A DNA stretch of 64,000 nt from an uncultured bacterium (GTDB taxonomy: Bacteria; Patescibacteriota; Saccharimonadia; Saccharimonadales; Saccharimonadaceae), in contig CAILCF010000005.1 of NCBI GenBank assembly GCA_903832635.1, positions 124,001 through 188,000 of the forward strand. The letters are read 5' to 3'. A model generated the notes under the pieces. It worked only from the letters and a program-made list of their open reading frames with translations, was not told the DNA's origin and ran no database searches. The position numbers and the translations under genes are program-made. Shown piece by piece: positions 1 through 64,000 of the stretch. The first letter of the stretch is position 1, and the number at the start of each line of letters is the position of its first letter.

Positions 1-362
1 ACATGTTCGCGTGTTTGAGGTAATGGTCCGTCATTAGCTGCAACTACTAAAATTGCACCATCAATTTGGGCAGCACCGGTAATCATGTTTTTAATGTAGT
101 CAGCGTGTCCTGGCATATCAACATGGGCATAGTGACGCTTTTCAGATTCGTATTCTTGATGTGAAGTAGCAATCGTAATTCCACGAGCTTTTTCCTCTGG
201 TGCGTTATCAATTTGGTCGAAAGCGACTTCTTTGTTAACTGGGCTTGGTAGCCTTTTAGCCAAAACTTTTGTGATAGCTGCAGTTAAAGTTGTTTTACCG
301 TGGTCAACGTGACCCATTGTGCCAACATTAACATGAGGCTTGGTTCGATCAAAATCTGCCAT
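1..362 (-). CDS. tuf: Elongation factor Tu, N-terminal part (truncated by window start)
   Basis: Reverse translation begins [32 protein letters not shown], the EF-Tu G1 region; AAAGGAG upstream of ATG. Confidence 0.97.
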
Positions 363-453
363 TATTTTTTCTCCTTTCGCGTTCGCCTTTTACGAACAGC
401 GGAATTAAATTTTTCTTGACGAGAGTAATATTACTTCACGACGTATATCTGTC

Positions 454-482
454 ATTATACAGATATTTGTACACTTCGTAAA
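454..482 (-). promoter_or_regulatory. Sigma-70-like promoter of tuf (TTTACG-17-TATAAT)
   Basis: -10 TATAAT (complement 454-459), 17-nt spacer, -35-like TTTACG (complement 477-482). Confidence 0.6.
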
Positions 483-495
483 GCTATTTTTTAAA

Positions 496-2583
496 TTACT
501 TACTGGATCGTTTTTCGACGATTTCTTTGGCAACATTTGGTGGAACTTCCTCATACTTTGCAAGCTCCATTGTACTGGCTGCACGTCCTTGGCTCATTGA
601 TCGGATATCGTTGGTGTATCCAAACATATTTGCCAGTGGGACAAGAGCTTTGATTAACTTTGCACCACCAGCCAGGTCGTCCATAGATTCGATTCGTCCT
701 CTTCTGGAGTTTAAATCACCGATAACATCACCCATAAATTCCTCTGGGGTTGTGACTTCAACCTGCATAATTGGCTCGAGTAAGATTGGTTTGGCTTGTT
801 TAATACCATCGCGTGTAGCTGTACTACCTGCTAATTTAAAGGCTAGCTCAGACGAGTCCACATCGTGATAACTGCCGTCGTGAAGCGTTGCTTTGACATC
901 AACAACCGGATATCCGGCAATGACACCTCCATCTAGGGTTTCACGAACGCCGGCTTCAACCGGTTTGCGATATTCTTGAGGTACAACTCCACCTTTAATT
1001 TCATCAATAAAGACAAAGCCTTTGCCCGGTTCGTTTGGCTCGAATTTAATCCATACATCACCGTATTGACCTCGACCACCGGATTGTTTGATGTGTTTTC
1101 CTTGTACATCTGATGTACCCTTGATTGATTCACGAAAAGCAACTTGAGGTTCACCAATGTTTGCTTCAACTTTGAATTCGCGTTTCATCCTATCAATTAA
1201 AATATCAAGATGAAGTTCACCCATTCCCGACATAATTGTTTGACCTGTTTCGTCATCAGTATGAATTCGGAAAGTTGGGTCTTCTTCGGCTAGACGCTGC
1301 AAGGCAATACCCATTTTTTCTTGATCTGATTTGGTCTTTGGTTCGACTGCAATTGAAACTGGAGGTTCCGGGAAAGTAATTGATTCTAAAATAATTGGAT
1401 GAGAAACGTCGGACAATGTTGCACCTGTATATGTATCCTTCAAGCCAACCACGGCAGCAATATCTCCGGCACCAATTGATTCAATATCAATACGTTTGTC
1501 AGCGTGCATACGTACAATTCGTCCGACACGTTCTTTGTTACCGGTTGTCGTATTCAATACATACGAACCGGCGGTCATAACACCACTGTAAACTCGTACA
1601 AAAATTAATTTTCCTATAAATGGGTCGGTAGCAACCTTGAAAGCAATACTTGATAGTGGTTCTTTTTCATCCGGTTTACGCTGGATTTCATCACCGGTTT
1701 TAGGATTTTGACCCCAAATAGCTTCGACATCAAGTGGTGAAGGCAGATAGTCAACCCCCAAATCCAATACTTTTTCAACAATTACACCACGTCCATCACC
1801 ACCTGTTACCAAATAGAAGTCACCGGCAAGGACACGTTTTCGCAAAGCGACAATCAGTTCTGGTATAGTGATTGAATCTTCACCTTTTTCAAGAAATCGC
1901 TCGAATAGTTCGTCATCGGCTTCGACAGCCGCTTCAACTAATAAACTACGGGCATGTTTAGCTTTTTCCAACATATCAGCTGGAATTTCACCTACGGTTA
2001 ATTGATGGTCAGTATAGTCAGAATACGTATAGGCTTTCATATCGATTAGATCGACAACACCGTTGATGTCTTTTTCAAAACCAATAGGCAGATGAATAGG
2101 CAATGCATTTTTTGTAAGTCGTTTATGAATGCTATCCAGGGATTTATAAAAATCTCCACCGGTTTGATTAATTTTGTTAATAAAACAGACACGTGGTACT
2201 TTATATTTATTGGCTTGGCGCCAAACTGTTTCAGATTGGGCTTCGACGCCCATTTTACCGTCAAATACGACGACTGCTCCATCAAGGACACGCAACGAGC
2301 GCTCTACTTCGGCAGTAAAGTCAATGTGGCCTGGAGTATCGATGATATTAATCTGGTGATCACGCCAAAAGGTCGTAACGGCAGCAGAAGTAATCGTGAT
2401 TCCACGTTCTCGTTCTTGTTCCATCCAATCAGTTGTTGTCTCACCTTCGTGAACCAAGCCAATTTTATGCGCCAGACCAGTTCGGTACAAAACACCTTCG
2501 GTTACGGTAGTCTTGCCTGCATCAATATGGGCAATGATTCCTATATTGCGCAGGTCTTTTAGTGAAACGTGTTTTTCTGCCAT
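496..2583 (-). CDS. fusA: Elongation factor G
   Basis: [38 protein letters not shown]; full-length 695 aa. Confidence 0.98.
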
Positions 2584-2611
2584 TTTTTTCCTTTATCTTA
2601 AAAATTAATTA

Positions 2612-3091
2612 TTAGGCTCGTGCAAAGTGTGCAAAGGCACGATTCGCTTCAGCCATCTTATGCGTATCTTCTTTTTTCTTGAATGCTCCACCGGCCTCAT
2701 TATAAGCATCAACAATTTCTAGTGCCAAACATTGTGGGTAAGACGCGCCTTTTCGGGCACGGGCAGACTGAACCAACCATGTAAATGCATAGTGCAATTG
2801 TCGATGTCCCTGAATTGGGAATGGTATTTGGTAGTTAGAACCACCAACACGTCGCGATTTGACTTCAAAATTCGGTGAAACGTTTTTTAATGCTTTTTCG
2901 AATACTTCGAGTGGGTTTTCATTTTTCAGTTTTTTAGCAGCAATTTCCAATGCTTCGTACACTGATCGTTCTGCTAGTAATTTTTTACCATTAAGCATAG
3001 ATTTATTTATTAGTCGCTGAACCATAACGCTTTGGTATTTGCGATCAGCAGGGATTGTGCGTTGCAAAGCAACAGTTACTTTTCGCGGCAT
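2612..3091 (-). CDS. rpsG: 30S ribosomal protein S7
   Basis: MPRKVTVALQRTIPADRKYQS...; start trimmed from the ORF track to the internal MPRK. Confidence 0.96.
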   Translation of the reverse strand: MPRKVTVALQRTIPADRKYQSVMVQRLINKSMLNGKKLLAERSVYEALEIAAKKLKNENPLEVFEKALKNVSPNFEVKSRRVGGSNYQIPFPIQGHRQLHYAFTWLVQSARARKGASYPQCLALEIVDAYNEAGGAFKKKEDTHKMAEANRAFAHFARA

Positions 3092-3092
3092 A

Positions 3093-3506
3093 TTATTTTT
3101 TATCCTTTTTTGCACCGTACTTAGAGCGGCCTCTTTGGCGTTTTTCAACACCTTGAAGGTCCAAAGCACCGCGGACAATATGATATCTAACGCCTGGTAA
3201 ATCGGGCACGCGACCGCCTCGTACTAAAACTACGGCGTGTTCTTGTAGGTTATGACCTTCACCACCAATATATGCCCATACTTCTTGCTGGTTCGTCAAA
3301 CGTACACGAGCAACCTTTCGAAGGGCTGAATTTGGTTTTTTAGGAGTTTTCGTAGTTACCCTAATGCAGACTCCACGTTTTAGTGGGCTGTTTTGCTCAT
3401 AATAATGAGTTTTTAATGCGTTGTATATCTTGTCCAGCGCTGGTGACTTTGACTTTTTTTTCGCAGTCTTGCGAGGATGTCGCACTAATTGATTAATCGT
3501 TGGCAT
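3093..3506 (-). CDS. rpsL: 30S ribosomal protein S12
   Basis: [13 protein letters not shown]..., [39 protein letters not shown]. Confidence 0.97.
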
Positions 3507-3691
3507 TAATACTCCTTTTCAAGAGATAAATTACATAAATTATGATGGATTCATATGAATCCTTTGTATTTACAGATTAAACTCAGCATGTTCTCTCTGC
3601 GATGTACTTACCGACAAATAACGATTCTGTACACATTCAATTCGCTACATAGCGAAAAATCGTTTTCCCGATAAGAGTAAACTCAAGTGTA

Positions 3692-3720
3692 ATTATAGCA
3701 ACATTATCAAAGAAACACAA
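3692..3720 (-). promoter_or_regulatory. Promoter of rpsL-rpsG-fusA operon (TTGTGT-17-TATAAT)
   Basis: -10 TATAAT complement 3692-3697, 17-nt spacer, -35 TTGTGT complement 3715-3720; implies a ~180-nt leader. Confidence 0.65.
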
Positions 3721-3730
3721 GTATACGAGA

Positions 3731-6700
3731 CTAGATTGCCAGATCGATATTTTCGGCTATTTCTTGTTCAAGTTCTTCGTTTATATCAGATGATTCGTAA
3801 CCTTCAGCACCGGTTCCAACAGGAATCTTGCGACCGATGATAACGTTTTCTTTCAATCCATGTAAACGATCTATCCGGCCACTGATTGCAGCGTTGATGA
3901 GAACGCGTGTCGTATCTTGGAATGAGGCAGCTGATAGGAAACTATCTGACCAGATAGAGACTTTAGTAATACCAAGTAGTAATTGTGTATAGCTGACAAG
4001 TTCTTTTTTATCTGCAGCCAAATCCACATTTGCTTCGACGACTGATGCTTTTGATACGATATCACCGGAAACGAATATGCTATCACCCGGATCTTCGATT
4101 TGGACTCGACTGAACATCTGACGAACAATTATCTCGAGGTGCTTGTCAGCAACATCTTGGCCTTGTGCAGAGTAAATACGTAGCACTTCATTTATAATGT
4201 AGCGCTGAGTGGCTTCTGTACCCTTCAGGCGCATTAAATCATGAAGATTTAGCGAACCGGATGTCAAACGATCGCCAGCTTCGATAGTGTCTCCGGCATT
4301 TACAACTATTTGGGCACTGCCTGGGATATCGTATTTGACAGGTGAACTGGCATTGGCTGCTAGAATCAATGTTTCACCAACGACTTCAACAACGCCATCA
4401 AATGGGGCTGTTATTGGTTTGGTTTCGCTTTCACCGGTTGCCAGAACATCACCAACTTTTATGTTACTCCCTGATTTTATGACGGCTGTTCGACCTTCTA
4501 GTTCAATTTTTTCAACGTGACCGGCCTCTGGAGTTACTTGAACGACATACTTTTTGCCGTCTTCCCAGATATCCACTAATCCGGTAACCTCTGAAATATG
4601 AGCTTGACCCTTTGGAGTTCGAGCTTCGAACAATTCTTCGACACGAGGCAGACCCTGGGTAATATCGCCACCGGCTTCACCACCCTTATGGAAAGTTTTT
4701 AGGGTCAATTGAGTACCAGGTTCACCGACTGATTGCGCTGCAATAACTCCGACTGGTTGTGCAACATCAACTAGAATTCCGGTCGCCATATCAATACCAT
4801 AACTCTTGCGTGGTATGCCACGAAGATTTTTAGTTGATAGTACGGATTGAATCTTGATACTGTCGATTTTTTCATCAGCTTCGATTGCCATGGCAACTTC
4901 CCGAGTGATTATTTGGTCTTCATCAATATAGCCTGGTATATTTTCGGCTGTATAGCGACCGATTAACCTGTTACTAAAGCTAATCATTGTTTGCTCTGTT
5001 TCACTTCGATAAATTGTAAAACCATCGTCTTTTTCTTCGATATCGTCAACTGTGAACACATCTTGGGATACGTCGACAAGTCGTCTGGTCAAATATCCGG
5101 CATCTGCAGTCTTGAGGGCAGTATCAATCAAACCCTTTCGAGCACCACGTGTTGCTACGAATTGTTCCAATGAACTAAGTCCGTCTTTATAGTTAGAACG
5201 AATTGCCAACTCGACTTCGCGGTTATTTGAATCTACCACAATGCCAATCATGGCTGACGCCCATTTAACATTACTGATATCACCACGCGCACCAGAGTTA
5301 ACCATGACAGAAATACTAGTATCCATGTCCTTAAGTTGATCCTTAAGAAAATCGGCAATTTTACGATCAACAGCACGCCATGCAGATATCGTCAGGTTAT
5401 ATCGTTCATCTTCGGTAATCAAACCTTGGTCGAATTGTTCAGCGATTAAAGCGGTTTTTGCATCACCTTCGGCCACAAATTCATGAGTTTGTGGGAATTG
5501 GGTATAGTCATCTTTACCGGTTGAAACAGCTGCAGTTGTCGCAAACCGAAAGGCCAAGCCCTTCATCTTGTCGGCTGTCTTTGCGGTAACTTCTGCACCA
5601 TAATCATTAAAGATTTTAGCTAAAACCCGTTTTAGCTGCTTTTTATTCTGAATTGCGCTATCATATTCGAAATCAACAGGTAGGATATCATTAAAAAATA
5701 CTCGTCCCAGTGTGGTATTTCGGACTTCACCCCGGAAGAATACGTGTATTGGACTTTGTAATTGCAGTTTTCCATTATCATATGCCATTTCAGCTTCGTA
5801 AACAGAACTGTAAGATTTCGTCTTTTTAGTTTGAGCACTTGGTTTATCGTATGTCAGATAATAGTTACCCAAAACTACGTCCTGGCCAATACTTAACACC
5901 GGTGCACCGTCTGCTGGTTTTAAGAGGTTATTTGTGGCACTCATTAATTCCCTAGCTTCACGCTGAGCTGCATCGGAAAGTGGCAAATGAACTGCCATTT
6001 GGTCACCATCGTAATCAGCATTGAACCCATTTGCAACCAATGGATGTAATTGGATAGCTTTGCCATCAACTAACACCGGCTGGAATGCCTGGATTGACAA
6101 TCTGTGAAGTGATGGTGCACGATTTAGCAGCACATACTTGTCTTCTATAACTGCGTCCAATGCATCCCAAACTAGAGCATCGCCAGACTCAATCAAACGT
6201 GTTGCAGAACGAATATTGTAAGCGTGTTCACCACGAATCAACCAACTTATAATAAACGGCTTGAATAGTTCCAAAGCCATTTGTTTTGGCAAACCACATT
6301 GATTAATGTGAAGTTTTGGACCGACAACAATGACAGAGCGTCCGGAATAATCGACTCGTTTACCCAGAAGATTCTGGCGAAAACGGCCTTGTTTACCTTT
6401 TAGCATGTCACTAATTGATTTAAGTCGGCGGCGGCCACCGGTTGCATTGACTGCTCGGTTGCCTTTTGCTGCACTATTATCAATTAATGCATCGACGGCT
6501 TCTTGCAGCATGCGCATTTCGTTTCGGCAAATAACTTCCGGAGCATTCAAATTAATCAATTTTTTCAAACGGTTATTACGATTAATTACACGTCGGTAAA
6601 GGTCATTAAGGTCGCTTGTTGCAAATCGTCCACCCGTTAGTTGCACCATTGGCCTGAGGTCCGGAGGGATTACCGGCAAGACAGTCAGTGTCAAACTGCT

Positions 6701-7570
6701 GGGATTAATACCCGCAGATGACATACCTTCGAGCATCTTTAATCGCTTGAGTAGTTTCTTTTCGCGTTGGCCTTTCGCACCGGCAACTTCCTCGGACAAC
6801 TTTGCAATTAGTTTAGATAAATCGATTTCATCTAGAAGTGTTTTCAAGGCTGAACCGCCCATTCCAACTTCAATCAAATCAACATATTCATCTGGTAAAT
6901 TGCGGTAATCAATTTCATTTATCAAAGCACTTTTTGTCAAGCTTTCAAGTTGTGTTTTCTTGTAATTGAAGGTTTCTTCAAGTTCTTCGATTTCGCGCGA
7001 TTGTTCGGTTGCAAGAGCCTTGATGTCGGCATTTTCAACACCGGCTTCACGTTCGTATCGCATCTTGATAGCAACTCGACCCGCTTCGGCTTCAGCCTCA
7101 GCATCAGACAAGTATTGATCGCGTTTTTCTTCGTCAACCTTCAATACAACATAAGTTGCAAAATATGCAATACGCTCTAGATTCCGGACTGTGATTCCTA
7201 GCAGTAAACTCATGGCACTTGGCGTACCGCGCATAAACCAAATATGAGCAACTGGAGTTGCCAAAGAAATATGAGCCATACGTTCGCGTCGAACAATTGA
7301 TTTGGTGATTAATTCACCATTTTTATCAACAGCTGCTTCGCGTGAACGTACACCTTTAAGTTTATTGTCGTGTGGATTTACATCTTTGACCGGTCCGAAA
7401 ATTCTTTCGCAGAACAAGCCGTCACGTTCAGGTTTTTGGGTTCGATAATTAATTGTTTCCGGTTTTGTAACCTCACCATTGCTCCAACGAAGAATATCTT
7501 CGGGGCTGGCTACAGTCAGGCGGATAGCGTTAAAATCTGCAATCCCGTTTGTTGCGATTACTCGTGGCAT
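3731..7570 (-). CDS. rpoC: DNA-directed RNA polymerase subunit beta'
   Basis: KGKQGRFRQNLLGKRVDYSGRSVIVVGP, NADYDGDQMAVHLPLS, QPVGVIAAQSVGEPGTQLTLKTFHKGG; 1279 aa. Confidence 0.98.
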   Translation of the reverse strand: MPRVIATNGIADFNAIRLTVASPEDILRWSNGEVTKPETINYRTQKPERDGLFCERIFGPVKDVNPHDNKLKGVRSREAAVDKNGELITKSIVRRERMAHISLATPVAHIWFMRGTPSAMSLLLGITVRNLERIAYFATYVVLKVDEEKRDQYLSDAEAEAEAGRVAIKMRYEREAGVENADIKALATEQSREIEELEETFNYKKTQLESLTKSALINEIDYRNLPDEYVDLIEVGMGGSALKTLLDEIDLSKLIAKLSEEVAGAKGQREKKLLKRLKMLEGMSSAGINPSSLTLTVLPVIPPDLRPMVQLTGGRFATSDLNDLYRRVINRNNRLKKLINLNAPEVICRNEMRMLQEAVDALIDNSAAKGNRAVNATGGRRRLKSISDMLKGKQGRFRQNLLGKRVDYSGRSVIVVGPKLHINQCGLPKQMALELFKPFIISWLIRGEHAYNIRSATRLIESGDALVWDALDAVIEDKYVLLNRAPSLHRLSIQAFQPVLVDGKAIQLHPLVANGFNADYDGDQMAVHLPLSDAAQREARELMSATNNLLKPADGAPVLSIGQDVVLGNYYLTYDKPSAQTKKTKSYSSVYEAEMAYDNGKLQLQSPIHVFFRGEVRNTTLGRVFFNDILPVDFEYDSAIQNKKQLKRVLAKIFNDYGAEVTAKTADKMKGLAFRFATTAAVSTGKDDYTQFPQTHEFVAEGDAKTALIAEQFDQGLITEDERYNLTISAWRAVDRKIADFLKDQLKDMDTSISVMVNSGARGDISNVKWASAMIGIVVDSNNREVELAIRSNYKDGLSSLEQFVATRGARKGLIDTALKTADAGYLTRRLVDVSQDVFTVDDIEEKDDGFTIYRSETEQTMISFSNRLIGRYTAENIPGYIDEDQIITREVAMAIEADEKIDSIKIQSVLSTKNLRGIPRKSYGIDMATGILVDVAQPVGVIAAQSVGEPGTQLTLKTFHKGGEAGGDITQGLPRVEELFEARTPKGQAHISEVTGLVDIWEDGKKYVVQVTPEAGHVEKIELEGRTAVIKSGSNIKVGDVLATGESETKPITAPFDGVVEVVGETLILAANASSPVKYDIPGSAQIVVNAGDTIEAGDRLTSGSLNLHDLMRLKGTEATQRYIINEVLRIYSAQGQDVADKHLEIIVRQMFSRVQIEDPGDSIFVSGDIVSKASVVEANVDLAADKKELVSYTQLLLGITKVSIWSDSFLSAASFQDTTRVLINAAISGRIDRLHGLKENVIIGRKIPVGTGAEGYESSDINEELEQEIAENIDLAI

Positions 7571-7571
7571 C

Positions 7572-10500
7572 TTACACTTCCTCCTTTAATTCAACAATTT
7601 CGTCTTCTTCATCATCGGCATCGTCGATTACCATGTCGTCCATAATTTCGTCGAAATCTTCGGCGACAGTTTCGTCTATACTATCCATTACTTCATCGTC
7701 GGGTATTTTTTCATCACCCGGTATAGTCCCAACTACTGCAGCTGCATCAACGATAGCAACTTCGTCCTCGGCTTCATCAAGCAAATCAACCCGAAGCCCA
7801 AGCCCCTGAAGTTCTTTGACTAGAACATTAAATGATTCTGGTAGTTTTGGTCCAACAATCGGTTCGTTTTTAATGATTGACTCGTATGCTTTGGCACGTC
7901 CATATACATCATCTGATTTAATGGTAATCATCTCTTGAAGTGTAGCGGCAGCTCCGTAAGCCTCAAGCGCCCAAACTTCCATTTCTCCAAAACGCTGACC
8001 ACCATTTTGAGCTTTACCACCAAGTGGTTGCTGGGTAACCATCGTATATGGTCCGGTAGAGCGAGCGTGAATTTTGTCAGAAACCATGTGATGAAGTTTA
8101 ATCATGTGCATAACACCTACGGTTGTCCGTTCCTCAAAAGCGTGTCCATTTTGTCCGTCATAAAGCTGGAATTTACCATCGCGCGCATAACCGGCTTTTT
8201 CAAGTTCATCGCTGATTGTATCGTTTGGAACCCCGTTAAATGGTGGGGTTGCAACTTTGTAGCCCAGCGCCCTAGCAGCCATCCCTAAATGAGTTTCGAA
8301 TAGCTGTCCTATATTCATACGTGATGGCACGCCTAGTGGGTTCAAAACTACATCAACTGGTGTTCCGTCTTCCATGTATGGCATATCTTCTACAGGTAAT
8401 ATTTTAGCAATAACGCCTTTATTTCCGTGTCGTCCGGCAAGTTTATCTCCAACACTGATTTTTCGTAATTGGGCGACAAAAATCTGGACCTGCATCAATA
8501 CACCGGCTTTTAATTCGTGACCGTTTTCTCGGCTGAATATCTTGACCCCAACGACTTTTCCGCCACCGGCACTATTCATTCGAAGTGAGGTGTCCCGAAC
8601 ATCTTTGGCTTTTTCACCAAATATAGCCCGCAAAAGTCGTTCTTCACTGGAAAGCTCCTGTTCACCTTTTGGCGTAATCTTGCCAACTAGGACATCACCA
8701 TTTTTCAGTTCTGATCCGATTTGGACAATTCCGTCTTCGTCCAGGTGTCGAAGTGATTCTTCACTGACATTTGGGATATCACGGGTGACGATTTCGTTAC
8801 CAAGTTTGGTTTCACGGACTTCAACATTGTAATCTTTGATGTTGATACTGGTCAATGTGTCATCTCGGACTAGTCTGCTGGATAGAATTGTGGCATCGTC
8901 CATGTTGTAACCACCCCAAGGCATAAATGCTACTAATAAATCGCGTCCAAGCGCTAATTCACCATCAGCAATTGACGCTCCTTCGATTAGGATGTCGCCT
9001 TTTTTGACCTTTTGGCCACGAGTAACTCGAGCTTTCTGGTTGATTGATCTATCATCATTACTTTTCGCAAAGTGGATTAGTTCGTACTTTTTAATTCCAT
9101 CTTTGTATTTAATGTGAATTTCATCTGCATCGGCACGAACAACTTCGCCGCTTTCAGATGCACAGACTAATTGTGACGTGTTTTTAGCGATATCAGCTTC
9201 GATTCCGGTGCCAACTGTTGGGGATTGGGGAATCAATAAAGGTACGGCTTGTTTTTGCATAGCTGAACCGGTTAATGACCTATCAACACGATTCTTTTCA
9301 ATAAATGGAATCAATGCAGCGGAAGAGCCAAGAATTTGCTTGTGAGATGCATCAACATACGTGACTTCACTGGCATCAACTTGCTCTGGCAAGATTCCGT
9401 TTCTGGCACTAACTCGCTCATCAGCAAATGATCCGTCTTTGTTTAGTTTTACTGATGCATCGGCAATAACCTCAATAACCTCTTGGGCCGCATCTAAATA
9501 TTCAACCTTGTCAGTGACTTTTCCATCAACGACTTTCAGATATGGAGTTTCAATAAAACCATATTCGTTAACCCGAGCATATGATGCAAGGTTCAAAACC
9601 AGACCGATGTTTGCACCTTCCGGAGTTTCAATAACACAAATACGTCCATAGTGAGTAGGATGCGCATCACGTACATCAAATCCGGCACGTTCACGTGATA
9701 GACCGCCCGGTCCCATTGAACTTAGGCGTCGTTTGTGTGAAAGCTCTGAAAGTGGGTTAGTTTCGTCCATTAACTGTGAAAGTTGTGAACTGGCAAAAAA
9801 TTCTCGTACAGCTGCAACAACAGGTCGGGCATTAATAAGTTGCCCCGGCGTTACGGTTTCCAAATCACACATACTCATACGATCCATTGCATTTCGTTGC
9901 ATTCGAAGCATCCCGACACGGAATTGACGGGAAACAAGTTCGCCAACGAGTTTAACTCGGCGATTTGACAATGAATCTATGTCGTCAGGCAATTCCTGAG
10001 TGTTGTTCAAACGAATAATCTCACGGATGATTGCAATCAAGTCACTCAGCTGAAAAACACGGTTCTCGGTTGTGTTTGGGAGTTTGACGCCTAGCCTTTG
10101 ATTTAATTTGTATCGACCGACACGGCTATAATCAAAGCGTTTAAAATCAAAAAACATTCGTTCAATCATGCTTCGAGCATTATCGACAGTTGCTAAATCG
10201 CCTGGACGAAGGCGTCGGTAAACTTCAATCAAGGCTTCATTCGAGCCACGGGCTGAATCTTTATCAAGCGTAGCTTCGATATATTTAATATCACCTGTAT
10301 CGATATCGTCGAACAAGCTTTTAATTTCACTAGTTTTACTATGACCAAGTGCGCGTAGTAATGTTGTGATTGGTAATTTTCGACGTCGGTCAATTTTTAC
10401 ATAAATAACGCCATTTGGAGATGTCTCGATTTCTAACCAAGCACCTCGTCCGGGAATCAGTTTTGCACCATAAAAATTACGAGTTAAAGCTTTGTCAGCA

Positions 10501-10934
10501 GTAAAGAATACACCTGCGCTTCGAATTAACTGAGATACGATAACACGTTCGGTTCCATTGATAATGAACGTACCGCGATCGGTCATCCATGGGTAATCAC
10601 CCAAATAAATTTCTTGTTCTTTTACTTCACCGGTTACTTTGTTTGTTAATTCGACATTGGCATGAAGCGGTGCGTCAAAAGTTAAGTTATTTTCCTTCGA
10701 TTCTTGTTCACTGGTTTTAGGATCTTGGAATTTGTAGTCGTTAAACCGCAAAGACAGTTTTTGACCGGTATAATCGTCAATCGGATTTAATTCTGAAAAT
10801 ATCTCGGACAGACCCGTTTCGACAAAATCTCGCCAGCTGTCTTTTTGATGTGCAATTAAATTTGGTAGTTGGAGTGCGGTGCCGACCTCAGTAAAGAAGA
10901 CACGCTTGGTGCTACTAGGCTTTGCTTTTGCCAT
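7572..10934 (-). CDS. rpoB: DNA-directed RNA polymerase subunit beta
   Basis: [59 protein letters not shown]; start trimmed to [14 protein letters not shown] with GAGGAG upstream. Confidence 0.97.
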   Translation of the reverse strand: [1120 protein letters not shown]

Positions 10935-11150
10935 AAGTGGTGTTTGCTCCTCGCAAATAAATGAATTATAGATGTTTTTCGCCGTACGGCGAAAGGGGGT
11001 CTTGACGCCGAAGATTCCCTTAACTGTGTCGGTCTTATGATATATAAATCCCACTTATATAAAAAGACATGAATAACAACAGCTACACTACTTCTTGTTA
11101 ACTACTATGAAGCATGGCTTATTAATAGTCAATACTATTTGCGCCTATTT

Positions 11151-11747
11151 TTAGGACTTTGTGATAACTTCGTCTATTAGACCGTACTTCTTGGCTTCTT
11201 CGGGCGTCATCCAGTAGTCACGTTCCATGTCTGATTTGATTTTTGCCAGTTTTTGACCCGTATTTTTTGCAAATAGCTCGGCTAGCATCTCTTTGACGGC
11301 CAGACCTTCTTTTAAGTCGATTTCCATATCCGTTACTTTGCCGCGAGTAGCGTGACTTGGTTGATGAATCATTACTTTGCTGTGAGGCAACGCAAATCGC
11401 TTGCCTTTTGTCCCACTGGATAGCAAAAACGCTCCCATACTAGCTTGCAAGCCAATACCTATGGTCTGGACATCGGGTTTGATATATTTCATCGTGTCAT
11501 AGATAGCCATCCCGTCGTAAACACTGCCCCCGGGGCTATTAATATATAGCTTGATATCCTTTTTGGGGTCTTCGTAAGCCAAATGAATTAACTGGGCAAC
11601 AACAATATTTGCCGTATGTTCGTCAACCTGTTCACCTAAGAAAATAATACGTTCATTAAGTAGTCGCGAATAGATATCATAGGCCCGCTCACCGTCGAAC
11701 GTTTTTTCGATTACTGTTGGAATCAAATAGTTTGTCGGTTTCATCAT
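11151..11747 (-). CDS. clpP: ATP-dependent Clp protease proteolytic subunit
   Basis: [65 protein letters not shown]. Confidence 0.97.
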
Positions 11748-11755
11748 ATATCTTT

Positions 11756-11761
11756 ATTATA
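11756..11761 (-). promoter_or_regulatory. -10 hexamer TATAAT 8 nt before clpP ATG (leaderless-type)
   Basis: TATAAT-AAAGATAT-ATG on minus strand; AAGACA 18 nt further upstream. Confidence 0.55.
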
Positions 11762-11818
11762 CAACAAACGAGCCATTAGTGTCTTAGCTGGTTTTAATGA
11801 ACGCATTTCGGCTATACA

Positions 11819-13240
11819 TTAATTTCGAGCATACATCAAGATGGTGTTAGAGGCATAGCCAGCGGCATAAATCGAAGTGCCATCGGGCGACATGATTAGA
11901 TCGTATGCACCCGCAGCGGCAACAGTTGGTGTTCCTAGTGCGGTCAAAACACCCGTGCTTGTATTCCGTTTATACATCGCAATCGTGTCAGACATATAGT
12001 TATCGGCATATACCGATATACCGTCAGATGATACGACAATTCCTTGAGGCTGTGTTCCCCCGGTAGCAATCGAAGGGGTGGCTAGAGCAGTCAGGGCACC
12101 GGTAGATGTATTACGGCTGTACATCGAGACAGAATATGACAGCATGTTTGTGACGTACACTGATGTCCCATCGTTTGATATCGCGATACCGTATGGTGCA
12201 GACCCAGTAGCAATCGTTGGGGTGGCTTGGGCTGTCAATGCACCCGTAGATGTATTGCGACTGTACATCGCGACTGTGTTAGAAAAGTTGTATTGGTTGA
12301 CGGTATAAACCGATGTGCCGTCAGGAGATACAGTGATACCGTATGGGTTTGACCCACTAGTGGTAATTGTCGGCGTGGCTAGCGCCGTCAAAGCACCAGT
12401 AGAGGTGTTGCGGCTGTACATCGAGATTGTGTTGGAATTGTAGTTAGAGGCGTAGAGCGATGTACCATCGGCAGATATGGCTATACACCATGGAGATGCT
12501 CCAGTAGCAATCGTTGGGGTGGCTAGCGCCGTCAAAGCACCAGTAGAGGTGTTGCGGCTGTACATCGAGATAGTATTATCGTTTGAATTAGAGGCGTAGA
12601 CTGACGTACCGTCGGACGATATGATGATACCTTGAGGCCATGTTCCAGTCGCTATCGTCGGTGTCGCTAAAGCGGTCAATAGACCCGTGCCCGTATCACG
12701 GCTGTACATCGAGATAGTTCTGCCGTTGCTGTTAGTCGTATAAACAGATGTACCGTCAGCCGATATTGCAACAGCGTGTGGGTTTGCACCAGCCGGTATC
12801 GTCGGTGTCGCCAAAGCTGCCAAAATACCAGTAGGTGGGACATAGACTGTTGGTGTAGTAGTGTCAGTAACGGCGTAAGCTAGTGAAGAAACGGTGTTAG
12901 TGATGACTAGTTTAAAAGATTTATATGGTGATGATGTGGTATAGGTATAGACATTTCCGGGTGTTACTTGAAGACAATAGCGTGTATCAGCCGGACCAAC
13001 CGGACAGCTTGATGTGTCAAGTGATTGCGGGAAAGTACCGTATTCCGTGTAGTATAACTTCAGCTTATTGGCGCTACCACTTAAATCATATTGCAAAGTG
13101 GCTATCCTTGCCTTTTGGGAGATACCAGTAAATACAACAATTGTTATTGCCGCCAGAATGCCGATTACAACTATAACTACCAGCAGTTCAACTATTGTAA
13201 AACCGGAAGAATTAGGGTTGCGCTTTAGAGCGGCTTTCAT
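11819..13240 (-). CDS. Type IV prepilin-like N-terminus fused to a seven-blade YncE/lactonase-like beta-propeller
   Basis: GFTIVELLVVIVVIGILAAITIVVF prepilin segment followed by seven ~45-aa repeats ALATPTIATG..P.GIAIS.DGTSVY..N...NTISMYSRNTSTG. Confidence 0.9.
   Translation of the reverse strand: MKAALKRNPNSSGFTIVELLVVIVVIGILAAITIVVFTGISQKARIATLQYDLSGSANKLKLYYTEYGTFPQSLDTSSCPVGPADTRYCLQVTPGNVYTYTTSSPYKSFKLVITNTVSSLAYAVTDTTTPTVYVPPTGILAALATPTIPAGANPHAVAISADGTSVYTTNSNGRTISMYSRDTGTGLLTALATPTIATGTWPQGIIISSDGTSVYASNSNDNTISMYSRNTSTGALTALATPTIATGASPWCIAISADGTSLYASNYNSNTISMYSRNTSTGALTALATPTITTSGSNPYGITVSPDGTSVYTVNQYNFSNTVAMYSRNTSTGALTAQATPTIATGSAPYGIAISNDGTSVYVTNMLSYSVSMYSRNTSTGALTALATPSIATGGTQPQGIVVSSDGISVYADNYMSDTIAMYKRNTSTGVLTALGTPTVAAAGAYDLIMSPDGTSIYAAGYASNTILMYARN
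12375..12570. repeat. Two identical 52-bp copies inside propeller blades (12375-12426 and 12519-12570)
   Basis: gtggctagcgccgtcaaagcaccagtagaggtgttgcggctgtacatcgaga occurs at both places, offset 144 bp. Confidence 0.9.
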
Positions 13241-13246
13241 ATCCAC

Positions 13247-13252
13247 AGTATA
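13247..13252 (-). promoter_or_regulatory. -10 hexamer TATACT 6 nt before pilin-propeller ATG (leaderless-type)
   Basis: TATACT-GTGGAT-ATG on minus strand. Confidence 0.5.
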
Positions 13253-13293
13253 GCATAACTGAATAAACAAAAGAAAAATATTCGAATTTTAGA

Positions 13294-14589
13294 TTAATTA
13301 TTTTTTTTAGTATTAAGTTCTACTAATCTGTCGACGGTTTTATCGGTCAGCAAACGGCTGGCGATGTCACGACGGACTTCGGGTTGTTCGAATTGTTTCA
13401 ATGCATCGGCATTGTTGGCATATTGTTGTTTAAACATTTCGATTCGCGATTCAAGTTCGGCGGTTGTGGCTTCGATTTTTTCGATTTTACTCAGTTCTGC
13501 CAACACTAACCCTGCCTGGACTCGTTTGGTTGCGACATCTTTGACTTCGGTTTCCAGCCACTTTTCTTTCGATTCAAAACCTTTGTTTTCCAGGTATTGG
13601 TCAAGTGTCGCGCCCTGATACATCAGGTTGTTTACAAAATCCTGTTCAATAGACTTTGCTTGATCGGCCACTAGAATTTCTGGAATAGGTACATTACTGA
13701 TTCCAACCAGCTCTGTAACCAGACTATCTTTGAGTTTCTCACCGGCTTCGCGTTGTTTTTGAGAATTTAGTTCACGTTTAATATCCGTCTTAAGTTCGTC
13801 CATTGTCTTGAACGGACCAGCTTTGGCGGCAAGTTTGTCATCAAGTTCAGGTAATTTTACTTCCTTGACTGATTTTAAAGTAGTCGTAAACGTGACTTTT
13901 TGCCCTTTTAGTTCAGGTGATTGATAGTCATCGGGAAATTTCAGGTCCAAGTCGAAAGTTTCACCGGCTTTATGTCCAACAATTCCCTCTTCGAACCCTG
14001 GAATAAATTGGTTTGAGCCCAGGGTAAGTGCGTAATCATTGCCAGTGCCACCGGGAAACGCAACGCCGTCCTTTTTACCAACAAAATCGATAACGGTTTC
14101 GTCGCCGATTTTTGCAACTCGTTTGACCTCTTTGCGCTCAGCTAAACTTTGCTGAATCCTTCCAATGGTTTCGGTAATTTCAGTCTCTATTACTGATACT
14201 TTTTCAGCTATTGATTTTAGTTTCTTGTAATCTCCCAGCTTTACAACTGGCAAAATCTCGGTTTCAGCTGTAAATTCCATCATTTCGCCAACAACGTATT
14301 TTTTAATTGCTACTGCCGGTCGGTCAAGTGCCTGTAATTTACTTTCGACAAACGCTTCGGCAACCGCTTTACTGATTGCGTTATCAATAACCTGTTCCTG
14401 TAACTTTTCCGGGTCAATATTTTTCGCAGCAACTGCAGTTGGCGCCTTGCCTTTTCTAAATCCGGCAACTTTAACATCCCGTGCAAGCTTTGATGTTGCA
14501 ACTTCCGTGGCAATTGCCAGTTCTTCTGCATTAAGTGTGATGGTTAATTCAACTTTTGTATCTGATAAGTTTTTTACGGTTGACTTCAT
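13294..14589 (-). CDS. tig: Trigger factor
   Basis: MKSTVKNLSDTKVELTITLNAEEL, VAGFRKGKAPTAV, PPIase region GDETVIDFVGKKDGVAFPGGTGNDYALTLGSNQFIPGFEEGIVGHKAGE. Confidence 0.96.
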   Translation of the reverse strand: MKSTVKNLSDTKVELTITLNAEELAIATEVATSKLARDVKVAGFRKGKAPTAVAAKNIDPEKLQEQVIDNAISKAVAEAFVESKLQALDRPAVAIKKYVVGEMMEFTAETEILPVVKLGDYKKLKSIAEKVSVIETEITETIGRIQQSLAERKEVKRVAKIGDETVIDFVGKKDGVAFPGGTGNDYALTLGSNQFIPGFEEGIVGHKAGETFDLDLKFPDDYQSPELKGQKVTFTTTLKSVKEVKLPELDDKLAAKAGPFKTMDELKTDIKRELNSQKQREAGEKLKDSLVTELVGISNVPIPEILVADQAKSIEQDFVNNLMYQGATLDQYLENKGFESKEKWLETEVKDVATKRVQAGLVLAELSKIEKIEATTAELESRIEMFKQQYANNADALKQFEQPEVRRDIASRLLTDKTVDRLVELNTKKNN

Positions 14590-15896
14590 TTTACTCCTTT
14601 ACGCCTAGCGGCAAATAATTCAACAATCTCGTCAAATTTTAATTTATATTCTTCTGATTTGGCAACATTTTTTAATGTATATTTTCCGCTTTTCACTTCA
14701 TCTTCACCCAAAAACAGAATGTATGGAATTTTTTTCTTTAGGACGTTTTTAATCTGACGGTCTAATTTTCGGCCGGATATGTCCAGTTCCACATTAATGT
14801 TTTTAGATCGAAAATCATTGGCAAGTTTATTTGCCTCTCGTACGGTATCACCCAAAACAGATAGATAAATATCAGTGGTTGAAATTAGTTTTGGCACTAA
14901 GTTATGAGACTCTAAAAAGTTCAAAAATGTTGTTCCGCCAGGTGCAACACCTACAGCTGAAATTGGCTCGGAACCGAATAAACCCACCAAACCGTCATAG
15001 CGTCCACCGCCAAATAAAGCTCTATTGTTATCCGGGTTTGTGTCAAACACCTCAAAAACCATGCCGGTATAATAGTCAAAGCCTCGCATTAAAGTGATAT
15101 CAAAAACTAAACTTTTGACTTCGGCTCGCTCTAAAAACGTAAATAGTTCTTGGACTTCGGAAACGGCAGCACTATCGCGAATTTCTGATGGGAGTTCAGC
15201 CATACTGGTAGCATTCAACAGCGCTTGGATTTTCGGAAGTCCGACTTCTGCCAAATCCCCAAATACTTCCGTTGCCTGATCGATAAAGTCTTGTTGGCTT
15301 ATTTTTTCTTTGCGGTCCAATAGTTTAATCATAAATTGCGCTTGAACAGCGTCCAGTCCCAAATACTGAGCCATCATAAAGTTTATAAGTTTTCGGTTAT
15401 TTATCTTGATTACGTAGTCCTCGGGTTTTGCACCGGTGGCTTTCATGATGTCATCCGACATTTTTATAATTTCTGCTTCGGCTGATACGCTGTCATCTCC
15501 AAAAATATCAATATTAAGTTGCCAAAATTCCCGTTCTCGCCCGCGCTGAGGGCGTTCATAACGCATAAAATTGGCAATTGAATATAATCGAGCTGGGTAT
15601 GCCAATTCTTGGCGACGTGCAGCTACCATTCGGCTGATACTCGGTGTCATTTCGGGCCGAATTGCAACGGTACGACCGCCACGGTCCAAAAATGAATAAG
15701 TCTGCTCGTTAGCTAATTCCTGACCGCTTTTTGCTGTATATATTTCTAACGGTTCTAAAATCGGAGCACCATATTCCTCGTAACCATAGACTTCGGCAAT
15801 CTTTCGCCAAATCGAAAAAATATAATTCTGAGTTCTTTTTTCCTCAGGATAGAAATCGCGTGTACCTTTATAAGGCAGTGATGATAGTGTAGTCAT
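14586..15896 (-). CDS. hisS: Histidyl-tRNA synthetase
   Basis: YKGTRDFYPEEKRTQNYIF, IRPEMTPSISRMVA, GFDYYTGMVFEVF, GGGRYDGLVGLFG; start trimmed to MTTLSSLPYKGTRD. Confidence 0.95.
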   Translation of the reverse strand: MTTLSSLPYKGTRDFYPEEKRTQNYIFSIWRKIAEVYGYEEYGAPILEPLEIYTAKSGQELANEQTYSFLDRGGRTVAIRPEMTPSISRMVAARRQELAYPARLYSIANFMRYERPQRGREREFWQLNIDIFGDDSVSAEAEIIKMSDDIMKATGAKPEDYVIKINNRKLINFMMAQYLGLDAVQAQFMIKLLDRKEKISQQDFIDQATEVFGDLAEVGLPKIQALLNATSMAELPSEIRDSAAVSEVQELFTFLERAEVKSLVFDITLMRGFDYYTGMVFEVFDTNPDNNRALFGGGRYDGLVGLFGSEPISAVGVAPGGTTFLNFLESHNLVPKLISTTDIYLSVLGDTVREANKLANDFRSKNINVELDISGRKLDRQIKNVLKKKIPYILFLGEDEVKSGKYTLKNVAKSEEYKLKFDEIVELFAARRKGVK

Positions 15897-15950
15897 TACT
15901 TTAATTTTTGCATTTTTATCTGTTTTATACAAGTACTGTTAAGCTTTTAT

Positions 15951-16562
15951 TCATGTTTTAAGTACGTTCTGCTGTATCCAAACGTACATGGCAATTCCGG
16001 CAGCAACTCCAACATTTACCGACCTGGTCGAGCCGAATTGTTCAATTTTGACAATTTTTTCTGCAAATTTTAGTATTTCTTCGCTCAGCCCCGGACCTTC
16101 GCCACCAAAAACCAAAACCGTTTTTTCGGGCAGTATTGTCTGGGATATAGCTATCGCATCCGGAATTATATCAACAGCAATAATGTGCCGTTTTTCATCA
16201 CTCATGCATTTTGCAAAATCATCAACCGTCTCGTGATTAATAATATTCATATATCTGTCTGTCACCATTGCGCCACGACGATTCCAGTGTTTTTTTCCAA
16301 TGATATGTACGGCTTCGACATTAAAAGCATTAGCCGCCCGAACGATAGTCCCGATATTAAAATCGTGTTGCCAGTTTTCTATCGCAATGTGAAGTTCGTT
16401 TCTGGTTTTGTCTAGGTCGGCTTTGACCGCAGTTGTTTTCCAATATCGATATTTGTCAATCACATTGAATTTATCACCCTTTTTTAACAATTCCGGGTCA
16501 TATTTTGGGTCTGTCGGCCATGGCTTGGGGTGTGGCCCAACCCCAATAATTTGTTTTTCCAT
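15951..16562 (-). CDS. SpoU/TrmH-family RNA 2'-O-methyltransferase
   Basis: FNIGTIVRAANAFNVEAVHIIG, LVFGGEGPGLSEEIL, STRSVNVGVAAGIAMYVW. Confidence 0.9.
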   Translation of the reverse strand: MEKQIIGVGPHPKPWPTDPKYDPELLKKGDKFNVIDKYRYWKTTAVKADLDKTRNELHIAIENWQHDFNIGTIVRAANAFNVEAVHIIGKKHWNRRGAMVTDRYMNIINHETVDDFAKCMSDEKRHIIAVDIIPDAIAISQTILPEKTVLVFGGEGPGLSEEILKFAEKIVKIEQFGSTRSVNVGVAAGIAMYVWIQQNVLKT

Positions 16563-16568
16563 ATCCTT

Positions 16569-16574
16569 ATTGTA
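16569..16574 (-). promoter_or_regulatory. -10 hexamer TACAAT 6 nt before SpoU-family ATG (leaderless-type)
   Basis: TACAAT-AAGGAT-ATG on minus strand. Confidence 0.45.
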
Positions 16575-16648
16575 ACTCAAACAGAGTAGGTTTTATTTTA
16601 AAAAAGATATAAATGTTATACTTTAATTATAAATAGGAGAAAACATAA

Positions 16649-16873
16649 ATGGACACATCATATATAGCTTACTTCCCGGTATGGGTTTTGCCGTTATTGG
16701 CAATTCTACTAATATGGGAACTTTTTTGGAAAAGCGCTTCAATGTGGCATGCTGCCAGGAAAAAAGATTTACCTTGGTTTTTTATTCTATTTATCTTTAA
16801 CACTCTTGGTATCTTGGATATCATTTACTTATTCGGGTTTGAAAAAATCAAAGCCAACAAATTGTTCAAATAA
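16649..16873 (+). CDS. Small membrane protein, DUF5652-like
   Basis: LLAILLIWELFWKSASMWHAARKKDLPWFFILFIFNTLGILDIIYLF; AGGAG upstream. Confidence 0.75.
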   Translation: MDTSYIAYFPVWVLPLLAILLIWELFWKSASMWHAARKKDLPWFFILFIFNTLGILDIIYLFGFEKIKANKLFK

Positions 16874-16877
16874 ATAA

Positions 16878-17414
16878 TTATTTAATCGCTAGTACCGTAT
16901 ATAGAAATTCCTTTCCTCGCGGTGACTGGATTTTGATTGTAGAATGTTCTTTTTTACCCAATAAAGCCTTACCTAAGGGACTACATTCCGATATTTTACT
17001 TGCCGATGGATCAGCTTCAATCGAATCAACCAGAGTAAAGTTAATTGTTTTTAAGCCAGACTCAAGAAATACTGTAGAGCCAAGCTCTACGCTTGAATGT
17101 TTTGTATTATCCGGAATGACATCTGCCCGCATCAAAATATCTGAAATTTTACTTACTTGTACCTCGATGTTTTCCAGATAGTTTACGGCATCAGTTGATA
17201 CAATATATTCTTCCTTTTCTTTTGGATCCATATTTATCAGACGCCTGCTAATATTTATTTGCTCTTTCATTAGTTGATTTAATTGATCTCGAAGACTGTC
17301 GAGTCCTTTTTTTGTTAGATGAAAGTTTTTATTTGAAGTAGAAATACTGTTATTTTTATAATTCATCACATATACCCCCATCCAATGAATTTTTCTTGCA
17401 CCACCACAATACAT
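16878..17414 (-). CDS. GreA/GreB-family transcription elongation factor-like protein (start uncertain)
   Basis: LTKKGLDSLRDQLNQL coiled-coil start; VELGSTVFLES...FTLVDSIEADPSASKISECSPLGKALLGKKEHSTIKIQSPRGKEFLYTVLAI. Confidence 0.8.
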   Translation of the reverse strand: MYCGGARKIHWMGVYVMNYKNNSISTSNKNFHLTKKGLDSLRDQLNQLMKEQINISRRLINMDPKEKEEYIVSTDAVNYLENIEVQVSKISDILMRADVIPDNTKHSSVELGSTVFLESGLKTINFTLVDSIEADPSASKISECSPLGKALLGKKEHSTIKIQSPRGKEFLYTVLAIK

Positions 17415-17507
17415 TAAAAACCCCTTACTTTTCTGTTAGAAAATTAACATGTCTAGTGTTATAATTAATAATATACACACCATATATGAACATATCGAAA
17501 AAACAGG

Positions 17508-18233
17508 ATGTGGATTATGTACGACAGCAGATCGATTCAGCGCGAAAATTCAACTGACGATCGACGGTCATTTTACCGTCATAATCCTACGGTGAAATTC
17601 TCAAAGGGAGAAACGATTTTTCTTCAAGGGGATATACCTAAACACATATATAGCATTAAGTCAGGTGTGGTTGAAGAATCAAATTTGACAGCTGACGGCA
17701 GTAAACAATCTATAGCATTTGAAATAATTGGTGATATAATCCCAAAAAGTTGGGCTTTTTCAAAAACAGATAAAACACTGTTCGATTACACGGCATATAC
17801 CGACTGCGAATTTTACATTATTAGCAAAGAGGATTTTCAGTCTCAGATTGCGTATAATCTGGATTTTACGAAAAAAGTATTGAGTCGTACTATTACTTCC
17901 TTAATGGGAGCAAAATTAAAACTTGATGCTTTGGAAAAGCCCCACGCAAGTTTAAAGCTGATGTATACTTTTCGATATATGTGCTATCAATATGGAACAA
18001 AAGTTGGTACAAGCGTTGTAATGATTCAGGTACCTTTTACTCAACAAGACTTGGCTGACTTTACTGGATTAACAAGAGAGACAACTAACTTGGAAATAAA
18101 CAAACTCCGTCGTCAAAAGATTGTTTCAAGTGACTTAAGGTACTATATGGTCGATATCGACAAATTGAACAGTTTATTAGATGATGGCTATGAATCAAAT
18201 ACTTCGATGACTATGTTACCGAAAAGAAATTAG
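17508..18233 (+). CDS. Crp/Fnr-family transcriptional regulator
   Basis: Cyclic-nucleotide-binding-like fold VKFSKGETIFLQGDIPKHIYSIKSGVVEES plus HTH FTQQDLADFTGLTRETTNLEINKLRRQKIV. Confidence 0.9.
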   Translation: MWIMYDSRSIQRENSTDDRRSFYRHNPTVKFSKGETIFLQGDIPKHIYSIKSGVVEESNLTADGSKQSIAFEIIGDIIPKSWAFSKTDKTLFDYTAYTDCEFYIISKEDFQSQIAYNLDFTKKVLSRTITSLMGAKLKLDALEKPHASLKLMYTFRYMCYQYGTKVGTSVVMIQVPFTQQDLADFTGLTRETTNLEINKLRRQKIVSSDLRYYMVDIDKLNSLLDDGYESNTSMTMLPKRN

Positions 18234-18289
18234 GAATATATGGGTTTAAATGTTCAAGACATTCATGTCTGAGCCTAGCAAATTAAAAG

Positions 18290-18305
18290 CCGACCAAAAG
18301 GTCGG
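18290..18305 (+). terminator. Hairpin after crp-like gene
   Basis: ccgacc-aaaa-ggtcgg followed by ttctt. Confidence 0.45.
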
Positions 18306-18314
18306 TTCTTAATT

Positions 18315-18399
18315 TGGTACGCGAGAGAGGACTTGAACCTCCACGCCCGAAGGCACTAGCTCCTAAGGCTAGCGTGTCTACCAATTCCACCACTCGCGC
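18315..18399 (-). tRNA. tRNA-Leu (anticodon TAG), CCA encoded
   Basis: Reverse complement GCGCGAGTGGTGGAATTGGTAGACACGCTAGCCTTAGGAGCTAGTGCCTTCGGGCGTGGAGGTTCAAGTCCTCTCTCGCGTACCA folds as a class II tRNA. Confidence 0.95.
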
Positions 18400-18430
18400 A
18401 TATCTTGGTAAATGCAAAACGTTATTTTCT

Positions 18431-18490
18431 GCACTTGTCCTGCTAACGCTCAGCGTGTCTACAATTAATTATAGGCCACCACCCGCGCAT
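18431..18490 (-). pseudogene. Degenerate tRNA-Leu 5'-half remnant
   Basis: Reverse complement GCGCGGGTGGTGG...TTGTAGACACGCTGAGCGTTAGC parallels tRNA-Leu GCGCGAGTGGTGGAATTGGTAGACACGCTAGCC, with an AT-rich insertion and no T-arm or acceptor 3' strand. Confidence 0.6.
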
Positions 18491-18611
18491 AGGTAATCAG
18501 TATCCAACTAATTGTAACAAACTATATCTAACAGATAAAGCCTAAAATATTTTATCTAAATGGTGCTTGTGCTATCATAAATATAGTAATGACTGAGGGG
18601 AATAAATAGGC

Positions 18612-20252
18612 ATGAACAAAATTGCGCAATATTTGAATGAACACCTGCTGGGAGAAGTCAGCAGTGATGAATTAACCAGACAAAGATTTTCGAACGATGG
18701 TAGTATCTTGAATATTACACCCGAATATGTCGTTCATCCCCGTGTTACAAACGATATTCGAAAAATCGCCCGTTTTGCTTGGCAATTGGCGGAAAAGGGA
18801 CATGTTTTGCCTATTACAATCCGTGGTGGTGGTTCAAACAGGTCCGGCGCAGCTATTGGCAAAGGTATTATCGTTAATACTTATGCCCATTTGAATAAAA
18901 CAATTTTTATTAGTTTCAAAAACAAAGATCAGTTCGTTCATGTTCAACCGGGTGTTAATTTCAAAGCTCTAAACGATACACTAAAATCTCATGGATTTAT
19001 TTTACCGGCATATCCAAAAACAGCGGCTTACAGCTCTATCGGTGGTGCAGTTGCAAATAATGCCGGCGGGATTCAATCCGGACGATATGGACAAACCGGT
19101 GAATGGGTTAAACGATTAGAAATAGTTTTGGCAAATGGCGACTTGATTGAAACCAGTCGAATCAACAAACACGATTTGAATAAAAAGAAAGGCCTGCAAA
19201 CCTTCGAAGGTGAAATTTACAGAAAGATTGATGGCATTATCGAAGACAATCAACAAGTAATTTATGATAAAATCGCCAACAACGAGCCTGATAACACAGG
19301 CTATCCGGGCATTTCTATTGTAAAGGCTCGGGACGGTTCATTTGATTTATCACCACTGATTATCGGCAGTCAAGGGACCTTGGCCATGATTTCTGAAATT
19401 GTTCTAAGAACAGATTTTTATACCGAGGAAGAGTCAATCATTGTCGCGACATATAGCAACCCCGAAGTCGCTCGCGACTCAGCTGATGCAATGGCCGCAC
19501 TTCAGCCGTCCGTATTAGAGTTAATGGACGGAGAAATGTTTGATATTGCTCACAAGTGCGGAAAAAAATATATATTTTCAGATGAATTCGTCGATAAAGA
19601 TGTTGGTTCAATAATGTTTATTAATTTTAACGATTCTAATGACCATTTAAGGCATAAAAAAGAAAAACAAGCTTTAAAAAAGTTATCAAAATTTGAAACG
19701 ACTATTTATACCAGTTCAGACTATTCAAAAGAAGAATTATTCGCAATTCGTGAGGTTGGTTCTGTAATTTTGGAGTCAAATAATAAAGGAGAATCAATGC
19801 CTTCAATTATTGATGGCGTAGCAATTCCTGCAGCCAGGCGTGAGGAATTTATTGCTTCAGCAAAAGAACTTGCTAACAAGCATCACATTGAATTACCACT
19901 GCACATTCAGTGGCTTGACGGTGTTATATATGCCAGACCAACCCTGAATTTACATATTGTAAGCGACAAACAAAAAACATTCAAATTAATATCTGATTAT
20001 ATGGAATTAGTAGCAAAATATGGTGGCAGTATGTCGGCAGATTCAGGTGAAGGACGCTTGCGTGCCAACGCGGCATATGCTCATCTTGACGAAGATGAGT
20101 TGGATGTCTATTCACAAATCAAAGAGGCGTTTGATCCATTTGGTATATTAAATCCTGGAGTCAAGCAAAAATCGGAATTAAAAACACTGATTGCTGCACT
20201 AAACCCAGATTATAGTTCAGCTGAATTTGCACAATTTTCTCCTTCTGAATAA
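18612..20252 (+). CDS. FAD-binding oxidoreductase (GlcD/D-lactate dehydrogenase-like)
   Basis: LPITIRGGGSNRSGAAIGKGIIVN, YSSIGGAVANNAGGIQSGRYGQTGEWV, C-terminal DPFGILNPGVK. Confidence 0.9.
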   Translation: MNKIAQYLNEHLLGEVSSDELTRQRFSNDGSILNITPEYVVHPRVTNDIRKIARFAWQLAEKGHVLPITIRGGGSNRSGAAIGKGIIVNTYAHLNKTIFISFKNKDQFVHVQPGVNFKALNDTLKSHGFILPAYPKTAAYSSIGGAVANNAGGIQSGRYGQTGEWVKRLEIVLANGDLIETSRINKHDLNKKKGLQTFEGEIYRKIDGIIEDNQQVIYDKIANNEPDNTGYPGISIVKARDGSFDLSPLIIGSQGTLAMISEIVLRTDFYTEEESIIVATYSNPEVARDSADAMAALQPSVLELMDGEMFDIAHKCGKKYIFSDEFVDKDVGSIMFINFNDSNDHLRHKKEKQALKKLSKFETTIYTSSDYSKEELFAIREVGSVILESNNKGESMPSIIDGVAIPAARREEFIASAKELANKHHIELPLHIQWLDGVIYARPTLNLHIVSDKQKTFKLISDYMELVAKYGGSMSADSGEGRLRANAAYAHLDEDELDVYSQIKEAFDPFGILNPGVKQKSELKTLIAALNPDYSSAEFAQFSPSE

Positions 20253-20305
20253 GCGTATTGGGGTTGCGCCACCAAACTTCACCCGTTATTCTAATATAGG
20301 TACAT

Positions 20306-20391
20306 GCGCGAGTGGCGGAATGGTAGACGCGCTAGCTTCAGGTGCTAGTGTCCCTCGGGACATGGAAGTTCGAGTCTTCTCTCGCGTACCA
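20306..20391 (+). tRNA. tRNA-Leu (anticodon CAG), CCA encoded
   Basis: gcgcgagtggcggaatggtagacgcgctagcttcaggtgctagtgtccctcgggacatggaagttcgagtcttctctcgcgtacca folds as a class II tRNA. Confidence 0.95.
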
Positions 20392-20426
20392 GATTTATAC
20401 CAACAAAAATAGCGGCCTCTCAGCCG

Positions 20427-20966
20427 CTATTTATTTCGGTAGAAAGTCAGCGCCGCTGTTCCGTAACTACGATTGTCCACCACAACAACTCCTTGCACGG
20501 ACGGCAACTCACCTCTGCCTGGATATGATAATACCATAAGCCCGTTTGGTTTTAACAGACCCATTAAGCCAAAAACTGTGGATAACTGTAAATCATTATA
20601 TGGTGGATCAGCAAATATAATATCGTATGATTTATCTTGATTTTGATCAATGTATGTTCTGACGCCAATTTGAAAAACAGTCGAAAAATTGTTTACTCCA
20701 AGTGTTGTAATATTTTCTACTAATATTTTATTTGCGATTCTATCACGTTCAATAAACGTCACGTGATTTGCACCACGACTTAACGCCTCCAGCCCTAGTG
20801 ATCCGGTTCCGGCAAAGGCATCCATTACATCTGCACCGATAAGATTATCAGAGATTATATTGAATAATGAACCTCGAACCCTAGAGCTCATAGGATGTGT
20901 CAGTTTGCCGTCGGGGGCATTAATTAATCGTCCACCAAATTTTCCTGATATGATATTTAATTTCAA
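20427..20966 (-). CDS. rsmD: 16S rRNA (guanine-966-N2)-methyltransferase RsmD-like
   Basis: MSSRVRGSLFNIISD, VMDAFAGTGSLGLEALSRGA, DIIFADPPY. Confidence 0.93.
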   Translation of the reverse strand: MKLNIISGKFGGRLINAPDGKLTHPMSSRVRGSLFNIISDNLIGADVMDAFAGTGSLGLEALSRGANHVTFIERDRIANKILVENITTLGVNNFSTVFQIGVRTYIDQNQDKSYDIIFADPPYNDLQLSTVFGLMGLLKPNGLMVLSYPGRGELPSVQGVVVVDNRSYGTAALTFYRNK

Positions 20967-21778
20967 CGTACTTTACCTTCTGCCATCATCACCGCTTGAT
21001 ACCAAGCTAATATTACCATTCGAATCATTTCCGGTACCAGTATTTGTCTGGTTTGTTTTGCTAAAACACCTGTCCAGTCGCTTTTCGTCAACTGTCCGAA
21101 CATATTTAAATCATTAATTTTTTGAATTGAATCTAAATATATTGTTTCAAAGCCCAGTTTATCGAGTTTTGTTAAATAACGTCTGTCAAATTTCAAATCA
21201 TTAAAATTCTCGGTTGCAATCGCCGAGGCAGCCCCAACTTCAAACATCCCATGAGATGTAAATACACCATTAAGACCCCAATACTCCCAGTTTTTTTGAA
21301 GTGTATCGCGTAGACTATCTCCGTGAATTACATTCTTTTCTCTTAAAGATATTCTTTCGTTGTGTGCCTTTCCCCATAGTTCCTCAATTTTTTTATCTAG
21401 TTGATAGTGATGTGCCGGAGTAAGTCCGTCAACCACAGCGTGCGCCAACCAAGCCGCCTCAAACGATGCACGTACCCGATTATTATTTCGAAGTGCCTGT
21501 GATAAGTTGTAAATATGGTCATTAATCGTTCCAATCAAAGCCCTGTCGGTCGAGTCGTTTGGGTCAATAAAATGCCAGGGCTCATCAACAGCCGGACTTT
21601 TACGCTTTACTCCATCAGGACCATTTAGTCCTTCGAAGTGAAGAATCTCTTTTACGGTAGGAAACTCTACGGATGATGAAATATACTTTTTAATTTTTCG
21701 ACGGGCTGCCCGATCAATCTTTTGATGAACGCCGACAATCTTGCCTGAACCACGTCTGATGGTTGTTCCGGAGTACAT
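20963..21778 (-). CDS. Conserved hypothetical protein with His/Asp-rich helical core (AAWLAHAVVDGLTPAHHY)
   Basis: Full ORF overlapping rsmD by 4 nt; metal-binding-like H...H/D...H pattern. Confidence 0.6.
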   Translation of the reverse strand: MYSGTTIRRGSGKIVGVHQKIDRAARRKIKKYISSSVEFPTVKEILHFEGLNGPDGVKRKSPAVDEPWHFIDPNDSTDRALIGTINDHIYNLSQALRNNNRVRASFEAAWLAHAVVDGLTPAHHYQLDKKIEELWGKAHNERISLREKNVIHGDSLRDTLQKNWEYWGLNGVFTSHGMFEVGAASAIATENFNDLKFDRRYLTKLDKLGFETIYLDSIQKINDLNMFGQLTKSDWTGVLAKQTRQILVPEMIRMVILAWYQAVMMAEGKVR

Positions 21779-21811
21779 ATCTATATATTTAACCTGATAT
21801 TTAAATCTTGA

Positions 21812-23842
21812 CTAATTTAATGTTGTTAGTCGCTGATAATATCTGACTTCAGCGGCCAATTGTTTATATTGTAACAGATTTTCACCGGACTGTACGAAGA
21901 CCTTTGCTTGTCTTTGTGCCCTTGCAATAAGTTTTGTGTCTGCCAGGGTTGCTATTTGCAAATCAAGAACACCGTGTTGAGAGCGCCCATAAATTTCTCC
22001 GGGACCACGGAGTTCAAGATCAACCTCTGCTAAATGAAAACCATCGTTACTTTTTTCAATCTCTTGTAGTCGTTTAGTTGGCTTTGCGCTGGTACTTGTT
22101 ACTAAATAACAATAACTTTGCTGTTCACTCCGCCCGACTCGTCCTCGAAGTTGATGAAGTTGTGATAAACCGAACCTGTCGGCATTTTCGATTAACATTA
22201 CGGTGGCGTTTGCAACATCAACACCAACTTCAACCACCGTAGTACTAACTAAAATATCGAGTTTCCCGTCACTAAATTCCCGCATAACTGCATCTTTTTC
22301 ATCTGATTTTAGTTTACCGTGCAATAAACCGATTCTCCGGTGTTTAAATATCGAATTTTGCAATTTGGTAAATTCTAATTTGACGCTTTTTATCTCGTTT
22401 TCTGGGTTATCTTCGATTAAACTGCAGATTATATAGGCTTGACGACCGGCTGAAATTTCCTTATCCATGGCTGTATACATCTGAGCACGGCTGTTTGGCG
22501 ACCAAATCTTGGTTATTATTGGTTTTCGCCCAGCTGGCAGTTCGTTCAAAATACTAATATCGAGTTCGCCATATACTGTCAACATTAAACTCCGTGGTAT
22601 TGGTGTTGCTGTCATTGCCAGCATGTGAGGCATTAATTCTGATTTTTTAAGAAGTTGTTGGCGCTGTTCTACCCCAAAACGGTGTTGTTCGTCAATAACA
22701 ACAAAGCCAAGTTTGTGAAATTTAACAGTTTCTTGAATCAGTGCATGGGTGCCGACAACCACATCGACCTTTCCGTTTACAATTTGATTGTAAAGTGTTT
22801 TTCTGGATGTTCCTTTGACGTTTCCTGTCAATAATCCGACGCTTACACCCAGTGGTCTTAGTAGTTTACTTAATGTCTCGGCGTGTTGATTGGCTAAAAG
22901 TTCAGTTGGTGCCATTATTGCCGTTTGGTAACCAAAATGCGCCACCTGGCATGCCACGAGGCCTGCTACGACGGTTTTACCCGAACCAACGTCTCCTTGT
23001 AGCAAACGATTCATTGGTGTTTTACGCTCCATATCCTGTATTATTTCCCAAGCTGCAATCCTTTGAGCAGTTGTCAACTTAAATGGAAGTTTTGTGACGA
23101 AATTTGATACTACCTTCAGGTTAAAAGGTATATGCCAACCTTTTAATTTAGCATTTTCCATACGATTTAATTGGCTGGCCAGTAATAACTGAAAAAGCTC
23201 TTCAAACGCCAAACGCTCCTTGGCTTTGCTGACCTGTTCGATTTTATTTGGAAAATGCATGGTCAAAACAGCATCACTGCGTGATACAAGCTTTTCAGAT
23301 GCAACTATCTTTTCGGGTAATGTTTCGGGGAGCATTATAATAAGAGGTTTTAGTTCTGATAATATTTTTCGGACAAGTGTAGATTTTAAACCCTTTATTG
23401 AACGATAGATTGGTAAAATCCTATCGGTTTGGACCGGCATATCAGAGACAAGTTCGGCACTTGGGTTAGTTAGTTGGTAACGATTGTAATTAAATTCGAA
23501 AACGCCCGAAAAATAGAATTCTTTTCCGGTTTTTAATTGAGTTTCACGATATGGCTGATTAAACCATACTGCCTGTAGTTTGCCATTTTTATCTGCCAAT
23601 GTCGCGGTGGTAATTCGAAGCCCACGACGAACTGGTCGAGTTGTTATCTTTTCACACCTGGCTTTGATAGTAACTTTTCCGGGTTTAACACCTAAAATCG
23701 GTGTAATCACGGAAAAATCTTCGTATGCCCTTGGCAAAAAATTGATTAAATCCGAAACCGTTTCTATACCAGAAATAGCAAATTGCTGAGACGCTTTAAC
23801 TCCTACGCCCTTGATTTTTTCAAGTTTTGAATCAAGATTCAT
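21812..23842 (-). CDS. recG: ATP-dependent DNA helicase RecG
   Basis: RLLQGDVGSGKTVVAGL, VIDEQHRFGVEQR, HMLAMTATPIPRSL, QLHQLRGRVGRSEQQSYCYL. Confidence 0.97.
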   Translation of the reverse strand: MNLDSKLEKIKGVGVKASQQFAISGIETVSDLINFLPRAYEDFSVITPILGVKPGKVTIKARCEKITTRPVRRGLRITTATLADKNGKLQAVWFNQPYRETQLKTGKEFYFSGVFEFNYNRYQLTNPSAELVSDMPVQTDRILPIYRSIKGLKSTLVRKILSELKPLIIMLPETLPEKIVASEKLVSRSDAVLTMHFPNKIEQVSKAKERLAFEELFQLLLASQLNRMENAKLKGWHIPFNLKVVSNFVTKLPFKLTTAQRIAAWEIIQDMERKTPMNRLLQGDVGSGKTVVAGLVACQVAHFGYQTAIMAPTELLANQHAETLSKLLRPLGVSVGLLTGNVKGTSRKTLYNQIVNGKVDVVVGTHALIQETVKFHKLGFVVIDEQHRFGVEQRQQLLKKSELMPHMLAMTATPIPRSLMLTVYGELDISILNELPAGRKPIITKIWSPNSRAQMYTAMDKEISAGRQAYIICSLIEDNPENEIKSVKLEFTKLQNSIFKHRRIGLLHGKLKSDEKDAVMREFSDGKLDILVSTTVVEVGVDVANATVMLIENADRFGLSQLHQLRGRVGRSEQQSYCYLVTSTSAKPTKRLQEIEKSNDGFHLAEVDLELRGPGEIYGRSQHGVLDLQIATLADTKLIARAQRQAKVFVQSGENLLQYKQLAAEVRYYQRLTTLN

Positions 23843-23848
23843 ATTTCT

Positions 23849-23854
23849 AGTGTA
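23849..23854 (-). promoter_or_regulatory. -10 hexamer TACACT 6 nt before recG ATG (leaderless-type)
   Basis: TACACT-AGAAAT-ATG on minus strand. Confidence 0.4.
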
Positions 23855-23860
23855 GCAAGT

Positions 23861-24634
23861 CTAGTTATTATCAGCCAAAATACGTTCAATCAGGTCGGCA
23901 GTAGCTTGCCAATTCTGGACCTCAATAGTATCAATCCCTGCCGCTTTGACCGAATAGTCATTCCCACCGGGTTGTAATTTGTCACCAATAAATAATATAT
24001 CTTCATTTTGGATTTGCATTTGTTCTGTCAATTTTTTCATGCCATAGGCCTTATCTACACCAACCATTGTTATATCTACTGATGTTGTTCCCCCAACGCG
24101 AGCATCCATGTCTGTTAGTAGCGGGGCAACATAATTTCTCAATTTTTGCTTTTTATCGCCGGTCGGATCCCATTTGTATTTCAAATCAGCCGGAGCACTT
24201 TGTCCAAGGGCTGAATATGTAATTTGTGAGCCTCTATCTTCTATAATTTCACCAAATGGTTTTTGCTCCCAGAGTCCTAATTTTTTAGCACCTACTTCAA
24301 GCGCATTTATCGCCCTATTCTTTTGGTCATCGGTTAATGAATTATCATACTGCAACTGCCATGATTCAGATTCTTCATCATAAATATAATACTTTGTACC
24401 ACTGGTGGGCATCAGATGTAAATGTGTTAGTTCATATGGAGTTGCATCCAGTTTATCGATAACCTGAACCCTGAATTGGTCAAATTTACCGCCCGAAATA
24501 ATGCATACGTCATATTTATCAATTAGTCTGACTATTAGTTCGCTAATTTCTTCCGGAATTGGTGATTTTGCAACAGCCAAAGTATCGTCCAGATCAAATG
24601 CTATTACTTTTTTGGGCCTTAGTCCGTTAATCAT
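23861..24634 (-). CDS. HAD-superfamily hydrolase (HAD-IIB, phosphomannomutase-like)
   Basis: KKVIAFDLDDTLAVAKSPI, CIISGGKFDQF, ILFIGDKLQPGGNDYSVKAAG. Confidence 0.85.
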   Translation of the reverse strand: MINGLRPKKVIAFDLDDTLAVAKSPIPEEISELIVRLIDKYDVCIISGGKFDQFRVQVIDKLDATPYELTHLHLMPTSGTKYYIYDEESESWQLQYDNSLTDDQKNRAINALEVGAKKLGLWEQKPFGEIIEDRGSQITYSALGQSAPADLKYKWDPTGDKKQKLRNYVAPLLTDMDARVGGTTSVDITMVGVDKAYGMKKLTEQMQIQNEDILFIGDKLQPGGNDYSVKAAGIDTIEVQNWQATADLIERILADNN

Positions 24635-25848
24635 TAGCGTACCAAAACAAAACTGTTTTTACCTTTTTTAACCAGTGACATTGATTCGATTGGCCTGTCT
24701 TCGGATACTTTTTCGGAATTAATTGACACTGCGCCACCGGAAATTAACCGCCTGGCTTCACTGTTACTGGCAGCTAAACCAGCTTCGACCATAATATCAA
24801 TTAATGATTTACCTACGCCACAAACAGGAATCTCGCTGGCAAGCATGTCAATGTCTTCGCCATGAAGTGTATAAAAATTGGCACCTCCAAATAATACACC
24901 GGTAACGCGTTCGACACCTTCGGTACGCTGTTGGCCATGAACTAACATGGTTGCCTCGTGTGCCAATCTTTTTTGAGCAGCTCGCTCTTCGGGGTTATTT
25001 GTGACCTGTTTCGATAATTCCTCGATTTCATCACGATTTAACATAGTAAATATCTTTAGGTAGTCAATAACACCCGCATCATCGCTGTTCAGCCAATATT
25101 GATAATATTTATAAACACTGGTTTTGTTAGAGTCCAACCATACGGCACCGCCCTCGGTTTTTCCGAATTTAACACCGGTAGATTTATTTTCTAGTAATGG
25201 CATTGAATAAACATGGGCTTCTTTATTATCCAATCGACGAATCAAATCAACTCCGGCAATTGAATTCCCCCATTGGTCGCCACCACAAAGTTGTAATGTA
25301 ACTCCGTATTCTCGATATAAATGCAAAAAATCATATGCTTGGATTAACGAGTAGCTAAATTCTGCATAACTAATGCCGTTTCCTTCGGTTCCCAAACGAG
25401 TTTTAACAAAATCACGGTTTAGCATGCTGCTCATCGGCACATATTTGCCTATATTTCGCAAAAAATCCAAATAATTCATATCAGCAAACCAATCGTAGTT
25501 ATCAACAATTGTGAATTCTTGACCTGCAAGAACTTGATTATACTGTGCGGTAATTGCAGTTTTGTTTTTTGCTATCTCTTCAAGTGTTTTAATGCTGCGT
25601 TCACTGGATTTGCCATCCGGGTCACCAATTAATCCTGTAGCACCGCCTACCAGCATATAAGCTTTGTGACCATGCTCTATAAATTGACGAACCATCATAA
25701 TTGATGCCAAATTGCCAATCGTCATACTGTCAGCACTGGGGTCGACACCGATATAAAATGAAATTGGATCATGGTCTAAATCAGTAATGTCGTTATAAGT
25801 AGTTTGATTAACAAAACCACGCCATGTTAGTTCTTCGGAAAGTTTCAT
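24634..25848 (-). CDS. tyrS: Tyrosyl-tRNA synthetase
   Basis: DPSADSMTIGNLASIM, CGGDQWGNSIAGVDLIRR, KFGKTEGGAVWLD, C-terminal S4-like domain; start trimmed to MKLSEELTWRG. Confidence 0.95.
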   Translation of the reverse strand: MKLSEELTWRGFVNQTTYNDITDLDHDPISFYIGVDPSADSMTIGNLASIMMVRQFIEHGHKAYMLVGGATGLIGDPDGKSSERSIKTLEEIAKNKTAITAQYNQVLAGQEFTIVDNYDWFADMNYLDFLRNIGKYVPMSSMLNRDFVKTRLGTEGNGISYAEFSYSLIQAYDFLHLYREYGVTLQLCGGDQWGNSIAGVDLIRRLDNKEAHVYSMPLLENKSTGVKFGKTEGGAVWLDSNKTSVYKYYQYWLNSDDAGVIDYLKIFTMLNRDEIEELSKQVTNNPEERAAQKRLAHEATMLVHGQQRTEGVERVTGVLFGGANFYTLHGEDIDMLASEIPVCGVGKSLIDIMVEAGLAASNSEARRLISGGAVSINSEKVSEDRPIESMSLVKKGKNSFVLVR

Positions 25849-25957
25849 TTTTTCTCCGTTAATTAATCTATCCTCTTTGCTCTCAAGTATAACAAAATAA
25901 TTGATTGTATGCACATATTATTAGCGTCAGAATCTGTGCTCACAATAAACTAAGTGA

Positions 25958-25971
25958 TATAATGATATAAT
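25958..25971 (+). promoter_or_regulatory. Tandem -10 hexamers TATAAT (25958-25963 and 25966-25971) upstream of PBP gene
   Basis: tataatgatataat. Confidence 0.5.
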
Positions 25972-25995
25972 TAATGCTTATGGGAAATATACAAC

Positions 25996-28620
25996 GTGGC
26001 TAAAAAACCATCTAGATCGCGCAAGTTGAATTTGTATGCTAATTTGTCGCATGGCCGCAAGACAAAGAAGGATTTAAAATCTCGAAAAAAGGCTCAATAT
26101 TTGGCGTCGTTACCGAAACATCCGGTCGAACGATTTTTTTACAGGTTGCAACCTAAACGTTTATGGAAATACTGGACCAGCAAAGAGGGTGGGATAATGG
26201 CATTGAAAATTGTCGGTATCACAATACTGGCATTTGTTATCTTGATTGGTGCATTATTTATCTTTTTCCGAAAAGACCTCGATGCGATTCGACCAGGTGA
26301 ATTATCAAAACGAATTCAAACCACAGCAACCACCTATTATGACCGAAACGGCACAGTTTTATGGGTTGATACGGGTGAAGAAAATTACAAACTTGTTGTT
26401 GATGACAGTGGATTAAGCAAATACCTAAAACAAGCTACTGTCGCAATCGAAGACAAGAACTTTTATAACGAAGGCGGAATCAGCATTACCGGTACTCTTC
26501 GTGCCGCAATTAATAACCTTACCGGTGGCGACACACAAGGTGGCTCGACCCTGACTCAACAACTTGTAAAACAAGTTTTTTTCTCTGATCAAGCCCAACA
26601 AAGAGGTTTGGCCGGAATACCTCGAAAAATTAAAGAAATTATTCTTTCAATCGAAGTAGAAAGGATGTATAACAAAAACCAAATACTTGACTTATATCTG
26701 AATGAGTCGCCGTATGGTGGACGTCGTAACGGCGCCGAATCGGCATCTCAAACATATTTTGGTAAGGCCGCCAAAGATTTAACCATCCCAGAGGCTGCCT
26801 TGCTGGCTGCAATCCCTCAGGATCCTTCGTATTTCAATCCATACAATGTTAGTGGTCACGAGGCATTACTCGAACGTCAACACAATGTTTTGGATAATAT
26901 GGTTGAGCAAGGATATATAACTAAAGCCCAAGCCGAAACTGCTAAAAAATATCCTATTCTTGACCACATCACGCCAGAGGCAGACCAATATGCAAATATC
27001 AAAGCACCACACTTCGTCCAGATGGTTCGTTCCGAACTTATAAAGGAGCTTGGGAATGCTACGGTTGGCAAGGGTGGCCTAAGTGTTAAAACGACTCTTG
27101 ATATTCGAATCCAGAACAAATTAGAAAGTGCTATGAATGACGAATTTAATTCATATATTCCTGCTTGGGCTGGCTTTTCAAACGGTGCCGGTACTGTCGA
27201 GGACACCAAGACCGGACAAATCGTTGCCCTTCTTGGCAGCCGTGATTTTAAATATCCGGGTTATGGTCAAGACAACGCAGCAACTGCTTATTTACAACCG
27301 GGATCATCTGTAAAACCGTTGGTATACTCGCAACTATTCCAGAAAAAACCACTTGGGCAGGTAAATTACGGTAGCGGCAGCAAATTGAATGACAGCAATA
27401 TCAGCGGTATTTACGGGGCACCGCTATTTGATGCTGACCGCAAATTCTTGGGTCCGATAACAATTCGCTCAGCCCTGGCAACTTCACGAAATGTACCTGC
27501 TGTCGAAGCAATGTATATATCTGGCGTTAAACCTACTCTTGATACAATTCACAAACTTGGCGGGACAAGTTATTGCACACAGGGTGACGAAGTTAATGTC
27601 GGGTTGGCGTCTGCTATCGGTGGATGTGGAATAAAACAAGTTGACCTGGTCAACGCCTATGCATCCCTTGCCAGAATGGGTGCATACAAGCCTCAGTCGA
27701 CCATACTTGAAGTTAAAAATAGTTCTAATGAAGTATTGAAAAAATGGACAGATACAGCACCTGTGCAGGTCGTAGACCCACAGTCTGCTTATATTGTCGC
27801 CAACATTCTAAATGACGATAATGCCAGAGCACCACTCGATGGTCACCATGCACTCGGTATGGATATTCCTGGAGTAAAGACATCGACCAAGACTGGCACG
27901 TCTGATAAAGGTGGCTCCGCTAAGGACATTTGGATGGCCAGCTATAGTCCTGCACTTACGATGGCAGTTTGGTTTGGTAATTCAGATGCGACAATTTTGA
28001 AAAACGGTACTTCATCATTACCAGGGGCAATTATCGCCAAGGTCATGGAGTATGCCCACAAGGAAGTTTATGCCCCACAAGGACTCTGGAAAACCGGTGA
28101 CTGGTACGCTGTTCCAAAAGGCATACAGACAGTCGGCGGGGAAGTATACCCTTCATGGTGGACTTCAAACCAGGGTCAATCGACTACCAAGATGACTTTT
28201 GATAAAGTATCGAAAAAGAAAGCAACGACTTTAACGCCGCCAGGCGCACAAATTCAACTTGACGTTACGAAGATGGTTGATCCGATTACTAAAAAAGATG
28301 TATTTATAGCGCCGGATGGTTACGATGCCAGTGCTGATGATGATGTTCACAAAGCATCCGATGTACCTCCATCTGTATCTATTACTGTTGAACAAAATGC
28401 AAAATATACATATACAATAACGGTGACTGTTTCAGCCGGAACATTTTCACTTACCGGTACCCAAGTTGATGTCGGTGGAACAGTTTTGACACCAAGTGGG
28501 TCTGGTACTTATACATATACTGTTAGCCCGACAGATCCTTCAAAGACAGTTACGGCAACTGCTACGGATAGTGGTTTTTACACCGGTACAAACACTGCTA
28601 CGATAAATGCGAGCACATAA
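25996..28620 (+). CDS. Class A penicillin-binding protein (PBP1A family), GTG start
   Basis: TVAIEDKNFYNEGGI, GGSTLTQQLVKQ, PGSSVKPLVYSQL, TSRNVPAVEAM, TKTGTSDKG; C-terminal Thr-rich domain. Confidence 0.96.
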   Translation: MAKKPSRSRKLNLYANLSHGRKTKKDLKSRKKAQYLASLPKHPVERFFYRLQPKRLWKYWTSKEGGIMALKIVGITILAFVILIGALFIFFRKDLDAIRPGELSKRIQTTATTYYDRNGTVLWVDTGEENYKLVVDDSGLSKYLKQATVAIEDKNFYNEGGISITGTLRAAINNLTGGDTQGGSTLTQQLVKQVFFSDQAQQRGLAGIPRKIKEIILSIEVERMYNKNQILDLYLNESPYGGRRNGAESASQTYFGKAAKDLTIPEAALLAAIPQDPSYFNPYNVSGHEALLERQHNVLDNMVEQGYITKAQAETAKKYPILDHITPEADQYANIKAPHFVQMVRSELIKELGNATVGKGGLSVKTTLDIRIQNKLESAMNDEFNSYIPAWAGFSNGAGTVEDTKTGQIVALLGSRDFKYPGYGQDNAATAYLQPGSSVKPLVYSQLFQKKPLGQVNYGSGSKLNDSNISGIYGAPLFDADRKFLGPITIRSALATSRNVPAVEAMYISGVKPTLDTIHKLGGTSYCTQGDEVNVGLASAIGGCGIKQVDLVNAYASLARMGAYKPQSTILEVKNSSNEVLKKWTDTAPVQVVDPQSAYIVANILNDDNARAPLDGHHALGMDIPGVKTSTKTGTSDKGGSAKDIWMASYSPALTMAVWFGNSDATILKNGTSSLPGAIIAKVMEYAHKEVYAPQGLWKTGDWYAVPKGIQTVGGEVYPSWWTSNQGQSTTKMTFDKVSKKKATTLTPPGAQIQLDVTKMVDPITKKDVFIAPDGYDASADDDVHKASDVPPSVSITVEQNAKYTYTITVTVSAGTFSLTGTQVDVGGTVLTPSGSGTYTYTVSPTDPSKTVTATATDSGFYTGTNTATINAST

Positions 28621-28627
28621 ATAAATT

Positions 28628-29512
28628 TTACTGTTTATTAATCAAATCAACCATGTCTTGTTCATTATTGGAAGGTTTTGTTTTTGGTTGATAGGTGCGA
28701 TTCGATTGTTTATTCGGATATCGATTCGAACGATTATTTTGATATTGAGGTGGTTTTTTATCTCTAACGACTGGCTTTTTTGCCGGGATAGGCTTGTTAT
28801 TCTCGATTAGTTTGGCAAACATCATCTTTCCGGCAGCGGTCTGGAGACTTCGTATAAACTCAATCTCAACGGTTTGCCCAATTCTACTGCTGGCATGTTC
28901 AACTACAACCATTGTTCCATCTGTTAAATGACCGACAGCTTGGTGTGAATCTTGCCCCTTTTGGGTGAGTTCAAGCATCATTTTTTCGCCTGGTAGATAC
29001 GCCATCCGAAGGCTCATCGCTAAATCATTAACATTTAATACGTTAATATTTTCGACAACTGCTACCTTGTTCAAGTTATAATCAATCGTACATATCGAGC
29101 CCTGATATTTTTTCGCAAGTTTTAATAGTCGCTCATCAACACCCTCTTCGGCCTTGCTACCATCTTGAAAAATTTCGACTTTGACATTCGGCATTTCTTG
29201 TAGCTCAGTTACCACATCCAAACCATGCCTGGCTCGAGCTCGTTTTTCATTATCTGCATTGTCTGCTAAAAATTGGAGTTCTCCAATTACACTCCTAGGA
29301 ATACTTAATTTTCCGTTTATAAAGCCTGACTGTGCCACAGCGATTATACGCCCATCAATTAACACTGACGTATCAACGAAAATTGGTCTGACATCTTTTT
29401 TGTGTGATAATTTTTTTGTATTAACTGATACCAGATATGTAACTTCCGCTACAATGATAATAAGTAGCGCAATTGTAATTAATTCCATAATCATTTCTCC
29501 CTTGTCCCCCAA
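28628..29512 (-). CDS. PIN/TRAM-domain membrane-anchored protein (YacL-like)
   Basis: PIFVDTSVLIDGRIIAVAQSGFINGKLSIPRSVIGELQ, TRAM-like GQDSHQAVGHLTDGTMVVVEHA. Confidence 0.85.
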   Translation of the reverse strand: MGDKGEMIMELITIALLIIIVAEVTYLVSVNTKKLSHKKDVRPIFVDTSVLIDGRIIAVAQSGFINGKLSIPRSVIGELQFLADNADNEKRARARHGLDVVTELQEMPNVKVEIFQDGSKAEEGVDERLLKLAKKYQGSICTIDYNLNKVAVVENINVLNVNDLAMSLRMAYLPGEKMMLELTQKGQDSHQAVGHLTDGTMVVVEHASSRIGQTVEIEFIRSLQTAAGKMMFAKLIENNKPIPAKKPVVRDKKPPQYQNNRSNRYPNKQSNRTYQPKTKPSNNEQDMVDLINKQ

Positions 29513-29530
29513 AACTTAAGTTATGGAGGA

Positions 29531-30886
29531 TTACTTTTGTAGATAGTCGATTAACGCTGTTCGCAAATCACTAACTTCTTTAATAAATGAATTCTTTCTT
29601 GTACTTTTTGGTGCAATTGCTTGAACAAATCCAAGCTTTTTTGCTTCTGCAACTCGTCTATCGGCTGACTGGACCGACCTAATTTCGCCACCTAATCCAA
29701 CTTCTCCGAATACGACTATGCCGTCGTCGATTCGTCGTGAGGCGGCAGCGCTGGCAATAGCCATACAAATTGCCAAATCCGAGGCTTGATCATTTAGCTT
29801 TAGTCCGCCGACAACATTGATGTAAATATCCTTGTCGGATAAGTTTAGTTTTGTACGGCGTTCTAGAACTGCGATTAATAAATTCAATCTGTTTAAATCA
29901 AAGCCACTGGCTGTACGTTTAGGATAACCGAAGTTGGTAGGATTAACAAGTGCTTGAATTTCAACAAGTAAAGGTCGAGTGCCTTCAATAGTTGCCAAAA
30001 CAACCGAACCGTCGGTGTTCTGTCTTTCGGCTAACAGCGCCGCAGACGGATTTTTTACCAAACTAAGACCACCTTCATTCATTTCAAAAATCGCAGCTTC
30101 GTTGGTTGAACCGAATCTATTTTTTGCTGCACGGATTATTTTGAAACCGCCATACCTATCGCCCTCGAACTGCAGCACAACATCGACCAAGTGCTCTAAT
30201 ACTTTTGGACCGGCAATACTTCCCTCTTTCGTAACATGCCCGACCAAAACAACAGCCGAGCCTGATTGTTTGGCAGCTCGAATAATTACATTGCTGCTGT
30301 TTGTAATCTGAGATACGGTTCCAGGAGCTGAAGTAATTTCGTCCAGTGCGAGTGTTTGAATTGAGTCAATAATGACCAACTTATAACCCCCGGATCTGAT
30401 TGTTGCAGCAATATCGTCAGCACTTGTACTTGATGCAAAGCTTATTTCCTCACTTTTTTCAGCACCCAATCTGATTGCCCGTAGCTTGACTTGACTGGCA
30501 GACTCTTCACCGCTGGCATAAAGCACAGGATTATCGTGTGCAACAAAAGCCGAAACTTGTAAAAGTAACGTACTTTTACCTATCCCTGGTTGTCCTGCAA
30601 TCAAAACGACACTTCCTGGTAAAATTCCACCACCAAGGACTTCATCTAGATCGCTAAAGCCCGTTGGAAGGCGACTTGCCCCCTCGGTGCTTGAAATAGA
30701 ACGCATCGTTTGCACGTCTAAAACTTTACCCGAACTTCCACTTCTGGCAACTACTGATTTTCCATTTGACAATGCAACTTGCTCGACCAGAGTATTCCAC
30801 TCTCCACAATTATCACACTTGCCGACCCATTTCGGATAATTTGCCCCACAATTCTGACAAACAAACAATGTTTTTGATTTAACCAT
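29531..30886 (-). CDS. radA: DNA repair protein RadA
   Basis: FVCQNCGANYPKWVGKCDNCGEWNTL zinc finger, GGGILPGSVVLIAGQPGIGKSTLLLQ, KNRFGSTNEAAIFEM. Confidence 0.97.
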   Translation of the reverse strand: MVKSKTLFVCQNCGANYPKWVGKCDNCGEWNTLVEQVALSNGKSVVARSGSSGKVLDVQTMRSISSTEGASRLPTGFSDLDEVLGGGILPGSVVLIAGQPGIGKSTLLLQVSAFVAHDNPVLYASGEESASQVKLRAIRLGAEKSEEISFASSTSADDIAATIRSGGYKLVIIDSIQTLALDEITSAPGTVSQITNSSNVIIRAAKQSGSAVVLVGHVTKEGSIAGPKVLEHLVDVVLQFEGDRYGGFKIIRAAKNRFGSTNEAAIFEMNEGGLSLVKNPSAALLAERQNTDGSVVLATIEGTRPLLVEIQALVNPTNFGYPKRTASGFDLNRLNLLIAVLERRTKLNLSDKDIYINVVGGLKLNDQASDLAICMAIASAAASRRIDDGIVVFGEVGLGGEIRSVQSADRRVAEAKKLGFVQAIAPKSTRKNSFIKEVSDLRTALIDYLQK

Positions 30887-30893
30887 TACCTAT

Positions 30894-30899
30894 AGTATA
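30894..30899 (-). promoter_or_regulatory. -10 hexamer TATACT 7 nt before radA ATG (leaderless-type)
   Basis: TATACT-ATAGGTA-ATG on minus strand. Confidence 0.5.
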
Positions 30900-30901
30900 C
30901 C

Positions 30902-31930
30902 TTAAACTGACGGTGATGACACAAGGTTGCTATTTATCGTATCGAATAATTTCTTTGATTGAGTTGCATATGAATTATACTGTGCCACCATATCTTGATA
31001 ATTTTTATAGTCGTTTTGGATCGTTGCTCGTGTCGCATCCAAAGCTGCTGCTCGACTTACTAATACGGCCCTTTCATTATTAAATTGCGATTGTGATGTG
31101 AACCCGCCGTTTTGAGCTCGTTCGTTAAACGCACTAATATCATTCTTTAGCAATTGTGCATCAATATTATATTGACTCGATAGGGATGTTATAACAGACA
31201 ATAGCTTGTCAATCTGCCCCGATAAGTCATCGGCTTTGGCTTTAAGTGATTTAAATACTCCACTATATTTGGCATCCAAATTCACCACGTCTTGTCGATT
31301 TACGAAATACTGGTCGTAATATGATTCAAGTTCAGGATCGAGTTGTGCAACTTCAGTTCCAATTATTGAATGCAATTCATTATCGCGTTGTCCCGGTTCA
31401 TAACTGCTGTAAAACGCCAGTAAATCTGCGTAGTATTTATTCCCGGAAAGTTTTTTATATTCATCTTCGAGTAATTTATCAACTTTGATTTTTTCTGAAT
31501 CACTTATACGATTATATATTGCATGCAAAGTTTCGTGAGCTGCTGTTACTTCGCTAATCCCATCAAGTTGTTTGTCGGAAATATAATTAATATAAATTTT
31601 ATTCCCACTAAAACAACCTAATATCGCGCTCGTTTTTTCGGTATTATTACAAGTTTTGTTAAATTCGACTGCTGTCGATGTATCGAACAAGGATGGTTGA
31701 GAAGCATAATAATAAAATATACCATTATCATTCAATCCGGCCCGCTTAACCAAGCTGGTTGCTTGTTCGGTTGGTTTATAGCCCCAAACAGTAATCTGAT
31801 CGATTATTCTTTGTCTATATACCAAGATAAGCATTGTTGCGACAACCATAATTAAACAGAATATTATCAATGATAATATTCTAGTTTGTTTTCTACTTCT
31901 CTGCGGCGACACTAATTTCCACCTCACCAT
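30902..31930 (-). CDS. Membrane-anchored hypothetical protein with HExxH-type motif (HETLH)
   Basis: N-terminal TM ILSLIIFCLIMVVATMLILVY; EVTAAHETLHAIYNRISDSEK; C-terminal coiled coil. Confidence 0.65.
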   Translation of the reverse strand: MVRWKLVSPQRSRKQTRILSLIIFCLIMVVATMLILVYRQRIIDQITVWGYKPTEQATSLVKRAGLNDNGIFYYYASQPSLFDTSTAVEFNKTCNNTEKTSAILGCFSGNKIYINYISDKQLDGISEVTAAHETLHAIYNRISDSEKIKVDKLLEDEYKKLSGNKYYADLLAFYSSYEPGQRDNELHSIIGTEVAQLDPELESYYDQYFVNRQDVVNLDAKYSGVFKSLKAKADDLSGQIDKLLSVITSLSSQYNIDAQLLKNDISAFNERAQNGGFTSQSQFNNERAVLVSRAAALDATRATIQNDYKNYQDMVAQYNSYATQSKKLFDTINSNLVSSPSV

Positions 31931-34370
31931 TATTAGTGCCAATCGTAAGAACACTCCCTTTTTCATATTCACCGGACAAAATCCCGTCCGCAATCCGATG
32001 TTCAAATTCATCTTGAATCACTCGTCGCAACGGTCTGGCCCCAAATTTTTCACTAAATCCTTTTTTAATAATTAGCTTTTTTGCGGCAGGTCGAATAACC
32101 AGATGAATTCCTTTTGGAATTAACCTGTATTGGAGTTCACTTATTTGAATATCAAATATTTTTTTAATTTGCATACGCATCAAAGCTCTAAATGTAACGA
32201 TAGCGTCAAAGCGGTTAATCAATTCCGGACGCATAATTTTTGCTAGTGCTAGCTCTGCAGCCTCGGCATTTTCGTTATGAATTTCTTCGAGTTTACTCTC
32301 ATCACTTTTTGATGTGGCATGAAATCCCAGGCTTGATTCTTTCATCATTTGCTGTGCACCCAAATTACTGGTTAAAATAACAATTGTGTTACTAAAGTTG
32401 ACTTTTCGACCTTTAGCATCGGTAAGACTGCCCTCTTCAAGAATTTGAAGCAATAAATTAAAGACACTAGGATGAGCCTTTTCTATTTCATCAAATAACA
32501 CGACACTGTATGGTTGGCGACGAATTTTATCGGTCAATTGACCACCATCATCATAACCAACATAACCAGCCGGAGCTCCAACCAAACGCGATGTATTATG
32601 CTTTTCGCTAAATTCACTCATATCGATTTTTATCAGTGAATCTTCACTACCAAATACTTCACGCGCAAGAACCTTTGCCAGTTCGGTTTTACCAACTCCT
32701 GTTGGTCCCATAAATACAAATGAACCGATTGGACGATTGCTGCTGGCAACGCCACTCCGCCCACGTCTAATTGCGCTAGAAACTTTTTCAACAGCTTCCT
32801 TTTGCCCAATTATATATTTTCCAATATGTTTTTCCAGATTTCGAAGTAGTTTTGCTTCGGACTTTCGAACTCGTCTGACAGGTACGCCTGTCATAGATGC
32901 AATTGCATAAGCAATATCATCATCAGTAAGAACAATTGGTTTTTTTGACTCGGATGTATCTTTTATTTCATCTAGTCTGTCTGATATTTGACTGGAACGA
33001 GTTTTGTATAATGCTGCCCGTTCATAATCCTCAGAAAGCACCGCCTCTTCCATTTTTTCATTTAAGTTTTTAAGTTGTTTTGAAAGTTCTCGTACTTTAC
33101 TTGGTTTTTGACCGGAACGTACACGAACCAAAGCTGCTGCTTCATCAATTACATCGATAGCCTTGTCGGGCATAAAACGTTCGTTGACATACCTGTCGGC
33201 CATATATACAGTATCTTCGATTAATTCGTCGCTCATGCTGACCCCATGGTGCTTTTCATATGCGTGACGCAGACCCTTTAGTATTGATACTGTCTCTTTT
33301 AGGGTTGGCTCAGGAACAACGATGACCTGAAGCCGTCGCTCTAGTGCACTGTCCTTTTCAATATACTTCCTATATTCTTCTGATGTCGTAGCGCCGATTA
33401 ATCTGATTTCACCCCTGGCCAGTGCGGGTTTTAGCATATTAGCAGCATCAATTGAACCTTCGGCAGCACCGGCACCGACTAATAAATGAAGTTCGTCAAT
33501 AAATACAATTACATTTTTTTGATGTTGTAACTCGGCAATAACTTTTTTTAATCGTTCCTCAAATTCACCACGGTATTTTGTCCCGGCAATCATTCCCGCC
33601 AAATCAATCTGGACTATTCGTTTGTCCAAAAGATAGTCAGGGACATCTTCACGAGCAATCCGTTGAGCTAAACCTTCGACAATTGCTGTTTTACCAACAC
33701 CGGGTTCACCAATCAAAACCGGGTTGTTTTTGGTCCTACGGCTAAGGATGGTTATTGCCCGTTCTTCTTGTTTGTCACGACCGATTACCGGGTCAAGCTT
33801 TCCAGCTTTTGCCAATGCAGTCAAATCAGTCCCATATATCCCAAGTGACCCCTTTTTACGTGTTGGTCGTTTTTCGATATATGCCGGTACGACTGAATAG
33901 TCACCATCGATAGATTCTTGTTTTTGATCAAGTAAATCTTCGATTTCTGATACGAGCTCTGCCGTACCTACACCCATATCTCTTAAAAGAACTGCTGCAC
34001 GCGAACTTTTTTGATTCAATATACTATATAACATGTGCTCGGTTCCCAAGAATTCCTGGTGATACTCTTGGGCAATTTCCCAACTCATTTTTAATGTTAG
34101 CTTAGCGGTCTCGCTTAATGCTTTCGCCTCTGTGCTTACTATTACCGTCATAGGAACTGCATTCAGTGCATCTTGGGCTCGATTCAGGGTGACGCCTGCA
34201 TCAGCAAGCACTTTGGCGCCAACCGATGATCCTTGAGCCAAAATACCCAGTAATAAATGCTCTGTTGCAATATAAGAGCTGCCATAACTTTGCGCGATAA
34301 TGTTTGCGTGTTGCAAACTGGTGCGGGCATTATCGGTCAAGCGTGATATCAGTTCTGAAAATTCTTCCAC
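31893..34370 (-). CDS. clpC: ATP-dependent Clp protease ATP-binding subunit ClpC (GTG start)
   Basis: Clp N domain repeats, [38 protein letters not shown]-like linker. Confidence 0.96.
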
Positions 34371-34378
34371 TAACTTAT

Positions 34379-34384
34379 ATTATA
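34379..34384 (-). promoter_or_regulatory. -10 hexamer TATAAT 8 nt before clpC GTG (leaderless-type)
   Basis: TATAAT-ATAAGTTA-GTG on minus strand. Confidence 0.5.
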
Positions 34385-34395
34385 CCAAAAATCGG

Positions 34396-35520
34396 CTATT
34401 TTGTGGACTTAGAAACAGCGTCCAGTAGACTGTCTTCGATATTTTTGTGACGCGTCTGTTTTACTGTTTTTGTTGCAGCTGCAACTTGTTCTATATCCAG
34501 TTCATAACCGGTTAATCGGCTTGCTAGGCGGACGTTTTGGCCGGACCTGCCAATAGCAATTGATTGTTGGTCTTCATTTACAAATACTGTCGCACGTTTA
34601 TTCTTTTCATCAATTTCAACTTTCGAAACTTCAGCTGGACTGAGAGCGTTTTTGATAAACTGATCACTACTGTCATCAAAAGCGATGATATCAATTTTTT
34701 CTTGTTCGCCAATTTCATTCATTACTGCTTGGACTCTTGTCCCGTGACCGCCAACAAATGTTCCAATTGGGTCAACACCCGGTGAAGTACTAGAAACGGC
34801 AATTTTTGTACGCCTACCAGCTTCCCTGGCAATTGCCCGAATTTCAACGGCACCGGTTTCAATTTCCGGTACTTCTTGTCGGAATAAATATTCTACAAAT
34901 TGTTCATTGGCTCGACTAAGGATTAACTGTGGTCCGTGGTTATCACGTTCAATATTTTTAATAAATACCTTGATACGACTGCCGATTGTATAGTATTCGC
35001 CTTGAATCTGCTCGCTTTGCGGAATAATTCCGCTGGCTTTGCCTAGATCAACTCTGACAACACGCGGTTCGATTCGTTGAACGGTTCCATTGACGACGGT
35101 GCCGATTTTATCCTCGAATTCCTCTAATACGACTTCACGTTCAGCTTCGCGTAAACGCTGTAAAACAACTTGCTTTGCCGTTTGAGCTGCAACTCGTCCG
35201 AATGAAGTGACTTCATGCATTTCTTCGATTCGATCACCTAATACGGCGTCCTTTTTAATTTTCTTTGCATCTTTCAAGCTAATTTCAACCGCAGGTGAGC
35301 CAACTTCATCAACAACTTCTCGCGAAACATAAACATTCGCTGTCCCGTCATTGATATTTAACTCCGATCGTACCTCTTGGTCGCGTTCACCATGGTCGCG
35401 TCGCCAAGCTGCAGCAATTGCTTGTTCTATGACAGACAGTACCGTCTCTTCGGGTAAATTTTTCTCTTCGGCAATAGTATGAACTGCCAGTACTAGTTGT
35501 TTGACATTAATTTCTTCCAT
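34396..35520 (-). CDS. nusA: Transcription termination/antitermination factor NusA
   Basis: AIAAAWRRDHGERDQEVR, S1/KH regions, GGHGTRVQAVMNEIGEQEKIDII, IGRSGQNVRLASRLTGYELDI. Confidence 0.96.
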   Translation of the reverse strand: MEEINVKQLVLAVHTIAEEKNLPEETVLSVIEQAIAAAWRRDHGERDQEVRSELNINDGTANVYVSREVVDEVGSPAVEISLKDAKKIKKDAVLGDRIEEMHEVTSFGRVAAQTAKQVVLQRLREAEREVVLEEFEDKIGTVVNGTVQRIEPRVVRVDLGKASGIIPQSEQIQGEYYTIGSRIKVFIKNIERDNHGPQLILSRANEQFVEYLFRQEVPEIETGAVEIRAIAREAGRRTKIAVSSTSPGVDPIGTFVGGHGTRVQAVMNEIGEQEKIDIIAFDDSSDQFIKNALSPAEVSKVEIDEKNKRATVFVNEDQQSIAIGRSGQNVRLASRLTGYELDIEQVAAATKTVKQTRHKNIEDSLLDAVSKSTK

Positions 35521-35559
35521 ATTGTTTCTCCTTTATTAAATAGCTTCGGTTATCCTATT

Positions 35560-35584
35560 AAAAAAGCCGACCTGCCGGCCGACG
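35560..35584 (-). terminator. Probable intrinsic terminator of HNH gene
   Basis: Minus strand GTCGGCCGGCAGGTCGGCTTTTTT: GCCG-GCAGGT-CGGC stem plus T tract. Confidence 0.5.
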
Positions 35585-35618
35585 TTATGCAATGTACTAA
35601 TTGCATTATATCTCATTT

Positions 35619-36320
35619 TTATTTACTTGGCAACAACTGGCCGTTGCATTTACTCAGTAACGACAATATTGCATCGTGCTCTGCCTTTGTTATCCATAAA
35701 TTATATTTCAACTTAACTGCAACCTGTCTGGCAACATAGATACATCTGAAAGATTTATTTGAAGGTAACCATGTTGCTGCATCTCCGTCACTTTTTTGAA
35801 TATTTGCTGAACCACTAACCGCTAATAATTCAAGGGGATCGTTTGCCAACTCAATTCGCTTTTTCGCATCAAATTGTTGAGCTCCTTTTTGCCAAGCATC
35901 GGATAGTGCTACAACATGGTCAATTTGGACTTCTGAACTTGTAGTACTTCCCCTGATAAAGCTTATCGTTTTCCCTGTATATGGATCGTTCAAGGTGCCA
36001 CTTGTAACCTCGCATTTTTTATCAACAGATACATTAGTCATATCGCGATTTAATATAATATTCCTAGTATCACATCCGTTTTTAATTATCCAACCATCTC
36101 CAAATTGCGCTCTGGAATAATCTGTTTTCGGCGCACGTCCTTTTATATCGAGTTTATTTAACGCCGTTATCGCTAGCTTTGAACTGTCTATTGAAGACGA
36201 TTGATAATCTGTGCTGTTTTGGTTTTTAGAGTTTGGTGTATTGATAATTATAACTGAAATAAAAATGATAAAGAAAATGAACGTAACAATTATGCGTCTT
36301 TTCCTAAATGATTCGTTCAT
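35619..36320 (-). CDS. Secreted/anchored HNH endonuclease family protein (DUF1524-like)
   Basis: N-terminal TM IIVTFIFFIIFISVIII; VQIDHVVALSDAWQKGAQQFDAKKRIELANDPLELLAVSGSANIQKSD. Confidence 0.85.
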   Translation of the reverse strand: MNESFRKRRIIVTFIFFIIFISVIIINTPNSKNQNSTDYQSSSIDSSKLAITALNKLDIKGRAPKTDYSRAQFGDGWIIKNGCDTRNIILNRDMTNVSVDKKCEVTSGTLNDPYTGKTISFIRGSTTSSEVQIDHVVALSDAWQKGAQQFDAKKRIELANDPLELLAVSGSANIQKSDGDAATWLPSNKSFRCIYVARQVAVKLKYNLWITKAEHDAILSLLSKCNGQLLPSK

Positions 36321-36326
36321 ATAACT

Positions 36327-36355
36327 ATTATGCACGCATAAACGGATGGTACAAT
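36327..36355. promoter_or_regulatory. Divergent -10 elements: CATAAT (minus, 36327-36332) for HNH gene and TACAAT (plus, 36350-36355) for aminopeptidase
   Basis: CATAAT-AGTTAT-ATG (minus) and TACAAT-GGACTGT-ATG (plus). Confidence 0.45.
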
Positions 36356-36362
36356 GGACTGT

Positions 36363-38891
36363 ATGCAAAACGTCCCTCGACTTGTAAACGGATTTATCCC
36401 ATCAAATTATAAACTTAAACTTAGTATTGAACGCCGGAAAAGAAAATTTTCGGGTACTGTAATAATTAGTGGTATAACGACTAAAAAATCAAAGAAAATT
36501 ATTTTTCATAGTAAGGCACTTGATATCCAAAATATTTTATTAGACGATATCAAAAATGTTAAATTCTCATATGGCAAAAATGATTCGTTGATAATTGAAC
36601 ATCCAGATATATCCAAAGGCAAGCATTTGGTTGTTATAAATTTTAATGGCAACATTTCTGATTCAATGCATGGAATGTACCCGTGCTATTTTAACCATGA
36701 TGGTAAAAAGAAGGAGTTGTTGGCGACACAGTTTGAAAGCCACCATGCCCGTGAAGTTTTTCCTTGTATTGACGAACCGGAGGCAAAAGCAACTTTTGAT
36801 GTGACTTTGGTCACTGAACCGAATCTAATTGTGCTAGGAAACATGCCAATTAAAAATAAAAATAAACATGCTGAATGCCAACAAACTATATTTGAAACAA
36901 CTCCTATCATGAGTACTTATCTGCTGGCTTGGGTTATAGGCGAAATGCATAAAAAGTCCGCCAAAACAAAAAGTGGTATAGAAGTAAGTGTTTGGGCTAC
37001 TCCAGCGCAACCCGATACCAGCCTAGATTTTCCACTCGATATCGCTGTACGTTCAATTGATTATTTTGAAGAGTATTTTGGTGTTGATTATCCACTCGCA
37101 AAATGTGACAATGTTGCATTGCCGGATTTTTCTGCGGGTGCTATGGAAAATTGGGGTCTTGTCACCTATCGTGAAGTTGCATTATTGGTAGACCCGAAAA
37201 CCACTTCCATTTCAAGCAAACAATATGCGGCAACCGTAATCGCACATGAACTTAGCCATCAATGGTTTGGCAACCTTGTAACAATGAAGTGGTGGAATGA
37301 TTTATGGTTAAACGAAAGTTTCGCCACATTTATCGAATACTTGGCAATTGATTCTTTAGAGCCAAGTTGGAATATTTGGTCTGACTTTGCAAGTTTTGAA
37401 ACGTCAGCTGCGCTACGTCGTGATAGCATAGCCGGAGTTCAACCTGTACAAACCGATGTCAGCCATCCAGATGAGATTGGTGCTTTGTTTGATGGCGCCA
37501 TTGTTTACGCAAAGGGTGCACGATTAATTAAAATGTTGCGTCATTATATAGGTGACGATGTTTTTCGATTAGGTTTAAAAGAATATTTCAAAAAATATGC
37601 ATATAAAAATACAGAGGCTAAAGATTTATGGCAAATACTAAGCAAAGCCAGTAACAAGGATATCTCGGGTTTTATGACCAGATGGATTAATCAACCGGGA
37701 TTCCCGGTCCTTTGTGTATCAAGAGACGACAACGCCATCCAATTAGAACAAAAACGTCTTTCAAACATTTCAACGAATAAAAGCGAATCGATTTGGCCAA
37801 TAACTCTAAATTCTAACTACCCTGAAATTCCCGAAATATTTGACACAAAAAAACTGACTGTCAGGGTATCTGGGAATAAGCCAATTTTATTTAATATCGG
37901 GAACGAAGCCCACTTTATTACTCAATATGATCACATTCTATTATTTAATCTTATTAATGAGATAAAACTTGGGAAAATGGCTCAACTCACCAGACTCCAA
38001 CTTTTAAATGAACAGAACATTCTTGCAAATGTTGGAAGTATATCAAATGCGGAACTTATACCATTGGTTCTGGCATTTGAAGATGAAAATTCTGAATCAA
38101 TTTGGAATATAATTGGCATGACGATCGGAGAATTAAAAAAGTTCGTAGAAAACGATGATATATCAGAACCAAGACTCCTTTATCTGGCTGAAAAATTAGC
38201 CATAAGTCAATTTCACAAACTGGGCTGGGAGAAAGAACAAGACGAATCGGAGTCTAAGACAAAACTCAGAAATATTATTATTAGTTTAATGTTATATTCT
38301 GAAAATAAGAATGTAGTCTTGAAAGCAAAGCAAATTTTTCAATCTTCGTCTGTAGAAAGTATTAACCCAGAATATCGAGGTATGATTATTTCATCAGTTA
38401 TACGACAAAATAATGAAATAAAACTTATTAAATCTCTTTTTCTAAAATATAAGAATACAACTTCCGCAGAGATTCAACAAGAAATTAATATTGGTATAAC
38501 ATCAACCAAAGACCCAACAGCTATTGAATTAATATTAGAAAACATTAAAAACCCATCAATAATACGACCCCAAGACGCGACTAGGTGGTATGCGTATTTG
38601 ATACGAAATAAATATGCAAAAGAAAAGGCATGGTTTTGGCTTCGCAATAATTGGGATTGGGTTCAAGAAACATTTGGTAATGATAAAAGCTACGATGACT
38701 TTCCCAGGTACATTGCGATGGCACTTTCAACCCAAAAACAACTTGATGAATATATCGACTTTTTCGGTAAACTCAAATCTGATCCCTCTTTGACGCGAGT
38801 AATAGATATGGGAATAAATGAAATTAAAAATCGTGTAAATATTTTACAAAGAGACAGTGAATCCGTTCGAGATGCTTTAATCAATTTCTAG
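36363..38891 (+). CDS. pepN: M1-family aminopeptidase (PepN-like)
   Basis: GAMENWGLVTYRE, VIAHELSHQWFGNLVTMKWWNDLWLNESFATF; alternative in-frame ATG at 36354. Confidence 0.95.
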   Translation: MQNVPRLVNGFIPSNYKLKLSIERRKRKFSGTVIISGITTKKSKKIIFHSKALDIQNILLDDIKNVKFSYGKNDSLIIEHPDISKGKHLVVINFNGNISDSMHGMYPCYFNHDGKKKELLATQFESHHAREVFPCIDEPEAKATFDVTLVTEPNLIVLGNMPIKNKNKHAECQQTIFETTPIMSTYLLAWVIGEMHKKSAKTKSGIEVSVWATPAQPDTSLDFPLDIAVRSIDYFEEYFGVDYPLAKCDNVALPDFSAGAMENWGLVTYREVALLVDPKTTSISSKQYAATVIAHELSHQWFGNLVTMKWWNDLWLNESFATFIEYLAIDSLEPSWNIWSDFASFETSAALRRDSIAGVQPVQTDVSHPDEIGALFDGAIVYAKGARLIKMLRHYIGDDVFRLGLKEYFKKYAYKNTEAKDLWQILSKASNKDISGFMTRWINQPGFPVLCVSRDDNAIQLEQKRLSNISTNKSESIWPITLNSNYPEIPEIFDTKKLTVRVSGNKPILFNIGNEAHFITQYDHILLFNLINEIKLGKMAQLTRLQLLNEQNILANVGSISNAELIPLVLAFEDENSESIWNIIGMTIGELKKFVENDDISEPRLLYLAEKLAISQFHKLGWEKEQDESESKTKLRNIIISLMLYSENKNVVLKAKQIFQSSSVESINPEYRGMIISSVIRQNNEIKLIKSLFLKYKNTTSAEIQQEINIGITSTKDPTAIELILENIKNPSIIRPQDATRWYAYLIRNKYAKEKAWFWLRNNWDWVQETFGNDKSYDDFPRYIAMALSTQKQLDEYIDFFGKLKSDPSLTRVIDMGINEIKNRVNILQRDSESVRDALINF

Positions 38892-39797
38892 ATAATTATC
38901 AACTTTGGGTGTTTCCCCATAAAGACTAATCGTGATTAGTCTAAGGTTGGTGTCAGATAAATTATTGGAAAGAGCATAGTATTTCGCAGCAAATTTCATT
39001 TGACGAAGTTTTTTTGTTGATAGCGCTGACAACCCGTCGCCATGGTTAGAAGTTTTTCGGTATTTTACTTCGCAAAAATATATTACGTCATCTTTTTGCG
39101 AAACAATATCGATTTCGCAATATTTTGTTTTCCAATTTCTTTCAATTATTTCGTGCCCAAGATTTTGAAGGTACGATGATGCAACATTCTCTGCATTGTC
39201 ACCAATTTGTTTAGTTGTCTCGACTGAAGGTTTTTTTAACTTTTTTATTGGCGAAAACGACATCCGATGAATTTTAGTTACTCCGAATTTATGAATTTCA
39301 TTACTGTGATCCTTGGTCCCATAACCGACATGTTTTTTGAAATTATAACCCTTATGTTTTTTGTCCATGGTCGCCATATAATTATCCCTGGCTACTTTGG
39401 CAACGATTGACGCCGCCGATACACAAGGAATCAGTAAATCTGCTTTTTTTATAGTCGTGACAAATTGTTCTTTGTTGGTGTCTTTTAGAAAATTTACTGT
39501 ACCGTCAATAATAATTTCACTATATGGTGTTTTAATCTTCTGTACTGCTCGTTTCGTAGCTAGTTTAAGTGACTCGGCCAACCCAATCTCGTCAATTTCG
39601 GCTGGTCCAACCCAACCCAATCCAATCCCCTTGGCTTTTTCGCGGATTTCGATGTCAAGCTGTTCACGTCGCTTCTTTGATAATTTCTTACTGTCAGTTA
39701 ATCCCTCAATAATTTCACCGCCTAAAACTACAGCCCCAACCACTAGCGGCCCAGCCCACGACCCTCGCCCCACTTCATCAATACCTAGAATCATCAA
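38877..39797 (-). CDS. rnhB: RNase HII fused to C-terminal YraN/UPF0102 nuclease-like domain
   Basis: ILGIDEVGRGSWAGPLVVGAVVL..TDSKKLSKKRRE..ASIVAKVARD then GDNAENVASSYLQNLGHEIIERNWKTKYCEIDIVSQKDDVIYFCEVKYRK. Confidence 0.93.
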   Translation of the reverse strand: MMILGIDEVGRGSWAGPLVVGAVVLGGEIIEGLTDSKKLSKKRREQLDIEIREKAKGIGLGWVGPAEIDEIGLAESLKLATKRAVQKIKTPYSEIIIDGTVNFLKDTNKEQFVTTIKKADLLIPCVSAASIVAKVARDNYMATMDKKHKGYNFKKHVGYGTKDHSNEIHKFGVTKIHRMSFSPIKKLKKPSVETTKQIGDNAENVASSYLQNLGHEIIERNWKTKYCEIDIVSQKDDVIYFCEVKYRKTSNHGDGLSALSTKKLRQMKFAAKYYALSNNLSDTNLRLITISLYGETPKVDNYLEID

Positions 39798-39802
39798 GTA
39801 TT

Positions 39803-40324
39803 TTATTGTTCTGTATGCCGAGCTTCGACTTCGGCTTGGAGGGCTTCGAGTTTTGCTTCTTCGGCGGCTTTTTCAGCTGCTTTCGCCTCGGCATCAAGTT
39901 TTGCCTGTTCTTTTAGACGTGCTTCTTCGGCTTCGGCTGCTTCATCACGAACATCATTAACACTTTCGCGATCAAAATTCTGATTTTTTAGACGTGCGCT
40001 TTTACCACTGCGCTTTCGCAAATAACTTAGGAAATTTCGGCGAACTTTTGAACGCCTAACGACTTCGATTTTTTCAACAAGTGGGCTATGAATCAAAAAA
40101 CTTTTTTCAACACCGACGCCGCTAGCAATTTTACGAACAGTAATTCGTGAAGTGTGCGAATTTTTACGGTCTGTTCGAATAACTACACCTTCGAAAATCT
40201 GAATACGTTCTTTGGCACCTTCCTTAATTTTTTGATGCACTCGAACAGTGTCGCCACTACGGACTTCAACTACATTAGGCTTTTTTTGGGCTTCATTAAC
40301 CTTGTTAATTAATTCAAAACTCAT
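39803..40324 (-). CDS. rplS: 50S ribosomal protein L19 with acidic C-terminal extension
   Basis: VRSGDTVRVHQKIKEGAKERIQIFEGVVI, ITVRKIASGVGVEKSFLIHSPLVEKIEVVRRSKVRRNFLSYLRKRSGKSAR. Confidence 0.96.
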   Translation of the reverse strand: MSFELINKVNEAQKKPNVVEVRSGDTVRVHQKIKEGAKERIQIFEGVVIRTDRKNSHTSRITVRKIASGVGVEKSFLIHSPLVEKIEVVRRSKVRRNFLSYLRKRSGKSARLKNQNFDRESVNDVRDEAAEAEEARLKEQAKLDAEAKAAEKAAEEAKLEALQAEVEARHTEQ

Positions 40325-40406
40325 TTTCTTCTCGCTTTAATATTTATAAAATCAATCAACTAACAACTATACCACAGTGGTGAGAATATTAAAAGAGGTA
40401 GTTAGA

Positions 40407-42029
40407 TTAAATTTCCCGATTTATTTCATCCAGGGTTGTTTCCCCACGGAGGGCGGCCAATACACCATTTTCAAGCAGTGTGACCATGCCAGCATTTCTG
40501 GCAGTTGTTTCAATAATTTCAGTATGAACATCTGCTTCATCACCTCTTAGGAACCGCTGGATAGACTCTCCGACAACCATCTGCTCCATTATGACAATTC
40601 TGCCCGAAAAACCGAATGGCGAGGCTTCGCTAACAACCGGTTTCCAAAGTTTGAAATTCGTTAAGTCTGGTTTTTCAATATGTGACGGTAAATCTTTTAA
40701 TGCATCGATAACCCATTTTTTGGTTGCTTCATCCGGTTCATACTCTTCCTTGGTTGTATCATCCAATCTTCTGACTAGCCGCTGTGCAATAACCAGTCGT
40801 ATTGAACTGCTAAAGATTGGGTTTACTCCAATCATGTCAATCATACGACTAAACGCAGCCGATGTAGAGTTTGCATGGAAACTTGACAGCACTAAATGAC
40901 CGGTAATTGAAGCTTGTATAGCTGTCTTGGCAGTGTCTGCGTCTCTGATTTCGCCAACCATCACAACATCCGGGTCAAGTCGAAGAACTGCACGCAAACC
41001 ATCTGCAAAACTGTGTCCAGCTTCGGTATTAATTGGAATCTGAGTAATACCGGAAATGCCATATTCAACCGGGTCTTCCAATGTAATAATTTTGCGAGTT
41101 GACGTATTTAATGCATTGATAATACTGTACAGGGTTGTAGATTTACCACTCCCAGTAGGGCCAACCATTAAAACCATTCCCCGCGGATGACTGATAATTT
41201 CATCTATCTGTTGGCGTTCGGTTTTACCCATATGTAATCTATCCAGATTTAACATCGATTCATCAAAATTAAATAATCGGAGGACAGCATCCTGCCCATA
41301 TATTGTTGGGACGGTTTCAACACGAATATTCAATAGATGTGTTACTCCATCCTTGATAAGTTCTTTTTGCATATGACCTGATTGCGGTTCGGTTGATGCT
41401 GTCGATAAATTGGCCCGTGATGCAAGTGTACTTAGAATTACACGATAACGATCGTTATCCAAATCTGCAACCGGATGCAATACACCGTCAATTCGCATCC
41501 GAATACGCATATCGGTTCGCTGATTTTCAATATGAATGTCGCTGGCGTTAAGATGGTCTGCCTGGGTAATTAAATAGTCAAATATCTCATCACTACCAAC
41601 TGAGTTTAATGTTTTACTTACTTCCGCTATCGTGTTGCTATCACCTTCTTTGGCAATTTTTATATCATCATGAACGACTTTGATAACCGGATCATAACGG
41701 TCCATCAAAGCTTTATATCCGCTATTACTAATTAATAAAAATTGTACACTTTTCCCAATGTCATTATATTGCTTGGTTAGCTCGGAAATATATGACTGGG
41801 GTGTTTGAGTTGTAATCCCGAATTGCCACGTTTGACTTTCGTTACCACCTATAAGTGGTACAACCCTGTCTTTGTGCATCGTCAAAATGTCAATAACGTC
41901 CTTGACAAGAGGAATCGTTTTTTCAATATCGCGAGTATCAAAATATTGAATTCCTAAAATAGCCGCACGCTGTGTAGTTGTTTGTTCGTCCAGTTCGCGT
42001 TTTTCTTGTTGGACCTTGTCTTCTTCCAC
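40407..42029 (-). CDS. pilB: Type IV pilus assembly ATPase (PilB/GspE family), GTG start
   Basis: VGPTGSGKSTTLYSIINAL, TLEDPVEYGISGITQIPIN, LRAVLRLDPDVVMVGEIRDADTAKTAIQASITGHLV. Confidence 0.93.
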   Translation of the reverse strand: MEEDKVQQEKRELDEQTTTQRAAILGIQYFDTRDIEKTIPLVKDVIDILTMHKDRVVPLIGGNESQTWQFGITTQTPQSYISELTKQYNDIGKSVQFLLISNSGYKALMDRYDPVIKVVHDDIKIAKEGDSNTIAEVSKTLNSVGSDEIFDYLITQADHLNASDIHIENQRTDMRIRMRIDGVLHPVADLDNDRYRVILSTLASRANLSTASTEPQSGHMQKELIKDGVTHLLNIRVETVPTIYGQDAVLRLFNFDESMLNLDRLHMGKTERQQIDEIISHPRGMVLMVGPTGSGKSTTLYSIINALNTSTRKIITLEDPVEYGISGITQIPINTEAGHSFADGLRAVLRLDPDVVMVGEIRDADTAKTAIQASITGHLVLSSFHANSTSAAFSRMIDMIGVNPIFSSSIRLVIAQRLVRRLDDTTKEEYEPDEATKKWVIDALKDLPSHIEKPDLTNFKLWKPVVSEASPFGFSGRIVIMEQMVVGESIQRFLRGDEADVHTEIIETTARNAGMVTLLENGVLAALRGETTLDEINREI

Positions 42030-42082
42030 TATGCCTATTACTATAGCAAATTGCTTGTGGTTTTTATAGGGTAATGTGGTGC

Positions 42083-42088
42083 TACAAT
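42083..42088 (+). promoter_or_regulatory. -10 hexamer TACAAT 6 nt before trmH-like ATG (leaderless-type)
   Basis: TACAAT-ATCAAC-ATG. Confidence 0.45.
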
Positions 42089-42094
42089 ATCAAC

Positions 42095-42583
42095 ATGGTT
42101 AAAGTAATCGTAATAGCACACAATATTCGTTCAACCCACAACATCGGTTCAATATTCCGAACCTGTGAAGGTTTTGGCGTTTCAAAAATTATTTTCAGTG
42201 GATACAGCCCTTACCCAAGGCTTTCTGTGAAAGAGACTCGCCTGCCACATCTTGTTGAAAAGTTAACTACCCAAATTCATAAAACAGCTCTTGGGGCGGA
42301 AACAATGGTACTTTTTGAATATTTGGAAAATGTTGATTATATATCGCTAAAAAAATCTGGTTATACAATTGTTGGCTTGGAACAGGATAGTCGAAGTGTA
42401 ATGTTGAATAAATTTAAATGCCCTTCGAAAATTGCACTGGTATTAGGAGAAGAAGTTCATGGTTTAACAAAAGAAATTGTTGATTCCTGCGACACATTGG
42501 TTGAAATACCAATGTCGGGTCAGAAAGAATCATTTAATGTGAGTGTTGCAGCCGGAATTGCACTATACGCAATCACTACTTGA
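42095..42583 (+). CDS. TrmH/SpoU-family RNA methyltransferase
   Basis: HNIRSTHNIGSIFRTCEGFGVSKIIFSG, LVLGEEVHGLTKEIVD, EIPMSGQKESFNVSVAAGIALYA; stop is TGA. Confidence 0.92.
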   Translation: MVKVIVIAHNIRSTHNIGSIFRTCEGFGVSKIIFSGYSPYPRLSVKETRLPHLVEKLTTQIHKTALGAETMVLFEYLENVDYISLKKSGYTIVGLEQDSRSVMLNKFKCPSKIALVLGEEVHGLTKEIVDSCDTLVEIPMSGQKESFNVSVAAGIALYAITT

Positions 42584-45500
42584 CGACAACCTTATCTTTC
42601 CCTAAAAGTTGTGATAAATCCATAACAAGTTCTTTACTTAAATCAACTTTGAATGGAAGCTTGATAGCTGATTTCTTTTCTTCTCCAAGAACCAACACTA
42701 TATCTGACTCTCCAACGTAATCATTACAGACCTTTTTTAGAGATAATAACGATTCATGATCGTCTGGATCATTTATATGAACATATAACTTTTTAGTTGT
42801 TGGTGGTTTTATGGTTATCTGTTCTGATGCAATTCGTTTTGTTTGTACGCTATTAATTTTATCGACTTTTGGTTTAGACATTTTTATCCCATTAGGTTTA
42901 TAATCTTTAAGTTCCTGGTCGCTAACAAACTGGATATCATCTGCAATAATTTTTGCATCAGACCCAATATTCCCATCACGGTCTTTTCCGTTAATCTTGC
43001 CCTCAACACGAACAACGGCATCTCGAATTAGTTTTTGACCGATTTTTTCATAAAGATTTGGAAAAACTACGACTTCAGCTTCGCCATTTTTGTCCTCAAT
43101 CCCAACAAAGGCCATTTTTGATTGATTTTTTGTAACTATTGTACGAACCGTCGATATTAAACCGCCAACTGTCAATGTTTTCCCATCCATATCAGACGTA
43201 AGTTTAATTAATGGAATAGTTTGTTCTTCGAAATACGAATCATAATTATCAAGTGGATGTGCACTGATATACAGACCCATCAACTCTCTTTCCCACGCAA
43301 GTCGCTCTCTGTCTGAATGTTTAATCGGAGATGTTTGCAGATTCATCGTCGGTTGAATTTGTGACACGTCATCCATATCACCAAATAAATCGGTTTGGCC
43401 ACTAATTGCTTCCTTTTGTAATTTTGACGCGAAAGCTTGAATCGTATCCAAACTGAATAATAAATCGGACCTGTCACCCAAACTATCAAAACCACCTGAT
43501 TTTATTAGTGATTCCCATGCTTTTTTGTTAAACCGACTGGTATTCACCCGCTTTGCAAAATCTTCGACACTTTTAAATTTCCCGTCTTTGTCACGAGTCC
43601 TTAGAATCTCTTCGACAGCACCGACTCCGACTCCCTTTACTGCTGCCATTCCAAATCTAATTTCATTTTTCCCAGGAACGATAGCAAACTCGACAAAGCC
43701 TTCATTGACGTCGGGTGGCAATACGGTAATTCCCATATGTTTGCATTCATTAATTTCAATTGCAAGACGGTCAATATCGTTTTGGTCGCTAGTCATCAAG
43801 GCTGCCATAAAAGCTTCGGGGTAATGTGCTTTCAGATAAGCAGTCCAATAAGCAATTAGTCCATAGCAAGCAGCATGTGACTTATTGAAACAGTAATTAG
43901 CAAACTCTTCCAGTTGCGTCCAGAATTTCTCTGCTAGTTTTGGGTCTGCTTGGCTGTATTTAACGGCACCTTCGATAAATTCGGTGCGCATTTTTTTCAT
44001 CAAATCCATTTTCTTTTTACCAACAGCTTTTCGCAAAGTATCCGATTGGCCACCAGTAAAACCGGCAAAGTCTTTTGATATTTGCATAAATTGTTCTTGG
44101 TAAACTAATATTCCATAAGTTGGTGATAATGCATTTTCGAATTTTGGATGTAAAAATGAAATTTTTTCCTTGCCGTGTTTGCGTTTAATAAAACTGTTAA
44201 TAAATTGCATTGGACCTGGCCTATATAGCGCCACCATAGCAATAATATCGTCAAATTTTGTCGGTATCAAATCGCGCAGGTATCTTTTCATACCTGCAGA
44301 CTCAAGCTGAAAAACTCCGGTAGTATCACCACGTTGAAGTAATTCATAAGTTGCGATGTCATCCAGAGGTAAATTATCCAAATCAATTTCAGTTTTATAA
44401 ACTTTTTTTACAATCCGCAGTGCGTTATTAATCGTTGTTAGGTTAGAAAGCCCCAGGAAATCAATCTTTAAAAGCCCCAGATCTTCAACAGGTCCCATTG
44501 GATACTGGGTAGATATTACTCCTTTTTGAGCCATCTCGAGAGGTATGAATTTTACAATATCGTCCGGTGCAATTACCACACCGGCGGCATGAACCCCATG
44601 TGAACGAATAGTTCCTTCAAGCCGAATTGCAAAATCAATAACTTTTTTTGAAACCGGATTCGATTCGTATTCGGTTTTTAAGTCTGCATCCTTCACAACA
44701 CTTACACTAAGTGGTATATGCTTGCCTTGAGCAGGCGGAGGAATCATTTTCGACAATCGGTCTGCTTCGGCATAGGGCACTTCTAAAACTCTAGCCACAT
44801 CGCGTACAGCTGCTCTTGCAGCCATTCTCCCAAATGTTACAATATTTGCGACCCTCTCCGCACCGTATTTTTCAGCACAATAAGCAATAACTTCATCGCG
44901 TCGGGTATCCTGAATATCGATATCAAAATCAGGCATACTAATTCGGTCTGGATTTAGGAATCTTTCAAAAAGGAGGTTGTATTTTAAAGGGTCCAGTTCT
45001 GTAATTCGTGTAGCATAGGCTAATATAGAGCCGGCTCCGCTACCTCGACCGGGCCCAAAAATAATACCATGATCTTTTCCCCAATTGATATAATCTTGAA
45101 CAATCAAGAAATAGCCATTGAATGCCATCCTATCTACAACACCAAGTTCATATTCGGCACGTTCCATAACGTTGCCAGGAATATATCTTTTTGCTTCGGC
45201 AATTGATAATTTTTCCGTATCAGTTCGTTTTATGCCACCATAGCGCCAAGCCAAACCGCGAAAAACAAGTTCGTCTAAATATGATTTTTCACTTTTTCCT
45301 TCCGGAGTTGGGAACACCGGAATTAGCATTCCACCCAGCTCTAATTTAACATCACATCTGTCAGCAATTTTTTTAGTGTTTTTGATTGCATCAGGGAAAT
45401 CTTTACCCCATTTGGAAATAATTTCATTCGGATCAGTAACATGCAAATCAAATTCTCGAAAGCTCATTCTATCAGTTTCGGACAAGAAAGATCCCGTACC

Positions 45501-46187
45501 GACACATAACAATATCTCCTGGGCTTCTTTATCGTCATGAACTAAATAATGGCCATCGTTACTAACGACCAATGGTACATTAATTTCTTTGGATAATTTT
45601 TGTAGTCCCTTATTGACTTTTAACTGTTCGTCCCAATCATGGTTTTGCATCTCTAAATAATAGCGATCACCAAAAACCGACTTATACCATAGTGCAACAT
45701 CCTTGGCTGATTGGTAATCGTCGTTTCGAAGACTTTTACCAACTTCCCCCCCAGCACATCCAGACAGCACAATTAAACCTTCGTTATATTTTTTCAAAAG
45801 TTCGTGATCGATACGGGGTTTATAATACATTCCTTCTAATTGTGCCAAACTGCTTAATTCCATCAGGTTCTGATAACCCTGCTTGTTCATTGCAAGTATT
45901 GTCAGATGAAACCTAGCCTTATCTTTGGTAGGGTCACGATCATAACGTGATCTGGTTGCTACATACGCCTCCATACCAATAATAGGTTTTACCCCAGAAT
46001 CAATGGCTGCCTTATAAAATTCAATACTTCCAGACATAGTCCCATGGTCGGTTATCGCTACTGCAGTCATACCATAATCTTTTACTAATTTAATTAGATC
46101 AGGAATTTTCGTTAGACCATCTAACAGACTATGATGCGTGTGATTATGAAGATGAACATAATCTGATACCTTTAAATTAACCCCCAT
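42576..46187 (-). CDS. dnaE: DNA polymerase III subunit alpha
   Basis: PHP domain HNHTHHSLLDGLTKI, GPGRGSGAGSILAYATRITELDPLKYNLLFERFLNPDRISMPDFDID, HGVHAAGVVIAP. Confidence 0.97.
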   Translation of the reverse strand: MGVNLKVSDYVHLHNHTHHSLLDGLTKIPDLIKLVKDYGMTAVAITDHGTMSGSIEFYKAAIDSGVKPIIGMEAYVATRSRYDRDPTKDKARFHLTILAMNKQGYQNLMELSSLAQLEGMYYKPRIDHELLKKYNEGLIVLSGCAGGEVGKSLRNDDYQSAKDVALWYKSVFGDRYYLEMQNHDWDEQLKVNKGLQKLSKEINVPLVVSNDGHYLVHDDKEAQEILLCVGTGSFLSETDRMSFREFDLHVTDPNEIISKWGKDFPDAIKNTKKIADRCDVKLELGGMLIPVFPTPEGKSEKSYLDELVFRGLAWRYGGIKRTDTEKLSIAEAKRYIPGNVMERAEYELGVVDRMAFNGYFLIVQDYINWGKDHGIIFGPGRGSGAGSILAYATRITELDPLKYNLLFERFLNPDRISMPDFDIDIQDTRRDEVIAYCAEKYGAERVANIVTFGRMAARAAVRDVARVLEVPYAEADRLSKMIPPPAQGKHIPLSVSVVKDADLKTEYESNPVSKKVIDFAIRLEGTIRSHGVHAAGVVIAPDDIVKFIPLEMAQKGVISTQYPMGPVEDLGLLKIDFLGLSNLTTINNALRIVKKVYKTEIDLDNLPLDDIATYELLQRGDTTGVFQLESAGMKRYLRDLIPTKFDDIIAMVALYRPGPMQFINSFIKRKHGKEKISFLHPKFENALSPTYGILVYQEQFMQISKDFAGFTGGQSDTLRKAVGKKKMDLMKKMRTEFIEGAVKYSQADPKLAEKFWTQLEEFANYCFNKSHAACYGLIAYWTAYLKAHYPEAFMAALMTSDQNDIDRLAIEINECKHMGITVLPPDVNEGFVEFAIVPGKNEIRFGMAAVKGVGVGAVEEILRTRDKDGKFKSVEDFAKRVNTSRFNKKAWESLIKSGGFDSLGDRSDLLFSLDTIQAFASKLQKEAISGQTDLFGDMDDVSQIQPTMNLQTSPIKHSDRERLAWERELMGLYISAHPLDNYDSYFEEQTIPLIKLTSDMDGKTLTVGGLISTVRTIVTKNQSKMAFVGIEDKNGEAEVVVFPNLYEKIGQKLIRDAVVRVEGKINGKDRDGNIGSDAKIIADDIQFVSDQELKDYKPNGIKMSKPKVDKINSVQTKRIASEQITIKPPTTKKLYVHINDPDDHESLLSLKKVCNDYVGESDIVLVLGEEKKSAIKLPFKVDLSKELVMDLSQLLGKDKVVVK

Positions 46188-46260
46188 GTGTACTACTAGT
46201 ATACCTAACCTTAACCTGGTTTGTCTGTAGTAAAAACAACTTAAGAATAATTGCTATTAA

Positions 46261-46521
46261 TTATTTCATTGCATTAATAATATTTCGAATATACTCACCA
46301 ATGTATGGAAGTGTGTCAAACATACCTAAAACCCAAATTACAAAAGCTACCAAGACTGTACCACCAAGTAAAGTCCCAAATCCAAAAAATATTCCGCGAG
46401 TAAAGTTCATCCAATATATTTGAACTCGAGAACGGTGAAAGTCATTAAATAACTCCTCAAGTAATGCACGCCGAGCGCCATTTTCGTTGTCATTATTTAT
46501 TTTTGTTTTTAATTTAACCAT
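46261..46521 (-). CDS. Small membrane protein, DUF5665-like
   Basis: VQIYWMNFTRGIFFGFGTLLGGTVLVAFVIWVLGMFDTLPYIGEYI. Confidence 0.7.
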   Translation of the reverse strand: MVKLKTKINNDNENGARRALLEELFNDFHRSRVQIYWMNFTRGIFFGFGTLLGGTVLVAFVIWVLGMFDTLPYIGEYIRNIINAMK

Positions 46522-46550
46522 ATTTCAACTATTCGTTTTGCATATAATTT

Positions 46551-46862
46551 TTACTTGTCTTTGTCAAAAAAGCCTTTTTTTGCACCTTCTACTGCACGTT
46601 CCGACCGTTCCTTTAGCTCCATCGCCTCAGATTTTGCTTTCTCTGTCATCTGTTGGGCTTTGATTTTTGCATCTTTTGAGAAATCTGCTGCTTTGTTAGC
46701 AGCTATTTCAGCCTTCTTTGCAGCTTCTGCTTTAACTTTTTCTGCCTTGGCTGCTAGTTCTGCTCTCGTTTCTTTTCCACTTTTTGGTGCCGTTAAGATG
46801 CCAGTTGCAAAACCTGCAGCTGCTCCGATTAATGCACCGATTGCAAATTTACCTTTTGACAT
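46551..46862 (-). CDS. YtxH-domain protein
   Basis: FAIGALIGAAAGFATGILTAPKSGKETRAELAAKAEK plus Ala/Lys coiled coil. Confidence 0.8.
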   Translation of the reverse strand: MSKGKFAIGALIGAAAGFATGILTAPKSGKETRAELAAKAEKVKAEAAKKAEIAANKAADFSKDAKIKAQQMTEKAKSEAMELKERSERAVEGAKKGFFDKDK

Positions 46863-46864
46863 AG

Positions 46865-47125
46865 TTATTCTTCTCCCTTCTTACTTTTTTTCATTTTTTT
46901 AAATATACTATTTATTGTTTCTGCAATAAAAATTGGTTGGACGACCTTGGAGACTTTTTTTACTACGGAACCAAAATCTTCAATAGTTTGTTCAGCGGAG
47001 GTGGTAATTTTACGAATTTGGCGCGTTAAAACGATTAAATATACTAATAAAACAATTCCTACAATCAAAAAGATAGTCAATACCACCGATAGCATGATTA
47101 CAAGAACTTCTGCCGATGAGTCCAT
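46865..47125 (-). CDS. Small membrane protein, DUF948-like
   Basis: Single TM VVLTIFLIVGIVLLVYLIVLTRQIRKITTSAEQTI. Confidence 0.5.
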   Translation of the reverse strand: MDSSAEVLVIMLSVVLTIFLIVGIVLLVYLIVLTRQIRKITTSAEQTIEDFGSVVKKVSKVVQPIFIAETINSIFKKMKKSKKGEE

Positions 47126-47203
47126 AATTAGTTTCCTTTATAGCTTTAAATTACTAGTTTACCCTTCTTTATAATAGTCTGATTTAATTAAATTAGCAAA
47201 CGC

Positions 47204-48079
47204 TTACTTTAAACGTTCTCGAAGGTATATTTCAAAATCCGGTCCAAATTTTTGATTGTCTAATGCTTCGTCAACCAATGCTTGCAAATATTTCATTGGG
47301 TCCCCGGTATCATGCCAAACACCGTCGATTGCACATCCATACACCTCATCACTATGCATTAGTTCAATAATACTATCTGCTAACATGATTTCACCGTTAT
47401 TACCTACTTTCTTCATTGCTACTAAAGGCAGAATGTCTGGTGACAATAAAAAGCTACCAGCTGAAGCAAGATTTGATGGAGTGTTTTCTTCACCTGGTTT
47501 TTCAACAAAATTTTTTAGTCTGTATAATCTGTCATAAACTTGTTCTCCAGTTTCAACCATCCCATATTTATCGGCATCTTTTTTATCGACTTCAACTAGT
47601 GAAATTACTGATTTTCCTGTTTTATTATAAGCATCTTTTAATTGGATTGGCCAAGGTTTGCTTGTCATAAAATAATCATCTGGGAAAAACACAAAAAAAG
47701 GCTCATTTTCATCAATCAAATGCATTGCTTCAATCACCGGCATAGCACTGCCATAGCCTTCGCCTTTTTGTCTGATATAAATAAAATTAGCAAGTTCTGC
47801 TATTGCCTGAATTTGATCTGCCATTTCGTTCTTGCCACTTAAACGTAGCTTTGCCTCAAGTTCAAAACTACGATCAAAATGATCCTCGATAGATCGCTTT
47901 GTACTTCCGGTAACAATAATCACGTCAGTTACCCCGGCTTTTACAGCTTGTTCCACTATGAGCTGAACTATTGGTTTGTCAATTATTGGTAACATTTCTT
48001 TGGGCATTGCTTTTGTCTGCGGCAAAAAACGTGTGCCCAGTCCAGCGGCACAAATAATTGCTTTGGTTGGTTGTTTCAT
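47204..48079 (-). CDS. galU: UTP-glucose-1-phosphate uridylyltransferase
   Basis: KAIICAAGLGTRFLPQTKAMPKEMLPIIDKPIVQLIVEQAV, FFPDDYFMTS, GVWHDTGDPMKYLQA. Confidence 0.95.
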   Translation of the reverse strand: MKQPTKAIICAAGLGTRFLPQTKAMPKEMLPIIDKPIVQLIVEQAVKAGVTDVIIVTGSTKRSIEDHFDRSFELEAKLRLSGKNEMADQIQAIAELANFIYIRQKGEGYGSAMPVIEAMHLIDENEPFFVFFPDDYFMTSKPWPIQLKDAYNKTGKSVISLVEVDKKDADKYGMVETGEQVYDRLYRLKNFVEKPGEENTPSNLASAGSFLLSPDILPLVAMKKVGNNGEIMLADSIIELMHSDEVYGCAIDGVWHDTGDPMKYLQALVDEALDNQKFGPDFEIYLRERLK

Positions 48080-49548
48080 TATATTTTTAGCCTTTCTTTT
48101 ATTAATTTTTGTACCAATGCAGGGTTGGCCTTACCCTGAGATTTTTTCATAACTTGTCCGACTAAAAATCCAATTACCTTTTCATTGCCATTTTCCAAAT
48201 CCATAACCGCTTTTTTGAATGCTGGGTCATCTAGGACTGAATCAACAATATTAAATATTTCTGTTTCATCGCTTACTTGGATTAGATTTTTTTCAATAGC
48301 GATATCTCGCGGAGCAACGGCCGGACGTCGATTCATTTCGTAAAATATTTCTTTGGCTGCAGTCGAACTGAGCTCATTTTTTTCAACCATATTTGAAAGC
48401 TCAATTAGGTGATCGTCGGTCGCATGGATACCGGTGTTTTGTACAATCCCAGAATCATCCGTCTGACCCTCGACGGCCATTAGTAACCAGATTGCGACAC
48501 GTCTGGCAGCCGTGGCAGTTCCGGATTTTTCCAAAATTCGTTGTATCAATTGGGCAGTAGACTGGGATGCAATCAATGCATTTATTACAGTGCTATCCAG
48601 ATTTAATATTTTCCAAGATTCCCTATAAAATGGTGGTAATTGTGGTACGCTTGATTGTATAAGTTCAATTTCTTCATTCGAAAGCACAATTGGTGGGATA
48701 TCAGCATCCGGCATATATCTGTAGTCTTGAGAATCTTCCTTGTTTCGCTGTGAAGTTGTCCGTTGCTTTGATTCATCCCAACCACGGGTTTCTTGAACAA
48801 TGATTTCACCTTTTTCCAAAAGTTCAACTTGACGATAAAATTCGAATTCTATAGCGCGCTCAACGCTACGGAAAGAATTTAGGTTTTTTACTTCCGACCT
48901 TATGCCAAGTTCATTTGAACTTTTTAGAGCTGCTGATGTATTGACATCAAATCGCATGTTACCGTGATATAAATCTCCTCGTGTTACTCCGGCATAAGTC
49001 ATTAGTCTGTAAAGTTCAATCACAAATGCTTTTGCCTGGGCGGATGAATGAATATCCGGCTCAGTTACGATTTCAAGCAGTGGTGTGCCTGCTCGATTCA
49101 AGTCAACCAAACTATAATTACCATGATGAGTAAGTTTCCCGGCGTCTTCTTCCATATGAGCATGGTTAATGCGAACCTTAAAGGATTCGCCATCATCCAT
49201 TGGTATATCTATTTCACCAGGGCCAATAATCGGCTGATACATTTGAGTTGTTTGATAGCCTTTCGGGAGGTCGGGGTAAAAATAGTGCTTTCTATCAAAT
49301 CTGCTGATATGTTCAATTGGACTATTTAAGGCTTTCCCGGCTTTTATTGCCAAATCAACTGCACCCCGATTCAAAACCGGTAACATCCCGGGAAGACCAA
49401 AATCAATCGGGCTGACTACGGTATTTGGTGATTTATCACGTTCGTCATTATCAGCGCCACTGAAAAGTTTTGTATTGGTTGCCAACTGTACATGGCACTC
49501 GATTCCGACAGTCATCTGGTATTTATCAAGAATTTCTTTGCCTATCAT
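48079..49548 (-). CDS. gatB: Asp-tRNA(Asn)/Glu-tRNA(Gln) amidotransferase subunit B
   Basis: VGIECHVQLATNTKLFSGA, RKHYFYPDLPKGYQTTQMYQPI, HMEEDAGKLTH. Confidence 0.97.
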   Translation of the reverse strand: MIGKEILDKYQMTVGIECHVQLATNTKLFSGADNDERDKSPNTVVSPIDFGLPGMLPVLNRGAVDLAIKAGKALNSPIEHISRFDRKHYFYPDLPKGYQTTQMYQPIIGPGEIDIPMDDGESFKVRINHAHMEEDAGKLTHHGNYSLVDLNRAGTPLLEIVTEPDIHSSAQAKAFVIELYRLMTYAGVTRGDLYHGNMRFDVNTSAALKSSNELGIRSEVKNLNSFRSVERAIEFEFYRQVELLEKGEIIVQETRGWDESKQRTTSQRNKEDSQDYRYMPDADIPPIVLSNEEIELIQSSVPQLPPFYRESWKILNLDSTVINALIASQSTAQLIQRILEKSGTATAARRVAIWLLMAVEGQTDDSGIVQNTGIHATDDHLIELSNMVEKNELSSTAAKEIFYEMNRRPAVAPRDIAIEKNLIQVSDETEIFNIVDSVLDDPAFKKAVMDLENGNEKVIGFLVGQVMKKSQGKANPALVQKLIKERLKI

Positions 49549-49970
49549 TATATTGCTCCCAAATCCTTCAGCGCTTTTCGAAATTCATGTAAAGCTCGAC
49601 GTGCTTGTTCGTACGAAATATGAGCATCCGATTCGTGGGCAATCGTATTTCTTAGTTTATGAGCAGTCCATATACCATTTCTATCGCTATACAGTTGGAC
49701 GGAATTTTTCATTCTTTCTCCCATAGTTTTGCCTGCAAAACCGCGTGCTTTTAAGGCTTGATCAAGTAGTTTATCGAAGTTAATAACTGATACATAGTAG
49801 CTGTTTGGGTCATCAGATTTTAATTGGTGCTCGTATTCGAGGCACTTAGCACGAAAATGCTGGACATCAATTTTTTTTGAACTTATACGACTAAGTTTAG
49901 TCATTAATGCAAACAATAACGCACCGACAATTATTATTCCCGAAAGAAAGAATATTAATAATAAGTCCAT
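49548..49970 (-). CDS. Membrane-anchored hypothetical protein with HEPN-like RNTIAHE motif
   Basis: N-terminal TM; FDKLLDQALKARGFAGKTMGERMKNS...WTAHKLRNTIAHESDAHISYEQARRALHEFRKAL; overlaps gatB and gatA by one base each. Confidence 0.7.
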   Translation of the reverse strand: MDLLLIFFLSGIIIVGALLFALMTKLSRISSKKIDVQHFRAKCLEYEHQLKSDDPNSYYVSVINFDKLLDQALKARGFAGKTMGERMKNSVQLYSDRNGIWTAHKLRNTIAHESDAHISYEQARRALHEFRKALKDLGAI

Positions 49971-51352
49971 TATTTATTCTCCATTGATTTAGCCAAGGCA
50001 AAAATCTTCGCATCACTCTTCATTGGGCCCATCAATTGCACCCCGATTGGCAAGCCAGCTTGGTTCTTGCCAGCCGGAACGCTAATTGCAGGCAATCCCG
50101 CCAAAGACGTAGGAACTGTCATAATATCATTCAAATACATTTTAATTGGTTCGGCTGTGTTTTCACCTAATTTAAAGGCAGGCGTCGGTGCAGTCGGCCC
50201 TATCAATATATCGTATGTTTCAAATAATTTATTAAACTCATCAATTAAAAGTGTTCGGGCTTTTTGGGCTTGCAAATAATAGGCATCAAAAAAACCACTT
50301 GAAAGTACATAGCTGCCTATCATAATTCGACGTTTGTTTTCGGTTACAAAACCCTGATCGCGGGTTTTTCCGTAAAGTTCTGCCAAAGTTGTGACACCTT
50401 CGGCGCGTCGACCATAACGAATACCATCATATCTGGCTAAATTACTACAAAGTTCTGCCGGCACAATAATGTAATAAATTGCCAGTGCATATTCAGCCAT
50501 CGGTAAACTAACTTCTTCAACACTATGACCAGCTGATTTTAATTTTTCGACATATTCATTAACCTTTTCACGAACTTCAGGGTCAACGTCATTGGTCATA
50601 AAATCCTTGACAAGGCCAATTTTTTGATTTGTTTTCGAATTTGCCTGAACCTCAAAAAAATCAGGTAAGGTTGTCATATCGTTTTTGTCACGACCAGTAA
50701 TTATTTCTGTAATAAATTCGGCGTCAGAAACATTCGTAGCGAAACAACCAATCACATCAGTACTGCTAGCCATTGCAACAACTCCATATCGACTTACCGC
50801 TCCGTAGGAAGTCTTTACACCAACTACGCCATTAAAGCTGGCTGGCTGGCGAATAGAACCGCCTGTGTCACTTCCAAGTGCAAATGGTACGACTCCAAGA
50901 GCTGTAACTACTGCTGAACCGCCACTGCTACCACCGGCAACCCGAGTCTTATCAAATGCATTGCTAGTTGGCCCAAAGGCCGAATTTTCGGTACTACCTC
51001 CGTGAGCAAAGGCATCTAGATTAGCTTTCCCGATACAAATAGCACCTTCGGCTTCAAGTTTTTCAACAGCTGTAGCCTGTAATGGGGCGTTAAAATTTTC
51101 CAAAATTTTGCTGGCAGCTGTTGTTGGGGCGCCAAATGCTAAAAAGTTATCTTTGACTACAAAAGGAACTCCGGCAAGCTTGCCGGAAATTTTGCCTGAA
51201 TCAACACCGTCGGCTCTTTTAAGTGCCCTTTCAGCCGTCAGACTTAATAGTGCATGATATTCTTCGTTTTCTTTGGCCAGTTTTAAAGAATTCTCAACTA
51301 CCGCTCGCGCCGATGTGTCTTTGATTTTTGTTAAAACTTCAGAAATCGTCAT
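49970..51352 (-). CDS. gatA: Asp-tRNA(Asn)/Glu-tRNA(Gln) amidotransferase subunit A
   Basis: KDNFLAFGAPTTAASKIL, GGSSGGSAVVTALGVVPFALGSDTGGSIRQPASFNGVVGVK. Confidence 0.97.
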   Translation of the reverse strand: MTISEVLTKIKDTSARAVVENSLKLAKENEEYHALLSLTAERALKRADGVDSGKISGKLAGVPFVVKDNFLAFGAPTTAASKILENFNAPLQATAVEKLEAEGAICIGKANLDAFAHGGSTENSAFGPTSNAFDKTRVAGGSSGGSAVVTALGVVPFALGSDTGGSIRQPASFNGVVGVKTSYGAVSRYGVVAMASSTDVIGCFATNVSDAEFITEIITGRDKNDMTTLPDFFEVQANSKTNQKIGLVKDFMTNDVDPEVREKVNEYVEKLKSAGHSVEEVSLPMAEYALAIYYIIVPAELCSNLARYDGIRYGRRAEGVTTLAELYGKTRDQGFVTENKRRIMIGSYVLSSGFFDAYYLQAQKARTLLIDEFNKLFETYDILIGPTAPTPAFKLGENTAEPIKMYLNDIMTVPTSLAGLPAISVPAGKNQAGLPIGVQLMGPMKSDAKIFALAKSMENK

Positions 51353-51353
51353 A

Positions 51354-51644
51354 TTAAAGTACCTTCGGAACTTTTACTTGAAAATCAGCTACTTCAGGAG
51401 AACACGCTAAAAGTTCCTCACGACTTATGCCGTAATCAATTATCTTATCATCACGCCATACATTACTGAGTCCTGTTACCTGATATGTCGGCTGTATGCC
51501 GGTAGTATCCAATTTACTGAGTTGTTCAACATAACCCAAAATATTACTTATATCAGTACGCAATCCATCAATTTCGGTGTCGCCAAGTTCCAACTTAGAA
51601 AGCTGTGCTAGATGCAGCACATCATCACGAGATATCTGTGTCAT
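51354..51644 (-). CDS. gatC: Asp-tRNA(Asn)/Glu-tRNA(Gln) amidotransferase subunit C
   Basis: ISRDDVLHLAQLSKLELGDTEIDGLRTDISNILGYVEQLSKLDTTGIQPTYQV. Confidence 0.93.
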   Translation of the reverse strand: MTQISRDDVLHLAQLSKLELGDTEIDGLRTDISNILGYVEQLSKLDTTGIQPTYQVTGLSNVWRDDKIIDYGISREELLACSPEVADFQVKVPKVL

Positions 51645-51650
51645 GTGACT

Positions 51651-51656
51651 ATTATA
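51651..51656 (-). promoter_or_regulatory. -10 hexamer TATAAT 6 nt before gatC ATG (leaderless-type)
   Basis: TATAAT-AGTCAC-ATG on minus strand. Confidence 0.55.
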
Positions 51657-51704
51657 CCTTAATTAAGCCACTAAAAAACAGTTTTAGTTTATTAATATAT
51701 TTAA

Positions 51705-52466
51705 TTATTTGTATGCTTCGTTTGCTTTCGGCGTCAATAAATATATACCAGCAACCAATGGTAATAAAGCGTATGGTATATAAATTGCAGATGCAACAAA
51801 ATACGTATTTAGCATGGGGCCGATTGATATTGAGTATTTAGAGTAAGCACTAAGTAGTGGATAAAGCCGTTGTACTAATTCATATATTTCATAACCCACC
51901 GCACCGATAGACAAAGCTATACCCACGTACCGAAATAATCTACCGCCGCGTAACAGACCAATTGCCATAACGATGCAGTAAACTATTGCAATAAATATTG
52001 GCATAAGCGACTTAAAGTAATCTGGGCTTTGAATGCTGGATGAGTATGCTGCTGATCCGTAGGATGATGAATATTTAGCAGCATATTCTGAGGCGGTGTT
52101 TAACGATGAAATACTCGCAGAAGCCATTGCTCCTAAAATTACTGCTGTAATTAAAAACATCCATGCTAAAAAATAACTAAATGCCGGAATCCTATAGGCA
52201 AATGGTTTTTCTGGGTTTTCTAAAACCGTAGAAACGGGTGTTTGTTGACGGCTTTCAATCCTTGTAGAGCCTGGTACACTGATGTTTACCCTCGAGGTTG
52301 GTTCAACCTCTGGATTTTTTGCCATATTTTCGTTACCAAACCCTTGGCTGGGTTGATTTTCTACCGCGGCAGGTTGTGGAACGACCGGATGAGGTTGTAG
52401 TGCTTCGTTTTCTTTGGCTTGTCTTCGCAAATCGTCTTCGCTACTGATTGGGTTTATGTCTGTCAT
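51705..52466 (-). CDS. Hypothetical multi-TM membrane protein with Pro/Gln-rich cytosolic N-terminus
   Basis: Several hydrophobic segments in the C-terminal half; no recognised family. Confidence 0.6.
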   Translation of the reverse strand: MTDINPISSEDDLRRQAKENEALQPHPVVPQPAAVENQPSQGFGNENMAKNPEVEPTSRVNISVPGSTRIESRQQTPVSTVLENPEKPFAYRIPAFSYFLAWMFLITAVILGAMASASISSLNTASEYAAKYSSSYGSAAYSSSIQSPDYFKSLMPIFIAIVYCIVMAIGLLRGGRLFRYVGIALSIGAVGYEIYELVQRLYPLLSAYSKYSISIGPMLNTYFVASAIYIPYALLPLVAGIYLLTPKANEAYK

Positions 52467-52538
52467 ACTATAATTCGATTATTATTTATAAGCATATGCA
52501 ATAATATTACCCCAATTTTATAATAATGACCAATGAAA

Positions 52539-53768
52539 TTATCGTCTGGCTTCAATAAATGTGTGGGCGTGACCGGATGCTCCGGCTCGGCCGGTTCGGC
52601 CAATTCGATGTATATAATCATCGTAGGTTTGTGGTGTGTCAAAGTTAATAACGTGTGATACGTTAGGAATATCTAGCCCACGAGCTGCAACATCCGTAGC
52701 GACCATTACCCTAACTCGTCCATCTTTGAATTGTTTCAGTGCACGGGCACGTTGGGATTGGTTTTTGTTGCCATGAATAGCAATCGATGCAATCCCGCTG
52801 TTATCCAAGTGGTCGCTTAGGCGTTGAACGCCAAATTTAGTTTCACCGAAAACCAGAACTTTTTCGTATTTTTCAGATTCACGTAGCATATCTGTTAAAA
52901 GTTCAATTTTGTGTGATTTATCACGAGCTTCAATCACATCTTGTTCGATATGCTCGTTTGTCTCACTTGTTCGAACCGATATTGTGATTGGATTTTTCGA
53001 GAAATTATTGATAATCGCGGAAATCTCTGGGGTTATCGTTGCACTGAAAAGAAGTGTTTGACGATCGGATGGTGTTGCACCGACAATCATACGAATATCA
53101 GGCAAAAACCCCATATCCAGCATTCGGTCAGCTTCGTCCAAGACCAAGGTTGTTATGTGGTCCAGATTGATAAATCGGCGATTCATCAAATCCTTTAAAC
53201 GCCCAGGTGTGCCAATTATAAAATGAGGACGACGCTTTAGGTCACGTATTTGACGTTCAGCCGGTACACCGCCAACAACAAGTGCAGAATATAAATTTAA
53301 TCCTTGGCTAAAAACACGAAATTCCTCGTCGATTTGCTGCGCAAGTTCGCGTGTTGGAGCGATAATTAAAACACTAGGTCGTTCGTTTACGCCTTTCATG
53401 TGTTCAATTATTGGTAATAAAAAGGCGGCGGTTTTACCGGTACCGGTATTTGCAATGCCGATAACGTCCTTGCCTTCTAGAATCGGTAAGATTGCTTGGT
53501 CTTGAATTGAAGACGTACTAATATAGCCCTTTTTATCAATGTTATGTTGGAGTTGTCCACCGAATTTAAAATCTATGAATTTATTTTGTGATTCGTATTG
53601 AATCTCTTCGGCTTTTGGTGTTGCACGATTAATAAACTTGGTGGGATTAATATATTTTTTTACAGGTCCCCGACTGCCCCTCGTTCGCTGTCCAGCGAAT
53701 CGACCGCGGTTAAAAGTTGACGTGCGTGCACCACTGGGGCGTCCGCCGCTTCGTTGATAATATGCCAT
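52539..53768 (-). CDS. DEAD-box RNA helicase
   Basis: IANTGTGKTAAFLLPII, PTRELAQQI, VLDEADRMLDMGF, LFSATI, ATDVAARGLDIPNVSHVINFD, HRIGRTGRAG. Confidence 0.96.
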   Translation of the reverse strand: MAYYQRSGGRPSGARTSTFNRGRFAGQRTRGSRGPVKKYINPTKFINRATPKAEEIQYESQNKFIDFKFGGQLQHNIDKKGYISTSSIQDQAILPILEGKDVIGIANTGTGKTAAFLLPIIEHMKGVNERPSVLIIAPTRELAQQIDEEFRVFSQGLNLYSALVVGGVPAERQIRDLKRRPHFIIGTPGRLKDLMNRRFINLDHITTLVLDEADRMLDMGFLPDIRMIVGATPSDRQTLLFSATITPEISAIINNFSKNPITISVRTSETNEHIEQDVIEARDKSHKIELLTDMLRESEKYEKVLVFGETKFGVQRLSDHLDNSGIASIAIHGNKNQSQRARALKQFKDGRVRVMVATDVAARGLDIPNVSHVINFDTPQTYDDYIHRIGRTGRAGASGHAHTFIEARR

Positions 53769-53921
53769 TATTAATAGCCTTTCAGTAATTTGTAGTATTG
53801 TATGCAGTTATAAAAAACAAGAGATTATTCGGTGATAGCGCCTGACGCATAATGCGTTAATTGTCACGGGTGCGCTCTTCTTGGAATGAGGCCCTAGCAT
53901 TTCATCGAATGCAATTAGGCA

Positions 53922-53950
53922 ATAATAGCATACTTTTTGCAATTTTGCAA
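53922..53950 (-). promoter_or_regulatory. Promoter of DEAD-box helicase (TTGCAA-17-TATTAT) with ~145-nt leader
   Basis: -10 TATTAT complement 53922-53927, 17-nt spacer, -35 TTGCAA complement 53945-53950. Confidence 0.6.
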
Positions 53951-53977
53951 GCATTATACCTTTAGATTAACGGACTT

Positions 53978-55948
53978 TTAAAGCTTTGCCTGGATTTCTG
54001 CGATTTGGTCACGGATTTCGGCAGCTTTTTCAAATTCCAAGTTTGCAGCTGCAAATTCCATTTGTCCGGTTAAGTCGCGGATAATGCCCGGATATTCATC
54101 ACGCGGAATCTTTTTAAGGTTAAGCTTTTTCGACTCATCCGGTTTTTTCGGAATAATTGCACGGAGTCCTTCACCGACTTCTTTAGCAATACTAACTGGG
54201 GTAATGTCATGTTTTTTGTTATATTCCAACTGAATCGTCCGGCGCCGATTCATCTCGCTGATTGCATTTTTCATTGATTGAGTCACATTGTCGGCATACA
54301 TAAATACTTGACCGTGCACATGTCTGGCCGCTCGACCACTGGTTTGAATCAATGCACCGGCGCTACGCAAAAAACCTTCCTTGTCTGCATCCATGATTGC
54401 CACCATACTGACTTCAGGTAAATCAAGTCCTTCACGAAGCAAATTAATCCCAACCAATACGTCATAAACGCCATTGCGTAAATCTTTTAAGATATCGCCG
54501 CGCTCTAGCGTGTCAACATCACTGTGAATATATGCCGTTTTTATATCCATTTCTTGGAGGTATGTTGATAAATCTTCAGCCATTCGTTTTGTCAGTGTTG
54601 TTACTAAGACTCGCTGACCATGAGTAACCCGGTCACGTATTTCAGAAATCAAATCGTCAATCTGACCTTTTGATGGACGAATTATTATCTCCGGTTCAAC
54701 TAAGCCTGTCGGACGAATAATTTGTTCAGACGGTTTTGGACTGTGTGATAATTCATAATCACTGGGTGTTGCAGAGACATAAATTACTTGATTTATATGA
54801 TGATTAAATTCAGCATAAGTAAGTGGTCTATTATCAAGTGCCGATGGCAAACGGAATCCGTACTCAACTAACACTTCTTTTCTGGACCTATCACCGTTAT
54901 ACATCCCACGCACCTGAGGCAATGTCATGTGACTTTCGTCAATTATCATCAAAAAATCATCATTAAAATAGTCCAGCAACGTTGCCGGTTGTTCGCCGGG
55001 TTCACGATTGGTCAGATACCGACTGTAATTTTCAATCCCCTTTACAAAGCCTGTTTCTTCTAGCATTTCGATATCATATTTTGTTCTTTGAGACAGTCTT
55101 TGCGCTTCCAGAAGTTTATTGTTTTTTTCGAACCATTCAACACGCGTTGCAAATTCCTCTTTAATGCCTTTAATTGCATGTTCTAGTTTAGCTTTGGGTG
55201 TAACATAGTGACTACTTGGAAAGATTGAAACCTCTTTTGGTTCTGCCTGAATCTCACCGGTCAATGGATCGATTCGAGTTAATCGTTCGACTTCATCAAC
55301 TAGAAACTCAACTCGATAGGCTATATCACTACCTGCCGGGAATACATCGACAATGTCGCCATGAACGCGAAAAGTACCGCGATGAAAATCGATATCATTT
55401 CGATGGTATTGAATGTCCGTGAGTAGCCGAACAAATTTGTCTTGTTTTCTTTTTTCACCCAGTTTGAGTGTAATTGACATGTCGGCATAATCTTCCGGAG
55501 AGCCAATACCATAGATACAACTTACGCTGGCAACAATTATTGTATCCCGATGAGTCAGCAGCGCGGTTGTGGCTGCGTGTCGCAACCTGTCAATCTCGTC
55601 ATTAATTTTACTGTCCTTTTCGATATACGTATCGCTCCTGGCAATATATGCTTCTGGTTGATAGTAATCAAAATAACTAACAAAATAATGTACCTCGTTA
55701 TCTGGAAAATAAGATTTAAATTCACTATAAAGTTGCGCAGCCAGCGTCTTATTGTGCGCCAAAATCAAGGTAGGTACATTACGCTTTGCAATAATGTTCG
55801 CCATTGTGAAAGTTTTACCGCTGCCGGTTACACCCAATAATACCTGTTCTTTTTCGCCGGATTCTAACCTAGAAACCAATTCTTTGATTGCTGTTGGTTG
55901 ATCACCAGTTGGCTGATAGTCACTTTTTAAATTAAATTTTTGGGTCAT
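53978..55948 (-). CDS. uvrB: Excinuclease ABC subunit B
   Basis: LLGVTGSGKTFTMANIIA, YFVSYFDYYQPEAYI, LLREGLDLPEVSMVAIMDADKEGFLRS, C-terminal UVR motif. Confidence 0.97.
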   Translation of the reverse strand: MTQKFNLKSDYQPTGDQPTAIKELVSRLESGEKEQVLLGVTGSGKTFTMANIIAKRNVPTLILAHNKTLAAQLYSEFKSYFPDNEVHYFVSYFDYYQPEAYIARSDTYIEKDSKINDEIDRLRHAATTALLTHRDTIIVASVSCIYGIGSPEDYADMSITLKLGEKRKQDKFVRLLTDIQYHRNDIDFHRGTFRVHGDIVDVFPAGSDIAYRVEFLVDEVERLTRIDPLTGEIQAEPKEVSIFPSSHYVTPKAKLEHAIKGIKEEFATRVEWFEKNNKLLEAQRLSQRTKYDIEMLEETGFVKGIENYSRYLTNREPGEQPATLLDYFNDDFLMIIDESHMTLPQVRGMYNGDRSRKEVLVEYGFRLPSALDNRPLTYAEFNHHINQVIYVSATPSDYELSHSPKPSEQIIRPTGLVEPEIIIRPSKGQIDDLISEIRDRVTHGQRVLVTTLTKRMAEDLSTYLQEMDIKTAYIHSDVDTLERGDILKDLRNGVYDVLVGINLLREGLDLPEVSMVAIMDADKEGFLRSAGALIQTSGRAARHVHGQVFMYADNVTQSMKNAISEMNRRRTIQLEYNKKHDITPVSIAKEVGEGLRAIIPKKPDESKKLNLKKIPRDEYPGIIRDLTGQMEFAAANLEFEKAAEIRDQIAEIQAKL

Positions 55949-55955
55949 CTAGTCT

Positions 55956-55961
55956 ATTATA
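55956..55961 (-). promoter_or_regulatory. -10 hexamer TATAAT 7 nt before uvrB ATG (leaderless-type)
   Basis: TATAAT-AGACTAG-ATG on minus strand. Confidence 0.55.
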
Positions 55962-55983
55962 GACTATTTTTTGCGGTGTGAGT

Positions 55984-56604
55984 CTAGCCGAAGTCTTCGT
56001 CGCGGTTTTTTATATTAATACCATTATCAGTACCGTCATGTTTAAAATCGGCATACCTGATGTCCAGTGCTTTGATGACTTTTCCAACTAGTCGCTGTGG
56101 ATTCGTGTCATAAATAATATCTTTGGCGTCTAGTCCGATACTTTCAATATTCTGAATCAATGTCGGAATATAATCTGCAAGTCCACCGCTTCCCAATAAA
56201 ACACCTATTACTTTTCGGCTTTCAATTGCAGTTACAAATTCATGAAGACTTCCCATTCGACCACCCACAGTAATGACAGCATCGCTGCTGCGAACCAAGT
56301 GAACGTTCCGACCAACATATGCCATTCCAGTAAAATTTATATAATCGAATTCAACAGTCGGTAATTTATAAACTGTAACGTGTTCGCGAAATGAACTAGC
56401 AGGTGAAAAACCGACAGAAACTCCCATACGATCTTTAACACTAAATGCGCCCTGAGCTGCAAACCATGGTAAACCAACGGTAGCCCCGGTCAGTAATGTT
56501 TTACCGGCTTTGGCAATTGCTACCCCCAAATCAAAGGCCAGTTGATGCGAAGCTTGGACAGTCTGACCAGAAGCCGCACCTGATACGCAAATTTGATACT
56601 TCAC
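55984..56604 (-). CDS. SLOG/LOG-like Rossmann protein
   Basis: Glycine motif TGATVGLPWFAAQGA and VGGRMGSLHEFVTAIE (LOG-like GGxGTxxE variant). Confidence 0.7.
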   Translation of the reverse strand: MKYQICVSGAASGQTVQASHQLAFDLGVAIAKAGKTLLTGATVGLPWFAAQGAFSVKDRMGVSVGFSPASSFREHVTVYKLPTVEFDYINFTGMAYVGRNVHLVRSSDAVITVGGRMGSLHEFVTAIESRKVIGVLLGSGGLADYIPTLIQNIESIGLDAKDIIYDTNPQRLVGKVIKALDIRYADFKHDGTDNGINIKNRDEDFG

Positions 56605-57128
56605 TTTGCCACCCCCGTCTTATGATTTTTATTAGCTTTAGCGTTATTATACCACGCGTCAGATTCCGGCAATAGTCCGATTGATTTAACAATTTCAAGC
56701 GTTGAATCATCGTCGGTACGATAGTGACTTAGGTATCTTTCAACAATTTCACCCCTGAGGCTACGTTGACCATGGCTAATTATCCGTGACTCAAAACTAA
56801 GTTCGTGGTGAGCATTTTCTATAATATCAATCAAATTAAATGAGATTATCTCGTTTTTTATTGAGTATAAAACATAGTCGGTGTAAAAAAACAATTGTTG
56901 AATGTCTCTTCTTTTTATCGCAGCAATTAGTGCTTGATAAAGTTCATGACCGGTTGTATCGGCTGGATCTAGATTCAAAGTACGCATTACTTTGTGAGCA
57001 TTTTCAAGAATATCAGCTATCAACCTCGTATCAACTCCACTATTGCCGGTAGATTTTTCTAACGAACGCATCCCCATAGTAAATATTGGTTCGTCAATAT
57101 TTAAGGCTTTTTGTAATATACTTGGCAT
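56601..57128 (-). CDS. Conserved hypothetical helical protein
   Basis: Full ORF in operon; MGMRSLEKSTGNSGVDTRLIADILENAHKVMRTLNLDPADTTGHELYQALI; 4-nt overlap with the SLOG gene. Confidence 0.65.
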   Translation of the reverse strand: MPSILQKALNIDEPIFTMGMRSLEKSTGNSGVDTRLIADILENAHKVMRTLNLDPADTTGHELYQALIAAIKRRDIQQLFFYTDYVLYSIKNEIISFNLIDIIENAHHELSFESRIISHGQRSLRGEIVERYLSHYRTDDDSTLEIVKSIGLLPESDAWYNNAKANKNHKTGVAK

Positions 57129-57137
57129 AATCTTTGC

Positions 57138-58103
57138 CTATAAATCTTTCTCGTTTAGAGGCATGGCGTGAAGAACTGAGTTTTTCGTCAGTATCCCCGC
57201 CTTTGCACCGATTTTTGTAACTACCGAAGTTGAATTTGCACTGGCAAAGACGATTGAATCTTTTAGTGATTTTCCAATTACCCATTGACTCAAAAAACCC
57301 GAACCAAACGCATCGCCCGCACCGGTTCTATCAATTACTTTTACGTCTTCGTACATTCCCGCCCGAACAATTGTTTGGCCGTCACTTGCCATTACGCCTT
57401 TCTGGCCGTCACTAACAATTACAACTGATACATGATTTAATAATTTTCGAACTAATTCTTCCAAAGTTTCACCGTCGACAATCATTTGGGCTTCTTCTTT
57501 ATTAACCAATAAGACATCAACATCCTCTAATAATGCCCTGAGTTTAGATATCTTTTTAAGCTCATCTTTTCCTGGGTTATAGCATACTTTTTTACCAAGT
57601 TCTTTGGCTTGGGAAAATAGTTCGTCCAAAATTTCCATGTCACCAGCCATACTGCTGATGTAAAGCCAATCAGCCGATGACCTACTTAAATCAAAATGCT
57701 TTATGTCGTAGTGGGTTGACGCACCACGGTATGTTAAAAACGTTCGTTCTCCAGTCGGTGCAATTAGTACGGTCGAGTAGCCTGTGTGATATTTTTCCGA
57801 ATAACTAATATGCTTTGTGCCAACACCTTCATTATCCAGGTCCTTCAGGACGGCTTCACCAGCTGTGTCGTGGGCAATTGTACCCATAAATTCAACCTCC
57901 AAACCTTGGCGTGCAAATGTCACAGCAGCGTTTGTGGCGCCACCACCTGTGCTGAAATTAATGTCATCAACGTCGTTTTTTGAACCAAATTCGATTTTCA
58001 AGAATACTTTTTTATCAAACTTGTCTTCAAAGGGCATAAATTCGGGTGAATGGCTCATAAAAATGTCCTGAACAGCTGCCCCGATTGTCAGCATTTTAAC
58101 CAC
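57138..58103 (-). CDS. PfkB-family carbohydrate kinase
   Basis: GGGATNAAVTFARQGLEVEFMGTIAHD, VIVSDGQKGVMASDG, DRTGAGDAFGSGFLS. Confidence 0.93.
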   Translation of the reverse strand: MVKMLTIGAAVQDIFMSHSPEFMPFEDKFDKKVFLKIEFGSKNDVDDINFSTGGGATNAAVTFARQGLEVEFMGTIAHDTAGEAVLKDLDNEGVGTKHISYSEKYHTGYSTVLIAPTGERTFLTYRGASTHYDIKHFDLSRSSADWLYISSMAGDMEILDELFSQAKELGKKVCYNPGKDELKKISKLRALLEDVDVLLVNKEEAQMIVDGETLEELVRKLLNHVSVVIVSDGQKGVMASDGQTIVRAGMYEDVKVIDRTGAGDAFGSGFLSQWVIGKSLKDSIVFASANSTSVVTKIGAKAGILTKNSVLHAMPLNEKDL

Positions 58104-59020
58104 TAAATTACCGCCTTGCCTGTGCTGTTAAATACACTAATTTTTTCCTCAACAACTTTTTGGACAGCATTTTCGACTTCCGGCATCAATTTTACGACTG
58201 CGTATTGGTCGGGGTTTTCATCCAAAACTTCGTCCATTGTCGTCCGAAATGCAAAACGCAGGTCGGTGTTTACATTGACCTTACTGACACCGATTTTTGC
58301 TGCACTTTCAAAATAATGAAGTGGTGTATCACTGCCACCATGCAAACTAATAAATTTTTTCGGATCAATTGCATCACGTATTCGCTGTAATAGATCGAGG
58401 TCTAATATTTTTGGTACTGGATATTTTCCATGCAAATTTCCTATTGCCGCTGCAAATGTATCTATCCCGGTTGCTTCAATAAATTCCTTGGCACTTTCCG
58501 GAGTACTGAAAGTTTTTTTAATTTCGTCGTAGTCAATTGCTTCTTTGAATACATCCGATGAACCACCGAAGTAATGGGGTTCTCCTTCGACAACTGCACC
58601 GGTGTATTTAGCATATTCAACGACTTCACGCGTCCCATTGATAATTTCTTCATCCGAAGCGTCATGGTTACCTTGGCTGATATCAATATGTATAAACTCG
58701 TAACCGGCATCGATTGCAGCTTTGCAATCCTCGACCGTCGGACTGTGGTCCAGATTAATATACATCTCAATTCCAAATTCTGCTTTATAGTTATCAACCA
58801 TTTCGCGTACGTTTTGCAAACCCATGGATTGTACTTCATTTTTACTAAGCTCAACCATTACGGGAGAATTTAATTTCTGAGCCGCTTTGGCAATTGCAAT
58901 CAAAGTTTCCTGGTTATCTATATTAAAAGCACCGACCGCAAAGTGTTGCTCACGAGTTCTTTGTAACAATTGTCTGGCTTTTGAATTATTATCACGGATT
59001 TGTTCTAAAGTTATTGGCAT
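58103..59020 (-). CDS. fba: Class II fructose-bisphosphate aldolase
   Basis: FAVGAFNIDNQETLIAIAKAAQ, INLDHSPTVEDCKAAIDAGYEFIHIDIS, ISLHGGSDTPLHYFESAAKIGVSKVNVNTDLR; start trimmed to MPITLEQ. Confidence 0.94.
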   Translation of the reverse strand: MPITLEQIRDNNSKARQLLQRTREQHFAVGAFNIDNQETLIAIAKAAQKLNSPVMVELSKNEVQSMGLQNVREMVDNYKAEFGIEMYINLDHSPTVEDCKAAIDAGYEFIHIDISQGNHDASDEEIINGTREVVEYAKYTGAVVEGEPHYFGGSSDVFKEAIDYDEIKKTFSTPESAKEFIEATGIDTFAAAIGNLHGKYPVPKILDLDLLQRIRDAIDPKKFISLHGGSDTPLHYFESAAKIGVSKVNVNTDLRFAFRTTMDEVLDENPDQYAVVKLMPEVENAVQKVVEEKISVFNSTGKAVI

Positions 59021-59049
59021 TTTATATCCTTTCTTCGCCGTACGGCTAA

Positions 59050-60048
59050 TCACATTTCTCGATGATATTGTGGTTTATTTGTTATGAACTCCTCTGCAGT
59101 ATTAGCAATATGTTCACCAGTCATGTTGAAATAATCGAATAGTTCCATTGGTTCACCACTTTCCCCGAATCTATCCTGCATACCAACCCGAACTATCGGT
59201 GTCGGTAGTTGATTGCCTAAAAGTTCAGCAACTGCACCACCAAAACCACCAGCAACTTGTGCTTCTTCGGCTGTTAAGACTCTACCGGTACGTTTGGCAC
59301 TGGAAATTATTGTTTCACTGTCAAGAGGTTTTACAGTCGGTATGTGCACTACTTCGGCGTTGATTCCTTTTTCTGATAATAGATTTGCAGCTACCAATAA
59401 TTGATACGTCATTGCCCCGGTTCCCATCAAGCTAATATCTGTTCCTTCGCGAAGAACATAGGCTTTCCCGACTTCAAAGGGTGAATTTTCAGTACTGATT
59501 ATCGGTGTTTTTTCACGAGCGAGACGCAAATAACTTGGTTTACCGTTTTCGGCAATTGCTTGAGTGGCTTTTTCAGCCTCGATACTATCACCGGGTACTA
59601 TGACAATCATGTTTGGTATAACCCGCATCAGGGCAATATCTTCAAGCATCTGATGTGTTGCACCGTCCGGCCCAACGCTAATGCCGGCATGCGATGCGAT
59701 AATTTTTACAGGTTGGTCATTCAGTGCAATCGTTGTTTTGATTTGTTCCCAATTTCGACCCGGACTAAATGCAGCATAAGCAACAGCAAACGGAATCTTG
59801 CCGGCCATTGCTAGACCACTAGCCACAGTCACTAAATTTTGTTCAGAAATTCCAATTTCTATAAATCTGTCTGGGAAAGTCTCGCGAAATAATCCAACCT
59901 GAGTGCTGTCGGTTAGGTCGGCACATAATGCAACTACTTTGTCATTAGTTCCGCCGATTGCTTTCAAGCCTTTACCAAATCCGGCTCGAATCGGCTCCAT
60001 CACGACATTATCATTGAATAAATCAGGGTTCAATTGGTATTCATTCAT
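59050..60048 (-). CDS. Transketolase, C-terminal subunit
   Basis: GISEQNLVTVASGLAMAGKIPFAVAYAAF, SHAGISVGPDGATHQMLEDIALMR. Confidence 0.94.
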   Translation of the reverse strand: MNEYQLNPDLFNDNVVMEPIRAGFGKGLKAIGGTNDKVVALCADLTDSTQVGLFRETFPDRFIEIGISEQNLVTVASGLAMAGKIPFAVAYAAFSPGRNWEQIKTTIALNDQPVKIIASHAGISVGPDGATHQMLEDIALMRVIPNMIVIVPGDSIEAEKATQAIAENGKPSYLRLAREKTPIISTENSPFEVGKAYVLREGTDISLMGTGAMTYQLLVAANLLSEKGINAEVVHIPTVKPLDSETIISSAKRTGRVLTAEEAQVAGGFGGAVAELLGNQLPTPIVRVGMQDRFGESGEPMELFDYFNMTGEHIANTAEEFITNKPQYHREM

Positions 60049-60911
60049 ATATTAGTTTCCTCTGGGTTTATGATGCTGTCCATAATCCCCAATTCATGCA
60101 AAGCTTTGGCAGCCTGTTCCGTATTTGGGGCTTTACCGTGCCATGCATAGTCGTATTCCATAAAATCAACTCCCTTGCCAGCAATTGTGTAAGCAATAAT
60201 TACACAAGGACGATTAGTAATAGCCTTGGCCATGTTAACCGAATCAATAATACTTTGAATATTGTGACCGTCAATTTCAATAACATGCCAACCAAACGAT
60301 TCCCATTTGCTTTTTAAATCTTCAAGTGGCATTACCGTTTCGGTAGAACCGTCTATTTGAATGTTGTTTCGATCTATAAATGCAATCAATTGTGTAAGTT
60401 TATATTTTCCAGCAAACATTGCGGCTTCCCAAACATTACCTTCGTCCAGTTCACCATCACCCATAACAACATAGACAAACCTGTGTTTGCTATTTTCAAG
60501 ATATTGAAGAGAATACGCATAGCCGGATGCTTGTGACAAACCACTACCAAGAGGTCCACTGGTGTTTTCAAGCCCGGGTAGTTTTACTCTTTCCGGGTGG
60601 CCCTGCAATCGGCTTCCGAGTTTTCTTAGGGTTTGTAATTCAGCTTTTTCAAAATAACCTGCTTCAGCCATTGCAGCATATTGAATCGGAACCGTATGAC
60701 CATTGCTTAAAATAAAAATATCTCGATCAGTCCATGCGGGATTTTTTGGGTCAATTTTCATAATGTTGAAATATAAAGCGGTGACAATTTCTGCCAAATC
60801 TAATGATCCAGCGGTATGACCACTTTTAGCAGCCTCTAACATGCAAATAACATCGATACGCAAATCATTGGCTTTTTTTTGTAAATCAGCAAGACTTAGC
60901 TGTTTGCCCAT
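60045..60911 (-). CDS. Transketolase, N-terminal (TPP-binding) subunit
   Basis: AAKSGHTAGSLDLAEIVTALYF, GPLGSGLSQASGYAYSLQ, VMGDGELDEGNVWEAAMFAGKYKLTQLIAFIDRNNIQIDG. Confidence 0.94.
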   Translation of the reverse strand: MGKQLSLADLQKKANDLRIDVICMLEAAKSGHTAGSLDLAEIVTALYFNIMKIDPKNPAWTDRDIFILSNGHTVPIQYAAMAEAGYFEKAELQTLRKLGSRLQGHPERVKLPGLENTSGPLGSGLSQASGYAYSLQYLENSKHRFVYVVMGDGELDEGNVWEAAMFAGKYKLTQLIAFIDRNNIQIDGSTETVMPLEDLKSKWESFGWHVIEIDGHNIQSIIDSVNMAKAITNRPCVIIAYTIAGKGVDFMEYDYAWHGKAPNTEQAAKALHELGIMDSIINPEETNI

Positions 60912-60915
60912 CCAA

Positions 60916-61560
60916 TTATATAATCCCTTGTTTGTTAATTTCTTGTATCATTGTAGCATAAACACTAGAGGGATCCTCGGCGTTTGCCAATGCTCCGCCA
61001 ACGTTTAAAACATCGACTCCGCCCTGAGTTAATGTGAATGCATTGTCGATGCTGACACCTCCATCCCATCCGATTTCAACACTTGGATTAATCGCTTTGA
61101 TAAGTCGAACTTTTTCAAGTTGCATCAAACTTGCCGTTCCACCATAATGACCAAGATCCCCGGAGAAAACTAAAACATGATCCGCTGCTCTAATAATGTC
61201 AGCGACTGTTTCCGGCACCGTCGGCTTCAAAAGAGCAACCCCTGCTTTTATACCGAATTTCTTGATTTTTTCAATCAACGGTAATAAATTTACATCGGTT
61301 TCAACATGGAAAATAATCAGATGTGGCTTTAAAGCAATTAACTGATCAATATAATCTAATGGGTGTGCAACCATAGCATGAATATCGATAATCCACTCGG
61401 CTGGCCACCAAATTTTTTCAGGTCCGACTAGAAATACCGGAGCAAACTCGCCATCGCTGATATCAACTTGAACACGTTGGGCAAATGGTGAATATTTTTC
61501 AACGACCGCTTTATATTGATCCTCGGTCTCTACAGTGATACATGGTGAAATAATACTCAT
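60916..61560 (-). CDS. rpe: Ribulose-phosphate 3-epimerase-like protein
   Basis: VQVDISDGEFAPVF, DIHAMVAHPLDYIDQLIALKPHLIIFHVE, IGWDGGVSIDNAFTLTQGGVDVLNVGGAL. Confidence 0.88.
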   Translation of the reverse strand: MSIISPCITVETEDQYKAVVEKYSPFAQRVQVDISDGEFAPVFLVGPEKIWWPAEWIIDIHAMVAHPLDYIDQLIALKPHLIIFHVETDVNLLPLIEKIKKFGIKAGVALLKPTVPETVADIIRAADHVLVFSGDLGHYGGTASLMQLEKVRLIKAINPSVEIGWDGGVSIDNAFTLTQGGVDVLNVGGALANAEDPSSVYATMIQEINKQGII

Positions 61561-62010
61561 CTAGAACTCATCAATCTGGGCATTCCGACGTTTAAAGCGA
61601 ACAGCGTCAGCGAATGGTGTATTTAGCCAAGTCTCGATTATGCCTTCCCATGCTGAGTCATCGTCCTCTAAAATCCTTGACGGCAAACATAAAATATTAC
61701 TATCGTTATCGTTCCTAGTCATCTTGGCCTCAAAGGCGTCCCATATCACGCTGGCGCGAATTCCATGGAATCTGTTTGCAGCCATCGCCATTCCTTGTCC
61801 ACCACCGCACAATAAAATTCCGCGCGGGTCTTTGTCGTCGCTTCCGATAATTTGTAGTGCCGCTGCGGCAGCAAATTCTGGAAAATCATCATTCGAATCA
61901 AGCGTTTTGTCCCCTACGTCTTCGACGTCATAGCCATGTTTGGCTAAATACGCAAATACTTTGCCTTTTAAATGAAAGCCTTGATGATCACTACCAAGAT
62001 ATATCTTCAT
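61561..62010 (-). CDS. rpiB: RpiB/LacAB-family ribose-5-phosphate isomerase
   Basis: IYLGSDHQGFHLKGKVFAYLAKHGYDVEDVG, GILLCGGGQGMAMAANRFHGIRASV. Confidence 0.93.
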   Translation of the reverse strand: MKIYLGSDHQGFHLKGKVFAYLAKHGYDVEDVGDKTLDSNDDFPEFAAAAALQIIGSDDKDPRGILLCGGGQGMAMAANRFHGIRASVIWDAFEAKMTRNDNDSNILCLPSRILEDDDSAWEGIIETWLNTPFADAVRFKRRNAQIDEF

Positions 62011-62017
62011 AGTATAA

Positions 62018-62023
62018 AGTATA
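62018..62023 (-). promoter_or_regulatory. -10 hexamer TATACT 7 nt before rpiB ATG (leaderless-type)
   Basis: TATACT-TTATACT-ATG; TTGCAT 18 nt further upstream. Confidence 0.5.
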
Positions 62024-62069
62024 AGCGTAATATAGCTGTTTATGCAAGCAGGTTATCCCAAAAATACAG

Positions 62070-62075
62070 TATAAT
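62070..62075 (+). promoter_or_regulatory. -10 hexamer TATAAT 7 nt before rel ATG (leaderless-type)
   Basis: TATAAT-TAATTAT-ATG. Confidence 0.55.
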
Positions 62076-62082
62076 TAATTAT

Positions 62083-63606
62083 ATGAAAAAGGGTGACTTA
62101 ATTGAACACGCCAGACAATACTATGACTTAGAACAAGTTAATAGACTTGAGTACGCCGTTAATTTTGCTTCAACTGCCCACAAAGGACAAAACCGTCTCA
62201 GCGGTGAACCCTATATTATTCACCCTCTTATAACAGCAGACACCCTTATATCCTGGGGGATGGATATTGATAGCGCCATTGCCGGTGTATTGCACGACAC
62301 GGTTGAGGATGCCGGAGTAGAACTAGGTCAGATTGAAAGCTTATTTGGTCACGACGTTGCCCTTTTAGTTGACGGTGTAACAAAAGTTTCCCAAGCCAGT
62401 AGTGAAATGAAGAAATTCGAAACTTACCTTCCAAAAACTAAAGACAACTTGTCAAAACTTTTAATCGCAATCGGACAAGATGTTAGGGTAATTATTATTA
62501 AATTAGCTGATAGACTTCATAATTTAAAAACCTTGCAATATTTACCTCCGGAAAAACAAAAAAAGATTGCTCGTGAATCATTGGAAGTATTTGGACCGAT
62601 GGCTGATAAGTTGGGCATGGGTCGTGTCAGAATGGAAATTGAAGAGCTAGCCTTTAGTTATCTGGATCCAGTAGAATACAAAAAAATGAAAATTCTTTTG
62701 AAAAAACGTCTTGGCAAGAGTACCAGAAAACTTGGCAAAATTCGTAGCGAGGTTGATAGCGCCCTGAAACAACACAATATTAGTGCCGATATCAATGGTC
62801 GGGTAAAAAGTATATATAGTTTGCATAAAAAACTTGCCAAGGTTAATGGAAACATTGACGATATCTACGATTTGATGGCACTCCGCATCGTTGTTGAAAA
62901 AAAAGAGGATTGTTATATTGTACTTGGCATATTACACAGTCTGTATAAACCTATGGTGAGTCGGATTAAGGATTATATCTCTACCCCAAAACCCAATGGT
63001 TATCAAAGTTTGCACACTACTGTTATTACACCGACCGAGCAGATTGTTGAGTTCCAGATTCGCACTGAAAAAATGCACGAATTTGCAGAACGAGGCTTAG
63101 CCGCCAGTTTCCATTATCATGATCAAAAAATAACAAAGGATTACATTGAAAAAAGAAATGTCACAAGTTTACCTCAGAATCTTCATTGGATTTCTGAGCT
63201 TCAAGAAGTCGTTGGGAAACTAAAAGAAGGTGAAGAAATATCCAAAGACCAGCTAGATATAGATTTATTCGGTGACCGGATTTTTGTTCACTCACCGAAG
63301 GGCGATATATATGATTTACCGGAAGGCGCCTTACCGCTTGACTTTGCATATCTTGTTCACAGTGATGTTGGTAGAAATGCCTATAGCTTTCGTGTTAATG
63401 GAAAAATTCATGCCTTTGATAAACCACTTAAAAATGGCGACATTATCGAAGTTGTAACGAAAAAATCATCTCAACCAAAACAGTCATGGCGTCAATTGGT
63501 AACGACGACCCATGCCCGCAATAAACTCCAAGCTCAACTTCGACAATCAAGTGTTGTTGGGATGATAAGTACCGCCACAAGTATTCTGCGGAGAAAGAGT
63601 TATTAA
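62083..63606 (+). CDS. rel: RelA/SpoT-family (p)ppGpp synthetase/hydrolase lacking the C-terminal regulatory domains beyond TGS
   Basis: GVLHDTVEDAGVEL, ADRLHNLKTLQYLPPEKQKKIARE, PNGYQSLHTTVITP, TGS domain DLFGDRIFVHSPKGDIYDLPEGALPLDFAYLVHSDVG. Confidence 0.94.
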   Translation: MKKGDLIEHARQYYDLEQVNRLEYAVNFASTAHKGQNRLSGEPYIIHPLITADTLISWGMDIDSAIAGVLHDTVEDAGVELGQIESLFGHDVALLVDGVTKVSQASSEMKKFETYLPKTKDNLSKLLIAIGQDVRVIIIKLADRLHNLKTLQYLPPEKQKKIARESLEVFGPMADKLGMGRVRMEIEELAFSYLDPVEYKKMKILLKKRLGKSTRKLGKIRSEVDSALKQHNISADINGRVKSIYSLHKKLAKVNGNIDDIYDLMALRIVVEKKEDCYIVLGILHSLYKPMVSRIKDYISTPKPNGYQSLHTTVITPTEQIVEFQIRTEKMHEFAERGLAASFHYHDQKITKDYIEKRNVTSLPQNLHWISELQEVVGKLKEGEEISKDQLDIDLFGDRIFVHSPKGDIYDLPEGALPLDFAYLVHSDVGRNAYSFRVNGKIHAFDKPLKNGDIIEVVTKKSSQPKQSWRQLVTTTHARNKLQAQLRQSSVVGMISTATSILRRKSY

Positions 63607-63609
63607 TAT

Positions 63610-64000
63610 ATGAAACTTGTAATAGCGATATCTAAAGTTAGCGACGGGAATATGTTAATTAAATCTGACAAGGAAAATCCTGAAGTGATATCAAATCGAA
63701 AAATATTCCTTGAAAAAAACAACATAGATATTAATCAAACTACCTTAGTAAGTACGATTTATGAAGGTAATGATTTTTGTCGTTACCACGAAATTGGTAC
63801 GAACGAAAAAGCTGCCGGGATGTTTGACGATAAAGTATTAGTGGCTGATGCTTTGGTTACAAAAGAAATGAATCATGCCTTATTTCTTCCGATTGCTGAT
63901 TGTGTTGGAGCGGTAATATATGATACGAAGAAGAATATATTGATGCTAACACATCTGGGGCGACATGCGCTTGAACAGAATGGTGGCTATAAATCAGTTA
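63610..64000 (+). CDS. YfiH/laccase-domain (purine nucleoside phosphorylase-like) protein, partial
   Basis: Translation MKLVIAISKVSDGNMLIK...ALFLPIADCVGAVIYDTKKNILMLTHLGRHALEQNGG; runs off the window end. Confidence 0.75.
   Translation, partial: MKLVIAISKVSDGNMLIKSDKENPEVISNRKIFLEKNNIDINQTTLVSTIYEGNDFCRYHEIGTNEKAAGMFDDKVLVADALVTKEMNHALFLPIADCVGAVIYDTKKNILMLTHLGRHALEQNGGYKSV

Follow-up and report, generated by a model that had tools for sequence, protein, structure and literature searches.

A predicted type IV prepilin with a seven-bladed propeller head belongs to a genus-wide family of modular pilins in Saccharimonadales

The window, that is, the whole stretch of 64,000 nucleotides that was analysed, contains a gene whose product is probably a minor modular type IV pilin with a propeller that binds a ligand. 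The sequences show that this gene belongs to a lineage-specific repertoire, with many alternative heads on one type of carrier. Saccharibacteria are tiny host-dependent bacteria, and host recognition by Patescibacteria is poorly understood. The features analysed are the following (positions in the window):

11819..13240, minus strand: modular prepilin with a 7-bladed propeller, 473 aa, ATG start, TAA stop (profile matches and AlphaFold2 model)
13202..13240, minus strand: class III leader MKAALKRNPNSSG (sequence and N_methyl PF07963 match), cleavage predicted after G13
13127..13201, minus strand: hydrophobic alpha1-N helix, residues 14-38, E at +5 (PF07963 match; helix 16-38 in the model)
12836..13201, minus strand: pilin carrier module, residues 14-135, common to more than 100 genes in the genus
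11822..12826, minus strand: seven-bladed lactonase/YVTN-type beta-propeller, residues 139-473 (PF10282, fold model, blade anchors)
11151..11747, minus strand: clpP, flanking gene, adjacent to tig in ten relatives examined
13294..14589, minus strand: tig (trigger factor), flanking gene
40410..42089, minus strand: third PilB/GspE-type ATPase (T2SSE) of the genome, without the MshEN domain

The open reading frame is intact from 13270 to 11819 on the minus strand, with the ATG start at 13240 and the stop at 11819, in agreement with the coordinates of the earlier note. The protein begins with MKAALKRNPNSSG/FTIVELLVVIVVIGILAAITIVVF, the slash marking the predicted cleavage site in the motif G/FTIVE, and shows the glycine at -1, the hydrophobic stretch and the glutamate at +5 of a class III signal. 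Furthermore, N_methyl PF07963 matched residues 10-33 with 30.6 bits against a curated cut-off of 21.2, and this score and the canonical sequence bear out the class III prepilin N-terminus claimed in the earlier note. The globular part of the pilin (residues ~40-135) was poorly modelled by AlphaFold2, whose alignment input consisted of three sequences.

Regarding the C-terminal part, Lactonase PF10282 matched from residue ~139 with 144 bits (cut-off 21.7), so that both profiles lie above their curated cut-offs in one protein and the pilin carries an extra C-terminal domain that is not specific to type IV pili (T4P), as modular pilins do. Seven D-G-x-x-V-Y blade anchors, at residues 161, 209, 257, 306, 356, 405 and 452, are spaced by 47-50 residues, and the AlphaFold2 model, made from only three sequences, has seven four-stranded blades, mostly with pLDDT 80-97. 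Strand 140-149, which comes from the N-terminal side, completes the last blade and closes the ring in velcro fashion. The earlier note had described a pilin-like segment followed by exactly seven repeats and had proposed a structure prediction and a domain-architecture search, and all of these results agree with its description. Foldseek and phmmer agreed on the nearest solved folds, the YVTN S-layer protein 1l0q and the 6PGL-like proteins 3fgb/4qrj, and both also matched repetitive or designed propellers. When 42 blades were aligned, most of the variability fell in the D-A and B-C loops, and the A-B and C-D turns were conserved; the usual topology of propellers, together with the DSSP assignment of the model, would put both kinds of variable loop on one face. 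The enzyme equivalogs did not reach their curated cut-offs (NF050136 57.7 against 500 bits, NF008258 54.5 against 370 and YncE 22.6 against 400), and we rejected an identity as a 6-phosphogluconolactonase or YncE equivalog because these scores are far too low. The Pfam searches gave no match to RCC1 repeats, nor to the PilC-type beta-propeller family (E <= 1), in the window protein.

The pilin-propeller fusion was also found by whole-protein search in other species of the genus, among them a named Lake Pavin Saccharibacteria MAG with two tandem copies that are 63% and 51% identical to the window protein over its whole length, and there is a second pilin-propeller gene in the window's own genome. 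The substitution counts of the window gene against the Lake Pavin copies were pN 0.25-0.35 and pS 0.64-0.81, and both of its halves are under purifying selection. An artefact of assembly or annotation, in which the 5' end of a pilin was joined onto an unrelated propeller, would fit the gene's place between clpP and tig, two neighbours in relatives, and its GC, which is higher than that of its flanks. However, the full-length orthologous fusions in other genomes, the second one in the same genome and the purifying selection in both halves leave it practically no chance, and the chimeric join that the earlier note had named as its refutation is excluded.

The two modules do not diverge in parallel. 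The second copy of the window's own genome differs from the window gene with pN 0.30 in the propeller and 0.52 in the pilin part, which matches over the first 68 residues only, whereas between the two Lake Pavin copies the pattern is reversed (carriers 0.11, propellers 0.33). These opposite patterns indicate that the pilin and propeller modules have partly separate histories. Another pilin-propeller gene (L063:3617-4594, genome G007) has only about four blades, either by blade contraction or by repeats collapsed in the assembly.

Many matches of the whole-protein search, in the same genus, were confined to residues ~5-140, and the first ~130 aa turned out to be the shared carrier module. The loci fetched for these matches contained 127 prepilin-like ORFs in 19 genomes, 114 of which match the carrier at E <= 1e-5, and 102 of which have a C-terminal part of at least 70 aa. 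These C-terminal parts formed 20 similarity clusters, a clustering that depends on the BLAST threshold. Among the 100 heads scanned against Pfam we found FISUMP (21), LamG (17), Gly-rich (9), FGE (9), lactonase (6), CBM4_9 (5), DUF5122 propeller (3), fibrinogen-C (2) and RCC1 (1), the last one (L129) being an RCC1-propeller member of the window's own family. By these assignments the heads are mostly binding-type folds, predicted to bind carbohydrate or protein. On a tree of the carrier module, which is built from few alignment columns, the eight largest head types needed 37 changes, against a minimum of 7 and a shuffle average of 53.5 (46-58); the heads thus follow descent in part but have changed many times. 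In one genome (G026), contigs C1, C5, C10, C13, C15 and C16 end inside pilin N-terminal modules, which suggests that it holds near-identical repeated carriers.

The window gene is an orphan, outside any pilus operon. The earlier note had it standing alone between clpP and tig, and this is right for the locus; the gene itself is one member of the genus-wide modular pilin family. Likewise, the distant pilB is the only other pilus gene in the window, but the genome as a whole contains 13 other prepilin genes above the family cut-off in the profile search, one T4P locus on contig C1 (PilB, PilT, PilC, PilM and the prepilin peptidase) and a second one on C2 (PilB, PilC, PilM). The T4P machinery and prepilin peptidase that accompany modular pilins are therefore present in the genome. 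In the ten relatives in which both were seen, clpP and tig were adjacent, with gaps of up to ~500 bp and, in G004, one small ORF between them. An inverted repeat resembling the CIRCE operator was present in 6/7 of the short clpP-tig gaps inspected in relatives. No CIRCE-like site was found in the whole 64-kb window with up to 3 mismatches allowed, and where relatives have the repeat this genome carries the pilin-propeller (11748-13293); thus, heat-shock control of clpP may differ here. Three modular pilins lie beside tig in one relative and a recombinase-like gene in another, and the clpP-tig site seems to accept insertions.

Some of the sister genes are associated with diversity-generating retroelements (DGRs), whose diversification is typical of ligand-binding proteins. 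RT genes adjoin modular pilins in several genomes of the genus, and we found four VR-TR pairs, L172 (G007:C12), L171 (G016:C40), L174 and L175 (both G002), in which all the mismatches fall at template adenines (16/16, 18/18, 20/20 and 17/17). The TRs code for stretches rich in Asn where the positions vary, which is usual for DGR templates, and the neighbouring Avd-like proteins scored 78.6, 56.3 and 53.2 bits, all under the curated cut-off of 80. Three of the four VRs form the 3' end of an ORF of FISUMP or FGE type; two of these ORFs can be followed back to the pilin N-terminus, and the other runs off the contig. The target of the remaining pair (L174) is at a contig end, beyond view. These pairs mark DGRs, which would hypermutate pilin-borne lectin heads, and such diversified heads in sister genes support the reading of the window protein as a binder. 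In the window's own genome, an RT, a TR and an Avd-like gene lie at a contig end (G000:C5:234581-236454, L170), the target presumably being lost in the assembly gap. In the same genome, an RT adjoins a gene for a pilin with an FGE head, whose leader has a (CT)10 tract (G000:C2:93843-96513, L055). Its TR was found neither locally nor genome-wide and no Avd was seen, so an active DGR was rejected there and this one looks decayed. Regarding the window gene, there was no match to the TR region of its genome and no RT at its locus, and DGR control was rejected.

A further device was found in the leaders. In the whole genomes of the eight genus members that have any (CT)7+ tract (G000, G007, G012, G016, G019, G020, G024 and G025), 20 out of 20 such tracts were in prepilin leaders, 22-90 bases before the GFT codon and in open frame. 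Ten genes have a conserved ATGAAAAAGCGT-type start before the tract; in two of them this start shares the reading frame of the pilin and in the other eight it does not, with tract lengths that come from MAG consensus sequences and may be miscalled. This is the layout of slipped-strand phase variation, which is likely here and from which switching would be predicted. At least three genes (in G007, G012 and G016) have both the tract and an RT beside the same pilin. One locus (L063, G007:C10:86001-105000) contains about eight tandem modular pilins, six of them with CT tracts, and the conserved start is in frame in 1/6. Many CT tracts were also seen in G030, from another genus of the family (L224-L231), at least one of them before a non-pilin surface protein (L229), and they are possibly a separate phase-variable repertoire. 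No paper that connects Patescibacteria with phase variation was found in the open-licence literature. As for the window gene, neither its leader nor its promoter contains a repeat tract; repeat-tract control was rejected for it, and on its sequence it is a fixed member of the repertoire, with neither diversification device.

How would such a protein work? The prepilin peptidase would cut the leader, the N-terminal helix would pack into the T4P filament, and the 130-residue pilin module would be the carrier that holds the propeller outside the cell, and the loops of one propeller face may bind a ligand on the host cell or on a surface. Other members of the repertoire would add a phase-variable leader, a retroelement-hypermutated lectin head or both. 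This reading of a ligand-binding minor pilin, for which the adhesin proposed in the earlier note remains the best description, although not as one odd stand-alone gene, follows the logic of modular pilins (PMC8179133) and of PilX2 in TM7x (PMC12206443), as well as the binding-type heads of the family and the loop variability of the blade alignment. The protein might instead, processed or not, be a prepilin-like anchor that stays in the membrane or in a short pseudopilus rather than in a long pilus. The gene is an orphan, its protein has general GspG/GspH matches and a large module may not pack easily into the body of a filament; nevertheless, PilX2 of TM7x behaves as a component of the T4P-2 filament system (PMC12206443) and PilB of Streptococcus sanguinis demonstrates that T4P can function with bulky modular pilins, which probably sit at the tip (PMC8179133), and we consider a mere anchor unlikely.

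Quite unlikely, in our opinion, is that the propeller is an enzyme of the lactonase or 6-phosphogluconolactonase type, tethered by the pilin at the surface and acting on extracellular substrates. Propellers of the lactonase fold can be enzymes, PF10282 is named for lactonases and 6PGL-like proteins are among the nearest folds; against this, the equivalog scores given above are far under their cut-offs, the blades resemble one another as repeats do and no one distinct site stands out, and the same carrier bears mostly binding-type domains. The diversification devices of the sister genes would also fit immune or phage evasion, which would make the protein a decoy or variable surface antigen selected by phages or host defences and not an adhesin. 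Since the heads are known carbohydrate- or protein-binding folds and the window gene itself has no such device, this is very improbable.

Modular pilins, DGRs, repeat-tract phase variation and a saccharibacterial pilin-propeller are already known kinds, and what is new here is a lactonase-type propeller on a pilin. The literature searched, which excludes many subscription papers, apparently has no description of a shared carrier that combines swapped heads with phase-variable leaders and retroelement-mutated heads. We lean slightly towards a three-layer variation of the host-attachment pili of this genus, by head shuffling, phase switching at leader tracts and retroelement hypermutation of lectins, with the window propeller as a fixed head. 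If this is true, an episymbiont would possess a pathogen-like system of tropism and surface variation. The family provides a list of heads, all borne by one carrier, that are candidates for host binding.

Compared with known systems, the closest is PilX2 of TM7x (Nanosynbacter lyticus), a pilin with a 7-blade RCC1 propeller that belongs to the second T4P and is needed for normal host binding, which fell from ~10.6% to 4.6% of host cells when pilX2 was deleted (PMC12206443). Both are saccharibacterial pilins with a C-terminal seven-bladed propeller, and the two T4P loci of the window genome resemble the two-pilus layout described for TM7x in the same work. However, the propeller of PilX2 consists of RCC1 repeats and that of the window protein of lactonase/YVTN blades; the window protein has a canonical signal, whereas PilX2 is without a predicted PilD signal; and pilX2 lies in the pilA2 pilin cluster, the window gene as an orphan between clpP and tig. 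A different propeller has been grafted onto a pilin in another saccharibacterial lineage. More than 1,200 modular type IV pilins with 264 architectures have been reported (PMC8179133), and PilB and PilC of S. sanguinis likewise have a small pilin module with a grafted module, which binds there. Their modules are vWA or lectin instead of a propeller, and they differ from a genus-level repertoire on one related carrier with DGRs and repeat tracts in some members. A beta-propeller has also been proposed at the T4P tip for the PilC/PilY1 adhesins, although PilY1 is not a pilin and the PilC-type propeller family is absent from the matches of the window protein.

The retroelements of the sister genes are like known DGRs in having an RT, an Avd-like protein, a TR and a VR, the last being the 3'-terminal part of a C-type-lectin-like target. 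An earlier survey, as cited in PMC6642488, tied putative pilin structures to DGR targets of the DUF1566 type. Roux et al. described CPR clade-2 DGR targets as typically without a recognisable transmembrane or other conserved domain, and left open whether CPR DGR targets are membrane-bound (PMC8144416). The targets found here differ from those of known DGRs in that their anchor is a type IV pilin, and the pilin module therefore makes the question of membrane attachment directly testable.
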